Shown: piece by piece, positions 1 through 64,000 of the stretch
How positions within the stretch are numbered: position 1 is the first letter of the stretch
Layout of the letters: the number at the start of each line of letters is the position of its first letter
DNA from: Cohnella candidum
GTDB taxonomy: Bacteria; Bacillota; Bacilli; Paenibacillales; Paenibacillaceae
DNA: 64,000 bases
Direction of reading: 5' to 3'
NCBI RefSeq assembly: GCF_003713065.1
Contig: NZ_CP033433.1
Span: 1,089,001-1,153,000, forward strand
The notes under the pieces: model-generated
Databases searched by the model: none
What the model saw: only the letters and a program-made list of their open reading frames with translations
Told to the model about the DNA's origin: nothing
Program-made: the position numbers and the translations under genes

Positions 1-645
1 CACCCCAACGTCGCGTTCGCGATGCTGGACCGCGTGCTCGGCGGCGCGGGCGCGGCGCCGACGAAGATCGGAAGCTTGACCGAAATCGAGACGATCATCA
101 TGGAACGGATTTTCAGCCGGGCTTTCGACAGTTTGCAGGAAGCCTGGAGAACGGTCGTCGACATGCAGCCGAGACTGGAAGCGCTGGAGACGAATCCGCA
201 GTTCATGCAGATCGTATCGCCCAACGAGACGATCGCGCTGATCTCCCTGAGCACGAAAATCGGAGACACGACGGGCATGATCAACCTTTGTATCCCGCAC
301 GTCGTCATCGAACCGGTGATGCCGAGGCTGTCGGTCCATCAATGGTTCGCCTCCCAGAAGAAGATGCGCGCGCCGGAAGAGCAGCAAATGCTCGAGAAAC
401 GCGTGAGCAAAGCGAAGCTGCCCGTCGTCGCCGAACTGGGCTTCTCGCAAATCTCGGTCCATGAATTCCTGAATTTGTCCGTCGGAGACGTCATCGCCTT
501 ACATAAGCCGACCGACGAAGGATTGGAAGTCAAGGTCGGGGACAAGGTCAAATTCATCGCCAGTCCCGGTACGGTAAGGGACAAGATGGCGATCCAAATT
601 CACGAAATCGTCAGCGAAGGGGTGGAAGAAAACAATGACGAGTAA
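1..645 (+). CDS. fliM: Flagellar motor switch protein FliM, 3' part
   Basis: C-terminal 214 residues of the C-ring switch protein FliM; the gene is cut by the left window edge and the reading frame is open from base 1. FliM sits in the cytoplasmic switch complex, binds phospho-CheY at its missing N-terminus and sets rotation direction. Visible are the end of the CheC-like middle domain (through the segment IVSPNETIALISLSTKIGD and the PHVVIEPVMPRLS stretch) and a SpoA/FliN-type C-terminal domain from about residue 135 (LPVVAELGFSQISVHEFLNL). The stop overlaps the fliY start by 11 bp, so the two are probably translationally coupled. The identity is firm from sequence and from the following flagellar genes. 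Confidence 0.95.
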   Translation, partial: HPNVAFAMLDRVLGGAGAAPTKIGSLTEIETIIMERIFSRAFDSLQEAWRTVVDMQPRLEALETNPQFMQIVSPNETIALISLSTKIGDTTGMINLCIPHVVIEPVMPRLSVHQWFASQKKMRAPEEQQMLEKRVSKAKLPVVAELGFSQISVHEFLNLSVGDVIALHKPTDEGLEVKVGDKVKFIASPGTVRDKMAIQIHEIVSEGVEENNDE

Positions 646-1918
646 GGATTATTTATCCCAGGAAGAGATCGACGCGCTTCTGCGGCAGTCGTCCGGCGAA
701 GAGCCGGAGACGCCCGCTTCGTTCGATTTCGCCGGCGAAGTGACTTTGGACGACCTGCTGACGCCGATCGAACAGGACGCCCTGGGCGAAATCGGCAACA
801 TCACGTTCGGCAGCGCGGCGACGGCTTTGTCCACGTTGCTCGGCAAGAAAGTCGACATCACTACGCCGCAGGTTTCCGCGATCTCGAGGGACCAGTTCAA
901 CGAGGAATTCCCCAAACCGCACGTGGCCGTTCACGTTCGTTACGTGGACGGGTTTGAAGGCATCAATTCCTTGGTCATCAAGACGCACGACGCGCAAGTC
1001 ATCGCCGATCTCATGCTGGGCGGCGAAGGCAACGTGACGTCGGAGGAATTGAACGAAATCCATATCAGCGCGGTACAGGAAGCGATGAACCAGATGATGG
1101 GTTCGTCGGCGACCTCCATGTCGACCATCTTCAACCGCATGGTCAACATTTCCCCGCCGGGCATCGACATCATGGACGTGCCGAACGGGTCGGGGATCGG
1201 CAATATCCCGATGGAGGACATGTTCGTCAAAATCTCTTTCCGGCTCAAAATCGGGGACTTGATCGATTCGACGATCATGCAGCTGCTGTCGGTACCGTTC
1301 GCGAAAGAGCTCGTCCGCTCCTTGATGGGCGACGCTTCGCCGGAACCGGCGCCCGCGCCGCAATACGCAGCACCGCAAGCGCAGCCTGCGCCGGCTCCGG
1401 TCGCGCCGCCTCCGCAGCCGATGCAGCAAATGCCTCCGCAGATGCCGCCGCAAATGCCGCCGCAGCAAATGCCGCCGGCCTACCAAATGCCGCCGCAGGA
1501 AGCCTACCAAATGCCTCCGATGGCTGCCATGCCGCCGGGTTACGGGGCTCCGATGCCGTCGTATCCGCAGACGCTCGGCGCGGCGGGAGGCCGCAACGTC
1601 AACGTCAATCCCGTCCAGTTCGCCAGCTTCCAAGGCAGCGGGCTGTCGCAGGCCGACGAGACGAACCTGAACCTGCTGCTGGACATCCCGCTGAAAGTCA
1701 CGGTGGAATTGGGACGGACGCAGAAGCAGATCAAAGAGATTTTGGAATTGTCCCAAGGTTCTATTATCGAGCTGGACAAGCTGGCCGGGGAACCGGTCGA
1801 CATCCTGGTAAACAACAAATTGATCGCCAAAGGCGAGGTCGTGGTCATCGATGAAAACTTCGGCGTCCGCGTCACCGACATCGTCAGCCAATGGGATCGC
1901 GTCCAAAAAATCCAATAA
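635..1918 (+). CDS. fliY: Flagellar motor switch phosphatase FliY
   Basis: 427-residue C-ring protein that combines a CheC-type CheY-P phosphatase with a FliN domain, as in Bacillus. Residues 8-18 (SQEEIDALLRQ) form the short N-terminal motif known to bind CheY-P. Two phosphatase helices with the E-x2-N signature lie at E52/N55 and E149/N152. Residues about 345-427 are the FliN/SpoA domain. Between them, residues 232-318 are a low-complexity linker of Pro, Gln, Met and Ala with repeated MPPQ/QMPP units. It starts inside the fliM 3' end and is followed by cheY. It removes phosphate from CheY-P at the motor and so resets signalling. Confidence 0.96.
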   Translation: MTSKDYLSQEEIDALLRQSSGEEPETPASFDFAGEVTLDDLLTPIEQDALGEIGNITFGSAATALSTLLGKKVDITTPQVSAISRDQFNEEFPKPHVAVHVRYVDGFEGINSLVIKTHDAQVIADLMLGGEGNVTSEELNEIHISAVQEAMNQMMGSSATSMSTIFNRMVNISPPGIDIMDVPNGSGIGNIPMEDMFVKISFRLKIGDLIDSTIMQLLSVPFAKELVRSLMGDASPEPAPAPQYAAPQAQPAPAPVAPPPQPMQQMPPQMPPQMPPQQMPPAYQMPPQEAYQMPPMAAMPPGYGAPMPSYPQTLGAAGGRNVNVNPVQFASFQGSGLSQADETNLNLLLDIPLKVTVELGRTQKQIKEILELSQGSIIELDKLAGEPVDILVNNKLIAKGEVVVIDENFGVRVTDIVSQWDRVQKIQ

Positions 1919-1939
1919 GACCCTCGGGAGGAAAACGAA

Positions 1940-2302
1940 ATGGCTAACCGCATTCTCATTGTTGACGACGCTGCATTCATGCGCATGATGATCCGCGACA
2001 TTCTCAGCAAGAACGGATACGAAGTGGTGGGAGAAGCCCAAGACGGCGCCCAAGCGATCGAGAAATACAAGGAACTTCATCCGGACCTCATCACGATGGA
2101 CATCACGATGCCCGAGATGGACGGCATTACCGCGCTGAAGGAAATCCGCAAACTCGACTCGAACGCGAAAGTCATCATGTGTTCCGCAATGGGCCAGCAG
2201 GCGATGGTTATCGACGCTATCCAAGCCGGAGCAAAAGATTTCATCGTGAAACCTTTCCAAGCCGACCGCGTCATCGAAGCCATCAAGAAAACACTCGGAT
2301 AA
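1940..2302 (+). CDS. cheY: Chemotaxis response regulator CheY
   Basis: 120-residue single-domain receiver. Acidic pocket residues are D9/D10, the phospho-acceptor is D54 (ITMDITMPEMDG), the switch Ser is S82 and the conserved Lys is K104 (FIVKPF). Phosphorylated by CheA, it binds FliM/FliY to change motor rotation. The start ATG follows GGGAGGAAAA at a good distance. It lies 21 nt after fliY inside the flagellar operon, so its partners are the switch proteins upstream and CheA downstream. There is no output domain. Confidence 0.97.
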   Translation: MANRILIVDDAAFMRMMIRDILSKNGYEVVGEAQDGAQAIEKYKELHPDLITMDITMPEMDGITALKEIRKLDSNAKVIMCSAMGQQAMVIDAIQAGAKDFIVKPFQADRVIEAIKKTLG

Positions 2303-2321
2303 GTCGGGAGCGAAGAAAGGC

Positions 2322-2870
2322 ATGAAAGGTTTACCTTACGCGGCTGACGATTTCGCGGACGCGAACCCGGCCGGCTCCGTCTGGGATCTTCTGTGGATCC
2401 TGTTCGTGCTGGCCGTCATCGTCGGACTCATCATCTTGCTGCTCCGCTTTCTGGCCAAACGCAACCGGGGATGGGGGACGAACCGCTCTCTCCGTTCGCT
2501 CGGCGGATTCCCGCTCGGAACGAACAAATCGATGCAGATCGTGGAGTGGAACGGCCGGATCTACGTGCTCGGCGTCGGAGAAGACGTCTCGCTCATCGAG
2601 GCGATCACCGATCCCGAGACGGTGGCCGCGCTGCTCGCGGAACACGATACGCAGGCGGAATCGTCGGCAGCCCAGCTGCCCGATTGGCTCCGCAAATGGA
2701 GCCGGAAAAATCAACCTCAGGCCGGCGGCAATCCGGCCGAGGGCGCGGATTTCGGCCAAAGCTTCGAGCGGACGCTGGAAAACCGGCTTCGCCAGTTGGC
2801 GGAGAGGCGCCAGCGGGCGGAAGATCTGCTGGAGGATAAACCTTACGAAGATCGGTCGGGCAACCCATGA
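2322..2870 (+). CDS. fliO: Flagellar biosynthesis protein FliO (FliZ)
   Basis: 182-residue membrane protein with one clear transmembrane segment at about residues 21-44 (WDLLWILFVLAVIVGLIILL) and a basic cytoplasmic part containing the FliO-type stretch MQIVEWNGRIYVLGVGEDV. FliO helps assemble the FliP5FliQ4FliR1 core of the flagellar export gate. The charged C-terminus (rich in R, E and Q) is poorly conserved in the family. The stop overlaps fliP in an ATGA arrangement. FliO is weakly conserved in sequence, so the call rests on position between cheY and fliP plus topology. Confidence 0.88.
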   Translation: MKGLPYAADDFADANPAGSVWDLLWILFVLAVIVGLIILLLRFLAKRNRGWGTNRSLRSLGGFPLGTNKSMQIVEWNGRIYVLGVGEDVSLIEAITDPETVAALLAEHDTQAESSAAQLPDWLRKWSRKNQPQAGGNPAEGADFGQSFERTLENRLRQLAERRQRAEDLLEDKPYEDRSGNP

Positions 2871-3613
2871 AGAAAAGATTATGGATCGGCATTTTATCCT
2901 TGTCGGCGATGTTTTTCGGCTTTGAAGGTTCCGCGTACGCGGAGCCGATCGTCGGGGTCACCTTAGGCGACGGCTCCCAGCCGGTCGGAGCGTCGGCGTT
3001 GTCGCTGCTGATGCTCATCACGGTGCTCAGCTTGGCTCCGGCGATTCTGGTCATGATGACCAGCTTTACCCGGATCGTCATCGTGCTCGGCTTCGTGCGG
3101 ACGTCGCTCGGGACGCAGCAAATGCCCCCGAACCAAGTGCTGATCGGTCTTGCGCTGTTCCTGACGCTGTTCATCATGTCGCCGACGTTGTCGCAAGTGA
3201 ACAAGGACGCCTTGCAGCCTTATTTGAAAAACCAAATCAGCCAAACCGAGGCGCTGCAGAAAGCGTCCGTTCCGATGAAGGAGTTCATGTACAAGCATAC
3301 GAGGGAGAAAGACCTCCTGCTGTTCCTGAACTACACCAAAACGGAAAAACCGAAGACGTTTCAAGACATTCCGATTACGGTCCTCATTCCGTCGTATGCG
3401 CTGAGCGAATTGAAAACGGCCTTCCAAATGGGCTTCATGATCTTCATTCCTTTCCTCGTCATCGATATGGTCGTCGCCAGTACCTTGATGGCCATGGGGA
3501 TGATGATGCTGCCGCCGGTCATGATCTCGCTGCCTTTCAAAATCTTGCTTTTCGTATTGGTCGACGGTTGGTATTTGATCGTCAGGTCGCTGCTCACCAG
3601 CTTCCATACTTAA
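2867..3613 (+). CDS. fliP: Flagellar export gate protein FliP
   Basis: 248-residue integral membrane component of the type III flagellar export gate. An N-terminal signal peptide (MKKRLWIGILSLSAMFFGF, cleavage probably after SAYA) is followed by four predicted transmembrane segments. The family signature FTRIVIVLGFVRTSLGTQQ sits around residues 66-84, and the conserved C-terminal part has DMVVASTLMAMGMMMLPP. It starts within the fliO stop (ATGA overlap). FliP builds a ring with FliQ and FliR, encoded next. Confidence 0.97.
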   Translation: MKKRLWIGILSLSAMFFGFEGSAYAEPIVGVTLGDGSQPVGASALSLLMLITVLSLAPAILVMMTSFTRIVIVLGFVRTSLGTQQMPPNQVLIGLALFLTLFIMSPTLSQVNKDALQPYLKNQISQTEALQKASVPMKEFMYKHTREKDLLLFLNYTKTEKPKTFQDIPITVLIPSYALSELKTAFQMGFMIFIPFLVIDMVVASTLMAMGMMMLPPVMISLPFKILLFVLVDGWYLIVRSLLTSFHT

Positions 3614-3646
3614 TCCCTGGCGATTGACGTCAAGCGGGAGGTAACC

Positions 3647-3916
3647 ATGAGTTCGGAGTTCGTCATCGGCCTTGCCGGCCAAGCGCTGTATACCGTCCTG
3701 AAAGTCAGCGCCCCGATGCTGGGCCTGGGCTTGATCGTCGGCTTGATCGTCAGCATCTTCCAAGCCACGACGCAAATCCAGGAGCAAACGCTGGCCTTCG
3801 TCCCCAAAATCGTGGCCGTGTTCCTGGCGATTCTCATTTTCGGCCCTTGGATCCTGAATGTGATGGTCGATTTCACGAGCCGCCTGTTGGGCAATTTGGC
3901 CAGCTACATCGGATAA
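3647..3916 (+). CDS. fliQ: Flagellar export gate protein FliQ
   Basis: 89-residue protein with two hydrophobic hairpin helices (about residues 15-38 and 50-75) and the FliQ family pattern around IVSIFQATTQIQEQTLAFVPK. It packs on FliP and FliR in the export gate. The ATG is preceded by CGGGAGGTAACC. It lies 33 nt after fliP and 6 nt before fliR, in normal fliPQR order and at full family length. Confidence 0.97.
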   Translation: MSSEFVIGLAGQALYTVLKVSAPMLGLGLIVGLIVSIFQATTQIQEQTLAFVPKIVAVFLAILIFGPWILNVMVDFTSRLLGNLASYIG

Positions 3917-3922
3917 CGCCTC

Positions 3923-4720
3923 ATGCTGACAACGGATGCGATCATGAAGGTGTTTCCTGCTTTTCTGCTTGTTTTTTGTCGAATTAGCGCGTTTTTTGTT
4001 TCGGCGCCGATCTTCTCAACGCGCAACGTGCCGAGAACAGTGAAAATCGGCTTGGCCTTTTTCATCTCGGTCATCGTTTTCCTGACGATCGGCTTCGACA
4101 CCAAAGTGACGGCGGACGCGACTTATATACTCGCCGTGTTCCGCGAAGTGCTGGCCGGTTTATTGATCGGCTACGTATCCAGCCTGTTTTTCGCGGCGAT
4201 CCAGACCTCGGGCGCTCTTATGGATATGCAGATGGGGTTCGGCATCGCGAACATCGTCGACCCTCTGACGGGCGTATCGGCTCCGATGCTCGGGAACTTG
4301 AAGTACATGCTGACGATTCTCGTCTTCCTGTCGATGAACGGGCATCATTATTTGCTCGCCGCCATCATGGACAGTTACCGCTGGCTGCCGCTCGACAACG
4401 GGCTATTCGGAGGAATCGCGGACGGCAGCGTCTCGGATTTCCTGATCCGGACGTTCGCGGACACGTTCATGCTGGCTTTGCAAATCTCGGCGCCGATCGT
4501 CGTCTCGATGCTCCTGACGGACGTAGGGCTCGGGCTGCTGGCGAGAACGGCACCTCAGTACAACGTGTTCGTCATCGGCATCCCGGTCAAAATTTTGGTC
4601 GGCCTGGCGTTGTTGATCGTACTGCTCCCGGGTTTCGGAGGATTGTTCTCTATGCTGTTCGACGACATGTTCCGATCGATCAACAAGCTGTTGTCGATTT
4701 TGAAGGATCACGCGACTTAA
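3923..4720 (+). CDS. fliR: Flagellar export gate protein FliR
   Basis: 265-residue polytopic membrane protein, about six transmembrane segments, one copy per export gate. Family-typical stretches include FCRISAFFVSAPIFSTRNVP near the N-terminus and MDMQMGFGIANIVDPLTG at about residue 93. It starts 6 nt after the fliQ stop with only a weak Shine-Dalgarno sequence, so translation is probably coupled to fliQ. flhB follows 33 nt later. Length is standard. Confidence 0.96.
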   Translation: MLTTDAIMKVFPAFLLVFCRISAFFVSAPIFSTRNVPRTVKIGLAFFISVIVFLTIGFDTKVTADATYILAVFREVLAGLLIGYVSSLFFAAIQTSGALMDMQMGFGIANIVDPLTGVSAPMLGNLKYMLTILVFLSMNGHHYLLAAIMDSYRWLPLDNGLFGGIADGSVSDFLIRTFADTFMLALQISAPIVVSMLLTDVGLGLLARTAPQYNVFVIGIPVKILVGLALLIVLLPGFGGLFSMLFDDMFRSINKLLSILKDHAT

Positions 4721-4753
4721 GGAATACGGAATGACCTAAGGGAGGTGGGCCGC

Positions 4754-5848
4754 ATGCCCCGTTTTCGCCACCGGCTCGATTTGCAGATGTTCGCCGGCGA
4801 AAAAACGGAAAAGGCGACTCCCAAGAAGAGGCAGGATGCCCGCAACAAGGGGCAGGTCGCCAAAAGCGCCGAAATTTCCAGTTCCCTCATCCTGCTTGGC
4901 GTGCTCAGTTGTTTTCTCATGCTGGGTCCTTTTTTCCAGGATCGGATCCTGAGGCTGTTCGGGGACATTTTCCTGCATCGTTTGAACATGGACATCACGG
5001 ACCAAAACGTCTTGCAGCTGTTCTACCATTATGTGGTGCAAATTTTGATCCTGTTATCGCCGATCTTGATCGTCGCCATTCTGATCGCGTTCGCCTCGAC
5101 GTACGTGCAGATCGGGTGGCTGTTCACGACGGAGCCTCTCAAGATGAGCCTGTCGAAGCTGAATCCGCTCTCCGGCCTTAAGAACATGTTCAAGCTGCGC
5201 TCGGTGATCGAATTGCTGAAAAGCATGCTCAAGCTGACGCTTATCGGCTTGATCGTTTACTGGGTGCTTTGGACCAAAAAGCAGCAGTTTCTGGATCTGG
5301 CGCACGTGCCGATCGGAGGCATTTTCGCTTTTACCGCCAGGCTGATCGTCCAATTGGGCTTGATCGTCGCGGCGATACTGTTCGTCCTCGCCATCGGCGA
5401 TTATCTCTATTCCCGGTACGAATACGAAAAAGGCTTGAAAATGAGCAAGCAGGACATCAAGGACGAGCACAAGCTTTCGGAGGGCGATCCTCTGATCAAA
5501 GGCAAGATCAAGGAAAAGCAGCGCAGGATGGCGCTTATGCGCATGATGCAGGAAGTGCCGAAGGCCGACGTGGTCATCACCAACCCGACCCACTTCGCCG
5601 TCGCGCTGCAATATGACGGGTCCAAGATGGAAGCGCCCGTCATCGTCGCGAAAGGCCAAGACTACTTGGCGCTTCGCATCCGGGAAATCGCCAAGAAACA
5701 CGATGTCGTGATCATGGAAAACAAGCCGCTCGCCCGCGCGCTGTACGAACGGGCCGAAGTCGGGGACGCGATCCCCGGCGACCTGTTCCAAGCCGTCGCG
5801 GAAGTGCTGGCATACGTATACCGCCTCAAAGGCCGCCGTCGCGCGTAA
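4754..5848 (+). CDS. flhB: Flagellar export switch protein FlhB
   Basis: 364 residues with four transmembrane helices in the first half and a cytoplasmic autoproteolytic domain. The NPTH self-cleavage site is at residues 277-280. Cleavage between N and P switches export from rod/hook to filament substrates. The N-terminal GEKTEKATPKKRQDAR is typical. I chose ATG 4754 because the Shine-Dalgarno GGGAGG ends about 8 nt before it; an in-frame GTG at 4745 overlaps the Shine-Dalgarno itself. flhA follows after a 103-nt gap. Confidence 0.96.
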   Translation: MPRFRHRLDLQMFAGEKTEKATPKKRQDARNKGQVAKSAEISSSLILLGVLSCFLMLGPFFQDRILRLFGDIFLHRLNMDITDQNVLQLFYHYVVQILILLSPILIVAILIAFASTYVQIGWLFTTEPLKMSLSKLNPLSGLKNMFKLRSVIELLKSMLKLTLIGLIVYWVLWTKKQQFLDLAHVPIGGIFAFTARLIVQLGLIVAAILFVLAIGDYLYSRYEYEKGLKMSKQDIKDEHKLSEGDPLIKGKIKEKQRRMALMRMMQEVPKADVVITNPTHFAVALQYDGSKMEAPVIVAKGQDYLALRIREIAKKHDVVIMENKPLARALYERAEVGDAIPGDLFQAVAEVLAYVYRLKGRRRA

Positions 5849-5854
5849 CTTCGT

Positions 5855-5905
5855 CCCCACAAAGTGACGTTAAGCTCTGAAGCTTATTCCGATTACTTTG
5901 CGGGG
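5855..5905 (+). promoter_or_regulatory. Nested inverted repeat in the flhB-flhA gap
   Basis: CCCCACAAAGT (5855-5865) pairs with ACTTTGCGGGG (5895-5905) with one mismatch. Inside it, TAAGCT (5871-5876) pairs with AGCTTA (5881-5886) around a CTGA loop. The structure ends about 30 nt before the flhA Shine-Dalgarno. No U tract follows, so it does not look like a terminator. It could be a processing site or a translational control element; that is inference. Confidence 0.5.
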
Positions 5906-5951
5906 GCCCCGGTGTGAAAAACTTCAATTCTTGATGGGGGAGGGATCGAAC

Positions 5952-7985
5952 ATGAAACTTAAGGACCTCAGCATCTTGATCGGCATCATCGGCGTCGTCC
6001 TCATGATGGTCGTTCCGATCCCGACCTGGCTGCTCGACGTCTTGCTCGTGCTGAACATTTCGACGGCGCTCATGATCCTGCTGATCGCGATGAACACGAC
6101 CGACGCGCTGCATTTTTCGATTTTTCCGACTTTATTGCTGATTACGACCGTTTTCCGGCTGTCCCTGAACGTGTCGACGACCCGATTGATCTTGAGGGAC
6201 GCGAACGCCGGCCACGTCGTCGAGACGTTCGGCAACTTCGTGGCCGGGGGCCAGCTGGCCATCGGCTTCGTCGTCTTTCTGATCCTCGTCGTCGTACAGT
6301 TCATCGTCATCACCAAAGGTTCGGAACGGGTGGCCGAGGTTGCGGCCCGCTTCACCTTGGACGCGATGCCCGGCAAACAGATGAGCATCGACGCCGACCT
6401 GAACGCCGGCATGATCAACGAACAGCAAGCCCGCGAGCGCCGCGAGAAAATCGAGAAAGAATCCGATTTTTACGGCGCGATGGACGGTGCGAGCAAGTTC
6501 GTTAAAGGGGATGCCATCGCCAGCATCATCATCGTCACGATCAACCTGGTCGGCGGCATCATCATCGGCATGGCCGTCCACGGCTTCGACATCATGAAAG
6601 CCCTCAGCACGTATTCCGTCCTGTCGATCGGTGACGGATTGGTCAGCCAGATCCCGGCATTGCTCATCAGTACCGCGACCGGTATCATCGTGACCCGCGC
6701 CGCATCGGAAGGCAACTTGGCTCACGACATGTCCAGCCAGCTCTTCCGGTATCCGCGGCTGCTGTATATCGTCGCCGGCACGGTCGCCCTCCTCGGCCTG
6801 GCGACGCCGATTCCGTTCATCACCACCATGCCGTACGCGCTCATACTCGTCATCGCCGGTTACCGGCTGCAGAAAAACCTCGACCGGCGGAAGCAGGAAG
6901 AGCAGCTGATGGTGGAAGAGAAGGAAATCGAAGAGGTGCGCAGCCCCGAGAGCGTCATCAGCCTGCTGCAGGTCGATCCGATCGAGTTCGAATTCGGTTA
7001 CGGCCTCATTCCTTTGGCGGATACGCAGCAGGGCGGAGATTTGCTGGACCGGATCATCATGATTCGACGACAGTGCGCCCTCGAAATGGGCTTGATCGTC
7101 CCCGTTATCCGAATTCGCGACAATATTCAACTAAAACCGAACGAATATGTCATCAAAATGAAAGGAAATATGGTGGCTCGTGGCGAATTATTGTTACATC
7201 ATTACCTGGCCATGAGTCCCGGGTTCGAGGACGATTCCGTCGCGGGTATCGAGACCCAGGAGCCGGCGTTCGGATTGCCGGCCCTCTGGATCGACGAAGC
7301 GACCAAGGAACGTGCCGAACTCGCGGGATACACCGTGGTCGATCCGCCTTCCGTCGTCGCCACGCATTTGACGGAAGTGATCAAGAAACACGCGCACGAG
7401 CTGATCGGCCGCCAGGAAACGAAGGCGCTTGTCGAAAGCGTCAAGGAAACGTACCCGGCGCTCGTGGAGGAGCTCATTCCTTCCATCGTAGGCGTGGGCG
7501 ATGTCCAGAAGGTGCTCGCGAAGCTGCTGAAAGAGAAAATCTCCATTCGGGATTTGGTGACCATTTTCGAGACGCTCGCCGATTACGGCAAGTACACCAA
7601 AGACCCGGAAGTGCTTACCGAATACGTCCGCCAAAGCCTGTCCCGCCAGATCACGCAGCAATACGCGCAGGCGAGCGAGCCTTTGAAGGTCATTACGATC
7701 AGTCCGAACACGGAAAAGAAAATCGCGGAGGCCGTCCAGCAATCCGACCAAGGCAGCTACTTGGCGATGGACCCCGTCTCCACGCAATCGATTTACCAGA
7801 AGCTGACCGAGCAGGTGAACCGCCTCGTGCAATCCGGTCAGCAGCCGATCATTTTGACTTCTCCGACGATCCGCATGTACATGCGCCAATTGCTGGAGCG
7901 CAGCATGCAAGACATTCCGGTTCTCTCCTACAGCGAACTGGAGCCGAATATTGAAGTGCAGAGCGTTGGGGTGGTGAGTGCATGA
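5952..7985 (+). CDS. flhA: Flagellar export protein FlhA
   Basis: 677-residue export-gate protein with about eight N-terminal transmembrane helices (to roughly residue 310) and a large cytoplasmic domain that docks chaperone-substrate complexes. Recognisable blocks include FPTLLLITTVFRLSLNVSTT near residue 58 and the conserved FHIPEP-type stretch DAMPGKQMSIDADLNAG near residue 138. ATG 5952 lies 7 nt after GGGGGAGGG; an upstream in-frame TTG at 5898 has no such signal. The 3' end overlaps flhF by 4 nt (ATGA). Confidence 0.97.
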   Translation: MKLKDLSILIGIIGVVLMMVVPIPTWLLDVLLVLNISTALMILLIAMNTTDALHFSIFPTLLLITTVFRLSLNVSTTRLILRDANAGHVVETFGNFVAGGQLAIGFVVFLILVVVQFIVITKGSERVAEVAARFTLDAMPGKQMSIDADLNAGMINEQQARERREKIEKESDFYGAMDGASKFVKGDAIASIIIVTINLVGGIIIGMAVHGFDIMKALSTYSVLSIGDGLVSQIPALLISTATGIIVTRAASEGNLAHDMSSQLFRYPRLLYIVAGTVALLGLATPIPFITTMPYALILVIAGYRLQKNLDRRKQEEQLMVEEKEIEEVRSPESVISLLQVDPIEFEFGYGLIPLADTQQGGDLLDRIIMIRRQCALEMGLIVPVIRIRDNIQLKPNEYVIKMKGNMVARGELLLHHYLAMSPGFEDDSVAGIETQEPAFGLPALWIDEATKERAELAGYTVVDPPSVVATHLTEVIKKHAHELIGRQETKALVESVKETYPALVEELIPSIVGVGDVQKVLAKLLKEKISIRDLVTIFETLADYGKYTKDPEVLTEYVRQSLSRQITQQYAQASEPLKVITISPNTEKKIAEAVQQSDQGSYLAMDPVSTQSIYQKLTEQVNRLVQSGQQPIILTSPTIRMYMRQLLERSMQDIPVLSYSELEPNIEVQSVGVVSA

Positions 7986-9427
7986 AGGTAAAACGATATC
8001 TGGTCGACGGCTTGCCGGAAGCGGTGCAGATGATCCGCAACGAACTCGGTTCCGACGCGGTGATCCTGAACACCAAAGAAATCCGCACCGGCGGGTTTCT
8101 GGGGATGTTCCGCAAGAAGAAGGTGGAAGTGATCGCCGCCGTGGACGAGGCTTCCCGCAAATCGCCGCCGCGTCCGCAGCCGGCACGTCCGGCTGCGAAG
8201 CCGCCTGCACAGCAGCCGGAACGCCGAGCGGCGCAGCGTCCCGCGGAAGAGCTCGCGGATGTCCGGGTGCCGATGCCGGGGCAAGCCGTCCGGAACCTTT
8301 ACGCCAAGGGCAACGGAGCGGCAGAAGCGCCGGTGCCGCAGGCACCCGCCGTAGCGCCCGCGCCTTCAGCAGCCGGTCTTGCCGTCGCGGAGCCGGCAGA
8401 GGAGGAATCGCTCTCGAAATCGTTCGCGGACGCTTTGTTGCAACTGCAGAAAGCGGCCGCAGCAGAGTCCGTGCCTACGGTGGAGCCGGTCACGTCCCTT
8501 CCGGCCGCGCCGACCATACCGCCGAAGCCGGTAGAATCTGCCGAGGCCGCCGAGACGAACGCGCTGCTTCAAGAGCTGCGTTCGATGAAGGACATGATGG
8601 CCAAGATGGCTCGCCAGCAAACGTTCCGCAGCCTTCCCGAATCGGTGCTCAAATGGAGCCGGCGGCTGGCCGAACAAGGCGTCGATCCGGCTCACGTCGA
8701 GCAGTTCGCCGAAGAGGTGAAGAACCGGCTGAGCGAGCAAGGGGAACCGGACGAAGCCGCTGCCTATGAGGCCGCCAAGGAAGTTCTCCGGTCATGGCTC
8801 GTGCCGTACGCCGGTGAGGGGATCGGCCAAGGCACTCGAATCGTTCATTTCGTCGGTCCGACGGGCGTCGGCAAGACGACGACGATCGCCAAGCTGGCCG
8901 CGGACCAAGCGTTCTCCCACCGGCGGACCGTCGGCTTCATTACGGCGGACACGTACCGGATCTCGGCGGTAGACCAGCTTCGGACCTATGCCGACATCCT
9001 CAACGTTCCTCTCGAGGTGGTGTTTTCCCCGGGAGAACTGGCCAGAGCCTACAAGAAGCTGGCCGACCGCGACCTGTTGTTCATGGATACGGCAGGACGC
9101 AACTACCGGAACGAACTGTTCGTCTCCGAAGTCAACAGCTTGCTCGCTCCGGGAGAGAAGACGGAAACGTTCCTCGTCCTGAGCCTGACCCATAAATACG
9201 CGGACATGAAAACGATCGCCTCCCAGTTCGCCAAGTACGGCATCCGCCGCGTCCTGCTGACGAAGGCGGACGAGACGGATACCTACGGCTCCATGCTCAA
9301 CCTGGTTCGGGATTTCTCCTTCCCGATCTCGTATATCACCTGCGGACAAACCGTTCCGGACGACATCAAAGCGTTCGAACCGGAAGAGTGGGTCCGCAAG
9401 CTTTTGGGGGAACCGCCGCATGAATGA
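7982..9427 (+). CDS. flhF: Flagellar SRP-like GTPase FlhF
   Basis: 481-residue SRP-type GTPase that marks flagellar assembly sites at the membrane. The N-terminal basic B domain (MKVKRYLVDGLPEAVQMIRN) is followed by an Ala/Pro-rich linker (about residues 55-190), an N domain and the G domain. The P-loop GPTGVGKTT runs from residue 292 and the DTAGR motif is near residue 367. It overlaps flhA (ATGA) and flhG (8 nt), so translation is coupled. Its GTPase is stimulated by FlhG, encoded next. The low-complexity linker is longer than in Bacillus. Confidence 0.96.
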   Translation: MKVKRYLVDGLPEAVQMIRNELGSDAVILNTKEIRTGGFLGMFRKKKVEVIAAVDEASRKSPPRPQPARPAAKPPAQQPERRAAQRPAEELADVRVPMPGQAVRNLYAKGNGAAEAPVPQAPAVAPAPSAAGLAVAEPAEEESLSKSFADALLQLQKAAAAESVPTVEPVTSLPAAPTIPPKPVESAEAAETNALLQELRSMKDMMAKMARQQTFRSLPESVLKWSRRLAEQGVDPAHVEQFAEEVKNRLSEQGEPDEAAAYEAAKEVLRSWLVPYAGEGIGQGTRIVHFVGPTGVGKTTTIAKLAADQAFSHRRTVGFITADTYRISAVDQLRTYADILNVPLEVVFSPGELARAYKKLADRDLLFMDTAGRNYRNELFVSEVNSLLAPGEKTETFLVLSLTHKYADMKTIASQFAKYGIRRVLLTKADETDTYGSMLNLVRDFSFPISYITCGQTVPDDIKAFEPEEWVRKLLGEPPHE

Positions 9428-10280
9428 TCAGGCAGAAGCGCTCCGGCAATTGGTACATACGCGCGAGCTTCCCAAAATCACCACGACGCGGATTGTGACC
9501 GTCACCAGCGGCAAAGGCGGTGTCGGGAAGTCCAACTTCAGCCTCAATTTCGCGATGGCCTTGCAGAAACGGGGTTACAGCGTGCTCGTATTCGATGCGG
9601 ACATCGGAATGGCCAACATCGACGTGCTGCTAGGAACGCCTGCCCAATACAATCTGTTCCATTTGCTGAAGAGGGAAAAAACGATCTGGGAGATCATCCA
9701 GACTGCGCCGAGCGGACTTCAATTCATCGCCGGCGGTTCGGGATTCCAGGAGCTTCTCCGCCTCACCGAAGAAGAGCTGGAATATTTCGCCGAGCAGGTC
9801 GGCTTGCTGAACGGGCACGTGGATTTCCTGCTCTTCGATACCGGCGCCGGATTGTCGAAGGAAACGCTCCGGTTCATCCTCGCCGCGGAAGAAACGATCG
9901 TCGTGACGACGCCGGAACCGACGTCCATCACCGACGCTTACGCGCTCATCAAAATGGTCAAGTCGATGGGGAACGACGTCCCGTTCCGCCTCGTCGTCAA
10001 CCGGGTGGGAGATGATCGGGAGGGCAAGCAGACGGCCGACAACATCCAGCAGGTGGCGGCCAAGTATTTGGGAATCGAGCTGCCGGTGCTGGGCTACATC
10101 CCCGACGATACGAACGTGTCCAAGGCGGTCAAACGGCAAACGCCGTTGACGTCGGCTTTCCCGGACAGCGCTGCGACAAGGGGAATCGATCGGATCGCCG
10201 CGAACTTCCTGCATGAAGAAAGGGCGAAACCGCGCGGCGTGACCGGTTTCCTGCAGCGAATGAAACGGCTGTGGACTTAA
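9420..10280 (+). CDS. flhG: MinD-like ATPase FlhG (YlxH/FleN)
   Basis: 286-residue ParA/MinD-type ATPase that controls flagellar number and position with FlhF. The deviant Walker A motif SGKGGVGKSN lies at residues 30-39 and a DADIGMANIDVLLG block follows, as in FleN/FlhG. The N-terminal QAEALRQLV resembles the DQAxxLR motif that activates FlhF GTPase. A basic amphipathic C-terminus (TGFLQRMKRLWT) fits a membrane-targeting helix. It overlaps flhF by 8 nt. Confidence 0.95.
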   Translation: MNDQAEALRQLVHTRELPKITTTRIVTVTSGKGGVGKSNFSLNFAMALQKRGYSVLVFDADIGMANIDVLLGTPAQYNLFHLLKREKTIWEIIQTAPSGLQFIAGGSGFQELLRLTEEELEYFAEQVGLLNGHVDFLLFDTGAGLSKETLRFILAAEETIVVTTPEPTSITDAYALIKMVKSMGNDVPFRLVVNRVGDDREGKQTADNIQQVAAKYLGIELPVLGYIPDDTNVSKAVKRQTPLTSAFPDSAATRGIDRIAANFLHEERAKPRGVTGFLQRMKRLWT

Positions 10281-10352
10281 CCCGACATTTCGTCGCTTCA
10301 TCTTAAAGTGATCTCCGGCATTTCGAATCCGCCGCGAAAGGAGCCAAGTGAA

Positions 10353-11858
10353 ATGACCGTTCATCGCGTATTGATCGTCGACGATTCCAAATTCATGCGC
10401 AGAGTGCTCAGCGATATGGTCAACGCGGACGATGCTTTCACGGTGGCGGCTACGGCCTCCGACGGGGAAGATGCGGTCCGGCTCGCTTTCGAGCTGAAAC
10501 CGGACATCATCACGATGGATATGGAAATGCCGCGGATGAACGGTCTCGAGGCCTTGCAGCGGATCATGTCGGTGCATCCGATTCCCGTCATCATGCTGTC
10601 GGCGGTGACGGACAATGGAACCCGCGAGACCATCAAGGCGCTTCAATACGGGGCATTCGACTTCGTTCGAAAGCCGGATCGCTCCGTAAACTTGGACATC
10701 GGAGAAGTGAGCGACTACCTGCTCGAGAAGCTCCGAATCGCTGCGGAATCGATCCGCAGCGGCTCGTGGCGGATGCTGCCGGCGGTAGAGCTTAAGCCCG
10801 AGCGTGAAACGGATTCGGATACGCCGCCGCTTTCGCAAGACGGGGAGGAGGCAAGGCCGCAGGGACCGCCCGGCGGACGCGACGAGGCTCCTACTCTAAG
10901 CGAATCGAAGATCAGCGCGGTAAAGAAGGTACCGCCGGACGAACCCGCGGCCGGCGTTTCCCCGGCGGCCGCTCCCGCGATAAGGCCAGAACCCGGCGGC
11001 GCGAAGCGAACGGCGGATCTTCGCAAGAACGGCCCGCCTGCAGCGGCCGCCAAGCCGGAGCGGCAGGCAAAGCCGGCAGAATCGCGCAAGCCGGCTGAAC
11101 CTCCGTCAACCGGGCAGAAGCTCCGCAAGCCGGAGCCCCCGCGGATCGACGCGGCGCGTACGTCTACGGCGGCGCCCGCGGAGCAGAAAGCTCCGGCCAA
11201 ACTGCCGGCTCCGGCACAACATCCGCCGGATCGGCCGGACGAGGCCAAGCCGAACAAGAGGTCGTCCACGTTCACCCAAATCGTGGCGCTGGGGACCTCG
11301 ACGGGAGGTCCGCGCGCGCTGCACGAAGTGCTGACGAAGCTGCCGGGAGATTTCGAAGCTCCGGTTCTCGTCGTCCAGCACATGCCGCCGAAGTTCACCC
11401 ACTCGCTGGCCCAGAGGTTGGATTCCTTCAGCGCGATCCGAGTGCGCGAGGCAGAGCAGGGCGAGCTGCTGGAGACCGGCACGGCTTACATCGCCCCGGG
11501 CGGAAAGCAGATGTCGGTCGCCAAGGAGGCATCCGGGAAGTACCGGATCAAGCTGACGGAGGAAGGACCGCGAAGCGGGCACATGCCGAGCGTGGACGTG
11601 CTGTTCGAATCGCTGGTCGGACATCGAGGGCTGAATCGACATGCCGTGCTCATGACGGGCATGGGAAGCGACGGGGCCAAGGGCATGAAGGCGCTGAAGG
11701 AAGACGGGGCGGAAACCCGCATCGCGGAATCGGAAGAGACTTGCGTCGTCTACGGAATGCCGCGTTCCGCGGTGGAGCTCGGGGCCGTCTCGCACGTCGT
11801 ACCGCTTCCTCAGATCGCTTCGGTTCTCGTACGCGAAGTAAGGTCCCGTATCAAATGA
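10353..11858 (+). CDS. cheB: Protein-glutamate methylesterase CheB with long linker
   Basis: 501 residues: a receiver domain (residues 1-120, phospho-acceptor D56), a linker, and a methylesterase/deamidase domain from about residue 308. Catalytic Ser is in GTSTGG, His in VVQHMP and Asp in MTGMGSDG. It demethylates chemoreceptors. CheB proteins are usually about 350 residues; here the linker of some 170 residues is rich in Ala, Pro, Lys and Glu. ATG 10353 is preceded by AAAGGAG at 9 nt; an in-frame GTG at 10308 has no Shine-Dalgarno sequence. cheA follows. Confidence 0.95.
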   Translation: MTVHRVLIVDDSKFMRRVLSDMVNADDAFTVAATASDGEDAVRLAFELKPDIITMDMEMPRMNGLEALQRIMSVHPIPVIMLSAVTDNGTRETIKALQYGAFDFVRKPDRSVNLDIGEVSDYLLEKLRIAAESIRSGSWRMLPAVELKPERETDSDTPPLSQDGEEARPQGPPGGRDEAPTLSESKISAVKKVPPDEPAAGVSPAAAPAIRPEPGGAKRTADLRKNGPPAAAAKPERQAKPAESRKPAEPPSTGQKLRKPEPPRIDAARTSTAAPAEQKAPAKLPAPAQHPPDRPDEAKPNKRSSTFTQIVALGTSTGGPRALHEVLTKLPGDFEAPVLVVQHMPPKFTHSLAQRLDSFSAIRVREAEQGELLETGTAYIAPGGKQMSVAKEASGKYRIKLTEEGPRSGHMPSVDVLFESLVGHRGLNRHAVLMTGMGSDGAKGMKALKEDGAETRIAESEETCVVYGMPRSAVELGAVSHVVPLPQIASVLVREVRSRIK

Positions 11859-11901
11859 CAGTCAGGCAAGTCAGTCGACGCTAACAGGAGGTGTCCGGCC
11901 A

Positions 11902-13944
11902 GTGGAAATGAATCAGTATATGTCGATTTTCATCGACGAAGCCAACGATCATTTGCAATCCCTTAACGAGAATATGCTCCGCCTGGAGCAGCAGCCGGAA
12001 GACATCAACATCGTGCAGGTCATTTTCCGTTCCGCGCATACCCTCAAAGGGATGTCCGCGACGATGGGATTCGAGGATCTCGCTTCCCTGACGCATGAAA
12101 TGGAAAACGTGCTCGATCTGGTTCGGAACAGCAAGCTTACGATGAACGGTACGATTTTCGATACGCTGTTCAAATGCCTGGACGCGCTGGAAGGCATGGT
12201 TCAAGACGTCGTCGCCGGGGGAACCGGCAAACGCGACGTCGCCGATCTGGTTACCCGCCTCAAAGCGATCGTCAAAGGCGAAGCCGCTGCTCCGGTTGCG
12301 GCAGCCAAGCCCGCCGCGCCGGAAACCTCCGCGTCGCTTATGCTCGACCAATATCAGCAGTCCGTGTTGATCCAATCGCTGGAAAGCGGACACCAAGCCT
12401 ATTACATCGATGTAACGGTCCGAGAGGATTGCCTGCTCAAAGCGGCTCGCGCCTATATGGTGTTCGACGTGCTGGAACGGAACGGGGAAGTGGTCAAATC
12501 GCACCCGTCCGTCCAAGATATCGAGCAGGAGAAATTCGAACGGAGTTTCTCGGTCTATTACATTACCAAAACGGACGAAGCGACGTTAAAGGACCAAGTT
12601 TCCCGCGTCTCCGAGATCGAATCCGTCCAGATGACCGCGGTGGACAAGTCCTCGATCGAGGAAATGAACCGTGCGCCGGAAGAAGCGGCACCGACCGCCG
12701 CCCCTGCGGCAGCTTCGCCGGCCGCTCCGGCAACGCCTGCGGCCGAAGGCGCAGCGGCTCCACGGCCTGCGGCGGCGGCTTCCGGTAGCGCCGCTCCCCG
12801 TACGATCCGCGTCGACATCGAGCGCCTCGATTCTCTGATGAACCTGTTCAGCGAACTGCTGATCGACCGGGTTCGGCTGGAACAGCTGGCCTCGGAGGTT
12901 AAGCGCAACGACCTGACCGAAACCGTGGAACACATGGCCCGCGTCAGCAGCGATCTGCAAAACATCGTGCTCAAGCTTCGCATGGTGCCAGTGGACAGCG
13001 TCTTTAACCGGTTCCCCCGCATGGTGCGCGACTTGGCCCGCTCCTTGGACAAGAAAGTGGACTTGGTCATTTCCGGCGCCGAAACCGAGCTTGACCGGAC
13101 GGTTATCGACGAGATCGGCGACCCGCTGGTCCACTTGATCCGCAACGCCGTCGACCACGGCGTGGAGCCGATCGCGGACCGGCTTCAGGCCGGCAAGCCG
13201 GAGACGGGCACGGTGCATCTTCGCGCTTACCACAGCGGCAACCACGTGTTCATCGAAATCGAGGAAGACGGCCGCGGCATCAACCGGGCCAAGGTGCTCG
13301 AAACCGCGATCAAACGCGGCGTGCTGACCGCCGAAACGGCCAAAACGCTCGGCGACGACGAAGTGAACATGCTGATCTTCGCCGCGGGCTTCAGCACGGC
13401 GGACAAGGTCTCCGACATTTCCGGACGCGGCGTCGGTCTCGACGTGGTGAAATCCAAAATCGAGTCGCTCGGCGGTCACGTTTCCGTCACCTCGACGCTC
13501 GGCAAAGGCACGAAGTTCTCGATTCAGCTGCCGCTGACGCTGTCCATCATTTCCGCCATGCTGATCAAGCTCGGTTCCGAGAAATACGCATTCCCGCTGT
13601 CTTCCATCGTTGAGACGGCGACCGTCAAACGGGCCGACATCCGGACCCTTCACGGAACTCGGATCGTGGAATACCGGCAGTCGATCGTTCCCGTCGTTTC
13701 GCTGGCGGAGCTGGTGCAATCGCCGGACTACCGCGACGAAGGGGAAACGGAAACCGAAATGCTCGTCATCCGCAAGGGAGACAAGTTGGCCGCGGTCCTG
13801 GTAGACGAGTTCATCGGTCAAAGCGAAATCGTCCTCAAGACGCTCGGCAAGTACATGACCAACCTGGAAATGGTTTCCGGCGCGACGATCCTCGGTGACG
13901 GCCAGGTGGCCCTGATCATCGACCCCAACGCCTTGATCAAGTAA
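11902..13944 (+). CDS. cheA: Chemotaxis histidine kinase CheA
   Basis: 680 residues. The Hpt domain carries phospho-His H46 (RSAHTLKG). A CheY/CheB-binding P2 region spans about residues 150-255, then an Ala/Pro linker, the dimerisation domain (about 295-360), the HATPase_c domain with N box HLIRNAVDHG and G boxes EEDGRGI and GRGVGLDVV, and a C-terminal CheW-like domain. It autophosphorylates in response to receptors and feeds CheY and CheB. The GTG start is chosen because AGGAGGTG lies about 10 nt upstream; ATG 11908 would sit too far away. Confidence 0.97.
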   Translation: MEMNQYMSIFIDEANDHLQSLNENMLRLEQQPEDINIVQVIFRSAHTLKGMSATMGFEDLASLTHEMENVLDLVRNSKLTMNGTIFDTLFKCLDALEGMVQDVVAGGTGKRDVADLVTRLKAIVKGEAAAPVAAAKPAAPETSASLMLDQYQQSVLIQSLESGHQAYYIDVTVREDCLLKAARAYMVFDVLERNGEVVKSHPSVQDIEQEKFERSFSVYYITKTDEATLKDQVSRVSEIESVQMTAVDKSSIEEMNRAPEEAAPTAAPAAASPAAPATPAAEGAAAPRPAAAASGSAAPRTIRVDIERLDSLMNLFSELLIDRVRLEQLASEVKRNDLTETVEHMARVSSDLQNIVLKLRMVPVDSVFNRFPRMVRDLARSLDKKVDLVISGAETELDRTVIDEIGDPLVHLIRNAVDHGVEPIADRLQAGKPETGTVHLRAYHSGNHVFIEIEEDGRGINRAKVLETAIKRGVLTAETAKTLGDDEVNMLIFAAGFSTADKVSDISGRGVGLDVVKSKIESLGGHVSVTSTLGKGTKFSIQLPLTLSIISAMLIKLGSEKYAFPLSSIVETATVKRADIRTLHGTRIVEYRQSIVPVVSLAELVQSPDYRDEGETETEMLVIRKGDKLAAVLVDEFIGQSEIVLKTLGKYMTNLEMVSGATILGDGQVALIIDPNALIK

Positions 13945-13974
13945 GAAGGAAGCCCAAACGGAGGAGGAGCACGC

Positions 13975-14442
13975 ATGGCAGAAGAGCTGAAAGTCATTGT
14001 CTTTACGTTGGCGCACGAAGAATACGGCATTGAGGTCGACAAGGTCAAAACGATCGAACGGATGTCCCCGATCACCCGGGTTCCGAAAACCCCGCCTTTC
14101 GTCAAAGGGGTCATCAACCTGAGAGGCGTCGTCATTCCGGTCATCGACCTTCGCGGGCGGTTCGGCCTTCCCGAGACGGAGCCGACCGACAATTCCCGGA
14201 TCATCATCGTTGCGGCGGACGAGCTTGAGGTCGGCTTCATCGTGGATTCCGCGAACGACGTTCTCGACGTCATGAGCGACACGATCGAAACCCCTCCGGA
14301 AGTCGTCGGCGGCGTGAAAGCCAAATATTTGAGCGGCGTCGCCAAAGTCGGCGAGAACCGCCTGCTCATTTTGCTGCACTTGGCGGAAGTGCTGAATCGT
14401 TCCGAGATCATCCAGCTGGAACGCGTCGGGAGCGAATCGTGA
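13975..14442 (+). CDS. cheW: Chemotaxis coupling protein CheW
   Basis: 155-residue single CheW domain that links CheA to methyl-accepting receptors. Family blocks are FVKGVINLRGVVIPVIDLR (about residues 42-60) and the hydrophobic core VFTLAHEEYGIEVDKVKTIE at the start. ATG 13975 follows GGAGGAGG. The stop overlaps the cheC GTG by 4 nt. Length and order (cheA-cheW-cheC-cheD) are standard for Bacillota. Confidence 0.97.
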   Translation: MAEELKVIVFTLAHEEYGIEVDKVKTIERMSPITRVPKTPPFVKGVINLRGVVIPVIDLRGRFGLPETEPTDNSRIIIVAADELEVGFIVDSANDVLDVMSDTIETPPEVVGGVKAKYLSGVAKVGENRLLILLHLAEVLNRSEIIQLERVGSES

Positions 14443-15059
14443 GCCTGTTCCAGAACGACGCCGACTTTAAGATGGACGTGCTCCGCGAAGTCGGCAACAT
14501 CGGGGCGGGCAATGCGGCGACGGCCATGTCCCGGCTGCTTAACAAACCCGTGGACATGGCGGTTCCGACGGTCAGCCTGCTTCCGTTCGAGGAAATCTCG
14601 GAGCGCGTCGGCGGCTCGGAAGCCATCGTGGTGGCGATTTTCCTCCGGGTGGACGGAGACGCTCCGGGGAACATGTTCTTCATCATTTCGAAGGATTCGG
14701 CCCGCCGCATCCTACAGGGCTTGCTTTCGTTCGAAGCCGGAGAAGAAGACGAATACACAGAGATGGAGCTTTCCGCGCTCTGCGAAATCGGCAACATTCT
14801 GGCCGGTTCGTACTTGTCTTCGCTCGGCGATTTGACGGGGCTTTACATGTCGCCGTCGGTGCCTTCCATCGCCGTCGACATGGCCGGGGCGATTCTGAGT
14901 TACGGTTTGCTCCAATTCGGAACGATGGGCGACGACGCGCTGCTCATCGATACGACGTTCCTGGAGGGCAATCAAGAGGCGGAAGGCCACTTCTTCCTCA
15001 TTCCGGATCCGGAGTCTTTCGAAAAGCTGTTCCGGTCGCTTGGGGTGCCGGTGGAATGA
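14439..15059 (+). CDS. cheC: CheY-P phosphatase CheC
   Basis: 206 residues with two phosphatase helices: LREVGNIGAGNAATAM near residue 13 and LCEIGNILAGSYLSSL near residue 114, each with the E-x2-N signature. CheC hydrolyses CheY-P and also binds CheD, which raises its activity. The start is GTG overlapping the cheW stop; no in-frame ATG is suitably placed. The stop overlaps cheD (ATGA), which fits equal production of the two partners. Confidence 0.96.
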   Translation: MSLFQNDADFKMDVLREVGNIGAGNAATAMSRLLNKPVDMAVPTVSLLPFEEISERVGGSEAIVVAIFLRVDGDAPGNMFFIISKDSARRILQGLLSFEAGEEDEYTEMELSALCEIGNILAGSYLSSLGDLTGLYMSPSVPSIAVDMAGAILSYGLLQFGTMGDDALLIDTTFLEGNQEAEGHFFLIPDPESFEKLFRSLGVPVE

Positions 15060-15550
15060 CCGAATCCACGATCGTCAAAGTCGGAATGGCAGATTTGAAC
15101 GTCGCAAGCGGCGGAGCGGTGCTGAAAACGACGGGGCTCGGTTCATGCGTCGGCGTCACGCTCTTCGATCCCGCCGTGAAAGCGGCCGGGATGGCCCACA
15201 TCATGCTGCCTTCGTCCGAAATCGCCCGCGAAGGGCAGCTCAACATCGCGAAATACGCGGATACGGCGCTTCCGGAGCTGATCCGCCGCATGAAGTCCAT
15301 CGGAGCCGATCCGAAGCGTTTGGTCGCCAAAATGGCGGGAGGGGCCCAAATGTTCGCCTTTGCCGGCGGCAGCGATTCGATGAGGATCGGCCCCCGCAAC
15401 GTCGAATCGACCAAGCTCGCTTTGGAATCGTTCGGTATCCCGCTTCTCGCCGAGGATACCGGCGCGAATTACGGCCGGACGGTGGAAATCGACAGCGGAA
15501 CCGGTATCTTCACCATCCGGAGCGTCCAGTTCGGAGTAAAGGAGATTTAG
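15056..15550 (+). CDS. cheD: Chemoreceptor glutamine deamidase CheD
   Basis: 164-residue CheD. The catalytic Cys is in LGSCVGVTLFD (about residue 29) and the His in GMAHIMLPSS (about residue 45). It deamidates receptor glutamines and, in Bacillus, exchanges between receptors and CheC as a feedback signal. The gene overlaps cheC by 4 nt. The next gene begins one base after its stop. Confidence 0.96.
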   Translation: MTESTIVKVGMADLNVASGGAVLKTTGLGSCVGVTLFDPAVKAAGMAHIMLPSSEIAREGQLNIAKYADTALPELIRRMKSIGADPKRLVAKMAGGAQMFAFAGGSDSMRIGPRNVESTKLALESFGIPLLAEDTGANYGRTVEIDSGTGIFTIRSVQFGVKEI

Positions 15551-15551
15551 C

Positions 15552-15962
15552 ATGATCGGTTCCTGGCGTTGGAATGCCGCGTTCGGCGGGTTTGGCGCGG
15601 CTTTGACTTTTCTCATCTCGCTGGGAAACAACCCGCTGCTGACTACGCTCATTCGATCCGTTTACGCCTTCATCGCATTCGCCATTTTGACGTTCGCCTT
15701 ACGTTTTGTGCTCGCCCAGCTGCTCCCGTCGTCCCGTCCCGATCGAGATACGCAACTCGAGGAAGACCGCGGCAACGTCCTCGACCTGGTAACCCCCGGC
15801 GAGGAAGAATCCTTGGGCGAAATGCTGAAGGAACAATGGTCCGACGGTAAAGACAGCCCGGTAAGCGGATTTCAGCCTTTGCAGCCTAAACGGCTCGTAT
15901 CGCTGGACAATCCCAATCCGGAGGAAGTGGTTCAGGCGATACGCCGCCTGACCGACGAATAA
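15552..15962 (+). CDS. Small membrane protein between cheD and sigD, unknown function
   Basis: 136 residues, not recognised. Two hydrophobic helices lie at about residues 8-25 and 33-57 (SVYAFIAFAILTFALRFVLA), followed by an acidic, soluble C-terminal half (LEEDRGN, GEEESLGEMLKEQWS) that ends in PEEVVQAIRRLTDE. It sits tightly between cheD and sigD (1 nt after cheD, 16 nt before sigD), so it is surely co-transcribed with motility genes. B. subtilis has no gene here. A role in motility or in SigD control is only a guess from position. Confidence 0.8.
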   Translation: MIGSWRWNAAFGGFGAALTFLISLGNNPLLTTLIRSVYAFIAFAILTFALRFVLAQLLPSSRPDRDTQLEEDRGNVLDLVTPGEEESLGEMLKEQWSDGKDSPVSGFQPLQPKRLVSLDNPNPEEVVQAIRRLTDE

Positions 15963-15978
15963 GGAAGGTGAAGCATTA

Positions 15979-16767
15979 ATGGTCGATCAACCCCGATCCA
16001 GGTTATCCCACCAAGATTTGTGGATGCGCTGGAAAGAAGCAGGCGATCCGGACGCCAGAAAGCTGCTGATCGAGCATTATTTGCCGTTAGTGGAGTATGT
16101 TTCGAGCCGAATGGCCGCGTCTTTGCCCAAAAACGTAACCAAAGACGATTTGGCCAGCCATGGCGTCATGGGGCTTATCGACGCCATCGAGAAATTCGAC
16201 TATCGGCGAGGGTTGCAATTCGAAACCTACGCCTCTTGGCGCATTCGCGGCGCGATCATCGACGGGCTGCGCCATGGGGACTGGGTTCCTCGATCGGTTC
16301 GTGACAAAGCGAAAAAAATGGAAGACGCATACGCCGTCCTGGAACAGCGGCATCTCCGCTCGGCGACGGACGAGGAAGTGTGCGGCTACCTGAACATAAC
16401 CGAGAAAGAGTTTCAGCAAATGCTGCAGGAAGTGGCGGTCGCGGCGGTGTGCTCCCTGGAGGATCCGATCCGGGAAGAAGAGTCCGAGACCCGATTGTCG
16501 CTGCTCGTTGACGATAAGGCGCTGAATCCGGAATCCAAAGTCCATGAGACGTACTTGAAAGAGACGCTCATGCAGGGTTTGGAACGATTGACGGAAAAAG
16601 AACGCACGGTCGTCTCCTTGTTTTACTACGAGGACCTTTCGTTAAGCGAAATCGCCGAGGTGATGTCCCTGTCGCCCTCCCGGATCTCCCAGCTTCATTC
16701 GAAAGCGATTTTGAGGCTCCGGGGCGCGCTCGCCAAACAAAAGGAACAACTGCTGCACAACGGATGA
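15979..16767 (+). CDS. sigD: Flagellar/motility sigma factor SigD (FliA family)
   Basis: 262-residue sigma-70 family factor of the FliA type. Region 2 (VEYVSSRMAASLPKNV, then YASWRIRGAIIDGLRHGDWV) and region 4 (SLSEIAEVMSLSPSRISQLHS, a helix-turn-helix) are clear. It directs late flagellar, chemotaxis and autolysin genes in Bacillota and is held by the anti-sigma FlgM. AAGGAAGGTG lies before ATG 15979. As in B. subtilis it lies near the 3' end of the fla/che operon, where its level depends on full-length transcription. Confidence 0.97.
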   Translation: MVDQPRSRLSHQDLWMRWKEAGDPDARKLLIEHYLPLVEYVSSRMAASLPKNVTKDDLASHGVMGLIDAIEKFDYRRGLQFETYASWRIRGAIIDGLRHGDWVPRSVRDKAKKMEDAYAVLEQRHLRSATDEEVCGYLNITEKEFQQMLQEVAVAAVCSLEDPIREEESETRLSLLVDDKALNPESKVHETYLKETLMQGLERLTEKERTVVSLFYYEDLSLSEIAEVMSLSPSRISQLHSKAILRLRGALAKQKEQLLHNG

Positions 16768-16783
16768 TAAGGAGGCGCTGCTC

Positions 16784-18199
16784 TTGGCTGGCCATGAATC
16801 GACGCAACTCCAAGACTTGCTTCAGGTAACGGTTTCCGAGGATAAAATGTACGCCTATTTGATCTTCCGCAGAGTGGAAGGCGAAGTCAGGCTGACGGTG
16901 CGGGATTTGGAGGACTACCTCGCTTCCCAGGGAGTCAAGTTCGGGCTGCAGCAGGATCTGCTTTATTTGATCTCGCAACGGCCGCAAGACTTCTTTTTCA
17001 ACCAGAACGCCGTCGCCGTCGGCACGCCCCCCACGAACGGGTTGGACGGCAGCATTCGCCTCCTGTACGATCTGGAAGATCTCAAAAACAACCGTCCGTC
17101 CGAACGCGAGGATGGCAGCGTCGACTTCAAGCAGGTAAGCCAGTTGGCCAACGTCAAAGCCGGGCAGCTGATCGCGGAACGCGTTCCCCCCGTTCCCGGA
17201 AAACCGGGAAAAGCGGTAACCGGGGAAGACGTGTCTTGCAAGGAAGGCAAGGAAGTGAATTTCAAAATCGGGAAAAACGTCGTCGTCAATCCCGAAAAAA
17301 CCGCGATGTACGCGGCGATCGACGGTCTCGTCACCAAAACGGAGAAGGAAAAGCTCAACGTCTTCCCGGTCTACGAAGTGAACGGGGACGTCGACTACAA
17401 TATCGGCAACATCGATTTCGTCGGTACGGTCGTCATCCGCGGCAACATCTTGACCGGATTCCGGGTCAAAGCTTCCGGCGACATCCGGGTGACCGGCGGC
17501 GTCGAAGGCGCGGAAGTCGAATCGGAAGGCTCCATCGACATTTCCGGAGGCATCATCGGCAGCAACAAGGGTTACGTGAAAGCCGGCCGCAACGTGAAAT
17601 GCTCGTTCATCTTGGAAGGCAACGTCCACGCGGGCGAAGACATTTTAGTGAGCCAGAGCATCATGCACTCCAACGTCCGCGCCGGCCGCAACGTCGACTG
17701 CGTCGGCACGAAAGGCCTGCTTGTCGGGGGCATCGTCCAGGCGGGGGAGAAAGTGACGGCCCGGGTCATCGGCAACACGATGTCGACCGCTACATCCGTC
17801 GAAGTGGGCGTACGGCCGGAGCTTCGCCAAGAACTGCTGGATTTGCGCCAGCAGCTCCGCGGGCTGTCGGAGAATCTGGACAAAACGGAGAAAGCGCTCA
17901 GCCTTCTTGACCAGATGGCCGCCGTCGGCCAATTGGCTCCTGATAAGCTGGCGCTTCGCGTCAAATTGACCGCCACCAAGAAACAAGCGGTAGAAGAGAT
18001 GCAAACGGCCAAAGAACGGGTACTGGAAATCGAGAAAACGCTGGAAGACGCGACCTCATCCCGGGTCGACGTCACCCACACGATTTACGGCGGCACCAAA
18101 ATCGTCGTCGGACGGTACACCCGGTTCGTGAAGGACAGCGTGCAGCGCGTGTCGTTCCGCTTCATGGACGGGGACATCGCGATGGTGCCGTTCAACTGA
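16784..18199 (+). CDS. FapA family protein (DUF342, flagellar assembly protein A type)
   Basis: 471 residues matching the DUF342/FapA family. The middle has a repetitive Gly/Val-rich beta-helix-like stretch (GDVDYNIGNIDFVGTVVIRG, GDIRVTGGVEGAEVESEGSI, AGRNVKCSFILEGNVHAGED). A coiled coil (about residues 345-425, LRQELLDLRQQLRGLSENL) precedes a short C-terminal domain. The function is poorly defined; homologues occur near flagellar and polar-development genes. TTG is the start because AAGGAGGCG lies 8 nt before it. It is 16 nt after sigD and so part of the same operon. Confidence 0.85.
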   Translation: MAGHESTQLQDLLQVTVSEDKMYAYLIFRRVEGEVRLTVRDLEDYLASQGVKFGLQQDLLYLISQRPQDFFFNQNAVAVGTPPTNGLDGSIRLLYDLEDLKNNRPSEREDGSVDFKQVSQLANVKAGQLIAERVPPVPGKPGKAVTGEDVSCKEGKEVNFKIGKNVVVNPEKTAMYAAIDGLVTKTEKEKLNVFPVYEVNGDVDYNIGNIDFVGTVVIRGNILTGFRVKASGDIRVTGGVEGAEVESEGSIDISGGIIGSNKGYVKAGRNVKCSFILEGNVHAGEDILVSQSIMHSNVRAGRNVDCVGTKGLLVGGIVQAGEKVTARVIGNTMSTATSVEVGVRPELRQELLDLRQQLRGLSENLDKTEKALSLLDQMAAVGQLAPDKLALRVKLTATKKQAVEEMQTAKERVLEIEKTLEDATSSRVDVTHTIYGGTKIVVGRYTRFVKDSVQRVSFRFMDGDIAMVPFN

Positions 18200-18233
18200 C
18201 CGTACTTTATCCCTTGAAGGGAGGAGATCGGCC

Positions 18234-18551
18234 GTGAGCTACAAATCGATCGATCTGCAAACCTCGCTTCCACGGACGGCGGAGCTTACGCCGTTGGCCC
18301 AGCAGCAACAACACCGTCCCATCTCCGATCAAGCCATGCTGGCCCAGCAAACCGTCAAAACCGCGGAACAGCAAGCCCAGCGAATGACCAAATCCGAATC
18401 CTCCGCCAAGGGGGAAATCAAGGATCGGCAGCAGAGGGGACAGGACAGGCAGCCGGGCCAAGGAAGAAAGCCGTCCGGCGGTTCGGAACAGGAGCAGGGA
18501 AACCGCTCCGAGCATCCTTACAAGGGAAAACATATCGACTACATGGGATAA
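18234..18551 (+). CDS. Small Gln-rich hydrophilic protein, unknown
   Basis: 105 residues, not recognised. It is very hydrophilic, with Gln-rich stretches (PLAQQQQHRPISDQ, TVKTAEQQAQRMTK) and a basic, Gly/Gln-rich C-terminus. No transmembrane segment or known motif is visible, and most of it is probably disordered or coiled. A good Shine-Dalgarno (GGGAGGAG) precedes the GTG start and it fits the spacing of its operon neighbours, so I accept it as a gene. It may be an operon accessory protein, without evidence for a role. Confidence 0.7.
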   Translation: MSYKSIDLQTSLPRTAELTPLAQQQQHRPISDQAMLAQQTVKTAEQQAQRMTKSESSAKGEIKDRQQRGQDRQPGQGRKPSGGSEQEQGNRSEHPYKGKHIDYMG

Positions 18552-18587
18552 ACATCAACGCCGCCGGGAAAGGGGACACAGGAAACC

Positions 18588-19169
18588 ATGACACCGTGGT
18601 TAAGCGTCGTACTTTTCGGGGTGGCCGTCTTCGGTTTTTCGTGGCTTTCGCCCGGACGTCCGCGGGACGACCGCGCCGAAGGAGGGAGCGATCCCGCCTA
18701 TGATCGGTTGCTCGAGGATTTGGAATCGGAAAACCGCGAATTGCTGGACGCCGTCGCCAAGTTCAAGCAGGAGCAGGATGATAAGGTGAAGGGGCTCGTC
18801 AAGCAAATCGTCGAACTGGAACATCAAATGAAATCGGTCGCCGAGCAGAGCGCCGCCGCCGCGGCGGCGGCTACGGCAGCGTCCGCGCAGCCGGTCCCTG
18901 CGCCAGCCGCGCAAATGAGCGCGCAAGCGGTAGCCGAACCGGCACAGCCGCCGGCGGCTCCCGAACCCGCGCCGTCCGTCACGGTCGAAGCTCGGATGGA
19001 GGAGGAGGCGCTCCAGCCGACTTCCATTCGGGTCCGCTATGCGGAGTTGCTCGCCCTCCACGATAAAGGCCGGTCCGTCGAGCAAATCGCGAAAACGGCG
19101 GGCATGAACAAAGGCGAAGTGCAATTGATTTTGCAACTGGCGCGGCGGGAGGAAGAGCAGCTTGCGTAA
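18588..19169 (+). CDS. SwrB-like membrane-anchored protein (DUF6115-like)
   Basis: 193 residues: one N-terminal transmembrane helix (WLSVVLFGVAVFGFSWLS), a coiled-coil region (about 40-85), an Ala/Pro-rich linker, and a C-terminal helix-turn-helix-like module (YAELLALHDKGRSVEQIAKT, then GMNKGEVQLILQLARR). This layout and the position after sigD resemble B. subtilis SwrB (YlxL), which promotes flagellar basal body assembly. The match is by architecture and synteny, not strong identity. The stop overlaps the next gene by 8 nt. Confidence 0.65.
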   Translation: MTPWLSVVLFGVAVFGFSWLSPGRPRDDRAEGGSDPAYDRLLEDLESENRELLDAVAKFKQEQDDKVKGLVKQIVELEHQMKSVAEQSAAAAAAATAASAQPVPAPAAQMSAQAVAEPAQPPAAPEPAPSVTVEARMEEEALQPTSIRVRYAELLALHDKGRSVEQIAKTAGMNKGEVQLILQLARREEEQLA

Positions 19170-19707
19170 ACACCGTAAATGGCTGATGGGCTTCGGCATC
19201 GGCATTATCGTCGGCGCCTGCATGCTGCAGTTGATCCAGTTCGCGAAGGATCAGGATCAGCAAATGATGGTGGCGGACGGGGCGAAAACCTACACCCAGC
19301 AGCAACTGGATGACGAAGTCGCCAAAGCGCTCGAGGAAGCCAAAAACAAGCTGCCCGATCCGACGCCGTCCAGCGCTGCCGCCGTAAAGCCGGGTAACGC
19401 CGCCGCGACGAATCAGACCGGAGAAGCGTCTCCGTCTGCTTCCCCTGCGCCGTCTGCTTCCGCCTCTCCGGCGGGCTCTGCACTATCTGACGGGGGCGGC
19501 GAAAGCGTCAAGGCGCTCTACATCACGAACGGGATGAGCCTGCGGACCGTCGCGCTGAGCCTGCAAGCGCTCGGCCTCATCGAAGACGCCGACGACTTCA
19601 CGGAAGCCGCCCGTTCGATCAGCCGCAAAATGGAGGTCGGCACCGCTGAATTCAAAGGCAAACCGACCTACAAAGAAATCATAGCCGAGCTCACCCGCAA
19701 AAAGTGA
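19162..19707 (+). CDS. Membrane protein with MltG/YceG N-terminal-like domain
   Basis: 181 residues. A membrane helix (about residues 8-25, LMGFGIGIIVGACMLQL) is followed by a Ser/Ala/Pro linker and a C-terminal module (YITNGMSLRTVALSLQALG, then LIEDADDF). That module resembles the LysM-like part of endolytic transglycosylase MltG, but the catalytic YceG domain is absent. So this is not a transglycosylase; it may bind peptidoglycan. TTG start with GGAGGAAG upstream; last gene of the fla/che operon, followed by a strong terminator. Confidence 0.65.
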   Translation: MRKHRKWLMGFGIGIIVGACMLQLIQFAKDQDQQMMVADGAKTYTQQQLDDEVAKALEEAKNKLPDPTPSSAAAVKPGNAAATNQTGEASPSASPAPSASASPAGSALSDGGGESVKALYITNGMSLRTVALSLQALGLIEDADDFTEAARSISRKMEVGTAEFKGKPTYKEIIAELTRKK

Positions 19708-19728
19708 TCGAAGCACCGTATCATGAAT

Positions 19729-19759
19729 CCTGTTGAGCCGCTCAACAGGTTTTTCTTTT
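19729..19759 (+). terminator. Rho-independent terminator of the fla/che operon
   Basis: CCTGTTGAG-CCG-CTCAACAGG, a 9-bp perfect stem, is followed by TTTTTCTTTT. It begins 22 nt after the last operon stop codon. Confidence 0.92.
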
Positions 19760-19898
19760 GGTCGAACACCCAGAAAAACTCGTATCATGCGAATACGGTC
19801 GGAGCGTCTTACGTATCCAGAATCGTCCCAAAGGCGCTCGAAAGCACATTATCCACGTCGTAACTAGTAAACTCCAGAAGCCAAAGAGCGGGTGTCCA

Positions 19899-19975
19899 GA
19901 GGGCGCAGCGCCTCGGAATCCCCCTTCCGGGGAAGGGGGACTTAGGGGGTTGGCGATATCCCTAGGGGGTAGGCG
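19899..19975 (+). repeat. Hairpin-rich G-run element upstream of rpsB promoter
   Basis: Seen directly: an imperfect hairpin around GGCGCAGCGCC (19902-19912), a strong hairpin CCCCCTTCC-GG-GGAAGGGGG (19920-19939), and two similar 15-nt direct repeats starting CTTAGGGGG (19941) and CCTAGGGGG (19961). Four runs of at least four G lie close together. It looks like an interspersed repeat of the kind scattered in Paenibacillaceae spacers; the copy number in this genome is unknown. Confidence 0.55.
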
Positions 19976-19986
19976 GAAATACCGCA

Positions 19987-20015
19987 TTGCGCAGGGCTGA
20001 CGGATATGGTATAGT
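19987..20015 (+). promoter_or_regulatory. Sigma-A promoter of rpsB
   Basis: TTGCGC (19987-19992), 17-nt spacer, TATAGT (20010-20015). Transcription would start near 20022. The next bases form GTGTG-AAAAAA-CACAC (20024-20039), a small hairpin at the 5' end of the transcript. Confidence 0.8.
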
Positions 20016-20164
20016 ATCTGTCGGTGTGAAAAAACACACGTCGTTCAATTTCGTCAACGGTGCTCCCAAAGCAGGCATGCCTCCACCGGGAGTTTTGGCG
20101 AAAGATGCGAGCGGCGGAGGAGATTCACCTACAAAAAACCATTTTATCAGGAGGTGCAGTGAAG

Positions 20165-20863
20165 ATGGCAGTAATTTCCATGAAGCAGCTTCTCGAAGCT
20201 GGGGTACACTTCGGCCACCAAACTCGTCGTTGGAACCCGAAAATGGACAAGTACATCTTTACGGAACGGAACGGCATTTACATTATCGACCTGCAAAAAA
20301 CGGTCAAGAAAGTCGACGAGGCTTACAATTTCGTACGCCAGCTGGCTGAAAACGGCGGCACGATGCTGTTCGTCGGCACGAAGAAACAAGCGCAAGACTC
20401 CGTGAAAGACGAAGCGGAACGCGCAGGCATGTACTACATCAACCAACGCTGGCTCGGCGGCACGCTGACCAACTTCTCCACGATCCAGAAGCGGACCGAC
20501 CGTCTGCATCAACTGGCCAAGTGGGAAGAGGACGGCACGTTCGAAGTCCTGCCGAAGAAAGAAGTCATCCTTCTCCGCAAGGAGAAAGAGCGCCTGGAGA
20601 AATTCCTGGGCGGCATCAAAAACATGCGCAAACTTCCGGACGCGCTGTTCATCATCGACCCGCGCAAAGAGCGCATCGCGGTCGCCGAAGCTCGCAAGCT
20701 CGGCATCCCGATCGTCGGCATCGTCGATACGAACTGCGACCCTGACGAGATCGACTACGTCATCCCGGGCAACGACGACGCTATCCGCGCCGTTAAGCTG
20801 CTGACGGCGAAAATGGCCGACGCTATCGTCGAAGCTCACCAAGGCGAAGAAACGACGGCGTAA
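20165..20863 (+). CDS. rpsB: 30S ribosomal protein S2
   Basis: 232-residue S2. The N-terminal [20 protein letters not shown] and the stretch [18 protein letters not shown] are diagnostic, as is [23 protein letters not shown] 20165 is used because GGAGGTG lies 7 nt upstream; earlier in-frame starts have no Shine-Dalgarno and would add a non-homologous tail. A terminator-like hairpin separates it from tsf. The 143-nt leader could hold S2 autoregulation. Confidence 0.98.
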
Positions 20864-20884
20864 GGGAAACCATTACAGACAGTC

Positions 20885-20925
20885 AAAGGGTGGTCAGAAG
20901 CGAACCTTCTCACCGCCCTTTTTTT
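20885..20925 (+). terminator. Terminator or attenuator between rpsB and tsf
   Basis: AAGGGTGGTCAGAAG pairs with CTTCTCACCGCCCTT with one mismatch and one G-U pair; seven T follow. tsf lies downstream without a strong own promoter, so partial read-through is likely. Confidence 0.82.
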
Positions 20926-20939
20926 AAAAACATAAGTGT

Positions 20940-20974
20940 CGCTCAGCGTGCGCTTGAGCACGCTACATAGAGCG
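20940..20974 (+). promoter_or_regulatory. Inverted repeat in tsf leader
   Basis: AGCGTGC-GCTTGA-GCACGCT (20945-20964) is a perfect 7-bp stem, extended by CGCTC/GAGCG on the outside (20940-20944 and 20970-20974). It lies just before the tsf Shine-Dalgarno (CAGGAGGG) and could affect tsf translation; no function is proven. Confidence 0.45.
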
Positions 20975-20996
20975 CGAATATCAGGAGGGAATCCAC

Positions 20997-21647
20997 TTGG
21001 CTATCAATGCAGCAGACGTTAAAACGCTTCGCGAAAGAACCGGAGCGGGCATGCTCGATTGCAAAAAAGCGTTGGAAGAAGCGAACGGAGATCTGACGAA
21101 AGCAGCCGAGTTGCTTCGCGAGAAAGGCCTTGCGGCAGCAGCTAAGAAAGGCGACCGCATCGCGACGGAAGGCGTCGTCGAATCCTACATCCACGGCGGC
21201 GGCCGGATCGGCGTTCTCGTCGAAGTCAACTGCGAAACCGACTTCGTTGCGAAAACCGAGCAGTTCCGCGCTTTCGTGAAAGACATCGCGATGCAAATCG
21301 CGGCGGCTAACCCGAAATTCCTGGCCCGCGAAGAAGTTTCCCAAGAGGAACTCGACAAGGAAAAGGAAATCCTCCGCAACCAAGCCCTCAACGAAGGCAA
21401 GCCGGAGAAAATCGTCGACAAAATGGTCGAAGGCCGCATGAACAAATACTATGAAGAAAACTGCTTGCTGGAGCAAGCGTTCGTGAAGGATCCGGACAAA
21501 ACGATCACGACGCTGCTGAACGAGAAAATCGCCGCCATCGGCGAGAAAATCTCCATCCGCCGCTTTGCCCGTTTCGAACTGGGCGAAGGCTTGGAGAAAA
21601 AAGTAGACAACTTCGTCGAAGAGGTCATGGCCCAGGCGAAGCTGTAA
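20997..21647 (+). CDS. tsf: Translation elongation factor Ts
   Basis: 216-residue nucleotide exchange factor for EF-Tu. The UBA-like N-terminus has [18 protein letters not shown] and the core has [20 protein letters not shown]. It is shorter than the 293-residue B. subtilis protein, having a compact core, which fits Paenibacillaceae. TTG start with CAGGAGGG upstream; the sequence reads ttg-gct-atc. A terminator follows. Confidence 0.97.
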
Positions 21648-21664
21648 TAAGCGATCGCCGTTTC

Positions 21665-21692
21665 GGGAACACGCCTGTGTTCCCTCTTTTTT
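21665..21692 (+). terminator. Rho-independent terminator after tsf
   Basis: GGGAACAC-GCCT-GTGTTCCC followed by TCTTTTTT; 8-bp perfect stem, 18 nt after the tsf stop. Confidence 0.9.
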
Positions 21693-21721
21693 AAACCCAC
21701 GACACGATGGAGGTAACGGAA

Positions 21722-22450
21722 TTGGAACGTCCCGTATTTAAACGCGTGGTGCTCAAGGTGAGCGGCGAGTCTTTGTCCGGCACGAACGGATACGGGATCG
21801 ACGCGGCGACCATCCTGTCGATCGCCGAGCAAGTGAAAGAAGTCATCGAACTCGGCGTCGAAGTCGCCATTGTCTGCGGCGGCGGCAACATTTGGCGGGG
21901 GATCGCCGGAAGCCAGAAGGGCATCGACCGTGCCACGGCCGATTACATGGGCATGCTGGCAACCGTCATGAACTCGCTGGCCCTGCAGGACGCGCTGGAA
22001 CAGATGGATGTGCCCAGCCGCGTGCAAACGTCGATCGCGATGCAGCAAATCGCCGAGCCTTACATTCGCCGGCGTGCGATCCGGCACCTGGAGAAAGGGC
22101 GCGTCGTCATTTTCGCGGCCGGCACCGGCAACCCGTTTTTCTCCACCGACACGACGGCCGCCCTGCGCGCCGCCGAGATCGAAGCGGAAGTCATCCTGAT
22201 GGCCAAAAACAAAGTGGACGGCGTCTACAGCGCCGACCCGTTCAAGGACGCGACCGCGGAGAAATACGATCAGCTCACGTACATGGACGTGCTGAACAAA
22301 AACCTCGGCGTCATGGATTCCACGGCTTCTTCTCTGTGCATGGACAATAATATTCCTCTTCTCGTGTTCGCGATTACCGAGAAAGGTAACATTAAACGTG
22401 CCGTGATGGGCGAGAAGATCGGCACGATCGTAAAAGGGAGTGTAGACTAA
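21722..22450 (+). CDS. pyrH: UMP kinase
   Basis: 242-residue amino-acid-kinase-fold UMP kinase making UDP from UMP and ATP. Signature blocks: [13 protein letters not shown] near the N-terminus, [13 protein letters not shown] (about residue 56) and [17 protein letters not shown] (about residue 138). TTG 21722 is preferred over ATG 21707, because the Shine-Dalgarno GGAGGT (21709-21714) overlaps that ATG and sits 7 nt before the TTG. frr starts directly after the stop. Confidence 0.96.
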
Positions 22451-23005
22451 GTGCCTCAAGCGATCAAAAAAGACGCGGAAGAACGGATGGAGAAGGCGCT
22501 CGGCGCCTTGAAACGCGACTTGTCCACTCTGCGCGCGGGACGCGCATCCCCTGCCATGCTCGAGCGGGTGACCGCCGAGTATTACGGTGAGCCCACTCCG
22601 ATCAACCAGCTCGGCTCCATCACGACGCCGGACTCCAGGACGCTCGTCATCCAGCCGTGGGACAAATCGGCCCTGTCGGCGATCGAGAAAGCGATCCTTA
22701 AATCGGATCTCGGACTCAATCCCGCCAACGACGGCACGATCATCCGGATCGTGATTCCGCCGCTCACCGAGGAACGCCGCAAAGATCTCGCCAAGGAAAC
22801 GAAAAAATTCGGCGAGGAAGCGAAGGTGGCCATCCGCAACATCCGCAGGGATGCCAACGATGACATCAAGAAGAAAGAAAAAGACGAAATTTCCGAAGAC
22901 GAATCCAGACGGCACCAGGATGACGTCCAGAAGCTGACCGACCGTTACGTCGCCGAAGTGGACAAAATCCTCGCCGCCAAAGAAAAAGAAATCATGGAAG
23001 TGTAA
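22451..23005 (+). CDS. frr: Ribosome recycling factor
   Basis: 184 residues of normal RRF length; splits post-termination ribosomes with EF-G. Family blocks: [36 protein letters not shown] and the C-terminal helix [12 protein letters not shown] start immediately after the pyrH stop. A weak hairpin (23018-23049) lies behind it. Confidence 0.97.
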
Positions 23006-23017
23006 GCTTAACGGATC

Positions 23018-23049
23018 AACCCCTCCGACAGGTGGGGTTTATTCTCTTT
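23018..23049 (+). terminator. Weak terminator-like hairpin after frr
   Basis: AACCCC-T-CC pairs with GG-T-GGGGTT around CGACA, with one mismatch, followed by a T-rich tract (TTTATTCTCTTTT). Probably partial, since uppS has no obvious promoter of its own. Confidence 0.6.
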
Positions 23050-23077
23050 TGTCAGGACACTCGAAGGGGGAACAGCC

Positions 23078-23887
23078 ATGAGCGGCCGTTTGTTCGGCGG
23101 TTGGCTCCGCAAGCTCATATCCGGTTCCGCCCGGCCGGAGGGCGCCGGCAGCCCGGACGCATCGGCGGATGACGCCGTGCCGTCGGGCGACAACATTCCC
23201 CGCCACGTCGCCGTCATTATGGACGGAAACGGGCGCTGGGCGAAATCGCGGGGGCTTCCCCGGATCGCGGGCCACCACAACGGCATGAAAGCGGTCAAGA
23301 GGATCGCGAAAGCGGCCGACCGTATCGGAGTGGAAGTCCTCACGCTGTATGCATTTTCCACGGAGAACTGGAAACGGCCGAAAGCCGAAGTCGAATTCCT
23401 GATGAAGCTGCCGCAGGAATTCCTCTCCATCGAGCTCGAGGAGCTGATCGAGAACAATGTTCAGGTGCGCATGATGGGCCAATTGGACAGCCTTCCGGAT
23501 CATACGCTGGCCGCGGTGAACGAAGCCGTCCGCAGGACGGAAGGCAATACGGGCCTCATTCTTAATTTCGCGCTTAACTACGGCAGCCGCGCCGAAATGG
23601 TGGAGGCGGCCCGAAGCTTGGCGCGCGAAGCCGCCCGCCATGAGCTCGATCCCGAATCCATCGACGATGAAGCGTTTAGCAAACGGCTGCTGACGGCCGG
23701 CCTGCCCGACCCGGACTTGCTCATCCGCACCAGCGGAGAGCTTCGTTTAAGCAATTTCATGCTGTGGCAGCTCGCTTACAGCGAATTTTGGTTCACGGAC
23801 ATTTATTGGCCGGAGTTCACCGAACAACATTTATTCGCCGCCGTCCGCGAGTACCAGCGGCGCGCGCGCCGCTACGGAGGACTGTGA
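23078..23887 (+). CDS. uppS: Isoprenyl (undecaprenyl) diphosphate synthase
   Basis: 269-residue cis-prenyltransferase that makes the C55 carrier lipid for cell wall synthesis. The catalytic Asp is D49 in VIMDGNGRWAK. The conserved RTSGELRLSNFMLWQLAY block near residue 218 binds isopentenyl-PP. An N-terminal extension of about 35 residues precedes the core (GRLFGGWLRKLISGSARP), longer than in Bacillus. cdsA begins 5 nt after the stop. Confidence 0.96.
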   Translation: MSGRLFGGWLRKLISGSARPEGAGSPDASADDAVPSGDNIPRHVAVIMDGNGRWAKSRGLPRIAGHHNGMKAVKRIAKAADRIGVEVLTLYAFSTENWKRPKAEVEFLMKLPQEFLSIELEELIENNVQVRMMGQLDSLPDHTLAAVNEAVRRTEGNTGLILNFALNYGSRAEMVEAARSLAREAARHELDPESIDDEAFSKRLLTAGLPDPDLLIRTSGELRLSNFMLWQLAYSEFWFTDIYWPEFTEQHLFAAVREYQRRARRYGGL

Positions 23888-23891
23888 CCCC

Positions 23892-24692
23892 ATGGTTCAA
23901 CGCATCGTAACCGGCGTGGTGGCTGGCGCCGCCTTCGCCGGATTGCTGTGGCTCGGCGGCTGGTATTATGCCGCCCTGCTGCTTGTCATGGCCTTTATCG
24001 GTTATCACGAATACGTCAAGCTGAACGGACAAGCCTGGGCCAGATGGGATGTCATTGCGGCATTCGTCGGCGTTTTGCTGCTCACGCTGACCCGGCTGCC
24101 CGACGGCTGGGGGATCGACTTGCCCTCATTCGAAACGGTTGTCTGGATTCTCATGTTCCTGCTGTTGTCGGCTACCGTATTCAGCAAAAACAAAACGACC
24201 CTGGAACACGCCGCCCTGCTGTTCCTCGGCGCGGTATACGTTGGAACGGGCTTTCATTACATGCTCGCGACGAGGGAAATGCCGCATGGCATCTTCTGGT
24301 CGGCCATCACCTTCGTCTGTATCTGGTCTTCGGATGCCGGAGCTTATTTCGTCGGCAAAGCGATCGGGAAGACGAAGCTTTGGCCGGCCATCAGTCCGAA
24401 CAAGACGATCGAGGGATCCGTCGGCGGCCTGGTTCTGGCGATCGTGGCCGGGCTCATCTTCGCCTGGTGCCGGCCGGAGTGGCTCGGATATGCGCAAGCC
24501 GCCGCGATCGGCGCAGTCGCCGCCGTGGCGGGACAGCTCGGCGATCTCATCCAATCCGCCTACAAGAGATGGCGGGGCGTGAAGGACTCCGGCCAATTGC
24601 TTCCCGGCCATGGAGGCATCCTGGATCGCACCGACAGCTGGCTGATCGTATTTCCTTTGGTCCACCTGCTCGGACTGCTGACGGTAAACTAA
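23892..24692 (+). CDS. cdsA: Phosphatidate cytidylyltransferase
   Basis: 266-residue polytopic membrane enzyme forming CDP-diacylglycerol from phosphatidate and CTP. The C-terminal CDP-DAG synthase signature is present: KRWRGVKDSGQLLPGHGGIL followed by DRTDS. About seven hydrophobic helices precede it. It sits between uppS and dxr as in most Bacillota, grouping membrane lipid and isoprenoid steps. Confidence 0.96.
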   Translation: MVQRIVTGVVAGAAFAGLLWLGGWYYAALLLVMAFIGYHEYVKLNGQAWARWDVIAAFVGVLLLTLTRLPDGWGIDLPSFETVVWILMFLLLSATVFSKNKTTLEHAALLFLGAVYVGTGFHYMLATREMPHGIFWSAITFVCIWSSDAGAYFVGKAIGKTKLWPAISPNKTIEGSVGGLVLAIVAGLIFAWCRPEWLGYAQAAAIGAVAAVAGQLGDLIQSAYKRWRGVKDSGQLLPGHGGILDRTDSWLIVFPLVHLLGLLTVN

Positions 24693-24736
24693 TTGAGTGC
24701 TGAAGCTTTGAAGTTACATAGCAAGGAGATAGACGC

Positions 24737-25882
24737 ATGAAGAAAATCGCCATTCTCGGCAGTACGGGCTCGATCGGCACGCAAACGCTGGACGTCGTCT
24801 CCCGGGAACCGGAAGCTTACGAAGTCGTCGGCCTGGGCGCCGGGACGAACGTGGAGCTTCTGCTCGAGCAAGCCGCCAAGTTCCGACCGCCTTACGTCTC
24901 CGTCGCCACCCGGGAGCTTGCGGATTCCATCCGCCATCGCGTCCCGGAGGGTACCCGCGTGCTGCACGGCGAAGAGGGCTTAAATGAAATCGCCGCGAAC
25001 GCGGGAGCGGATTACGTCGTCTGCGCGCTCGTCGGCAGTCTCGGACTCATCTCGACGCTCGCGGCCATCGATGCCGGGGCCGCGATCGGCCTGGCGAACA
25101 AGGAAACGCTCGTCACCGGCGGCCATATCGTCATGAGCCGGGCGGCCGAGAAAGGCGTCAAGATCCTCCCGGTGGACAGCGAGCATTCCGCGTTGTTCCA
25201 ATGTCTGAACGGGGAAGACCGCAAAGCGCTCAAACGCCTGATATTGACGGCGTCCGGAGGCAGCTTCCGCGACAAAACGCGGGACCAACTGAAGGACGTT
25301 ACGGTAGAGGATGCCCTCAAGCACCCGAACTGGAGCATGGGCGCGAAAGTGACGATCGACTCGGCGACGATGGCGAACAAAGGCCTCGAGGTCATCGAAG
25401 CCCATTGGCTGTTCGGCGTCCCGTACGACCGGATCGACGTCATGATCCACCCGGAAAGCATCGTCCATTCGATGGTGGAGTTCGAGGATACGAGCGTGAT
25501 GGCGCAGCTGGGCAACCCCGACATGCGGGTGCCGATCCAATACGCGCTCACCTACCCGGAACGGCGGCCATCGCCGGCTTCGCCGCTGGACCTGCTGGCT
25601 GCGGGAGCGCTGCATTTCCGGCCGATGGACTTCGGCCGTTATCCTTGCCTGCGGCTCGCTTACGAGGCCGGCCGCGCGGGCGGTACGGCGCCTGCCGTGT
25701 TCAACGCGGCGAACGAAACCGCCGTCGCCCGGTTCCTGCGCAAGGAAATTCCGTTCCTCGCGATCGAGGATATCGTGGAAACCGTGCTTAGCCGCCATGC
25801 GGCCGCGCCATCGCCGGATTTGGAGGCGATCCTGGATGCCGACCGCTGGGCCCGTTTGGAAGCAGATTCCATCGGCGGTTGA
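24737..25882 (+). CDS. dxr: 1-deoxy-D-xylulose 5-phosphate reductoisomerase
   Basis: 381 residues; the committed step of the MEP isoprenoid pathway, giving MEP with NADPH and a divalent metal. The NADPH-binding motif ILGSTGSIGTQTLDV is at the N-terminus, ANKETLVTGG near residue 120, the metal-site region VDSEHSALFQCL near residue 146, and HPESIVHSMVEF near residue 240. AAGGAGAT precedes the ATG. It supplies the isopentenyl-PP used by UppS upstream. Confidence 0.97.
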   Translation: MKKIAILGSTGSIGTQTLDVVSREPEAYEVVGLGAGTNVELLLEQAAKFRPPYVSVATRELADSIRHRVPEGTRVLHGEEGLNEIAANAGADYVVCALVGSLGLISTLAAIDAGAAIGLANKETLVTGGHIVMSRAAEKGVKILPVDSEHSALFQCLNGEDRKALKRLILTASGGSFRDKTRDQLKDVTVEDALKHPNWSMGAKVTIDSATMANKGLEVIEAHWLFGVPYDRIDVMIHPESIVHSMVEFEDTSVMAQLGNPDMRVPIQYALTYPERRPSPASPLDLLAAGALHFRPMDFGRYPCLRLAYEAGRAGGTAPAVFNAANETAVARFLRKEIPFLAIEDIVETVLSRHAAAPSPDLEAILDADRWARLEADSIGG

Positions 25883-25975
25883 CACCGCTTCTTGTCCCGT
25901 CCGTATTCTCTTGTATCGGCCCGGAGAATAATGTTAATCTAAGGACAGCCGTACGAGGCGACGGGAGTTGATGGC

Positions 25976-27235
25976 ATGCAAAATATACAGGTCGTTCTCG
26001 CGACCGTTCTGATGTTTTTCCTTCTTGTTTCCCTCCATGAATGGGGACACTTTTATTTCGCACGCCGGGCGTGCATTCTGGTTCGGGAATTCGCGATCGG
26101 CTTCGGGCCGAAGCTGTTCTCCGTGAAGAAGGGCGAAACCCGGTACACGATCCGGTTGCTGCCGATCGGCGGCTTCGTCCGGATGGCGGGCGAAGATCCG
26201 GAGGTCGTGGAGGTCCAGCCGGGCCAGACGATCGCCGTCCGGGTCAAAGACGATCGGGTCACGAAGCTTTACCTGGACCGGCTCGACGAACGGTCGAACG
26301 TGCTCCGCGGCGAAGTGAAGGCGATCGACCTCGAGCGCGATCTGTACGTCCGCTTGGACGTTGACGGCGAAGAGATGCGGCTTAACCTGCATAAGCAAGC
26401 GCTGGTGGTCGCCCGAGGCCGCGAAACGCAAATCGCGCCGATCGACCGCCAGTTCGGCAGCAAAACCGTCGGTCAGCGCGCGCTCGCGATTTTCGCCGGG
26501 CCGGTCATGAACTTCGTGCTGGCGTTCGTCCTGTTCGGCGTCGCCCTTCAAATGAACGGCGTCGTGGTCGACCATCCGACGAAAGTTTTCATTACCGGAG
26601 TGGTGGATCCTTCGCCGGCAGCGACAGCCGGTTTGAAGAAAGGCGATCGGGTCATCACGGTCAACGGTCAGGAAATCGGCGGGGACATCGACGCTTTCGT
26701 CAAGCTGATCGGCGATTCCGCCGGCAAGCCGATGAAATGGGTCGTCAACCGCGACGGGGCTGAAGTGCCTTTGACGGTAACGCCGGGTTCGGACGGCAAA
26801 GTCGGCATCTATCCCGGTCCGGAAAAGAGGCAGCCCGGCTTCGGCGAAACGCTCGGTTTGTCCGGGCAATCGATGGTGAACTGGACGAAGGTCATTTTCG
26901 ACGGTTTCCGCAAAATCGTCTTCGGCGAAGTCGGCCTCAAGGACATGAGCGGACCGGTCGGCACGACGAAGGTCACGCTGGATATCGCCCGCCAAGGGCT
27001 GCCGTATCTGACGAATTGGGCCGCCATTCTCAGCTTGTATCTCGGCATTTTCAACTTGCTGCCGATACCGGCGCTGGATGGAAGCCGTCTGTTGTTCCTC
27101 GGCATCGAAGCCGTCCGCGGACGGCCGATCGACCCGAACCGGGAAAGCATGGTTCACTTCATCGGCTTCGCGATGCTCATGCTGCTCATGGTGGTCGTCA
27201 CCTATAACGATATTTTAGGTTTGGTCAGAAAATAA
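25976..27235 (+). CDS. rseP: RIP metalloprotease RseP (site-2 protease)
   Basis: 419-residue intramembrane zinc protease. The HExxH motif is H21-E22-W-G-H25 in the first helix. A PDZ domain (about residues 200-280, PSPAATAGLKKGDRVITVNG) and the second active-site motif NLLPIPALDGSRL (about residue 360) are present. It cleaves anti-sigma factors and leftover signal peptides in other Bacillota. There is an unusually long segment, about residues 60-160, between the catalytic helix and the second membrane helix (VMNFVLAFVLFG). Confidence 0.94.
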   Translation: MQNIQVVLATVLMFFLLVSLHEWGHFYFARRACILVREFAIGFGPKLFSVKKGETRYTIRLLPIGGFVRMAGEDPEVVEVQPGQTIAVRVKDDRVTKLYLDRLDERSNVLRGEVKAIDLERDLYVRLDVDGEEMRLNLHKQALVVARGRETQIAPIDRQFGSKTVGQRALAIFAGPVMNFVLAFVLFGVALQMNGVVVDHPTKVFITGVVDPSPAATAGLKKGDRVITVNGQEIGGDIDAFVKLIGDSAGKPMKWVVNRDGAEVPLTVTPGSDGKVGIYPGPEKRQPGFGETLGLSGQSMVNWTKVIFDGFRKIVFGEVGLKDMSGPVGTTKVTLDIARQGLPYLTNWAAILSLYLGIFNLLPIPALDGSRLLFLGIEAVRGRPIDPNRESMVHFIGFAMLMLLMVVVTYNDILGLVRK

Positions 27236-27262
27236 GACGCTGTCAGGGGTTGGAGAACCGTT

Positions 27263-28711
27263 ATGTCGAAGGACAAAGGATTCGTTACGGAAATTACGCC
27301 TCAGGGCGAAGATTTTTCCCGTTGGTACATCGACGTCATCAAAAAAGCCGAGCTCATGGATTATTCGCCGGTTCGCGGCTGCATCGTATTCCGTCCCGAC
27401 GGCTACGAGATTTGGGAGCATATGCAGCGCGAGCTCGATCAGCGTTTTAAGGACACGGGACACCGCAACGCGTATTTCCCGCTGTTCATCCCGGAGAGCT
27501 TCTTCCAAAAGGAAAAAGAGCACGTCGAAGGGTTTAACCCCGAGCTGCCTTTCGTGACGGAAGCGGGAGGAGAGCAGCTGGAGGAGAAGCTGGCGATCCG
27601 TCCGACCTCCGAAACGATGTTCGGGCACATGTACGCCAAATGGATAAACTCGTACCGCGATCTGCCGGTATTGATCAACCAGTGGGCGAACGTCGTCCGC
27701 TGGGAGAAGCGGACGCTTCCGTTCCTGCGCACGAGCGAGTTCCTCTGGCAAGAAGGCCATACGGCTCATGAGGATGAAGCGGATGCACGGGGCGAAACGA
27801 TGCGGATGCTGGACGTCTATACCGACTTCGTCGAGAACGTCCTGGCCATTCCGGTCATCAAAGGCCAGAAGACGCCTTCCGAGAAATTCGCGGGCGCCGT
27901 GGATACGTTCTCCATCGAAGCGATGATGCGCGACGGACGCGCCGTGCAAGCCGGAACGTCCCATTACATGGGCACGAACTTCGCGGTTGCGTTCGACATC
28001 AAGTATTTGAGCCGCGAGAATACGCAGGAATTTTGCCACACGACTTCTTGGGGCGTGAGCACGCGCCTCATCGGCGCCATGATCATGGTGCACGGGGACG
28101 ACCGCGGACTCATGCTGCCGCCGAAGGTCGCGCCGACGCAGGTCATGATGATCCCGATCGGTCCGCCGAAGACGAGGGAGCAAGTAATCGCCAAAACGGA
28201 CGAGCTGTATGCCGAGCTGAAGAAAGCCGGCGTCCGCGTCCGCGTGGACGACCGCTCCGACGTTTCGCCGGGCTGGAAGTTCAACGAATACGAGATGCGC
28301 GGCATTCCGATCCGCCTGGAGCTCGGGCCCCGCGATCTGGAAAACGGCGTCTGCGTGCTCGTCTCCCGCGTCAGCGGCGAGAAGAAGCAAGTCCCGTTGG
28401 ACAATTTGGTCGCCGAAGTCAAAGCGATGCTGGACGAAGTCCATCAAGAGATGTTCCAACGCGCTTTGGAATTCCGCAAGGAGCATTTCTTCTCCGTCGA
28501 AACGCTGGATGAGCTAAAAGCGAAGCTGGAAGAACAGCGCGGCTTCGCGCTCGCCGGCTGGTGCGGTTCCGAAGCCTGCGAGAAGCAGGTCAAGGACGAG
28601 ACCGGCGCGACGAGCCGGAACATTCCGTTCGAACCGGCCGAGACGAAGACCCAGTGCCTCGTCTGCGGCGATCCTTCCAAACATACCGTCGCTTTCGCGA
28701 GAGCGTACTAA
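27263..28711 (+). CDS. proS: Prolyl-tRNA synthetase, short archaeal/eukaryotic type
   Basis: 482-residue class II synthetase. Motif 2 (WEKRTLPFLRTSEFLWQEG) and the TxE loop (IRPTSETMFGHMY) are present. There is no large insertion/editing domain as in the 560-570-residue bacterial form. The C-terminus has the zinc-binding Cys set (WCGSEACEKQ and CLVCGDPSKH) and ends in Tyr, both marks of the archaeal/eukaryotic-type ProRS. B. subtilis has the long form at this locus, so the short type has replaced it here. Confidence 0.95.
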   Translation: MSKDKGFVTEITPQGEDFSRWYIDVIKKAELMDYSPVRGCIVFRPDGYEIWEHMQRELDQRFKDTGHRNAYFPLFIPESFFQKEKEHVEGFNPELPFVTEAGGEQLEEKLAIRPTSETMFGHMYAKWINSYRDLPVLINQWANVVRWEKRTLPFLRTSEFLWQEGHTAHEDEADARGETMRMLDVYTDFVENVLAIPVIKGQKTPSEKFAGAVDTFSIEAMMRDGRAVQAGTSHYMGTNFAVAFDIKYLSRENTQEFCHTTSWGVSTRLIGAMIMVHGDDRGLMLPPKVAPTQVMMIPIGPPKTREQVIAKTDELYAELKKAGVRVRVDDRSDVSPGWKFNEYEMRGIPIRLELGPRDLENGVCVLVSRVSGEKKQVPLDNLVAEVKAMLDEVHQEMFQRALEFRKEHFFSVETLDELKAKLEEQRGFALAGWCGSEACEKQVKDETGATSRNIPFEPAETKTQCLVCGDPSKHTVAFARAY

Positions 28712-28724
28712 GCCGAAGTCAAAC

Positions 28725-28768
28725 GAAATCCCCATGAAGGTCCCGTACAAGGACCTCATGGGGATTTC
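28725..28768. terminator. Bidirectional terminator shared by proS and the lipoprotein gene
   Basis: GAAATCCCCATGAAGGTCC pairs with GGACCTCATGGGGATTTC with a single bulge, loop CGTACAA. A/T flanks give a U tract in both directions, which suits the convergent genes on either side. Confidence 0.88.
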
Positions 28769-28778
28769 ATCGTTTCAA

Positions 28779-29207
28779 TCACTTCACCGTGAACGTCGTT
28801 TCCATGTTCCGGTGGCCGGAACCGCACATGATGTTGCATTTGATCGTGTAAGTGCCCGGTTGATCCGGCGTCCAGGTCACCTCTGCGGTTTCTCCCTTTT
28901 TGATCGGATGGCTCACGTCCTGCCCGACGATCGAGAAGCCGTGCGCGCCGTCCTGGCCGGACAGCTTAAACGTGATCTGCTGTCCCGCCGTGAATTCGGT
29001 TTTGTCCAGCGTCCATTTGAAATTCGACGCCGTCACGTTCACCACCGCCGCGTTCGAAGCGCCGGCGTCGCTTGCGTCGGCTGAAACCGCAGCCGGCGGC
29101 GCCGCATCCCCGCCGGAATCGGATTTGCCGCACCCGGCCAGCGCCAACGTCAGGACGATGCCTATTCCCGCAACCGCCGCGCGATTCCGCCATTTTCCCG
29201 TCCACAT
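28779..29207 (-). CDS. CuA/cupredoxin-type lipoprotein
   Basis: 142 residues, the only reverse-strand gene seen. A lipoprotein signal with lipobox LALAGC is followed by an acidic/Ala linker and a cupredoxin domain. The C-terminus holds C-x3-C-x3-H-x2-M (CNIMCGSGHRNM), the binuclear CuA ligand set of cytochrome c oxidase subunit II, with an upstream His in DGAHGFSI. No subunit II transmembrane hairpin is present. It could carry electrons or copper outside the membrane. The start is ATG 29207, behind AAAAGGGGG; an in-frame ATG 72 nt upstream would misplace the signal peptide. Confidence 0.85.
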   Translation of the reverse strand: MWTGKWRNRAAVAGIGIVLTLALAGCGKSDSGGDAAPPAAVSADASDAGASNAAVVNVTASNFKWTLDKTEFTAGQQITFKLSGQDGAHGFSIVGQDVSHPIKKGETAEVTWTPDQPGTYTIKCNIMCGSGHRNMETTFTVK

Positions 29208-29279
29208 CTTTTGTGGCCCCCTTTTCCGATGATTCCCAAGAAGTAACGCGTAGTCCGGCGATACGGTTCGAGCCGTCAA

Positions 29280-29291
29280 CGAAAATTTTCG
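29280..29291. promoter_or_regulatory. 12-bp perfect palindrome in divergent spacer
   Basis: CGAAAATTTTCG lies in the 249-bp gap between the reverse-strand lipoprotein gene and polC. On the reverse strand TTGACG follows it closely (29272-29277) as a possible -35 for the lipoprotein gene, though no good -10 is seen. An operator role is inference. Confidence 0.35.
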
Positions 29292-29456
29292 CGATCGTCC
29301 TTTCCGCGTTCGTATTCCCTTTTGGATTCTCTTAAGCTAAAATGATAGATAACAGACAAGCTTCCGAATGGAAGAGGCAAGCCGGCCCGAAGAACGGGAA
29401 GGGTGCCGCCATTCGCGGAAGCTTTTGCTTTTTCGCGATCTGGGAGGCAGGTAAAC

Positions 29457-32400
29457 ATGCATCATGCGGCCGATGGGCGCAAAAGATTCGAGCTGCTGCT
29501 GCAGCAAGCGGAAATTCCGGCTCAATGGGTCTCGGAATATTTCTCGGACGGCTATATCCAGAAGGTGGAAATCAGCAAAACGCGCAAGGAATGGAAGTTC
29601 TTTTTCGTGAAAAGCACGCCGCTTCCGGCGTCCATATACGCGGGTTGGATCGAAAAGCTTAAAGGCAAGCTCGGTCACCTCGCAAACATTTCCGTGCTTC
29701 TCGGTTACGAGGAGAACGTGCCGACTTCTTCGATCGTGGAAGAGTACTGGCCGGTCTTCGTGGCGTGGATGCAATCGGAGTTCGTTTCCGTAAACGGATG
29801 GCTGGCCAAAGCGCGGATCGAAGCGGCAAACGACATGCTGACGTTGTACATGCTCGACGAGATGTCGCTCGGGTTGGCGCAACGCAAATCGGTAGATACC
29901 CATGCCGCTAAATTTTTCGAGGAACGGTTCGGCAGGACGTGCCGCGTCAAACTGGCCGTCGGTGAGTCGCGCCAGGAAGCGTACGACGAATTCCAGCAGA
30001 AAATCCGGCAGGAAAACGGAGAGGCCGTCCAGCAGCTGATGGCGAGCGCCCAAGTCGATGCGCCGCCGGAGGGAGACGCGCCGGAAATTTTGCAGCACGG
30101 CTACGAGATCAAAGACGAGCCGGTGCCGATTCAGCAGATCCTCGAGGAAGAGAAGAAGATTACGGTTCAAGGAACCGTGTTCGGCCTGGACGTGAAGGAG
30201 CTGCGGAGCGGCAGCACGCTCTATCAGTTCTACGTAACCGATTATACGGATTCGATCACCGTGAAGGTGTTCGGCAAAACGAAGGACGACAACAAGGTGC
30301 TCGGGCTGCTCGCCAACGGCAAGTGGCTGAAGCTGAGAGGCCGCGTGGAATACGACCGTTTCCTCAATCCTCCCGAGCTCGTCATGATGCCGAGCGACCT
30401 GAAAGAGGTCAAGGCGCCGCCGGAGCCGAAGGACGAAGCCGAGGAGAAACGGGTCGAATTCCATGTGCACTCGACGATGAGCGCGATGGACGCCGTCACT
30501 CCCGTCGATGTTTATATCAAGACCGCGGCCAAATGGGGACACAAGGCGATCGCGATCAGCGACCACAGCAACGTCCAATGCTTCCCCGATGCGGTGAAGG
30601 CGGGCAAGAAGCACGGCATGAAGGTGCTGTTCGGGGTGGAAGCGAACGTCGTCAACGATGCCGTGCCGATGGTGCTGAATCCGCGGGAACAAAGCCTGCT
30701 TGACGCGACGTACGTCGTTTTCGATATCGAGACGACGGGGTTGTCCGTCACCGCCAACAAAATCATCGAGCTTGCCGGCGTCAAAATGAAGGATGGGCAG
30801 GAGATCGGGCGTTTCGAGACGTTCATCAATCCCCATGAGCCCATTCCTTATAACATTCAACAGCTGACCAACATCAATGACGAAATGGTGAAGGACGCTC
30901 CGGAGCTGGCGCCGAAGCTGGCGGAGTTCCTGGATTTCATCGGGGACGCCGTGCTCGTCGCGCACAACGCGAGGTTCGATATCGGCTTTATCCAGCACGC
31001 TTGCAAACAGAATGGGCATCCTCCGGTGCCCAATCCCGCGCTCGATACGCTGGAACTTGCCCGTTATTTGCATCCGACGATGAAAAACCACCGGCTGAAT
31101 ACGCTGGCGGACCTCTACAAAGTGTCGCTGGAGAACCATCACCGCGCCATCGACGATACGATTGCCCTCGGCGTCATTCTGAACGGCCTTCTCAAGGACG
31201 CCCAGACTCGCGGCGTGACGGAACTGGACCAGCTCAACCATGTGAACGGCAACAGCTGGAAAACGACGAGGCCGTTCCACTGCGGCATTTACGCGCTGAA
31301 CGCCGTCGGCAAGAAAAACCTGTTCAAGCTCATATCGCTCTCGCATACGGAGTTTTTCCATCGCGTTGCCTGCATTCCGAGAAGCAAGTTGATCGAAATG
31401 AGGGAAGGGCTTCTGGTCATTTCCGGTTGCGAGAAAGGCGAATTTTTCGAGACGGTCTTGAACAAGTCCTTGGAAGAGGCCGAAGAGGTGGCCGCATTCT
31501 ATGACGTGCTCGAGATCCAGCCTCTGGACTTCTATATGCATTTGCTGGACAAGGGTCTCGTCGGCAGCCGAGCGGAGCTGGAAGAGTCGCTCCGCAAAAT
31601 ATGCCGCATTGGCGACAAGCTGGGCAAGCCGGTCATCGCGACGGGCAACGTCCACTATTTGACCCCGCGCGAGAAGCTGTTCCGCGATATTACGATCCAC
31701 GGAATTACCGGCTTCAGCCCGCTGAAGGACCAACGAAAACCGGACGCGCATTTCCGTACGACGAACGAAATGCTGGAGGCGTTCGCATTCCTGGGCAAAG
31801 AAAAGGCGTTCGAAGTCGTCGTCCGAAACACGAACGAATTAGCCGACCGCTTCGAGCCGTTCGATATGTTCCCGAAGAAGGGCGGCCCGACCGACAACGG
31901 CCTATTCTCGCCGATCATCGACGGCGCGGACGAGGAAATCCGTTCGAAATGCTATGAAACGGCGAGCAACATGTACGGGGATCCGATTCCGGAGATCGTG
32001 ACCGCCCGACTGGAGAAAGAGCTGAAGCCGATCATCCAATACGGCTTCTCGGCGAACTATCTCATTTCGGAACGGCTCGTGAAAAAGTCGAATGCGGACG
32101 GTTACCTCGTCGGTTCCCGGGGTTCCGTCGGTTCCTCCGTCGTCGCGATGTTCCTCGGAATATCCGAAGTTAACCCGCTTCCCGCGCATTACCTGTGCCG
32201 CAATCCGGCCTGCAAATACAGCGAATTCATTACCGACGGGAGCGTGCCTTCCGGCTTCGACCTGAAGGACAAGCCCTGCCCGAATTGCGGGGAAATGATG
32301 AGGGGCGACGGCCAGGACATTCCGTTCGAGACGTTCCTCGGGTTTAAGGGAGATAAGGTTCCCGATATCGATTTGAACTTCTCGGGCGAATACCAGCCGC

Positions 32401-33785
32401 ACGCGCATAACTACACGAAGGTGCTGTTCGGGGAGAAAAACGTGTTCCGGGCCGGCACGATCGGCACCGTCGCGGAGAAAACCGGGTTCGGTTACGCGAA
32501 GAAATACCAAGAGGACCACGGCAAATCGTGGCGCGGGGCGGAGCTGAACCGGATCGCGGCCGGCGTCACCGGCGTCAAGCGCTCGTCCGGCCAGCATCCC
32601 GGCGGTATCGTCGTCGTGCCGGACTACATCGATGTGGAAGACATCACGCCGGTCCAGTTTCCGGCGGACGACACGAGCTCCGAGTGGAAGACGACGCACT
32701 TCGATTACCACGCCTTCGACGAGAACCTGCTCAAGCTCGATATCCTGGGGCACGATGATCCGACGATGATGCGGATGCTGCAGGATTTGACGGGCGTCGA
32801 CCCGACGACGATCCCGATGAACGATCCGAAGGTCATGAGCCTGTTCAACTCGGTCGACGCGCTCGGCGTCTCGCCGCAGCAAATCCGCACGAACGTCGCC
32901 ACCTACGGGGTGCCGGAGATGGGCACGCGTTTCGTCCGGCAGATGCTCGAAGAGACGAAGCCGTCCTCGTTCGCCGACCTGCTGCAGATTTCGGGCTTGT
33001 CCCACGGCACGGGCGTATGGCTCGGCAACGCGCAGGAGCTGATCAAGAACGGCACCTGCACGATCAAGACCGTTATCGGCTGCCGTGACGACATCATGCT
33101 GTTCCTCATTTATAAGGGAGGAATGGACGCGTCGCTGGCGTTCAAGATCACCGAAAGCGTGCGGAAAGGCAAAGGGCTTACGCAGGAGTGGATCGACGAA
33201 ATGAAGCGCTGCGGGGTGCCGCAGTGGTACATCGATTCCTGCCTGCGCATCGAGTACATGTTCCCGAAGGCGCACGCGTCGGCTTACGTCATCTCGGCCG
33301 TTCGGACGGCATTTTTCAAATTGTATTATCCCATCGAATACTATGCGACGTATTATTCGGTTCGCGCGGCGGATTTCGACGTCGAGCTGTTCTGTCAAGG
33401 TTATGACGCGATCCTGAAGATGCTGGTCGAGATCGAGGCGAAAGGCTTCCAGGCGACGACGAAAGAGAAGAACATGATCTCCATTCTCGAAATGGGGCTG
33501 GAGATGACCGCTCGGGGCTTCAAGTTCAAGCCGATCGACTTGTACCGTTCCGACGCGACGCGCTTCAAAGTCGACGGGGATTCGCTTATCCCGCCGTTTT
33601 CCGCCGTGGCGGGGATCGGCGAGAACGCGGCCAAGAACATCGCGGCTTCCCGCGAAGACGGCGATTACCTCTCTATCGAGGACTTCCAGCAACGCTCTAA
33701 GGCGAGCAAGACGATCGTCGAGCTGCTGAACGGCATGGGATGCTTCCGCGGACTGCCTGAGAGCAACCAGTTGATGCTGTTCTGA
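29457..33785 (+). CDS. polC: DNA polymerase III alpha subunit, PolC type
   Basis: 1442 residues, typical PolC length; the main replicative polymerase with built-in proofreading. In order: N-terminal domain, OB fold (about 230-315), PHP domain interrupted by a DEDD exonuclease (Exo I motif VVFDIETTGLS about residue 420, DTLELARYLHP in the exonuclease), zinc Cys cluster (CRNPACKY and CPNCGE about residues 913-945), catalytic PDIDLNFSGEYQ (about residue 968) and C-terminal fingers. ATG 29457 follows GGGAGG at 9 nt; an earlier in-frame start has no Shine-Dalgarno sequence. Confidence 0.98.
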   Translation: MHHAADGRKRFELLLQQAEIPAQWVSEYFSDGYIQKVEISKTRKEWKFFFVKSTPLPASIYAGWIEKLKGKLGHLANISVLLGYEENVPTSSIVEEYWPVFVAWMQSEFVSVNGWLAKARIEAANDMLTLYMLDEMSLGLAQRKSVDTHAAKFFEERFGRTCRVKLAVGESRQEAYDEFQQKIRQENGEAVQQLMASAQVDAPPEGDAPEILQHGYEIKDEPVPIQQILEEEKKITVQGTVFGLDVKELRSGSTLYQFYVTDYTDSITVKVFGKTKDDNKVLGLLANGKWLKLRGRVEYDRFLNPPELVMMPSDLKEVKAPPEPKDEAEEKRVEFHVHSTMSAMDAVTPVDVYIKTAAKWGHKAIAISDHSNVQCFPDAVKAGKKHGMKVLFGVEANVVNDAVPMVLNPREQSLLDATYVVFDIETTGLSVTANKIIELAGVKMKDGQEIGRFETFINPHEPIPYNIQQLTNINDEMVKDAPELAPKLAEFLDFIGDAVLVAHNARFDIGFIQHACKQNGHPPVPNPALDTLELARYLHPTMKNHRLNTLADLYKVSLENHHRAIDDTIALGVILNGLLKDAQTRGVTELDQLNHVNGNSWKTTRPFHCGIYALNAVGKKNLFKLISLSHTEFFHRVACIPRSKLIEMREGLLVISGCEKGEFFETVLNKSLEEAEEVAAFYDVLEIQPLDFYMHLLDKGLVGSRAELEESLRKICRIGDKLGKPVIATGNVHYLTPREKLFRDITIHGITGFSPLKDQRKPDAHFRTTNEMLEAFAFLGKEKAFEVVVRNTNELADRFEPFDMFPKKGGPTDNGLFSPIIDGADEEIRSKCYETASNMYGDPIPEIVTARLEKELKPIIQYGFSANYLISERLVKKSNADGYLVGSRGSVGSSVVAMFLGISEVNPLPAHYLCRNPACKYSEFITDGSVPSGFDLKDKPCPNCGEMMRGDGQDIPFETFLGFKGDKVPDIDLNFSGEYQPHAHNYTKVLFGEKNVFRAGTIGTVAEKTGFGYAKKYQEDHGKSWRGAELNRIAAGVTGVKRSSGQHPGGIVVVPDYIDVEDITPVQFPADDTSSEWKTTHFDYHAFDENLLKLDILGHDDPTMMRMLQDLTGVDPTTIPMNDPKVMSLFNSVDALGVSPQQIRTNVATYGVPEMGTRFVRQMLEETKPSSFADLLQISGLSHGTGVWLGNAQELIKNGTCTIKTVIGCRDDIMLFLIYKGGMDASLAFKITESVRKGKGLTQEWIDEMKRCGVPQWYIDSCLRIEYMFPKAHASAYVISAVRTAFFKLYYPIEYYATYYSVRAADFDVELFCQGYDAILKMLVEIEAKGFQATTKEKNMISILEMGLEMTARGFKFKPIDLYRSDATRFKVDGDSLIPPFSAVAGIGENAAKNIAASREDGDYLSIEDFQQRSKASKTIVELLNGMGCFRGLPESNQLMLF

Positions 33786-33797
33786 TCGGATCCCGGT

Positions 33798-33834
33798 ACG
33801 GGGGTCCGCCTGCGAATGGGCGCGTGACCCCCGT
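33798..33834 (+). terminator. Hairpin after polC, no U tract
   Basis: ACGGGGGTC (33798-33806) pairs with GACCCCCGT (33826-33834), with inner CGCC/GGCG pairing. No T run follows, so termination would be weak. Its right arm touches the -35 box of the next promoter. Confidence 0.5.
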
Positions 33835-33862
33835 TGCCAGAATGCCCGGAATATGCTAAACT
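33834..33862 (+). promoter_or_regulatory. Sigma-A promoter of the rimP-nusA-infB operon
   Basis: TTGCCA (33834-33839), 17-nt spacer, TAAACT (33857-33862). A GAAA-capped hairpin lies about 30 nt downstream in the leader. Confidence 0.7.
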
Positions 33863-33896
33863 ATTTTTGGTAATCATGTGGATATCACTGTCTGCA

Positions 33897-33920
33897 GAAG
33901 AGTGGGGAAACCCACTCTTT
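33897..33920 (+). promoter_or_regulatory. GAAA-tetraloop hairpin in rimP leader
   Basis: AAGAGTGGG-GAAA-CCCACTCTT, a perfect 9-bp stem with a stable GNRA loop plus a G-U end pair, sits about 75 nt before the rimP start. Similar hairpins upstream of rimP are, from memory, common in Bacillota; function unknown to me. Only a short T run follows, so it is not a clear terminator. Confidence 0.55.
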
Positions 33921-33993
33921 CCGTTTTGCCATGGGGGTTTTCGGGTATACGGCACTGCGGCGGATCCATTTGGAAGCACGGGAGGTTGGGCAT

Positions 33994-34455
33994 TTGAGCG
34001 CAACGAACATCAAATCCATCGTGGAAGAATTCGCGGTTCCGTACCTGGAGGAACACGGTTTTCAGCTGGTGGACGTGGAATACGTCAAGGAAGGGAGCAA
34101 CCGCTTTTTGCGGGTGTTCGTGGACAAGGACGGCGGCATCGACATCGACGATTGCGGCCGTATTTCCGAATTCGTGAGCGCGAAGCTCGACGAACTGGAT
34201 CCCATCGAAGAAGCGTATTTCCTCGAGGTCAGCTCGCCCGGAGCCGAACGTCCGCTCAAGAAAGCGGATGACGTGGCCAAGGCCGTCGGACGCCATGTTT
34301 TCGTAACGACTTATGAACAAATCGACGGCGCCAAGGAATTCGAAGGAAGGCTGGACGGCTTCGACGGCAACACGATGACGATCGTCATCGGCCGCAAGAA
34401 GGTTGCCATCCCTTACGATAAAGTGGCCTCGGCACGCCTGGCCATCGTATTCTAA
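33994..34455 (+). CDS. rimP: Ribosome maturation factor RimP
   Basis: 153 residues, needed for 30S maturation. Family blocks: [20 protein letters not shown] (about 17-36), [14 protein letters not shown] and [18 protein letters not shown] 33994 is chosen because CGGGAGG lies about 7-8 nt upstream; an earlier in-frame start at 33931 would add a non-homologous peptide running through the Shine-Dalgarno. First gene of the rimP-nusA-ylxR-ylxQ-infB-rbfA operon. Confidence 0.93.
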
Positions 34456-34481
34456 TCCACCGAAGGAGGGGTCATTCCGAC

Positions 34482-35579
34482 ATGAGCATGGAGTTTATCG
34501 AAGCGCTGTCCGAAATCGAGCGAGAGAAGGGCATCGCCAAAGATGTCCTGATCGAAGCCATCGAAGCGGCACTCATCTCCAGCTACAAAAGAAACTTCAA
34601 TACGGCACAAAACGTTCGTGTAGACATCAACCGGATGACGGGTCAAATCAAAGTATACGCCCGCAAAACGATCGTGGAGGAAGTGCTGGATCCTCGCCTG
34701 GAAATTTCGGTCGAAGCGGCCCGCGCGATCAATCCCCACTATCAAATGGAAGACATCGCGGAAATCGAAGTCACCCCGCGCGATTTCGGGCGCATCGCGG
34801 CGCAGACGGCCAAGCAGGTCGTTACGCAGCGCATCCGCGAAGCCGAGCGCGGCTTGATCTACCACGCTTTCGTGGACAAAGAGCAAGACATCGTCACGGG
34901 CATCATCCAACGGATGGATTTGCGCAACCTGTACATCGACCTCGGCAAAGTGGAGGCGGCTCTGCCCCTCACCGAATTGATGCCGACCGACAAGTTCAAG
35001 CAGGGAGACCGCGTCAAATCCTATATCACGAAAGTCGAGAATACGAGCAAAGGGCCGCAAATCATTTTGTCCCGCACGCATCCGGGCTTGCTGAAGCGGC
35101 TGTTCGAGCTTGAAGTTCCCGAAATCTTCGACGGTACCGTCGAGATCCGTTCCGTGGCGCGCGAAGCCGGATTCCGGTCCAAAATCGCCGTGTACTCGCG
35201 GAACGAAGAAGTCGATCCGGTCGGCTCCTGCGTCGGTCAGAAGGGCGTCCGCGTCCAGACGATCGTCACGGAGCTCAAAGGCGAGAAAATCGACATCGTG
35301 CGTTGGTCCGATTCCGTCGAGGAATACGTCGCGAATGCGCTCAGCCCTTCTAAGGTACTCGAGGTTATCGTGTTCGAGGCCGAGAAAATGGCGCGCGTCA
35401 TCGTGCCGGACTACCAGTTGTCTCTCGCGATCGGAATCAAAGGCCAGAACGCGCGGCTCGCAGCCAAGCTGACCGGCTGGAAAATCGACATCAAGAGCGA
35501 GACGCAGGCCGAGCAGGAATACGGACGCCCGAAATCGACGGGCGCGACCATGCATCAGGACAGCGTGTCCATCGACTAA
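34482..35579 (+). CDS. nusA: Transcription termination/antitermination factor NusA
   Basis: 365 residues: N-terminal RNA polymerase-binding domain ([20 protein letters not shown]), S1 domain (about 135-200), KH1 and KH2 ([39 protein letters not shown]). No extra C-terminal acidic repeats, as usual in Bacillota. It controls pausing and termination. AAGGAGGGG precedes ATG 34482; second gene of the operon. Confidence 0.97.
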
Positions 35580-35624
35580 GCCGGACAGCCGGAAGCCGCG
35601 TTGGGACGGGAGGGGGAAATCGCC

Positions 35625-35945
35625 TTGAAACCGCGAAAAATACCGCAGCGCAAATGCGTCGCCTGCCAGGAAATGATGCCGAAAAAAGAACTCATCCGCA
35701 TCGTCCGTTCGCCGCAAGGGGACATCCAGATCGACCTGACCGGCAAAAAACCGGGGCGCGGCGCTTACTTGTGCGGCAAACGAAGCTGCTTCAAGCTGGC
35801 CAAGAAATCGAAGGCGTTCGAGCGCGCGCTCAAAGCGCCCGTATCGCCGGAAATCTACGACCGGCTTGAGGATGATTTCATAAAAGCGGAAGACGAGTTT
35901 CAAGCCGGCAAACTGCTGCAGGAGGATGAAGATGACGGCGAATAA
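35625..35945 (+). CDS. rnpM: RNase P modulator RnpM (YlxR family)
   Basis: 106-residue YlxR/DUF448 protein with the CVACQEM motif near the N-terminus and [13 protein letters not shown] in the middle. YlxR in B. subtilis binds RNase P RNA and has been renamed RnpM; that comes from family knowledge. TTG 35625 lies 8 nt after GGAGGGGG; the in-frame TTG at 35601 is before this signal. The 3' end overlaps ylxQ by 14 nt. Confidence 0.92.
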
Positions 35946-36261
35946 GGTATTGTCGCGTCTCGGTCTCGCCATGCGGGCAGGCAAGCTGGTGTCGGGGGAA
36001 GAAACGGTGCTGAAGGCGATCCGCGGCGGCGAGGCCAAATTGGTCGTGCTGGCGAAGGACGCCTCGGACAACACGGGGAAGAAAATGGCGGACAAATGCG
36101 GCAGCTACGGCGTTCCGCTCGTGGTCGGGTTTACCCGATACGAGCTGGGCTGGGCCGTCGGCAAGCCCGAGCGCGTCATGTTCGCCGTGACGGATCAAGG
36201 TTTCGCGGACATGATTGCCGGCGGCTGGGTCCAACATTCGGAGGTGGAGAATATTGAGTAA
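35932..36261 (+). CDS. ylxQ: L7Ae-family ribosomal protein YlxQ
   Basis: 109-residue L7Ae/L30e/Gadd45 fold protein that binds K-turn RNA. Typical stretches: [35 protein letters not shown] and [21 protein letters not shown] 35932 is 6 nt after GGAGG; ATG 35926 directly abuts the Shine-Dalgarno and is less likely. It overlaps both rnpM and infB. Confidence 0.92.
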
Positions 36262-39200
36262 ACAAGACACGAACGACAATAAGGATAAGCTTCGCGTTTA
36301 CGAATATGCCAAATCGCTCAACATGAGCAGCAAGGAAATCATCACGATTCTCAAAAGGCAGAACATGCCGGTCAACAATCACATGAGCGTGATGGAAGAC
36401 GGCATGGTCGGCGCGGTCGAGAAGTTCTTCCGCGACGTTAAAGCCAATGCCGCAGCCAAGATGGCGCAATCCGCAGCCAAGCCGGCCGCGCCGAAACCGG
36501 CGGGAGCACCGGCTTCTTCGCCTGCGCCTGCGCAAAACCAGCGGAAGCCGGAGGAGCAAGCGCCGCGTCAGCCGCAAGCCGTGACGCAGGCCGCAACGAG
36601 CGCGCCGGCGGGAACGGCACCGGCTGCATCCGCGCCGAGCCACGAAGGGCAAGGCCAAGGCAACCGTCCGCAGAGCCAAGGCGGTCAAGGCGGCGGGTAC
36701 CAAGGCAATCGCCCGCAAGGTCAAGGCGGTCAAGGCGGTGGCTATCAAGGTAACCGTCCGCAGGGCCAGGGTGGCGGATATCAAGGCAACCGCGACGGCA
36801 ACCGCCCGCAAGGTCAGGGCGGCGGATATCAAGGCAACCGCGACGGCAACCGCCCGCAAGGTCAAGGCGGCGGATACCAAGGCAACCGTCCGCAGGGCCA
36901 AGGCGGTCAAGGCGGCGGGTACCAAGGCAATCGTCCGCAGGGCCAAGGCGGTCAAGGAGGCGGGTACCAAGGCAACCGTCCGCAGGGCCAAGGCGGTCAG
37001 GGCGGCGGGTACCAAGGCAATCGTCCGCAGGGTCAAGGCGGCGGATACCAAGGCAACCGTCCGCAAGGCCAAGGCGGTCAAGGCGGCGGCTATCAAGGTA
37101 ACCGTCCGCAGGGTCAAGGCGGTCAAGGCGGCGGGTACCAAGGCAACCGTCCGCAGGGCCAAGGCGGTCAAGGCGGCGGCTATCAAGGTAACCGTCCACA
37201 GGGTCAAGGCGGTTTCGGCGGCGGCCGTCCGCAAGGCCAAGGCGGCGGCGGAGGATTCGGCGGAAACCGCGGCGCGGCTCCGGCCGGCGCACCGGCGCCG
37301 GCAGCACGCGGGGGACGCCCGGGCGACAACCGCGGCGGACGTCCGGACGCCAACAAAAGCCGTGAAGGCGGGTTCAACCGCGACGGCAAGCGTAAAGACA
37401 GCAACGATTTCGGCAAACGTTTCGATGAAGGCCGCGGCGGGTTTAGAAGCGGTAAAGGCAAAGGCGGCAAAAACGCCAAAGGCCGCGGCAACCAGCCGCA
37501 GCGCGAGAAAATCGACAACACGCCGAAGAAAGTTATCGTGCGCGGTGAAATGACGGTCGGCGAATTGGCCAAACTGTTGCATAAGGACGCTTCGGAAGTC
37601 ATCAAGAAGCTCCTCATGATGGGCACGATGGTCACGATCAACCAAGAGTTGGACCTCGATACCGTCCTGCTCGTCGCCGGCGAATACGGCGTAGAGACCG
37701 AAGTGAAGATCGTCGTCGAAGACACGAATTTCGAGACGGTAGAAGAGAACGACGATCCGGATGCGTTGGAAACCCGCGCACCGGTGGTCACGATCATGGG
37801 TCACGTCGACCACGGTAAAACGACGCTGCTCGACGCCATCCGCGAAACGAAAGTCGCGGCAGGCGAAGCCGGCGGCATTACCCAGCACATCGGCGCCTAC
37901 CAGGTTGAGACGAACGGGAAGAAAATCACGTTCCTCGATACCCCGGGCCACGAAGCGTTTACGGTCATGCGTTCCCGCGGCGCCCAAGTGACGGACATCA
38001 CGATTCTCGTCGTGGCGGCCGACGACGGCGTCATGCCGACGACCGTGGAAGCGATCAACCACGCCAAAGCGGCGAACGTGCCTATCATCGTCGCCGTCAA
38101 CAAAATCGATAAACCGGAAGCGAATCCGGACCGCGTGAAGCAGGAACTGACCGAGTACGGCTTGGTACAAGAAGCTTGGGGCGGGGATACGGTCTTCGTC
38201 GAAATTTCCGCGAAACAGCGCCAAAATCTCGACGAACTGCTCGACATGATCCTGCTCGTGGCGGAAGTCAACGACTACAAAGCGGTCGTGGACAAACGCG
38301 CCCGCGGCACCGTGCTCGAAGCCGAGCTCGACAAGGGTAAAGGTCCGGTTGCCCGCGTTCTGGTACAGAACGGTACCCTTAAAGTAGGCGATGCCTTCGT
38401 GGCAGGCGACTGCTTCGGACGCATCCGCGCCATGACGAACGACCGCGGCCGCCGCATCAAAGAAGCGGGACCTTCTACGCCGGTCGAAATCACCGGACTG
38501 ACGGAAGTGCCGCAAGCCGGCGATCCGTTCATGGTGTTCGAAGACGAGCGCAAAGCCCGCGAAATCGCCGACAAACGCGCGATCAAGACGCGTCAGGAAA
38601 CGATGAAATCGAACTCCAAGGTGACGCTCGACGATCTGTTCAACAAGATCAAAGAAGGCGAGATCAAGGACCTCAACGTCATCCTCAAGGCCGACGTGCA
38701 AGGCTCCTTGGAAGCCCTCAAGGGCTCGCTTGCCAAAATCGAGGTCGAAGGCGTTCGCGTCAAGTCGATTCACAGCGGCGTCGGCGCCATTACGGAGTCC
38801 GATATTCTGCTGGCGGCGGCTTCTTCCGCCATCGTCATCGGCTTCAACGTCGGCACGGAGCCCCGCGCGGCGCAAGCGGCCGAGCAGGAAAAAGTCGACG
38901 TGCGGCTGCACAACATCATCTACAAGGTGATCGAGGAAATCGAGCACGCCATGAAAGGCATGCTGGATCCGGTCTTCAAAGAAAAAATCATCGGCCACGC
39001 GGAAGTGCGCGAGACGTTCAAAGTCAGCAAAGTCGGCACGATCGCCGGCTGCATGGTCACCGACGGCAAAATCACCCGCGCGGCGGAAACCCGCTTGATC
39101 CGCGGCGGAAGCGTCGTATACGAAGGGAAAATCGATTCGCTCAAGCGGTTCAAGGATGACGCTCGCGAAGTGGCGGAAGGCTACGAGTGCGGCATCACGC

Positions 39201-39271
39201 TGGAGAAATTCAACGACCTGCAGCAAGGCGACGTCATCGAAGCGTACGTCATGGAGTCGGTCGAGCGATAA
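36254..39271 (+). CDS. infB: Translation initiation factor IF-2 with large Gly/Gln repeat domain
   Basis: 1005 residues, against about 716 in B. subtilis. An IF2_N module (about 10-50) is followed by an Ala/Pro linker, a long low-complexity region of GGGYQGNR units (residues about 135-336), a basic region, a second IF2_N module (about 427-480), and the G domain with G516-[16 protein letters not shown] and NKID. Domains II-IV complete it. It places fMet-tRNA on the 30S subunit. TTG start after GAGGTGGAG, overlapping ylxQ by 8 nt. Confidence 0.97.
36658..37260 (+). repeat. Tandem coding repeat in infB, 12 copies of GGGYQGNR
   Basis: Repeat units of 36 or 45 nt encode PQGQGG(QGG)GYQGNR, twelve copies of the GGGYQGNR core, two of them with an added DGNR. 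All units keep the frame, and third-base differences between units (GGT/GGC, CAA/CAG, TAC/TAT) are synonymous. The encoded tract is Gly/Gln/Arg rich, uncharged apart from Arg, and likely disordered. Confidence 0.95.
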
Positions 39272-39304
39272 TCGCGGCAGAGAACCTATAAGAGGTGATA
39301 CATC

Positions 39305-39661
39305 ATGGCCAAATTCCGTACGGGCAGGGTCGGGGAACAGATCAAGAAAGAAATCAGCGGCATTATCCAGACCGAACTGAAGGATCCCCGCATCGGGTTC
39401 ATCACCGTGACCGGAGTGGACGTGACGGGCGATTTGTCGCAAGCCCGCGTGTATCTCAGCATTCTGGGCAGCGAAGAACAGAAAGAAGCGACGCTTCATG
39501 CGATCGGCCGTGCGAAGGGATTCCTTCGCACGGAACTCGGCCGCCGCGTTCGGCTGCGCCACACGCCGGAAATCGAATTCCGGTTCGACAGTTCGATCGA
39601 ATACGGCAGCCACATCGAGTCGCTGCTGCAGCAAATTAACCGGGAAACGCGTCAGCCTTGA
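39305..39661 (+). CDS. rbfA: 30S ribosome-binding factor RbfA
   Basis: 118-residue KH-like protein for 16S rRNA 5' end maturation and cold growth. Diagnostic parts: VGEQIKKEISGIIQTELKDP, GDLSQARVYLSILGSEEQK and RHTPEIEFRFDSSIEYGSHI. AAGAGGTG precedes ATG 39305. ylxP, which sits between infB and rbfA in B. subtilis, is missing. A terminator-like hairpin overlaps the 3' end. Confidence 0.97.
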   Translation: MAKFRTGRVGEQIKKEISGIIQTELKDPRIGFITVTGVDVTGDLSQARVYLSILGSEEQKEATLHAIGRAKGFLRTELGRRVRLRHTPEIEFRFDSSIEYGSHIESLLQQINRETRQP

Positions 39662-39678
39662 CGCGTCCCGGTTTCTTT
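39638..39678 (+). terminator. Terminator embedded in the 3' end of rbfA
   Basis: AACCGGG-AA-ACGCGTCA pairs with TGACGCGT-CCCGGTT around GCCT, followed by TTTCTTTG. The stop codon TGA (39659-39661) is inside the stem. It would end the rimP operon, with read-through to nrnA. Confidence 0.75.
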
Positions 39679-39720
39679 GCCAGATACAGGCATTCCTAAT
39701 ATGCGGTTGGGGGAAAACGG

Positions 39721-40701
39721 ATGTGGGAAGCGCAACTCGCGTTGGCCGCGGCTTTTTTACGGGAACGTGACGATTTTCTCGTCGTGTCCCACGTGCAGCC
39801 GGACGGCGACGCGATCAGTTCGACGGTCGCGGTCGGCTGGATGCTGGACAAACTCGGCAAGTCATACACGATGATGAATGAAGGACCGGTGCCGTCCCGG
39901 CTCCGATTTTTATGGAACTGCGGCAGCATCGTGGAATGCGCGGAAGGCGAGCCGACCCGCAAATACCGGAACGTGATCGCCGTGGACTGCGCCGATTTTT
40001 CCCGCGTAGGTCCGACGCAGCAATGGTTCGAAGAGGGCTTCGAGCTGCTGAATATCGACCATCATCCGACCAATGACGCGTACGGCAAAGAGAACCTGCT
40101 GCGCTTCGACGCGGCTGCGACGGCGGAAATCCTTTACGAATTGTCCGGGCACCTGGGCCTCGCTCTCGACGCCGACGCGGCGACCGCGTTTTATACCGGG
40201 CTGCTGACGGACACCGGCGGTTTCCGTTATGCCAATACGAGCCCGTTCGTGATGGAGGCGGCGTCGCGGCTGCTGGCTGCCGGCGCGCAAGGGCCGGTGC
40301 TGGCGGAACAGCTGCTCGAGAGGATGTCCATGGGCCAAATGCGCATGATTCAACGGGGATTGTCGCGGCTGGCGTTCACCGATGACCAGCGGATCGGCTG
40401 GATTTGGGTGACCTCCGAGGATTTGGCGGAAACCGGCGCGACGAACGAGGATTTGGAAGGCCTCGTCAATTACCCCCGGAATATCGAAGGGGTCGAGGTC
40501 GGCGTTCTGTTCAAGGAGAACGGGACGAAATCGGTCAAGGTGAGCATGCGTTCGGCGGGACGCGTGAACGTGGCGGCTGCCGCCCAGCATTTCGGCGGAG
40601 GCGGGCATGTCCGCGCCGCAGGCTGCAGGTTGACGATCCCGCTGGCCGACGCCATGGAACAAGTCATCGCTTATTTGAAGAAAGAGCTGGACGCCCTATG
40701 A
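39721..40701 (+). CDS. nrnA: Bifunctional oligoribonuclease/PAP phosphatase NrnA
   Basis: 326-residue DHH/DHHA1 phosphoesterase that degrades nanoRNA and dephosphorylates pAp. Motif I is SHVQPDGDAISST (about residue 22), the DHH motif is LNIDHHPTND (about residue 110), and DHHA1 ends with FGGGGHVRAAGC. The B. subtilis gene lies elsewhere; its place between rbfA and truB is common in other Bacillota. The stop overlaps truB (ATGA). Confidence 0.94.
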   Translation: MWEAQLALAAAFLRERDDFLVVSHVQPDGDAISSTVAVGWMLDKLGKSYTMMNEGPVPSRLRFLWNCGSIVECAEGEPTRKYRNVIAVDCADFSRVGPTQQWFEEGFELLNIDHHPTNDAYGKENLLRFDAAATAEILYELSGHLGLALDADAATAFYTGLLTDTGGFRYANTSPFVMEAASRLLAAGAQGPVLAEQLLERMSMGQMRMIQRGLSRLAFTDDQRIGWIWVTSEDLAETGATNEDLEGLVNYPRNIEGVEVGVLFKENGTKSVKVSMRSAGRVNVAAAAQHFGGGGHVRAAGCRLTIPLADAMEQVIAYLKKELDAL

Positions 40702-41666
40702 GCAAACGGCAAGCTTCGCCCGGAATGGACGGAGTCCTGGCGATTTGGAAACCGGCAGGCTGGACGTCGCACGACGTCGTGGCCAAAGCCCGGCGGCTGC
40801 TCGGCGTGAAGCGCATCGGCCATACGGGGACCCTGGATCCCGCGGTGACCGGCGTGCTTCCGCTTTGCGTGGGCCGGGCGACCCGGTTCGTGGAATATTT
40901 GCAGGAAATGCCGAAGACGTACGAAGCGGTGCTGCGGTTCGGGCTCGCGACCGACACCGAGGATCTCGAAGGCGAGGTCATCGAAGAGGCCGACGCTTCC
41001 CATCTATCCGAGGAGCGAATCCGGGATGCGGTGCTCTCTTTCGTAGGCGAAATCGAACAGATACCGCCGATGATGTCCGCCGTGAAGGTGAACGGCAAGC
41101 GGCTTTACGAGCTCGCGCGCGAAGGCGTGACCGTCGAGCGCAAACCGCGAAAAGCAACGATCCACGACATCGACATCCTTCACGTGGCCGCGGGTAGCCC
41201 TCGTCCGGAGATCCGGTTTTCCGTCCGTTGCTCCAAAGGCACGTATATCCGTACGCTTTGCGTGGACATCGGCCGGCGTTTGGGCGTGCCGGCCGTCATG
41301 GCATCGCTGATCCGCACCGAGAGCGCCGGACTTCGGCGTCAAGATTGCGTGACCCTGGAGGAGATCCCCGCGCTGGTCCAGAGCGGAGAGCTTGCGGAAA
41401 AGCTCATTCCCGGGGATCGCCTGCTGACGCATCTGCCGAGAACGACCGCGGCTTCGCTCGAGTGCCTTCACGCGATCCAAGGCAAGCCGATTCCGGCAGC
41501 GCGGCTGCAGCCGGTCCCGTCGGGATCGCGCTTGTGGCTCGTGGACCGGGAGGACGGCGGTTTTCTCGGCATTTTCGAATGGGAAGAGGAGTCCGGCCGG
41601 CTTCGGGCGGTGAAAGTGTTTCCTCCCGAAGGGGAACGGGAGCCGGACGGCAAAGAGGCGGATTGA
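40698..41666 (+). CDS. truB: tRNA pseudouridine(55) synthase TruB
   Basis: 322 residues, modifies U55 in the T loop of tRNA. The catalytic Asp is D47 in GHTGTLDPAVTGVLP; KPAGWTSHDVV (about residue 17) and SVRCSKGTYIRTLCVDIG (about residue 175) are typical. ATG 40698 overlaps the nrnA stop; an open frame extending upstream lies inside nrnA and is not part of the protein. ribF follows. Confidence 0.96.
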   Translation: MSKRQASPGMDGVLAIWKPAGWTSHDVVAKARRLLGVKRIGHTGTLDPAVTGVLPLCVGRATRFVEYLQEMPKTYEAVLRFGLATDTEDLEGEVIEEADASHLSEERIRDAVLSFVGEIEQIPPMMSAVKVNGKRLYELAREGVTVERKPRKATIHDIDILHVAAGSPRPEIRFSVRCSKGTYIRTLCVDIGRRLGVPAVMASLIRTESAGLRRQDCVTLEEIPALVQSGELAEKLIPGDRLLTHLPRTTAASLECLHAIQGKPIPAARLQPVPSGSRLWLVDREDGGFLGIFEWEEESGRLRAVKVFPPEGEREPDGKEAD

Positions 41667-41704
41667 GCCGATAAGGCGAACAGTCCGCGGCAGGGGGAAT
41701 GGCA

Positions 41705-42694
41705 GTGGAACTCTACGAATTGACGGCCGAATCGGTCAGCGGCGGATTATCCTTGCCGGCGGGGGCGCGCAAGCCGGGCGGCTTGTCGCTGGCGATCGGG
41801 TTTTTCGACGGCGTCCATCTGGGACATGCCGAAGTGATCCGCCGGGCGGTGGCATACGGTAAGGAACGCGGGCAGACGCCTGCGGTCATGACCTTCGATC
41901 CCCATCCGCGGGCGGTTTTGGGACAAGGCGATTCTTACCGCACGGTGCTGACGCCGCTCGAAGATAAACTGGCCTTGCTGGAAGGGCTGGGCGTGGAAGC
42001 CGCGTACGTGATTTCCTTCGACCGGAGCTTCTCGGCCATAACCGCGGAAACGTTCATCCGCGAAATTCTGCTCGGCCTTAACGTCAAAACCGCGGTCGTC
42101 GGCTTCGATTTTTCCTTCGGCCATCGGGGGGAAGGCAAAGCCGAAACGATGCGGCGTTACGGGGAAGGCGAGATCGACGTGATCGTGGCGGAGCCGGTGG
42201 AAGGCGGCGGCGACAAAGTAAGCAGCACGCGGATTCGCGAGGAGCTGGCCGAAGGCGACTGCAAGTCCGCCGAACGTCTGCTGGGACGACCTTACTCGTT
42301 GAGAGGCAAGGTCGTTCACGGCGATGCGAGAGGCAGGCAAATCGGTTTCCCGACGGCGAACGTGATGCCCGAACAGCCATATGTCATCCCTCGAACCGGC
42401 GTTTACGCCATTACGGTCGACCTGCTCGGAGAAGACGGAGATGTAGAAGGAACCTATGATGCGGTTCTGAACGTCGGGTTCCGCCCGACCTTCGAGACGC
42501 CTATGGGCGAGCTCAGACTGGAAGCCCATCTGTTCGGCTATTCCGGAGATTTGTACGGCCGCACGATAAGCCTCGCGTTCCATGAATTCTTAAGGGAAGA
42601 GCGGAAGTTCGGCTCGGTGGATGAGTTGGTCGGCCAGATCGGCAAAGACGCGGAACGAGCCCGTCTTCTTTTAGAAGAATTAAAAAATCGCTAA
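41705..42694 (+). CDS. ribF: Bifunctional riboflavin kinase/FAD synthetase
   Basis: 329 residues. The N-terminal nucleotidyltransferase half has GFFDGVHLGHAEVIRRA (about residue 30) and VSSTRIREELAEG; the C-terminal riboflavin kinase half begins near residue 195 (GRQIGFPTANV, then GVYAITV). It converts riboflavin to FMN and FAD. The Shine-Dalgarno AGGGGG (41692-41697) is 7 nt before GTG 41705 but only 1 nt before ATG 41699, so GTG is preferred; ATG 41699 adds two residues and cannot be excluded. Confidence 0.94.
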   Translation: MELYELTAESVSGGLSLPAGARKPGGLSLAIGFFDGVHLGHAEVIRRAVAYGKERGQTPAVMTFDPHPRAVLGQGDSYRTVLTPLEDKLALLEGLGVEAAYVISFDRSFSAITAETFIREILLGLNVKTAVVGFDFSFGHRGEGKAETMRRYGEGEIDVIVAEPVEGGGDKVSSTRIREELAEGDCKSAERLLGRPYSLRGKVVHGDARGRQIGFPTANVMPEQPYVIPRTGVYAITVDLLGEDGDVEGTYDAVLNVGFRPTFETPMGELRLEAHLFGYSGDLYGRTISLAFHEFLREERKFGSVDELVGQIGKDAERARLLLEELKNR

Positions 42695-42709
42695 CCTACG
42701 AGACGGTCG

Positions 42710-42739
42710 TTGTATCTCGGCCGCGGGTTGTGCTATACT
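42710..42739 (+). promoter_or_regulatory. Extended -10 sigma-A promoter of rpsO
   Basis: TTGTAT (42710-42715), 18-nt spacer, TGC-TATACT with -10 at 42734-42739. The TG one base before the -10 strengthens it. The leader is about 100 nt. Confidence 0.78.
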
Positions 42740-42847
42740 AATACACGTTGCGCGAATCCGCGCGGCATAGAACCTTGGCTTGGCCGATCGATCTCACCGT
42801 CGGCGGCGAGGCTAACGGCGATTCTCAATATTAAGGAGGTGAACAGG

Positions 42848-43117
42848 ATGGCATTGACTCAAGAGCGTAAACAAGAGCTGATCGAACAGCACAAGACGCA
42901 CGCTTCGGACACCGGATCCCCGGAAGTCCAAATCGCTATCCTTACGGAAAACATCAACAACTTGACGACTCACCTGCGGGAGCACAAGAAAGACCACCAT
43001 TCCCGCCGCGGTCTGCTCAAGATGGTTGGTCAGCGCCGTAAGCTGCTGGCGTACCTGAAGAACAAAGACGTAAAACGGTACAGCGCCCTGATCGAGAAAC
43101 TCGGCCTGCGCCGCTAA
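42848..43117 (+). CDS. rpsO: 30S ribosomal protein S15
   Basis: 89 residues, exact family length. Block [20 protein letters not shown] and C-terminal [15 protein letters not shown] are diagnostic. ATG 42848 follows AAGGAGGTGAAC; longer in-frame starts upstream lie in the promoter and leader. A terminator follows before pnp. Confidence 0.98.
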
Positions 43118-43131
43118 TTTCTTGCCTTGCA

Positions 43132-43193
43132 AAGCAACCTGGCCGAGTCGCTTGGGATGTTTCACGTCCCGACCGGTACCGGGTTGCTTTTTT
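43132..43193 (+). terminator. Terminator after rpsO
   Basis: AAGCAACC (43132-43139) pairs with GGTTGCTT (43182-43189). An inner GGGATG/CGTCCC hairpin fills the middle, and a T run follows. Confidence 0.8.
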
Positions 43194-43299
43194 CCCTTGT
43201 AGGGCAATTCCGGACCGGAGATGCCTAAGCCTTGGACAGGCAGGAAATAATGGAAATAGTGTCGAATGTACATAAGTCAGATTGAAGGAGGTTAGCAGT

Positions 43300-45399
43300 A
43301 TGGAGCAACGCGTGGAAATGCTGCTCGGCGGACGGCCGTTCGCCCTCGAAACCGGCCGTTTGGCCAAACAGGCGAATGGGGCGGTCGTCGTCCGATACGG
43401 CGAGACGGTGGTGCTGTCTACCGTGACGGCTTCTTCCGAACCGAAGGATCTCGATTTCTTCCCGCTTACCGTGAACTATGAAGAACGCATGTATGCCGTC
43501 GGCAAAATTCCCGGAGGATTCATCAAACGGGAAGGCCGTCCCAGCGAAAAAGCCATTTTGTCCAGCCGACTGACCGACCGCACGATCCGGCCGCTGTTCG
43601 CGGAAGGATTCCGCAACGACGTTCAGGTTGTGAGCGTGGTCATGAGCGTCGACCAAGACTGTTCGCCTGAAATCGCCGCCATGATCGGCACCTCGGCAGC
43701 GCTCGCGATTTCCAACGTTCCGTTTAACGGACCGATCGGTGGCGTCATCGTCGGCCGCGTCGACGGACAGTACGTCATTAACCCGACCGTCGAGCAGGAA
43801 GAGAAAAGCGATATGTTCGTCGTCGTCGGCGGCACCCGCGACGCGATCATGATGGTCGAGGCGGAAGCCGAAGAAGTGCCGGAAACCGAAATGCTCGAAG
43901 CGATCATGTTCGGCCATGAAGAAATCAAGAAGATCGTCGCGTTGATCGACGACCTCGTCGCCAAAGCCGGCACGCCGAAAATGGAAGTGAAGCTTCACGC
44001 GGTCGATCCTTCCGTCGAAGCGGACGTACAAGCCTATGCGCAGTCCCGCTTGGTGGAAGCGGTCCGAATCGCGGAGAAACACGCCCGCCAAGAGGCGATC
44101 GACGCCGTGAACGCGGAGACGGTGGAGCATTTCCAATCCGTCTATGCCGAAGCGCCGGACAAGCTGGACGACGTGAAGGAAGTTCTGTACGACATCGTGA
44201 AAAACGAAGTGCGCCGCCTCATCACGCACGACAAAGTGCGTCCTGACGGCCGCAAACTGGAGGAAATCCGTCCGATCTCGACCGACGTCGGACTGCTTCC
44301 CCGTACGCACGGTTCCGGACTGTTCACGCGCGGACAAACCCAAGCGCTTAGCATCTGCACGCTCGGACCGCTCGGCGAAGGGCAAATCCTGGACGGCATC
44401 GGCCTGGAAGATTCCAAGCGCTTCATGCACCATTACAACTTCCCGCCGTTCTCCGTCGGCGAAGCCCGTCCGCTGCGCCCGCCGGGACGCCGCGAAATCG
44501 GCCACGGTGCGCTGGGTGAACGCGCCTTGCTGAAAGTCATTCCGTCGGAAACGGAATTCCCTTACGCGATCCGCCTCGTTTCCGAGGTGCTCGAATCGAA
44601 CGGCTCGACGTCGCAGGCCAGCATTTGCGCCAGCACGCTGGCGATGATGGACGCGGGCGTTCCGATCAAAGCGCCGGTTGCGGGCATCGCGATGGGTTTG
44701 ATCAAGGACGGCGACAACTTCTCGATTTTGAGCGATATCCAAGGCATGGAAGACCATCTCGGCGACATGGACTTCAAAGTGGCCGGAACCGCCGCGGGCG
44801 TCACCGCCATCCAAATGGACATCAAAATCGACGGCATCGACCGCGACATCCTGACGCAGTCCCTGCAGCAAGCGAAGGAAGGCCGCATGCACATCTTGGG
44901 CAAAATGCTCGAGACGATGAAAGAGCCTCGCACTTCCTTGAGCAAATACGCTCCGAAGATCATTTCGATGAAAATCAACCCGGACAAAATCCGCGACGTC
45001 ATCGGATCCGGCGGCAAAATCATCAACAAGATCATCGAGGAGACCGGCGTCAAAATCGATATCGAACAAGACGGATCGGTCTACATCGCCTCGACGGACG
45101 AAGAAGCCAACCGCCGCGCCCAGAAGATCATCGAGGGCATCGTGAAGGAAGTCCAGGTCGGCGAAATCTATACCGGCACGGTCAAGCGGATCGAGAAATT
45201 CGGCGCGTTCGTGGAAATCCTTCCGAACAAGGACGGTCTCGTCCACATTTCGCAGCTCGCCAACGAGCGCGTGGCGAAAGTCGAGGACGTCGTCAGCATC
45301 GGCGACCAGATCGTCGTGAAGGTCACCGAGATCGACAACATGGGCCGCATCAACTTGTCCCGCAAAGCGCTGCTCGGCACGGAAGAAGTGTCGGTTTAA
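43300..45399 (+). CDS. pnp: Polynucleotide phosphorylase
   Basis: 699-residue phosphorolytic 3'-5' exoribonuclease. Two RNase PH domains, a helical insert, a KH domain ([20 protein letters not shown], about residue 563) and an S1 domain ([20 protein letters not shown]) are present in order. ATG 43300 follows GGAGGT; TTG 43282 lies before this signal. A terminator lies 29 nt behind it. Partner of RNase J in RNA decay. Confidence 0.98.
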
Positions 45400-45427
45400 A
45401 GCACGCATCTCCCATATGTTGGAAGGC

Positions 45428-45459
45428 AAAAGAGACTGTGAAGGTCTCTTTTTGTTTTT
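45428..45459 (+). terminator. Terminator after pnp
   Basis: AAAAGAGAC-TGTGAAG-GTCTCTTTT, 9-bp perfect stem, followed by TGTTTTTG. Confidence 0.88.
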
Positions 45460-45505
45460 GTCCGCATAGGATACGGGAGAATACGGACAAGAGGTGTTCC
45501 TGGCC

Positions 45506-46501
45506 ATGAAGATGAAATCCCCCGGCAGGCTGGCGACGATGCTGGTCGTCTTGTCCGCGGTTTGGCTCGCCGGCGCTTACGGACCGATGGCTCCGTACAT
45601 TCATGCGGTGAAACAGCGCGAAACCGGCATCGCCGCGTTCGGGGAGGATGGCCGGACCGGGAAAACCCTGCGGCAGTGGGTGGAAGAAGAAGCGGCCAAA
45701 CGGAAGATCGAACCTTCCAACGCCGTCATCGACCGGGTCTGGAAGGCCATTCCGGGGTACAATGGACGTATCGTGGATACGGCTGCGACCTACGCGAAAG
45801 CCAAAGCTTCGGGATTGATGCCGGACGACGAAGGCTTTCCCTGGGTCTACCGCGACATTCCTCCTGCCGTCGGATTGGACGACCTTCCCCTTCAGCCGAT
45901 CTACCGGGGGAATCCGGCGAAGCCGATGGTCGCCCTCATGATCAACGTGGCTTGGGGCGACGAATATTTGCCTTCGATGTTGGACACGCTGGATGCGGAA
46001 AACGTGAAAGCTACCTTTTTCCTGGACGGGTCCTGGCTTTCCCGGCATGAGGAGACCGCGAAGCAGCTTCTGGCCAAAGGCCACGAATTGTCCAATCACG
46101 CTTATACTCATCCGGATATGAGCCGACTGGACATGGCGCGTCAGCGCCGGGAGATCGGCAGAACGGAAGAACTGCTGAAAAAATTAGGCGTCCGCAACCG
46201 CTGGTTCGCGCCTCCTTCCGGCGATTACGACGAGAGGACGGTCAAGGCGGCGGCGGAGTTCGGGCTGAAAACGGTACTGTGGACGGTCGACACGGTGGAT
46301 TGGAAAAATCCGCCGCCTGCCTCCGTCATCGCCAAAATCGCCCGAAAAATCGGCCCCGGACAGCTGGTCCTCATGCATCCGACGGCATCCACCCGCGATT
46401 CCCTGAAGGGAATCATCTCGACGATTCAAGCAAAAGGCTACCGATTGGGCACGGTTTCGGAAACGTTATCGGCCGTCCGCGTCGATTCGCCTTCCCGTTA
46501 A
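45506..46501 (+). CDS. ylxY: Sporulation polysaccharide deacetylase-like protein YlxY
   Basis: 331 residues: signal anchor (about 8-30), then a NodB-homology domain from about residue 135. The H-x3-H type metal motif is kept (SNHAYTHPD), but the usual TFDDG motif 1 is replaced by MINVAWGDEY, so deacetylase activity is doubtful. YlxY is a family of putative sporulation proteins found next to pnp. ATG 45506 is chosen over GTG 45494, which overlaps the weak GAGG signal. Confidence 0.88.
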   Translation: MKMKSPGRLATMLVVLSAVWLAGAYGPMAPYIHAVKQRETGIAAFGEDGRTGKTLRQWVEEEAAKRKIEPSNAVIDRVWKAIPGYNGRIVDTAATYAKAKASGLMPDDEGFPWVYRDIPPAVGLDDLPLQPIYRGNPAKPMVALMINVAWGDEYLPSMLDTLDAENVKATFFLDGSWLSRHEETAKQLLAKGHELSNHAYTHPDMSRLDMARQRREIGRTEELLKKLGVRNRWFAPPSGDYDERTVKAAAEFGLKTVLWTVDTVDWKNPPPASVIAKIARKIGPGQLVLMHPTASTRDSLKGIISTIQAKGYRLGTVSETLSAVRVDSPSR

Positions 46502-46528
46502 CCTGTCGGCGAACGGGTATCGCCTCGG

Positions 46529-46557
46529 TTGTGGCAATTGTCGGAATTTGGTATAGT
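46529..46557 (+). promoter_or_regulatory. Sigma-A promoter of mlpA
   Basis: TTGTGG (46529-46534), 17-nt spacer, TATAGT (46552-46557); 30 nt before the mlpA start. Confidence 0.75.
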
Positions 46558-46586
46558 GAATTCAATCATCGCGAGGGGGAAAACGG

Positions 46587-47867
46587 GTGAACAAGTATCA
46601 ATTGAAAAACGGTTTGCGCGTCATGATCGAACCGATTCCGACTTGCCGGTCGGTCTCGTTCGGCATCTGGGTCAAAACCGGCTCCCGCAACGAATCCCCG
46701 GATGACAACGGCATTTCCCATTTTGTCGAACATATGCTGTTCAAGGGAACGGAACGTCATTCGGCCAAGGATATCGCCGACCGCTTCGACGGGATCGGCG
46801 GCAACGTAAACGCCTTTACTTCCAAGGAATATACGTGCTATTACGCCAAAGTGCTGGATCAGCACCTTCCGATCGCGGTGGACGTGCTGGCGGACATGTT
46901 TTTCAACTCGCAGCTCGCCGACACCGAGCTGGTGAAGGAGAAAAACGTCATCCTCGAGGAAATTTCGATGTACGAGGATACGCCCGACGACACCGTGCAC
47001 GACCTTTCTTCGCGCGCCGCGTTCGGGGATCATCCGCTTGCCGCCTCCATCCTGGGAACGGCCGAGCGTTTGGGACCGATGGGTCCGCAGGACCTTCGCC
47101 GGTACATGAACCAGCGCTACCGGACGGACAACACGGTCATCAGCATCGCCGGCAACGTCGGCGAGGAAGTGCTGGAACTCATCGAACGGCACTTCGGGCA
47201 ATTCGACGTGACGGGCTCGGAAGGGGAATGGGAGGCGCCGGTATTCCGCTCGGGCAGCCTGTTCCATCGCAAGAAAACGGAGCAGAACCATCTGTGCCTG
47301 ACGTTTCCGGGCTGTTCGATTTCGGATCCCAAGTTGTACGCCATGATCCTGCTGAACAATACGATCGGCGGAGGCATGAGCTCGCGGCTGTTCCAGGAAA
47401 TCCGGGAGAAACGCGGCATGGCGTATTCCGTCTATTCCTACCATACGTCCTATGCGGACAGCGGGCTGTTTACGGTTTACGCCGGAACGGCGCCCAAGCA
47501 GACGAAGGACGTTTACGATTTGACGATGGAAGTGCTCCAAGAGGTGCACGCCAACGGATTAAGCGAAGCTGAGCTCTCCAGGGGCAAAGAGCAGCTGAAG
47601 GGGAACCTGATCCTTAGCCTGGAAAGCACGAGCAGCCGGATGAACCGGCTGGGCAAAAACGAGCTCATGCTCGGCCGCCATTACACGCTCGACGAGATGC
47701 TCGAACGCATCGACCGCGTGTCGATGGACGACATCCGCGGCATGATGAACAAGCTCATGGATGCGCCTTGCGCGATCGCGCTGGTCGGCGGGCAGGAGAA
47801 AGTGTTGTCGGGAATCGGGAGGGAGTTCGTTGTATCCAGTTCAGTTGAAGCGGCTTCCGGGGAATGA
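46587..47867 (+). CDS. mlpA: M16 family zinc protease MlpA (YmxG)
   Basis: 426-residue pitrilysin-type peptidase. The inverted zinc motif HxxEH is H45-F-V-E48-H49, followed by the typical N-terminal half and a second, non-catalytic half ending near [11 protein letters not shown]. The B. subtilis homologue sits at the same place. GTG start after GCGAGGGGG. The 3' end overlaps dut by 38 nt. Confidence 0.94.
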
Positions 47868-48273
47868 GGACATCCCGCTGCCGAAGCAAATGTCCGAATG
47901 GGCAGCCGGATTCGACGTCCATGCGGCGGTAGCCGAGCCGCTGGTGCTGGCGCCCGGGCAAAGGGCGCTCGTCCCGACGGGCTTCGCGATGGCGATGCCG
48001 CGGGAGCTCGAAGCCCAGGTCCGGCCGCGCAGCGGTCTGGCGTTCAAACACGGCATCACGTGTTTGAACACGCCGGGCACGATCGACGCCGATTACCGCG
48101 GCGAGGTGAAGGTGCTGTTGATCAATCTGGGGCAGGAGCCGTTCGCGATCGGGCGGGGAGAGCGGATCGCCCAAATCGTGTTCCAGCGGGTGCCGCAGGT
48201 GTCGCTGGAAGAGGTCGACGAGCTGCCGGACACCGTTCGCGGCGCAGGCGGCTTCGGGCATACGGGGAAATAA
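47830..48273 (+). CDS. dut: dUTP diphosphatase
   Basis: 147-residue trimeric dUTPase giving dUMP and PPi. The five motifs are present: [45 protein letters not shown] and [13 protein letters not shown] 47830 is preferred because GGAGGGAG lies 5 nt upstream and the protein then starts like the family (YPVQLKRL). It begins inside mlpA. B. subtilis has no dut here. A terminator follows. Confidence 0.94.
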
Positions 48274-48284
48274 GGCATAGCAGC

Positions 48285-48320
48285 AAGCCGTTCGGACCAA
48301 GAGTCCGGGCGGCTTTTTTT
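48285..48320 (+). terminator. Terminator after dut
   Basis: AAGCCGTTCGGAC pairs with GTCCGGGCGGCTT (two G-U pairs) and runs into seven T. Confidence 0.88.
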
Positions 48321-48330
48321 GCGCGGAATG

Positions 48331-48518
48331 CTGTAAGTCCGAAATGCACAATTATTCGACCCTTGGAACGGGAAGGAGGTGCCTTAGTTCGAAAAAACAC
48401 AATTGGAAGGCCGCTTTTTCGAATCTCACTTTAAAATCCTCCTCCAGTTGTGCAAATCCTACTTACAGCGGCGTTTCCCGCGACTTCTCTCCTGTAATTG
48501 TGCAAAACCCACTTACCG
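48331..48518. repeat. 188-bp imperfect palindrome of four 24-nt units
   Basis: Units at 48331-48354 and 48382-48405 (reverse), and 48445-48468 and 48495-48518 (forward). Forward units read (A/G)TTGTGCAAA followed by about 5 variable bases and ACTTAC; the second reverse unit is the most diverged. Unit starts are 51 nt apart on the left and 50 nt on the right, and both pairs centre on about 48425, so the whole folds as one long hairpin. It resembles a MITE or other interspersed repeat; no transposase is present. Confidence 0.7.
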
Positions 48519-48631
48519 CATGCGATTGCCTGCATGACTATCCATCATTTACGACCAAAAGAACTTCACTCCCACCACACCAAGCATCCCTCTTCAGCAA
48601 CAGTTCCTCCCGTCCCGGCGCTGGGAATGGC

Positions 48632-48658
48632 ACCCGAATCTGGGCCCTTGCATACGAT
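48632..48658 (+). promoter_or_regulatory. Candidate sigma-K promoter of dpaAB
   Basis: AC at 48632-48633, 17-nt spacer, CATACGAT at 48651-48658. This fits the mother-cell sigma-K pattern (AC, then CATAnnnTA), and the B. subtilis spoVF operon is sigma-K controlled. The assignment is inference from pattern plus family knowledge. Confidence 0.55.
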
Positions 48659-48664
48659 GTGCTA

Positions 48665-48680
48665 TATGCTTGCAAGCATA
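48665..48680. promoter_or_regulatory. 16-bp perfect palindrome at the dpaA transcription start
   Basis: TATGCTTGCAAGCATA reads the same on both strands and begins 7 nt after the CATACGAT element, so it overlaps the expected transcript start and lies just before the dpaA Shine-Dalgarno. It suits binding of a dimeric regulator; which one is not known. Confidence 0.55.
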
Positions 48681-48702
48681 CGGAAGGAGGGATCGACCCT
48701 TC

Positions 48703-49602
48703 ATGCTAACGGGAGTGCAAGTCGTGCTGGCCGGCGGCGACGCCAGGCAGCTCGAGGTGATCCGGCGGCTGACCGAATTGGACGCATCGGTCACCATCGC
48801 GGGATTCGACCGGCTCGACATGCCGTTTCCCGGCGTCGTCAAGGCGGAATGGTCGCCGGACATTTTGGCCGAGGCCGACGCCCTGCTGCTTCCCGCGGTC
48901 GGAACGGAAGACGACGGCACGGTATCCGCCGTGTTCACCGACCGGGAGATGAAGCTGACCGACGCCCATCTGTCGGCGCTTCCCAAATCCTCTAAAATCT
49001 ATTGCGGCATGGCGAAGCCTTTTCTCAGGAAGCTCTGCGAAAAACACCATACGGATTTGGTAGAACTGTTCGAGAGGGACGACGTCGCTATTTACAACTC
49101 CATCCCGACGGCGGAAGGCGCCGTCATGATGGCGATCCAGAACACGGACATTACCATCCACGGTTCCCAATGCATGGTTCTCGGCCTCGGACGCACGGGT
49201 CTGACGCTCGCGAGAACGCTGCAAGGTTTGGGGGCTAAAATCAAGGCCGGAGTCCGTCGGGAAGACTCGTTCGCGAGGGCTTTCGAGATGGGCTTCGAAC
49301 CCTTCTACATGCCTGATCTGGCGCGGCAATCGGGGAATATCGACTTGCTTTTTAATACGATTCCGACTATGATAGTCACAGCACAAGTGATCGCCCAACT
49401 CCCTTTGCGCGCCTGCATTATTGACCTGGCTTCGAAGCCTGGGGGCACCGATTTTCGCTTCGCCGAGAAGCGGGGAATCAAGGCGCTTCTCGCGCCCGGT
49501 TTGCCCGGCATCGTAGCACCCAAAACGGCAGGTCGCATCATCGCCAACAGTCTGACCCAGATCATTCTGGAAGACAAAGGGCAACGGGGGAGTGCGCCAT
49601 GA
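48703..49602 (+). CDS. dpaA: Dipicolinate synthase subunit A
   Basis: 299 residues, NAD(P)-binding subunit that with DpaB oxidises dihydrodipicolinate to dipicolinic acid in the mother cell. A Rossmann motif, LGLGRTGLTLARTLQGLG, lies near residue 160. ATG 48703 follows AAGGAGG at about 12 nt, a rather long gap; an in-frame TTG at 48670 falls in the palindrome and has no signal. It overlaps dpaB (ATGA). Confidence 0.95.
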   Translation: MLTGVQVVLAGGDARQLEVIRRLTELDASVTIAGFDRLDMPFPGVVKAEWSPDILAEADALLLPAVGTEDDGTVSAVFTDREMKLTDAHLSALPKSSKIYCGMAKPFLRKLCEKHHTDLVELFERDDVAIYNSIPTAEGAVMMAIQNTDITIHGSQCMVLGLGRTGLTLARTLQGLGAKIKAGVRREDSFARAFEMGFEPFYMPDLARQSGNIDLLFNTIPTMIVTAQVIAQLPLRACIIDLASKPGGTDFRFAEKRGIKALLAPGLPGIVAPKTAGRIIANSLTQIILEDKGQRGSAP

Positions 49603-50195
49603 ATTGGCAGGGAATCACCGTCGGCTACGCGCTGTCCGGCTCGCATTGCACGCTGCCGGAAGTCATGCCGCATATTCAGCGTTTCGTGGACGCCGGCGCG
49701 GAGGTCATCCCGATCGTATCGACTTCGATCATGACGACGGATACCCGTTTCGGCACGTCGGAGCATTGGCAAACCGAGCTCCGCAACATTACCGGCAACG
49801 AACTCATTTCATCCATCGTGGATGCCGAACCCCTCGGTCCGTCCAAACGGATCGACGTCCTCGCCATCGCTCCCTGCACGGGGAACACGACCAGCAAGCT
49901 GGCTAACGCGATGACCGACAGCCCCGTCCTGATGGCGGCTAAGGCGCAGATGCGTAACGGCAGGCCGCTCGTGCTCGCAATCTCCACTAACGACGGTCTC
50001 GGTCTGAACGCGGCGAACATCGCCAAGCTTCTGGTGACCAAGAACGTGTACTTCGTCCCCTTTGGCCAAGACAATCCGCAGGGAAAGCCCAACTCTCTGG
50101 TCGCCCGCATGGATCTCGTCATGGAGACTTGCGAAGCCGCACTGCAAGGGAAACAGTTACAGCCCATGCTCATTGAGCGTTTCCAAAACGCTTAA
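49599..50195 (+). CDS. dpaB: Dipicolinate synthase subunit B
   Basis: 198-residue flavoprotein-fold (UbiX/Dfp-like) subunit of dipicolinate synthase. Typical stretches: GYALSGSHCTLPEVMPHIQR, IAPCTGNTTSKLANAMTDSP and FVPFGQDNPQGKP. It starts inside the dpaA stop codon. The order dpaA-dpaB-asd-dapG-dapA matches B. subtilis and puts dipicolinate synthesis with the enzymes making its precursor. Confidence 0.96.
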   Translation: MNWQGITVGYALSGSHCTLPEVMPHIQRFVDAGAEVIPIVSTSIMTTDTRFGTSEHWQTELRNITGNELISSIVDAEPLGPSKRIDVLAIAPCTGNTTSKLANAMTDSPVLMAAKAQMRNGRPLVLAISTNDGLGLNAANIAKLLVTKNVYFVPFGQDNPQGKPNSLVARMDLVMETCEAALQGKQLQPMLIERFQNA

Positions 50196-50234
50196 TATAT
50201 TTTTTGCCGTACGCATAGGAGAGAGGGAGACCAA

Positions 50235-51275
50235 ATGTCCGATCAAACGTTGTTTAACGTCGCCGTAGTGGGAGCTACGGGCGCCGTCGGGGAACAGATT
50301 CTTAGACTTCTCGCAGAACGCGATTTTCCGATCCAATCTTTGAAGCTTTTGTCGTCCGCCCGTTCCGCCGGCACCAAGATCCCCTTCAAGGGGCAGGAGC
50401 TGACGGTAGAGGAAGCGACTCCGGAAAGCTTCGAAGGCGTGGAAATCGCGCTGTTCAGCGCCGGCGGAGACGTTAGCCGCGCTTTGATTCCGCACGCCGT
50501 TCGGCACGGCGCGGTATGCATCGACAATACGAACGCTTACCGCATGGATCCGGAGACGCCTCTCGTCGTACCGGAAGTGAACATCGACAAGATCAGCGGA
50601 CATAAAGGCATCATCGCCAACCCGAACTGCTCCACGATCCAAATGGTCGCGGCTCTTAAGCCGCTTTACGACCGTTTCGGCATTTCCCGCATCATCGTGT
50701 CCACGTATCAAGCCGTTTCCGGCGCCGGCGCCAAAGCGATCAACGAGATGCTCCGCCAAAGCCGCGAGGTGCTGAACGGCAACGAAGCCAACCCGGACAT
50801 TCTGCCGGTCGGTTCGCTGCCGGTCAAACACCAGATCGCGTTTAACGTCATCCCGCAGATCGACAAGTTCCAGGACAACGGCTTTACGCTGGAAGAAATG
50901 AAGATGATCAAGGAAACGAAAAAAATCATGGGAGACGATTCGATCGAAGTGACGGCGACGTGCGTGCGCGTACCGGTCGTCTACGGGCATTCCGAATCCG
51001 TCTACGTGGAACTGAAGGAAGAATTCGATATCGGCGAAGTGAAAGCCCTGCTGGCGGACGCTCCGGGCGTCACCCTCGTGGACGATCCGGAAAACCAGCG
51101 CTATCCACTCGCCACCGACGCAGCCGGAAGGAACGACGTATTCGTCGGCCGCGTTCGCCGGGATCTCTCGAACCCGCGCGCGCTCAACCTGTGGATCGTA
51201 TCCGACAACCTGCTTAAAGGCGCGGCCTGGAACGCGGTGCAAATCGCCGAATATATCGCCATTCCGCAAGCGTAA
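50235..51275 (+). CDS. asd: Aspartate-semialdehyde dehydrogenase
   Basis: 346 residues; reduces aspartyl phosphate to the semialdehyde with NADPH, the shared step to lysine, DAP, dipicolinate, threonine and methionine. NADP motif VVGATGAVGEQILRLL near the N-terminus; active-site Cys in NPNCSTIQMVAALKPL (about residue 132); His in ATCVRVPVVYGHSE. AGGAGAGAGGG precedes the ATG. Confidence 0.97.
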   Translation: MSDQTLFNVAVVGATGAVGEQILRLLAERDFPIQSLKLLSSARSAGTKIPFKGQELTVEEATPESFEGVEIALFSAGGDVSRALIPHAVRHGAVCIDNTNAYRMDPETPLVVPEVNIDKISGHKGIIANPNCSTIQMVAALKPLYDRFGISRIIVSTYQAVSGAGAKAINEMLRQSREVLNGNEANPDILPVGSLPVKHQIAFNVIPQIDKFQDNGFTLEEMKMIKETKKIMGDDSIEVTATCVRVPVVYGHSESVYVELKEEFDIGEVKALLADAPGVTLVDDPENQRYPLATDAAGRNDVFVGRVRRDLSNPRALNLWIVSDNLLKGAAWNAVQIAEYIAIPQA

Positions 51276-51293
51276 GAGCGGAGGAATTTCCAT

Positions 51294-52511
51294 ATGATCG
51301 TGACCGTCCAAAAATTCGGGGGAACGTCGGTGTCCGACGAGATCGGCCGGCGCCACGTCCTCCGTCATATTGTTCGGGAAAGAAACAACGATCGGGGGCT
51401 CGTCGTCGTCGTCTCCGCCATGGGACGGCGCGGCGAGCCTTATGCGACGGATACGCTTCTTGACCTTATCCGGCGCAACGGCAACGGACTGCAGGACCGC
51501 GAGAGGGATTTGCTTCTCTCTTGCGGCGAGATCATATCGGCTTCCGCGTTGACCAGCTTGCTGAACGCGGAAGGCATTCCCGCCACGATGTTGACCGGCG
51601 GGCAAGCCGGCATCATCACCGACGGCCGGTTCGGCTCGGCGCACATTCTGGATGTCAAACCGGCGGCGATCCGGTCTCACCTGGAGACCGGGAAAGTCGT
51701 CGTCGTGGCCGGCTTCCAGGGCCGGACGGAAGAAGGGGAAATCACGACCCTCGGGCGTGGAGGCAGCGATACGACGGCCACCGCTTTGGGGGCCGCGCTG
51801 CATGCGGAAGTCGTCGACATTTTCACCGACGTCGATGGAATCCTCACGGCCGACCCTCGCGTCGTGAAAGATGCGCGGCCGCTTCCGGTCGTCAGCTACG
51901 AAGAGATCAGCAACATGGCCCATAACGGAGCCAAGGTCATTCACCCGCGGGCGGTCGAAATCGCGATGAAGGCCGGCGTACCCATTCGCGTTCGGTCTAC
52001 CTTCTCCGACGGTGAAGGTACGCTTGTGACGTATTCGGAAGCCGCGCGCAGCCGTCCGGGATGGACGGACCGCACCGTGACGGGGCTGGCGCACTTTCAA
52101 GGCGTAACCCAATTGAGCGTTACGTCCGACAATGCGCCTTACGACCTGCAGCTGCGGGTTTTCCGGGCGATGGCGGCGAACGGCATCAGCGTCGATTTGA
52201 TCAACGTGATGCCGAGCGCCGTTCACTACACCGTGAAGGAAGCCGATACGGACGCGGCGATCCGGCTGCTCCGCGAGCTCGGCTTCGAACCCCGCGTTAT
52301 TCCGGGCTGCGCCAAGCTCTCGGTCATCGGCGGAGGCATGAACGGTCAGCCCGGCGTCATGGCCAAAATCGTGGAAGCTTTAACGAACCGGCAGATTTCG
52401 ATCCTGCAATCGGCGGATTCCAACACCACCATCTGGGTGCTGGTCTCCGAGACGGAGATGGCCGCGGCGCTCGAAGCGCTGCATGCCGCGTTCGAATTGC
52501 ACATCGCATAG
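51294..52511 (+). CDS. dapG: Aspartokinase I
   Basis: 405 residues: kinase domain with VQKFGGTSVSDEIGR at the N-terminus and GRGGSDTTATALGAALHA (about residue 154), then two ACT domains (about 265-405). It phosphorylates aspartate. By synteny and size it is the DapG type, which in B. subtilis responds to meso-DAP. It lies 18 nt after asd and 26 nt before dapA, in one operon. Confidence 0.95.
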   Translation: MIVTVQKFGGTSVSDEIGRRHVLRHIVRERNNDRGLVVVVSAMGRRGEPYATDTLLDLIRRNGNGLQDRERDLLLSCGEIISASALTSLLNAEGIPATMLTGGQAGIITDGRFGSAHILDVKPAAIRSHLETGKVVVVAGFQGRTEEGEITTLGRGGSDTTATALGAALHAEVVDIFTDVDGILTADPRVVKDARPLPVVSYEEISNMAHNGAKVIHPRAVEIAMKAGVPIRVRSTFSDGEGTLVTYSEAARSRPGWTDRTVTGLAHFQGVTQLSVTSDNAPYDLQLRVFRAMAANGISVDLINVMPSAVHYTVKEADTDAAIRLLRELGFEPRVIPGCAKLSVIGGGMNGQPGVMAKIVEALTNRQISILQSADSNTTIWVLVSETEMAAALEALHAAFELHIA

Positions 52512-52537
52512 GGTTTCACTGAGGAGGATATAGACAG

Positions 52538-53413
52538 ATGAACTTCGGACAATTGATCACGGCAATGGTGACTCCTTTCAACGACAAGCTGGAAATCGAT
52601 TGGGACATGACCGGCAAGGTGATCGATTACCTGATCGACGAGCAGAAAACCGACGCCATCGTCGTTTCCGGGACGACCGGCGAATCTCCGACGCTCACCG
52701 ACGAAGAGAAGATCAGCCTGTATCGCTTCGCCGTCCAACACGTCGCAGGCCGCTGCAAAGTGATTGCGGGCACGGGAAGCAACGAAACGGCGCACTCGGT
52801 CCATTTGACGAAGAAAGCCGAAGAAGTCGGCGTCGACGGAGCGCTGCTCGTTACTCCTTACTACAATAAACCTTCTCAAGAGGGCGTTTATCGCCACTTC
52901 AAGGCGATCGCGGAAGCGACGAGGCTGCCGATCATGATCTACAACGTGCCGTCCCGGACGGTGACGAGCATTTCGGTCGAAACGACGCTGAGGCTCGCCC
53001 AGATCCCGAACATCGTCGCCACCAAGGAATGTGCTTCCCTGGAGCAGATGACGGAAATCATCAAAGGCGCGCCCGAGGGTTTCGTCCTGTATTCCGGTGA
53101 TGACGGCCTCACGCTGCCGACGCTGGCCGTAGGCGGTTACGGCATCGTCAGCGTCGCCAGCCATATCGTCGGTCCGCGCATGAAAGACCTGATCGAGACG
53201 TTCAAGGCGGGCCGCGTCCATGAAGCGATCGCGATCAACCAAGAACTGTTCCCCGTGTTCAAGGGTTTGTTCAGCTGCCCTCATCCCGTGCCGAATCCGG
53301 TGGCGGTCAAATACGCGCTTACGCTTCGCGGACTGCCTGTCGGCGGCGTTCGTTTGCCGCTTGTCGACGTCACCGAAGACGAAGCCGCATTCCTCCGCGA
53401 ACTACTCGGCTAA
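52538..53413 (+). CDS. dapA: 4-hydroxy-tetrahydrodipicolinate synthase
   Basis: 291-residue TIM-barrel aldolase condensing pyruvate with aspartate semialdehyde. The Schiff-base Lys is K163 (VATKECAS); the family motifs VVSGTTGESPTLTDEEK and IMIYNVPSRT, which holds the catalytic Tyr, are present. Its product feeds both DAP for peptidoglycan and dipicolinate through DpaAB. Last gene of the operon; terminator 32 nt after the stop. Confidence 0.97.
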   Translation: MNFGQLITAMVTPFNDKLEIDWDMTGKVIDYLIDEQKTDAIVVSGTTGESPTLTDEEKISLYRFAVQHVAGRCKVIAGTGSNETAHSVHLTKKAEEVGVDGALLVTPYYNKPSQEGVYRHFKAIAEATRLPIMIYNVPSRTVTSISVETTLRLAQIPNIVATKECASLEQMTEIIKGAPEGFVLYSGDDGLTLPTLAVGGYGIVSVASHIVGPRMKDLIETFKAGRVHEAIAINQELFPVFKGLFSCPHPVPNPVAVKYALTLRGLPVGGVRLPLVDVTEDEAAFLRELLG

Positions 53414-53444
53414 ACGGCCTTCATACGCATTCACGATGATACGG

Positions 53445-53476
53445 ACCGGCGCCAATCGGCGCCGGTTTTTCGTTTT
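53445..53476 (+). terminator. Terminator after dapA
   Basis: ACCGGCGCC-AATC-GGCGCCGGT, 9-bp perfect GC-rich stem, followed by TTTTCGTTTT. Confidence 0.92.
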
Positions 53477-53594
53477 ATTTATCGAAAACGGTGCCCGGTT
53501 TGGACGGAATTGCCCGCGCGTATCCGGTTTCGATTGGCCTTCGGATGGGGACATTATGCTTACGGAGCAACAATCCGCGGTAAGCGGAACCACC

Positions 53595-53624
53595 TTGTAA
53601 TTGGTCTTTCCCTTCATGTATAAT
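53595..53624 (+). promoter_or_regulatory. Sigma-A promoter of rnjB
   Basis: TTGTAA (53595-53600), 18-nt spacer, consensus TATAAT (53619-53624). The leader of about 80 nt contains a small ATTGG/CCAAT inverted repeat near 53636-53651. Confidence 0.82.
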
Positions 53625-53711
53625 GGTTGCGAGTGATTGGGTGCGGCCAATATTTGCAACTTGACAATTTCATATGGTAAGGATCGTCGAAATGATATGG
53701 AGGTACTAGAC

Positions 53712-55391
53712 TTGTCCAAGAAGAACAACGCAGACAAATTGCTGATTTTTGCCCTGGGAGGCGTCGGCGAGATTGGGAAAAACATGTACTGCATCCAGTA
53801 CGCGAACGACATCGTCGTCGTGGATGCGGGCCTGAAATTCCCGGAAGAGGAAATGCTCGGCATCGACGTCGTCATTCCGGATATCACGTACTTGACGGAT
53901 AACCGCGAAAAAGTAAGAGGGATCCTCGTTACCCACGGGCATGAGGACCACATCGGCGGCCTGCCTTACGTCCTGAAACATCTGAACGTCCCGGTGTACG
54001 GAACCAAGCTGACGCTCGGCCTGATCGAGAACAAGCTGAAGGAAGCGGGACTGCTCGGAGACACGAAGCGCATTTTGATCAACGCCGACTCGGAATTGAC
54101 GCTCGGTACGATCAAAGCCAGCTTTTTCCGCACGAACCACAGTATTCCGGACTCCGTCGGAGTCTGTCTGGAAACGCCGGAAGGCATCGTCGTTCATACG
54201 GGCGACTTTAAATTCGACCATACGCCGGTGAACGAGCAGTACGCCGACCTGCAGCGGATGGCGGAAATCGGCAAGCGCGGCGTCCTCGCCCTGCTGTCGG
54301 ACAGCACGAACGCGGAACGCCCCGGCTTCACGCCGTCGGAGAGCAACATCGGCCGTGAATTCGAGGAGATTTTCCGCCGTGCCAAGCAGCGCGTCGTCGT
54401 GGCGACGTTCGCTTCGAACGTGCACCGGATCCAGCAGGTCATCGATGCGGCGATGGAAACCCGGCGCAAGATGACGGTCATCGGCCGCAGCATGGTCAAC
54501 ATCGTGACGATCGCTTCGGAGCTCGGTTACCTGAACATTCCGGAAGGCATGCTCATCGAGCCTGAAGAAGTGAACAAGCTCCCCGCGGACCGCGTCGTCG
54601 TTCTGTCGACGGGCAGCCAAGGCGAGCCGATGTCCGCGCTTACGCGAATGGCTCGCTCTACGCATCGCAAGATCGACATTTTGCCGGGGGATACGGTCGT
54701 CATTTCGGCGACGCCGATCCCGGGCAACGAGAAATACGTCGGCCGCACGGTCGATGAATTGATGCGGCTCGGCGCCAGCGTCATTTACGGACCGGGCTCG
54801 GTATCCGGCGTGCACGTTTCCGGCCACGGCAGCCAGGAAGAGCTGAAGCTGATGCTCAACCTGATCCGTCCGGAATATTTCATCCCGATCCACGGCGAAT
54901 ACCGGATGCTGAGGCATCACGGGTTGCTTGCCGAGGCCGTCGGCATCGAGAAGGATAAAATTTTCCTGATCGACAACGGCGATACCGTCGAATTCCAGAA
55001 CGGCGTCGGCCGCAAAGCCGGCAAAATCCCGGCGGGCAACGTGCTGATCGACGGACTGGGCGTCGGCGACGTGGGGAACATCGTTCTCCGCGACCGGAAG
55101 CTGCTGTCCCAGGACGGCATCCTGGTCGTCGTCGTCACGCTGAGCAAGCAAGACGGCACGATTCTGTCCGGACCGGACATCATCTCGCGCGGTTTCGTGT
55201 ACGTGCGCGAATCCGAAGGGCTGCTCGAGGAAGCGAACCGCATCGTGACCGGCACCCTGCATAAATTGATGAACGAAAACGTGAACGAGTGGGCGTCGCT
55301 GAAGACGAACGTCAAAGACGCGCTCGGACGTTTCCTGTACGAACAAACAAAAAGAAGACCGATGATCCTGCCAATCATTATGGAAGTGTGA
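53712..55391 (+). CDS. rnjB: Ribonuclease J
   Basis: 559-residue metallo-beta-lactamase/beta-CASP nuclease with endo- and 5'-3' exoribonuclease activity. Zinc motif H75-G-H77-E-D79-H80; later motifs HTGDFKFDHTP and the beta-CASP block VSGHGSQEELKLML. TTG 53712 follows GGAGGT by 7 nt, whereas ATG 53697 overlaps that signal. By synteny (after dapA, before tepA) it is the RNase J2/YmfA position, but catalytic residues look intact. Confidence 0.94.
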   Translation: MSKKNNADKLLIFALGGVGEIGKNMYCIQYANDIVVVDAGLKFPEEEMLGIDVVIPDITYLTDNREKVRGILVTHGHEDHIGGLPYVLKHLNVPVYGTKLTLGLIENKLKEAGLLGDTKRILINADSELTLGTIKASFFRTNHSIPDSVGVCLETPEGIVVHTGDFKFDHTPVNEQYADLQRMAEIGKRGVLALLSDSTNAERPGFTPSESNIGREFEEIFRRAKQRVVVATFASNVHRIQQVIDAAMETRRKMTVIGRSMVNIVTIASELGYLNIPEGMLIEPEEVNKLPADRVVVLSTGSQGEPMSALTRMARSTHRKIDILPGDTVVISATPIPGNEKYVGRTVDELMRLGASVIYGPGSVSGVHVSGHGSQEELKLMLNLIRPEYFIPIHGEYRMLRHHGLLAEAVGIEKDKIFLIDNGDTVEFQNGVGRKAGKIPAGNVLIDGLGVGDVGNIVLRDRKLLSQDGILVVVVTLSKQDGTILSGPDIISRGFVYVRESEGLLEEANRIVTGTLHKLMNENVNEWASLKTNVKDALGRFLYEQTKRRPMILPIIMEV

Positions 55392-55426
55392 GGATTACCG
55401 ATCACGAGCACCGCCAACACTCATGA

Positions 55427-55472
55427 AAACCGTTTCCGCTCGGCCGTCAGGGCCGGGGGAAACGGTTTTTTT
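55427..55472 (+). terminator. Terminator after rnjB
   Basis: AAACCGTTTCC pairs with GGAAACGGTTT; an inner CGGCC/GGCCG hairpin sits between, and seven T close the stem. Confidence 0.9.
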
Positions 55473-55485
55473 CTGTTCTTTGGCT

Positions 55486-55492
55486 CATACTA
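55486..55492 (+). promoter_or_regulatory. Sigma-G-like -10 element before tepA
   Basis: CATACTA matches the forespore sigma-G/sigma-F -10 pattern and lies 36 nt before the tepA start. The -35 region falls in the T run of the preceding terminator and matches poorly (GTTTT), so the call is tentative. In B. subtilis tepA is forespore expressed. Confidence 0.5.
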
Positions 55493-55528
55493 AGCCTGCC
55501 ATAAAGGGCCAAAGGAGGGCATCCAGCG

Positions 55529-56281
55529 ATGGATTCGATCACGATCCAAAACAACAGCGGCGAGCAGCCGAATCCCGGCTTGAATCCCGCCGAAGAACGC
55601 CGGAATTCGTCCGCGGTCGACTCGGTCGTTCAACTGGGCCAGACGGTCGTCCCGACCAATGAAAGCAACGTTTTCTGTCTCACCATCATCGGCCAGGTCG
55701 AAGGGCACATGATGCTCCCGCCTCAGAACAAGACGACCAAGTACGAGCATGTCATTCCCCAACTGGTGGCGGCGGAGCAAAATCCGAAAATCGAAGGGCT
55801 TCTCATCGTGCTCAATACGGTGGGGGGAGACGTCGAGGCTGGCCTGGCCATGGCTGAAATGATCTCTTCCATGTCTAAGCCCAAGGTGGCGATCGTGCTT
55901 GGAGGCGGTCATTCCATTGGGGTGCCCATCGCGGTGTCCGCGGATTATACGCTGATCGCGGAGACGGCTACGATGACGATCCACCCCATTCGGCTCACCG
56001 GCTTGATCATCGGAGTTCCGCAAACGTTCGAATACCTGGAGAAAATGCAAGAGCGCGTGGTCCGGTTCGTCACCCGTCATTCCAATATCGGCGAAGAGAC
56101 ATTCAAGGAACTGATGTTCAAAACGGGAGAACTGACCCGGGACATCGGCACGACCGTCATCGGGGCGGATGCGGTCAAACACGGGCTCATCAATGCGGTA
56201 GGCGGCCTGGGCGACGCCCTTCGCCATTTGAACCGTCTGATCGCGGAACGCAAAATGACACAGGGGAACGTGGTCCAATGA
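55529..56281 (+). CDS. tepA: ClpP-like protease TepA
   Basis: 250-residue ClpP/crotonase-fold protease. A Gly-rich ClpP-type stretch ([17 protein letters not shown]) precedes the likely nucleophile S129 in [11 protein letters not shown]; the likely His is H152 in TMTIHPIR. No signal peptide is seen. B. subtilis TepA (YmfB) is reported to help degrade small acid-soluble spore proteins in outgrowth. AAAGGAGGG precedes the ATG. It overlaps ylzJ by 4 nt. Confidence 0.9.
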
Positions 56282-56550
56282 GCCTGTATACCGTAATGCC
56301 GCACGAATTGGTTTTTGACGGCTGGGATCATGCGCCTGGTCCATTCCTGGATATTACCGTGCGCGGGGTCACGATGCGGGTCCGTCCGGTGGCGCCAGGC
56401 ATCGGAACGATCGAACGGCTGCTGAGCGCGCCGCTCGATTGTTACCTGAAGCCGGAGTTCGCTCCCGGACAAACGGTTAGCTATACCGATGACCCGGCCC
56501 CGTCGCCTTCGTACGACTCGGGCTTCGAGGCTTCTCCTTATCTGCCATAA
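56278..56550 (+). CDS. YlzJ-like protein
   Basis: 90 residues matching the YlzJ family of short proteins found after tepA in spore formers. The conserved start is [16 protein letters not shown]; the middle holds [17 protein letters not shown]. No transmembrane or catalytic motif is visible and the function is unknown. It starts inside the tepA stop (ATGA), so it may act with TepA. Confidence 0.88.
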
Positions 56551-56584
56551 GGCGCCGCGTCTGCCAACCTCCCGCCAACTGTGG

Positions 56585-56590
56585 TATAAT
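56585..56590 (+). promoter_or_regulatory. Candidate -10 box of spoIIIE
   Basis: Consensus TATAAT preceded by GTGG. The -35 at 17 nt is only TGCCAA (56562-56567). It lies 28 nt before the spoIIIE TTG start. Confidence 0.55.
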
Positions 56591-56612
56591 GTTGAACCGG
56601 GAGGTGGCATGA

Positions 56613-59318
56613 TTGGCCAAACGCAAAAAGAAAAGGGCTTCGTTCGGAACGAACCTCAAATACGAAATATACGGCATCCTGCTGATCACCCTCTCCGTCA
56701 TCACCTTCTATGGAGAAGGCCGCGGCGCTTGGGCCTTGACCAGCCTGTCCAGCCTCGTGCTGGGCAAATTTTATTTTCTTATGGCCCTCTTGGGCATTTG
56801 GATCGGGTTGTACGTCATGATGAAAAGGCAATGGCCGCGAGGGTGGACGCCCAGGCGGTCGGGCTTTCTCTTGTTCTGCCTCGCGTGCACGCTGATGAGC
56901 ACGATCTCCTTCGCGCAAAGCCGGCTCGCCCCGGTCGAAGCTGTGAGCGCTCCCAATATCATCAAGCAGATGGGCTCCGCGCTCAGCAGTCAAGTCCTCA
57001 ATCCTCCGGATCCCGCCGCGCCGGAAGACACAACTGAAATTCAGACAGACGGAACAGGCGAGGGGACGGGCGAGGCAACGGACCCATCCGTCGTTTCCGC
57101 CGCAGAACTCAAGCCTTGGGAAAAAGACATCGGAGGCGGCATGCTCGGCGCCCTCCAATATTCCGTGTTTTATTGGATGTTCGGCTATTATGGCGCCAAA
57201 TTCATCATGTACATACAGTTCGCGATCTCGATTCTGCTGATCACGAACCGCTCTTACGTAGAAATGGGCCGCTCGATCCGCTTGTTCCTCCTGCGCGTCA
57301 TGCCATTGTTGGCCGCCCGTTTGTCTTCGGGACGCAAGCTGCAATCCGCGAAGGCGGTACCCGTGGCGCCGGCCGGCAAACGCGAAGCGCAGATCGCGCC
57401 GGAACCGCTGCCGGACGACGACGGATTGGACGAGCTTCCGTTCACGCCTCAGCAACGCAAAACGCCTTTGTTTTTCCAGCTGTTCCATGGCAAACCGGAA
57501 AGGGAAACGGAAGACCGTCCGGGAGACGCTTGGGAAGACGAGGAGGAACCGGAATGGAACGGCGCTTCCGCTTCCGCTCCCGGGGCGCGCCCGGACAAAC
57601 GCCAAGAAACGCAGAAGATCGACACGGAGAGAGCGGATGCGCCGCATGCGCCGGAACAGCTGTCCGGTCCGCGGTTCACCGACTTCACGGTCCAAGCGCA
57701 AACGACCGCCGCTCCATGGCAGGAAGACGAAGCGGAAGAGCATGCGGAGTGGGGGGACGACGAGGCCGGCTTGCCGGATGATCCGGATTCCCGAGTCGAG
57801 GCTGGAGAAGTGCCGCCCGAAGCTGAGAAGGCCGATTCCGCTGCGGAAACACCGGCCGCGAAACCTGCGGCACCCAAGAAAAAACCGAAACCCTACAGAC
57901 TTCCAGGCGTTTCGCTGCTGGACAAGCCGGCCGCCGGCAGCAAATCCGGCAACGCCAACGACTATATCGACACGGCCCGCAAACTCGAGGCGACGCTGGA
58001 GAGCTTCGGCGTTCGCGCGAAAGTGCTGGACGTGGCCAGAGGCCCGGCCGTCACGCGATATGAACTGCAGCCCGACGTCGGCGTGAAGGTCAGCCGCATC
58101 GTCAGTTTGACCGACGACATCGCGCTGGCGCTCGCCGCGAAGGATATCCGGATGGAAGCGCCCATCCCGGGCAAATCCGCGATCGGCATCGAGGTGCCGA
58201 ACAACGAGGTCAGCGTCGTTACGCTCCGCGAGGTCGTGGAGACGCAAGCGTTCCAGGAAGCGCCGTCGAAGCTGACGGTCGCATTCGGGCGCGACATTTC
58301 CGGACAGCCGATCGTCGGCAACCTCGCCAAGATGCCCCATCTTCTCGTTGCGGGCGCGACGGGCTCCGGTAAGTCCGTGTGCATCAACGGCATCATTACG
58401 AGCGTGCTGTACAAAGCGAAGCCGGACGAAGTCAAATTCCTGATGATCGACCCCAAAATGGTCGAGTTGAACGTGTATAACGGCATTCCGCATTTGCTGG
58501 CGCCGGTCGTCACCGATCCCCGCCGGGCCTCTCTCGCGCTGAAGAAGATCGTCGTGGAAATGGAAAAGCGCTACGAGAAGTTTTCCAAATCGGCGACGCG
58601 CAACATCGAAGGCTATAACGCGCTCATGCTGAGCGGGGACAACCCCGACGGCGTGCTGCCTTACATCGTCGTCATCGTCGACGAGCTCGCGGATCTCATG
58701 ATGGTCGCGGCCGGCGACGTCGAAGACGCCATCACGCGCCTCGCGCAGATGGCGCGCGCGGCCGGCATCCATCTGATCATCGCGACGCAGCGGCCTTCCG
58801 TCGACGTCATCACCGGCGTCATCAAGGCCAACATCCCGAGCCGGATCGCGTTCGGCGTGTCGTCCCAAGTGGACTCGAGAACGATTCTGGATATGGTCGG
58901 AGCCGAGAAACTGCTCGGCCGCGGCGACATGCTCTTCCTTCCGATGGGGGCGTCCAAGCCGATCCGCGTGCAAGGCGCTTTCTTATCGGACAGCGAAGTG
59001 GAAGCGGTCGTCGGCCACGCGCGCGGTCAGGCCGAAGCCGAATACAATGAAGAGCTCGTGCCGGAGATCGACGAGACGGAGGCGGAAGCCGAAAACGAAA
59101 TCATGGACGAGCTGTTCGACCAAGCCGTGCAAATCGTTCTCGAGGCGAAACAAGCTTCGGTATCGCTTCTCCAGCGCCGGATGAGGATCGGTTATACCCG
59201 GGCCGCGCGGCTGATCGACTCGATGGAGGCCAAAGGCATCGTCGGGCCTTATGAGGGCAGCAAACCGCGCGAAGTGCTGATGTCCATGGAACAGTACCAA
59301 CAGCGCATCCCATCCTAA
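56613..59318 (+). CDS. spoIIIE: DNA translocase SpoIIIE/FtsK
   Basis: 901 residues. Four or so N-terminal transmembrane helices (to about residue 220), a long acidic low-complexity linker (about 250-440), and the FtsK motor with Walker A G581-ATGSGKS and Walker [15 protein letters not shown]. The C-terminal gamma winged helix ([20 protein letters not shown]) reads polar DNA motifs. It pumps chromosome into the forespore. TTG start with GGGAGGTGG upstream. The linker makes it longer than the 787-residue B. subtilis protein. Confidence 0.96.
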
Positions 59319-59339
59319 GCTCCCTTTGCCCGGAATTGG

Positions 59340-59369
59340 GTATAAGAGCCTTTCTCCTTTCTCATACTA
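59340..59369 (+). promoter_or_regulatory. Candidate sigma-G promoter of sleB
   Basis: GTATA (59340-59344), 18-nt spacer, CATACTA (59363-59369). Both boxes fit forespore sigma-G/sigma-F patterns, and sleB is a sigma-G gene in B. subtilis. Confidence 0.65.
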
Positions 59370-59410
59370 ACGGGCGACAACCCATGTGATGAGAAAGGCG
59401 TGAGCGCAAG

Positions 59411-60196
59411 GTGAGGTATCGTCTCGTGATTTTGACGTTCTGCCTCGTTTTCGGTTTGCTGGCTTTGTTCAGGCTCGACCATGCCAACCACAGCCGCGAA
59501 ACGTTCGGAACGACGATATTGAAGCAAGGGTCGTCCGGTAAAGATATTTATGAACTCCAAGGTCGGCTCAAGCATCTCGGCTACTTCAACGGCAAAGTGG
59601 ACGGCCAATTCGGCTCCTCGACATTAAACGCCGTTAAGTGGTTCCAATGGAAGTTCGGCATGAAAGCGGACGGCGTCGTGGGGCCCAAGACGAAGCTGAA
59701 GCTTTGGAAAGCGACGAAGGACTGGAAGCCGACCGCCGCCGAACTGCCTCCGGGAACCGCGGGCGGCGCAGCCGGAGGGAAAGCGGGAGCCGGCGGAACG
59801 GAACGCGCGCAATCGCTCCCGGCCTCGAACAACAACGGCTTTACGGACAAGGACCTGAAAATGATGGCCAACGCCGTCTACGGGGAATCCCGCGGCGAGC
59901 CGTACGAGGGGCAAGTCGCCGTGGCGGCGGTCATCCTGAACCGCGTCCGCGATGCGGAATTTCCGAATACGCCGACCGGGGTCATTTTCCAGCCGGGCGC
60001 TTTCACCGCGGTCTCCGACGGCCAAATTTGGCTGACTCCGAACGCCAACGCCCTGAAAGCGGTGAAAGACGCGCTGAGCGGATGGGATCCGACCGACGGC
60101 TGCCTCTATTACTTCAACCCGGAAACCGCCACTTCCAAGTGGATTTGGTCGCGGCCGCAGTATAAAACGATCGGCAAACATATTTTTTGCCGTTAA
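59411..60196 (+). CDS. sleB: Spore cortex-lytic enzyme SleB-like cell wall hydrolase
   Basis: 261 residues: N-terminal signal or anchor (LVILTFCLVFGLLALF), peptidoglycan-binding domain (about 38-95, GSSGKDIYELQGRLKHLGYF), a Gly/Ala linker, and a Hydrolase_2/SleB catalytic domain (MMANAVYGESRGEPYEGQVA onward, with the catalytic Glu in YGESRGEPY). It cuts muramic-lactam cortex during germination. GTG start. ypeB, its usual partner, is not next to it. Confidence 0.9.
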   Translation: MRYRLVILTFCLVFGLLALFRLDHANHSRETFGTTILKQGSSGKDIYELQGRLKHLGYFNGKVDGQFGSSTLNAVKWFQWKFGMKADGVVGPKTKLKLWKATKDWKPTAAELPPGTAGGAAGGKAGAGGTERAQSLPASNNNGFTDKDLKMMANAVYGESRGEPYEGQVAVAAVILNRVRDAEFPNTPTGVIFQPGAFTAVSDGQIWLTPNANALKAVKDALSGWDPTDGCLYYFNPETATSKWIWSRPQYKTIGKHIFCR

Positions 60197-60320
60197 GCGG
60201 CGCCCCGGCTTTTCCATCATTTGCTTCCCGGTTGTCCCATCGGTTAGAATGGGGCTGACTGTGCACCCGTACCGGTTTGGAGACGGGAAGCGACTTATAC
60301 GCAAAGGGGCTTGAGGGACC

Positions 60321-61601
60321 ATGCCGGAACAATTTGAACGCGGCACGCTGGGGCGGCTCCGCCTTCACGTGCTGCCGACAAAACGCTTCAAAACGTTCGC
60401 CGTTTCGCTGTTCGCGGGCGTTCCTCTGTCCGAATCCGGGGTGACGCCGACGGCGCTCACCCCTTTCGTGCTTCGGAGGGGGACGGAGAGCTATCCCGAG
60501 ACGATCGCTTTCCGGGAAAAGCTGGATGAGTTATACGGCGCCGGATTCGGATTCGACCTGTACAAACGGGGCGACCATCAGGTCGTCCAATTCCGCATCG
60601 ACATGATCAACGACCGGTTTGTCTCCACCAACGAATCGCTGCTGAAAGAAGCCCTCCGGTATTTGGGCGAAGCCGTGACGGCGCCTGCCCTGGAGGACGG
60701 CCGTTTCCGTTCCCGTTACGTGGAAGCCGAGAAAACGACCGTGACCAAACGGATCGAAGCGATCATCAACGATAAAATCCGTTATGCCGCGGAACGCTGC
60801 ACCGAAGAGATGTGCAAGGGCGATCCGTACCGGCTGCCGTCGCTGGGCCGCAAGGAAGAGCTGGCCGGTATCGACGCGGCTTCGCTCTATTCCCACTACC
60901 GGCAATGGCTGGAGAAGGCGGCCTTCGACCTGTACGTCGCGGGAGACACGACCCTGGAGGAAGTGGAATCCTTCGCCAGACAGGCTTTTCGGTTGCCCGA
61001 CGGAACGCCGTCCGGGTACTCCAAGCCCGTCCTCGTTCCCGCGAGGGAGCAGGTCCAGACGATCGTCGAACGGCTGGACGTGGGGCAGGGCAAATTGAAC
61101 ATGGGGCTTCGCGTCGCCAGCACTTACGGTGACGAGGATTATCCTGCGCTGTTGTTGTACAACGGTCTGCTGGGCGCGTTTCCGCACTCGAAACTGTTCG
61201 TCAACGTACGGGAGAAAGCCAGCCTGGCGTATTACGCCTCTTCCCGTCTGGACGGCCACAAGGGGCTCATGACGATCCAATCGGGCATCGAGATCCCGAA
61301 CTACGAGAAAGCGGTGGACATTATCCGCGAACAGCTGGCCGCGATGAAGAGGGGCGAATTCGCCGCGGACGACTTGGGCCGCACGAAGGCGATGCTGTCC
61401 AACCAGCTGAGGGAAATCCAGGATTCCGCGTTCGAGCGCATCGGTTTCGATTACAATGCGATCGTTTCGGGCAAGGAGAGAACGGCGGATCAATTCATCG
61501 CCGATCTCGAAGCCGTAACGCCGGAGCAGATCGTCGCTGCGGCCCAGGGCGTGAAGCTGGACACGATCTACTTCCTGCGCGACAAGAAAGGGGGAGCTTA
61601 A
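60321..61601 (+). CDS. ymfF: M16-like protein YmfF, EF-P modification-associated
   Basis: 426 residues with the pitrilysin fold, but the HxxEH zinc motif is missing from the N-terminal half (the region reads TPFVLRRGTESYPE), so it is a non-catalytic partner. It pairs with the active YmfH encoded 3 nt downstream. In B. subtilis ymfF, ymfH and ymfI are linked to 5-aminopentanol modification of EF-P. The start ATG is preceded by AAAGGGG. Confidence 0.9.
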   Translation: MPEQFERGTLGRLRLHVLPTKRFKTFAVSLFAGVPLSESGVTPTALTPFVLRRGTESYPETIAFREKLDELYGAGFGFDLYKRGDHQVVQFRIDMINDRFVSTNESLLKEALRYLGEAVTAPALEDGRFRSRYVEAEKTTVTKRIEAIINDKIRYAAERCTEEMCKGDPYRLPSLGRKEELAGIDAASLYSHYRQWLEKAAFDLYVAGDTTLEEVESFARQAFRLPDGTPSGYSKPVLVPAREQVQTIVERLDVGQGKLNMGLRVASTYGDEDYPALLLYNGLLGAFPHSKLFVNVREKASLAYYASSRLDGHKGLMTIQSGIEIPNYEKAVDIIREQLAAMKRGEFAADDLGRTKAMLSNQLREIQDSAFERIGFDYNAIVSGKERTADQFIADLEAVTPEQIVAAAQGVKLDTIYFLRDKKGGA

Positions 61602-61604
61602 GAG

Positions 61605-62891
61605 ATGGAGAAGCTGGAATACCCCAAACTGCAGGAGACGATCTGGCACGAGAAGCTGGACAACGGGCTCGAGGTCTATTTGCTTCCGAAGCCGGGTTTC
61701 ACCAAAACTTACGCAACCTTCACGACGCGATACGGCTCCATCGACAACCGTTTTCGGCCGCCGGGCGGGGAACCGATCTCCGTGCCGGACGGCATCGCTC
61801 ATTTCCTTGAGCATAAAATGTTCGAAGAGCCGGAAGGAGACGTGTTCTCCCGGTTCGCCGTCCAAGGCGCATCATCCAATGCGTATACCAGCTTCGATCG
61901 CACCGTTTACCTCTTCTCCGCAACCGGGCAGATCGAGGAGAATCTCGTTACGCTGATCGATTTCGTGCAAAATCCCTATTTCACGGACGAAAACGTCGAG
62001 AAGGAAAAAGGGATCATCATCCAGGAAATCGACATGTACCGCGACAATCCCGATTGGCGGGTTTATTTCGGCTTGATCGAAGCGCTTTACCTGAAGCACC
62101 CGGTGCATATCGACATTGCCGGAACGGCCGAAACGGTGCGGTCGATCACGAAAGAGATGCTTTACGACTGCTACCACACGTTTTATCATCCCTCCAACAT
62201 GACCCTGTTCGTCGTAGGAGGAATCGATCCCGCCTCCACGATGGACTTGATTAAGAACAACCAAGCGGCGAAATCGTTCTCGCCCGGCGGCGAAATCGAG
62301 CGGATATTCGAGCAGGAACCCGCCCAGGTTCGGGAGCCGCTGCGCCAAATCGAGCTGCCGGTTTCGCTGCCGAAATGCTTGTTCGGCTTCAAGGAAGATC
62401 CGGGCCCTTCGGCGGGCGAAGAGACGATCCGCCGGGAATTGGCGAGCAAGCTGATGCTCGAGGCGCTGCTGGGGCCGAGCTCTCCCCTGTACCAGCAAAT
62501 GTACGACGACAATCTGATCTCCGACAACTTCGGGCACGAGTACAATACGGGGCCCGGGTTCGCATTCTCCGTGATCGGCGGGGAAACCCGGGATCCGGAA
62601 GAACTGAGGAAGCGGGTTTGCGGCGCTTTATTCGAAGCGGCGGAGCGGGGAATCGACCCTAAAGTGTTCGAACGAACGCGGCGCAAACGGATCGGCACGT
62701 TTCTCCGCATGATGAACAGCCCGGAAGCGATCGCAGGGGAATTCACGCGTTACCGTCACAAGGGCGGCGACCTGTTCCGCGTCGTGGAGCTGATCGAAAG
62801 CCTGACGCCGGAGGATATTAACGCCAGGCTCCGCGAGCACGTCTCCGAAGACCGGCTGGCGGTCTCCGTCGTCCGGAGCGGTTCCGCGTGA
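61605..62891 (+). CDS. ymfH: M16 family peptidase YmfH, EF-P modification-associated
   Basis: 428-residue M16 peptidase with intact HxxEH (H66-F-L-E69-H70). The downstream IIIQEIDMYRDNPDW block carries the third zinc-ligand Glu. It probably forms a heterodimer with YmfF. It starts 3 nt after ymfF and overlaps ymfI by 4 nt, so the three are one translational unit. Confidence 0.92.
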   Translation: MEKLEYPKLQETIWHEKLDNGLEVYLLPKPGFTKTYATFTTRYGSIDNRFRPPGGEPISVPDGIAHFLEHKMFEEPEGDVFSRFAVQGASSNAYTSFDRTVYLFSATGQIEENLVTLIDFVQNPYFTDENVEKEKGIIIQEIDMYRDNPDWRVYFGLIEALYLKHPVHIDIAGTAETVRSITKEMLYDCYHTFYHPSNMTLFVVGGIDPASTMDLIKNNQAAKSFSPGGEIERIFEQEPAQVREPLRQIELPVSLPKCLFGFKEDPGPSAGEETIRRELASKLMLEALLGPSSPLYQQMYDDNLISDNFGHEYNTGPGFAFSVIGGETRDPEELRKRVCGALFEAAERGIDPKVFERTRRKRIGTFLRMMNSPEAIAGEFTRYRHKGGDLFRVVELIESLTPEDINARLREHVSEDRLAVSVVRSGSA

Positions 62892-63622
62892 ACCGCAAAG
62901 CGCTCGTCACCGGCGGATCGCGCGGCATCGGTGCCGCCGCGGCCCGCCGTTTGGCGGCGGGAGGGGCCGACATCGTCATCCCCTACTTCGCCTCCGGTGA
63001 CGCCGCGGAACGCGTGGCCGCAGACTGCCGTAAGCTCGGCGCACGCGCGGAAGTCGTCCGAGCCGACGTCAGGGACGGCGCTTCGCTCGCCGAATTGAAA
63101 TCGAGCCTCGACGCGATGGAATGGGCCCCGGACATTCTCGTTCACAGCGCCGGAACGGCGTTTTACGGCTTGCTGGGGGATTGCGGGGAAGACGTATGGG
63201 ACGACATCATGGGCGTTCATTTGAAGGCCGCCTACCGCTTGACCCGCCTGTTCGCTCCGGCCATGGCCTGGAGGCGGTGGGGGAGAATCGTTTATTTGTC
63301 CAGCATCTGGGGCGTCATCGGGGCCTCGGGTGAAGCGGCTTACGCCGCTGCCAAAGGCGGGTTGAACGCCTTCGCCAAATCCATGGCCCGGGAGCTCGCT
63401 TCGTCCGGCGTCACGGTGAATGCGGTTGCTCCCGGAGCGATCGAGACGGATATGCTGGCTGATCTGACCGAGGAGGATCGGCTCGCGATTTGCCGGGACG
63501 TTCCTTTAGGCCGGTTGGGGCGGCCCGACGAAGTGGCGGATTTGATCCGCTTCATCGCGTCGGACGACGCCGGTTACATCACGGGCCAGGTTCTCGGCAT
63601 CAACGGCGGCTGGTCGGCATAA
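62888..63622 (+). CDS. ymfI: SDR family reductase YmfI (EF-P 5-aminopentanone reductase)
   Basis: 244-residue short-chain dehydrogenase, FabG-like. Cofactor motif TGGSRGIGAAAARRLAAGG at the N-terminus, catalytic Ser in YLSSIWG, Tyr and Lys in YAAAKGG. By synteny with ymfF-ymfH it is YmfI, which reduces the aminopentanone on EF-P Lys in B. subtilis. Without the neighbours it could only be called an SDR reductase. Confidence 0.9.
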   Translation: MNRKALVTGGSRGIGAAAARRLAAGGADIVIPYFASGDAAERVAADCRKLGARAEVVRADVRDGASLAELKSSLDAMEWAPDILVHSAGTAFYGLLGDCGEDVWDDIMGVHLKAAYRLTRLFAPAMAWRRWGRIVYLSSIWGVIGASGEAAYAAAKGGLNAFAKSMARELASSGVTVNAVAPGAIETDMLADLTEEDRLAICRDVPLGRLGRPDEVADLIRFIASDDAGYITGQVLGINGGWSA

Positions 63623-63721
63623 GGCCTTCTTCGCGTGGGAATAGTAACGTCAAGGCTTGTTTCCCGTTTGCTTCGGCATGAGGGAACGCAGGCTGACACA
63701 ACGCGAAGGAGGCTCATCTCG

Positions 63722-63976
63722 ATGTCGACGGTACTGAGCAGTTTCGACACCTGGAAGAAATTTTTGGGGGACCGCGTGGCGGCCGCCAAAAACGCAGGCA
63801 TCGGCGAAGACACGATCACCAAGCTGGCGTTTGAGATCGGCGAGTTCCTCGACAACAAAGTCGATCCGAAGAACGAGGAAGAGCGCGTTCTGAAGGAGCT
63901 TTGGGACGTCGGCAGCGAATCCGAACGCCACTGCATGGCGAGCCTGATGGTCAAGCTGGCCGAACAGAACCAATAA
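63722..63976 (+). CDS. ymfJ: DUF3243 protein YmfJ
   Basis: 84-residue helical protein of the DUF3243/YmfJ family (VLSSFDTWKKFLGDRVAAAK, then LWDVGSESERHCMASLMVKL). Function unknown. ATG 63722 follows GAAGGAGG; a longer in-frame start at 63635 has no such signal. It keeps the B. subtilis order ymfF-ymfH-ymfI-ymfJ. The window ends 24 nt after its stop. Confidence 0.92.
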   Translation: MSTVLSSFDTWKKFLGDRVAAAKNAGIGEDTITKLAFEIGEFLDNKVDPKNEEERVLKELWDVGSESERHCMASLMVKLAEQNQ

Positions 63977-64000
63977 CGCGCTCCGCCGAAACCCGCGTGA

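Follow-up and report, generated by a model that had tools for sequence, protein, structure and literature searches.

The window analysed here is a 64,000-nt stretch of the Cohnella candidum chromosome, and it contains, in the gap between dut and dpaA, two reverse followed by two forward copies of a short unit (Table 1). Successive units have their centres 51, 60 and 50 bp apart (U1-U2, U2-U3 and U3-U4, respectively), and the coordinates bear out the preliminary description in that the inner and outer pairs both centre on about base 48425, with spacings of 51 and 50 bp. Four units are indeed present, but the length of 24 nt originally assigned to each is better replaced by a block of 27 bp. With a repeat finder, U1/U4, U1/U3 and U3/U4 matches were reported, while U2, the most divergent of the units, was missed. 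The array has a GC content of 46.3%, compared to 51.3% for the dut-dpaA gap and 59.0% for the whole window, and so is more AT-rich than its surroundings, as had been noticed. The gap measures 397 nt here, and 132-456 nt in 11 relatives for which the end of dut was located by script. The nearest stop codon lies at 57 nt from the array, which leaves intact both the terminator-like hairpin of dut and a sigma-K-like promoter motif of dpaA. Elsewhere in the window, at 36655-37225, TRF finds 13 copies of an approximately 45-nt tandem repeat.

Table 1. The array between dut and dpaA and its flanking features (positions in the window).
Feature	Position	Strand	Sequence or remark
dut stop codon	48271-48273		
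Terminator-like hairpin and T-run 3' of dut, immediately left of the array	48286-48320	+	by eye from sequence
Unit U1 (outer)	48331-48357	-	GAATAATTGTGCATTTCGGACTTACAG (unit orientation); centre 48344
Unit U2 (inner), T-run centre	48382-48408	-	TTCCAATTGTGTTTTTTCGAACTAAGG (unit orientation); centre 48395
Central spacer separating inner units U2/U3	48409-48441	no strand	
Unit U3 (inner)	48442-48468	+	CTCCAGTTGTGCAAATCCTACTTACAG (unit orientation); centre 48455
Unit U4 (outer)	48492-48518	+	CTGTAATTGTGCAAAACCCACTTACCG (unit orientation); centre 48505
Sigma-K-like promoter motif of dpaA	48629-48659	+	motif match; also present in relatives

BLASTN, by which the preliminary description would have looked for further copies, found nothing but the locus itself in this genome when queried with 211 bp of it; across 36 other Cohnella genomes it gave a single partial match, a weak one. 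Other array copies are missed in this way because their spacers diverge, so that patterns made from the units are required. A first unit pattern gave no excess over the control (45 matches in the C. candidum genome versus 83), and its hits revealed the core; a refined core pattern then gave 64 matches versus 3 in the control. Four pattern places (L083-L086) had no partner unit, were taken as chance and were dropped. Arrays of the reverse-reverse/forward-forward type are present at 18 places in the genome (four or more units at 16 of them, three at the other 2), and remnants of the window-type array at 4 further places. Given this excess of core matches and their grouping into elements of the same geometry, the regularity is beyond chance. 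The suggestion of an interspersed repeat was therefore right, and the locus is not the single-copy sequence that had been named as the outcome to speak against it.

Nearly all of these arrays are intergenic, and they fall into subfamilies whose members resemble one another but are scattered over the genome. According to a home-made gene caller, the flanking genes at 22 places (21 plus the window) are co-directional in 11 cases, convergent in 8, divergent in 2 and undecided in 1, with the nearest stop codon 11-133 nt from the array at 20 of the 22. If base 1 is the origin, the elements are distributed 3 versus 15 over the replichores (P 0.008). No window-type elements were found between 1.25 and 2.80 Mb of the genome (G000), and the second half of the record holds 15 of the 18.

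The conserved block comprises 27 positions (73 distinct units from C. candidum plus 155 others), while the C. candidum spacers, at positions 21-47, carry at most 0.13 bits per position. In a survey of 38 elements (37 distinct, as L145 duplicates L125), neighbouring units are 50 or 51 bp apart and the inner units 68-70 from start to start, i.e., approximately 60-62 bp from centre to centre, ranges that are narrow partly by construction given that only neighbours at 49-52 and inner pairs at 66-71 were accepted. Exceptional steps of 59 bp and 58 bp are present in L125 and L139. Four tests compared units of the same arm with chance, and three of them found these units more alike (P 0.000, 0.012 and 0.009), the fourth not (P 0.14). 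A nearly fixed step, a free spacer and a difference between steps of about one helical turn are as expected for proteins on DNA. Of the earlier suggestion of a nucleoid-associated site, a protein site is likely in kind, whereas the nucleoid role itself belongs to a rival reading only.

The same symmetry had also led to the expectation of a long hairpin, or of a structured RNA made from the dut-dpaA gap. Arm pairing gives this no help: the test covered 15 of the 16 C. candidum elements that have four or more units, and in these 74.4% of cells in the nested U1-U4 and U2-U3 pairs can pair versus 76.4% in shuffles, and 498 of 500 shuffles were equal to or better than the real arrays, which largely contradicts such a structure. 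Nor are the arms matched to each other, as the likeness of inner reverse to inner forward units is 0.637 within the same element versus 0.687 between different elements for 18 C. candidum elements, and 0.700 versus 0.692 (P 0.26) for 20 other elements. Within units, Watson-Crick pairs are about as frequent as independent positions would give; positions within units do covary, but away from the pairing direction (for positions -4/16, CA 55, TA 55, TG 41 and CG 39 of 212). Unit covariation, arm similarity and nested-pair counts give no support to a hairpin RNA or a cruciform. The + strand of the window array alone does fold better than shuffles (z -2.37, 4/200; - strand, z -1.33), which may be as for any inverted repeat, and RNAalifold yields 26 pairs, 7 of them with at least one two-sided change, but with an unfavourable covariation term (+0.52). 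In addition, Rfam has no relevant match in the window region, in nine array loci or in six gene loci (described below). Even with the report that 52-nt repeats of B. coagulans are transcribed (PMC8161180), a structured RNA from this gap is therefore extremely improbable.

The array geometry is also found in other Cohnella (L118-L120, L122 and L125) and in Paenibacillus. A tandem-pair scan of species genomes yielded 24 stretches, 13 of them from Paenibacillus aestuarii, 5 from Cohnella, 3 from other Paenibacillus and 3 from others; under the filter used, the array is absent from the Flavobacterium (L140) and Perspicuibacillus (L146) stretches. Runs in one orientation reach 19 units (L136), and units within one array are often near-identical; arrays therefore grow by tandem duplication. 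The third of the other stretches, from Ureibacillus acetophenoni and so outside Paenibacillaceae, has four 51-bp copies with a similar core (L148:4458-4630). Two exact matches to the tandem-unit pattern are present in IMG/VR viral contigs (L156:8046-8106 and L157:6279-6339).

Among 29 other Cohnella loci, 28 lack window-type units over the 1.5 kb that precede dpaA. The dut-dpaA gap of genome G005 (L167:680-1300) has four window-like units 51 bp apart, in an array that differs from the one in the window, together with a second array of another type, and with two array types in one gap, this is perhaps a favoured site.

One place in the C. candidum genome, 2,919,946-2,920,617 (L208), has an open frame of 224 aa enclosed by two arrays of the window type. 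The product is nuclease-like (weak DUF559/Vsr-type matches) with a C-terminal winged helix; its 17.5 bits are below the curated Pfam cut-off of 38.2, and NCBIfam and PADLOC return nothing for it. Of 50 aligned family members, 36 are matched by DUF559 and likewise 36 by MTES_1575 (E values up to 0.1), while winged-helix families match the C-terminal part of the family proteins. Profiles of solved structures match the C-terminal part only, with best E values of 4.8e-5 (eS25) and 6e-4 (AdcR). Residues E57, D71, E84 and R106 are invariant in all 50 members. The first three fit the conserved acidic residues of a PD-(D/E)XK kind of nuclease, and their invariance suggests that enzyme activity has been retained.

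Matches to the family profile occur in all 37 Cohnella genomes, with 2 to 15 copies each (10 in C. candidum). Across the class, 299 genomes were scanned: 99 show a family match of some kind, in many cases to the winged helix only, and 34, in eight families, have one with E below 1e-50. Some members are interrupted or fragmentary, namely L238 (G000 3,036,483-3,037,127), L249, which has an internal stop, and the fragment L257. Viral contigs searched with the C. candidum protein gave no relatives; a subfamily alignment finds one in IMG/VR (L277:1534-2196), and downstream of it lies a repeat of 18/22 spaced at 52 bp; for a viral-contig relative, AlphaFold without alignment gives a pLDDT of 39.

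Window-type units adjoin each of the five closest relatives of the C. candidum gene found in other species (62-67% identical, two of them broken). They lie beside 2 of 30 paralogue loci in a first scan, namely L208, the units of which were in the training set of the unit model, and L209, and beside 4 of 30 in a second scan (L247, L248, L249 and L257), in which four of the 30 loci duplicate earlier ones. All six loci are the C. candidum gene and its closest relatives, L249 and L257 being one locus. Arrays lie on both sides of the gene in L208 and L209 and on one side in the remaining four. The outer flanks of L208, L209, L247 and L248 have no similarity, and gene and arrays therefore occupy different places.

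More distant paralogues also tend to be accompanied by arrays with a 51-bp period, though of a different sequence. Direct similarity at exactly 51 bp is present in 34 of 57 loci versus 1 of 47 controls, counted without the six window-type loci and with a control list that omits the window locus. In a broader version (49-53 bp), the counts are 37 of 64 loci versus 4 of 48 controls, with the window's own element among the four; the duplicates L251-L254, and also L262, were left out of both. The periods of paralogue arrays peak at 51, and a clear array is lacking at some loci. Repeats spaced 50-52 bp with a similarity of at least 18/22 lie near nine of the 10 C. candidum genes; L240 has none by the same test. 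For relatives from outside the genus set, the same threshold is reached at 49-53 bp in 8 of 12.

The unit sequence, moreover, goes with the protein. Among 49 loci with a detectable array (again without these five loci, and also without L238), protein pairs at or above 50% identity share a motif in 19 of 112 cases and pairs below it in 1 of 1,064, so that shared unit motifs are almost confined to similar proteins; no motif is shared in 93 of the 112 close pairs, with unit picking that was crude. Arrays can also lie away from the genes. In 226 kb of C. candidum sequence, arrays of the L242, L244 and L245 types occur far from those genes, and one L242-type set (3,093,580-3,093,741) has steps of approximately 50, 63 and 48, i.e., much the same geometry with a different unit. 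Four genomes of the genus, G005, G006, G016 and C. terricola, carry window-type arrays, and the best relative of the gene in them is only 43-51% identical; such arrays can therefore persist without a close nuclease-like gene. Overall, the association of gene and array is strong; binding, cutting and spreading are what we infer.

Dispersed subfamilies of similar copies, and the absence of the array at dut-dpaA in nearly all other Cohnella loci, would also fit miniature elements moved by another transposase, with the link to the nuclease gene being secondary. Against this, Y1_Tnp (PF01797), the only transposase type searched, has 0 matches in the C. candidum genome, compared with matches in 5 of 14 control genomes. 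No target duplication or clean empty site was seen either in the one relative gap aligned, an alignment made by script that left the boundaries unclear. Since the unit type, in addition, follows the nuclease subtype, we consider mobilisation by another transposase improbable.

The arrays might instead serve the host, if a DNA-binding factor, perhaps a domesticated one, assembles on the phased arrays and organises the nucleoid or marks intergenic regions, and if the nuclease chemistry is incidental or concerned with repair. The nearly fixed steps with free spacer sequence and the intergenic places, mostly behind genes, agree with this, as does the polymerising protein and nucleoid role proposed for 52-nt repeats (PMC8161180). 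However, the three acidic residues are invariant throughout the aligned family, the places of both array and gene vary between species, and there are several paralogues per genome with their own sites each. We regard a host-serving array as unlikely.

Many family genes are preceded by a leader with a 4-bp stem and an AAGCA or AAGAA loop, followed by a terminator hairpin with T-run and then the ribosome site (for an example, see L208:1430-1500). Of 67 loci, 46 have the strict form (42 of 63 once four duplicates are removed); of 600 control windows, 3 have it. Covariation was measured on 19 leaders that had been chosen by eye because they carry the motif: 97.4% of cells pair and the covariation score is above all 500 shuffles, while two of five measures are not above shuffles (82 and 487 of 500). 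Rfam has no relevant match to the leader in the six gene loci. The leader reads as an attenuator.

An attenuator-like leader suggests a product that is kept scarce, as might be the case for a nuclease in defence or addiction, with the chromosomal arrays acting as decoys or self-marks that restrain it. Vsr-type domains are indeed found in conflict proteins (PMC3710099). A PADLOC match is, however, absent, and the arrays persist without a close gene in the four genomes mentioned above, leaving a conflict device with a low probability.

We lean slightly towards a nuclease-repeat system, of whose DNA site arrays the window palindrome would be one dispersed copy. A family protein would bind 27-bp imperfect palindromes of its own, probably through the winged helix and as a dimer. 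With a step of 50-51 bp, and one of approximately 60-62 bp (one helical turn more) across the inversion, neighbouring complexes would share rotational register and could touch. Repair after a cut or nick in an array would lengthen it in tandem and occasionally copy it to new intergenic places, a REP-like spreading by an unrelated enzyme, with the leader keeping the nuclease scarce. The array in the window would be a non-coding copy; set between the terminator of dut and the promoter of dpaA, it need not affect either gene. Whether multicopy Vsr-type nuclease/winged-helix proteins under an RNA attenuator each recognise, amplify and disperse their own phased palindromic arrays, and so constitute a new class of nuclease-driven self-spreading repeats, is a more tentative matter, to which we assign a little less than an even chance.

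If this is true, an enzyme type unrelated to RAYT would be a further means by which bacterial genomes fill with extragenic palindromes. With a gene family beside the arrays and unit motifs that follow the protein subtype, the question of a partner for the 52-nt repeats becomes directly testable. Cohnella genomes, with 2 to 15 copies of the gene each, would also provide natural protein-site pairs for following the co-change of a nuclease and its target.

Several known systems resemble parts of this one. The units diverge and tandem copies share spacers, and CRISPR was rejected on these grounds. MITEs such as Bcr1 (PMC3733652) are likewise short, non-coding, intergenic and dispersed, but the arrays differ from them in their variable tandem unit number and in spacers that are not conserved between copies. 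REPs and REPINs with their RAYT (REPtrons) are described as dispersed short extragenic imperfect palindromes, the enzyme gene being flanked by the same repeats (PMC3733652). Dispersed imperfect palindromes and a dedicated gene flanked by repeats are present here as well, though the gene is not a RAYT, the step is fixed at 51 bp and the enzyme has another fold; without a Y1_Tnp gene and conserved arm or unit pairing, REP/RAYT was rejected.

With respect to the protein, MTES_1575 has been described as a Vsr-type nuclease domain that stands beside winged helices (PMC3710099). The family resembles the Vsr, DUF559 and MTES_1575 domains both through the profile matches of 36 of its 50 members (E up to 0.1) and through the winged helix alongside, as in MTES_1575. 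It differs in that its proteins are small, have two domains and are encoded in multiple copies, and in the repeat arrays and RNA leader that accompany the genes. The proposed nuclease-repeat system lacks tested features of REP/RAYT and of structured RNA, and nothing seen establishes it as a MITE.

The closest published counterparts are the repeats of Subirana and Messeguer (PMC8161180), who report Bacillus repeats of 51-53 nt that are constant in size and variable in sequence, particularly abundant in Paenibacillus and present as several families per genome, with a short motif and its reverse within a repeat. That paper reports neither an obvious function nor evidence for a Cas-like partner, and suggests a polymerising protein or small RNAs. 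In the open-access literature, we found no nuclease linked to repeats of the 52-nt type. A partner protein, an inverted two-arm geometry and a leader, as described here, are not named by these authors. Their stated minimum is four copies; the window array has two direct copies per arm, and related arrays reach 19 (L136). Compared by description, with the paper's own species and repeats lying outside our sample, the arrays share with the 52-nt repeats a free sequence and a nearly constant period (50-51 bp steps, here in Cohnella and Paenibacillus) that reaches the 51-53-nt size. The array type of the window is probably related to these published Firmicutes repeats, and a 51-bp step set by the geometry of a protein assembly would explain why their length is constant while their sequence changes.
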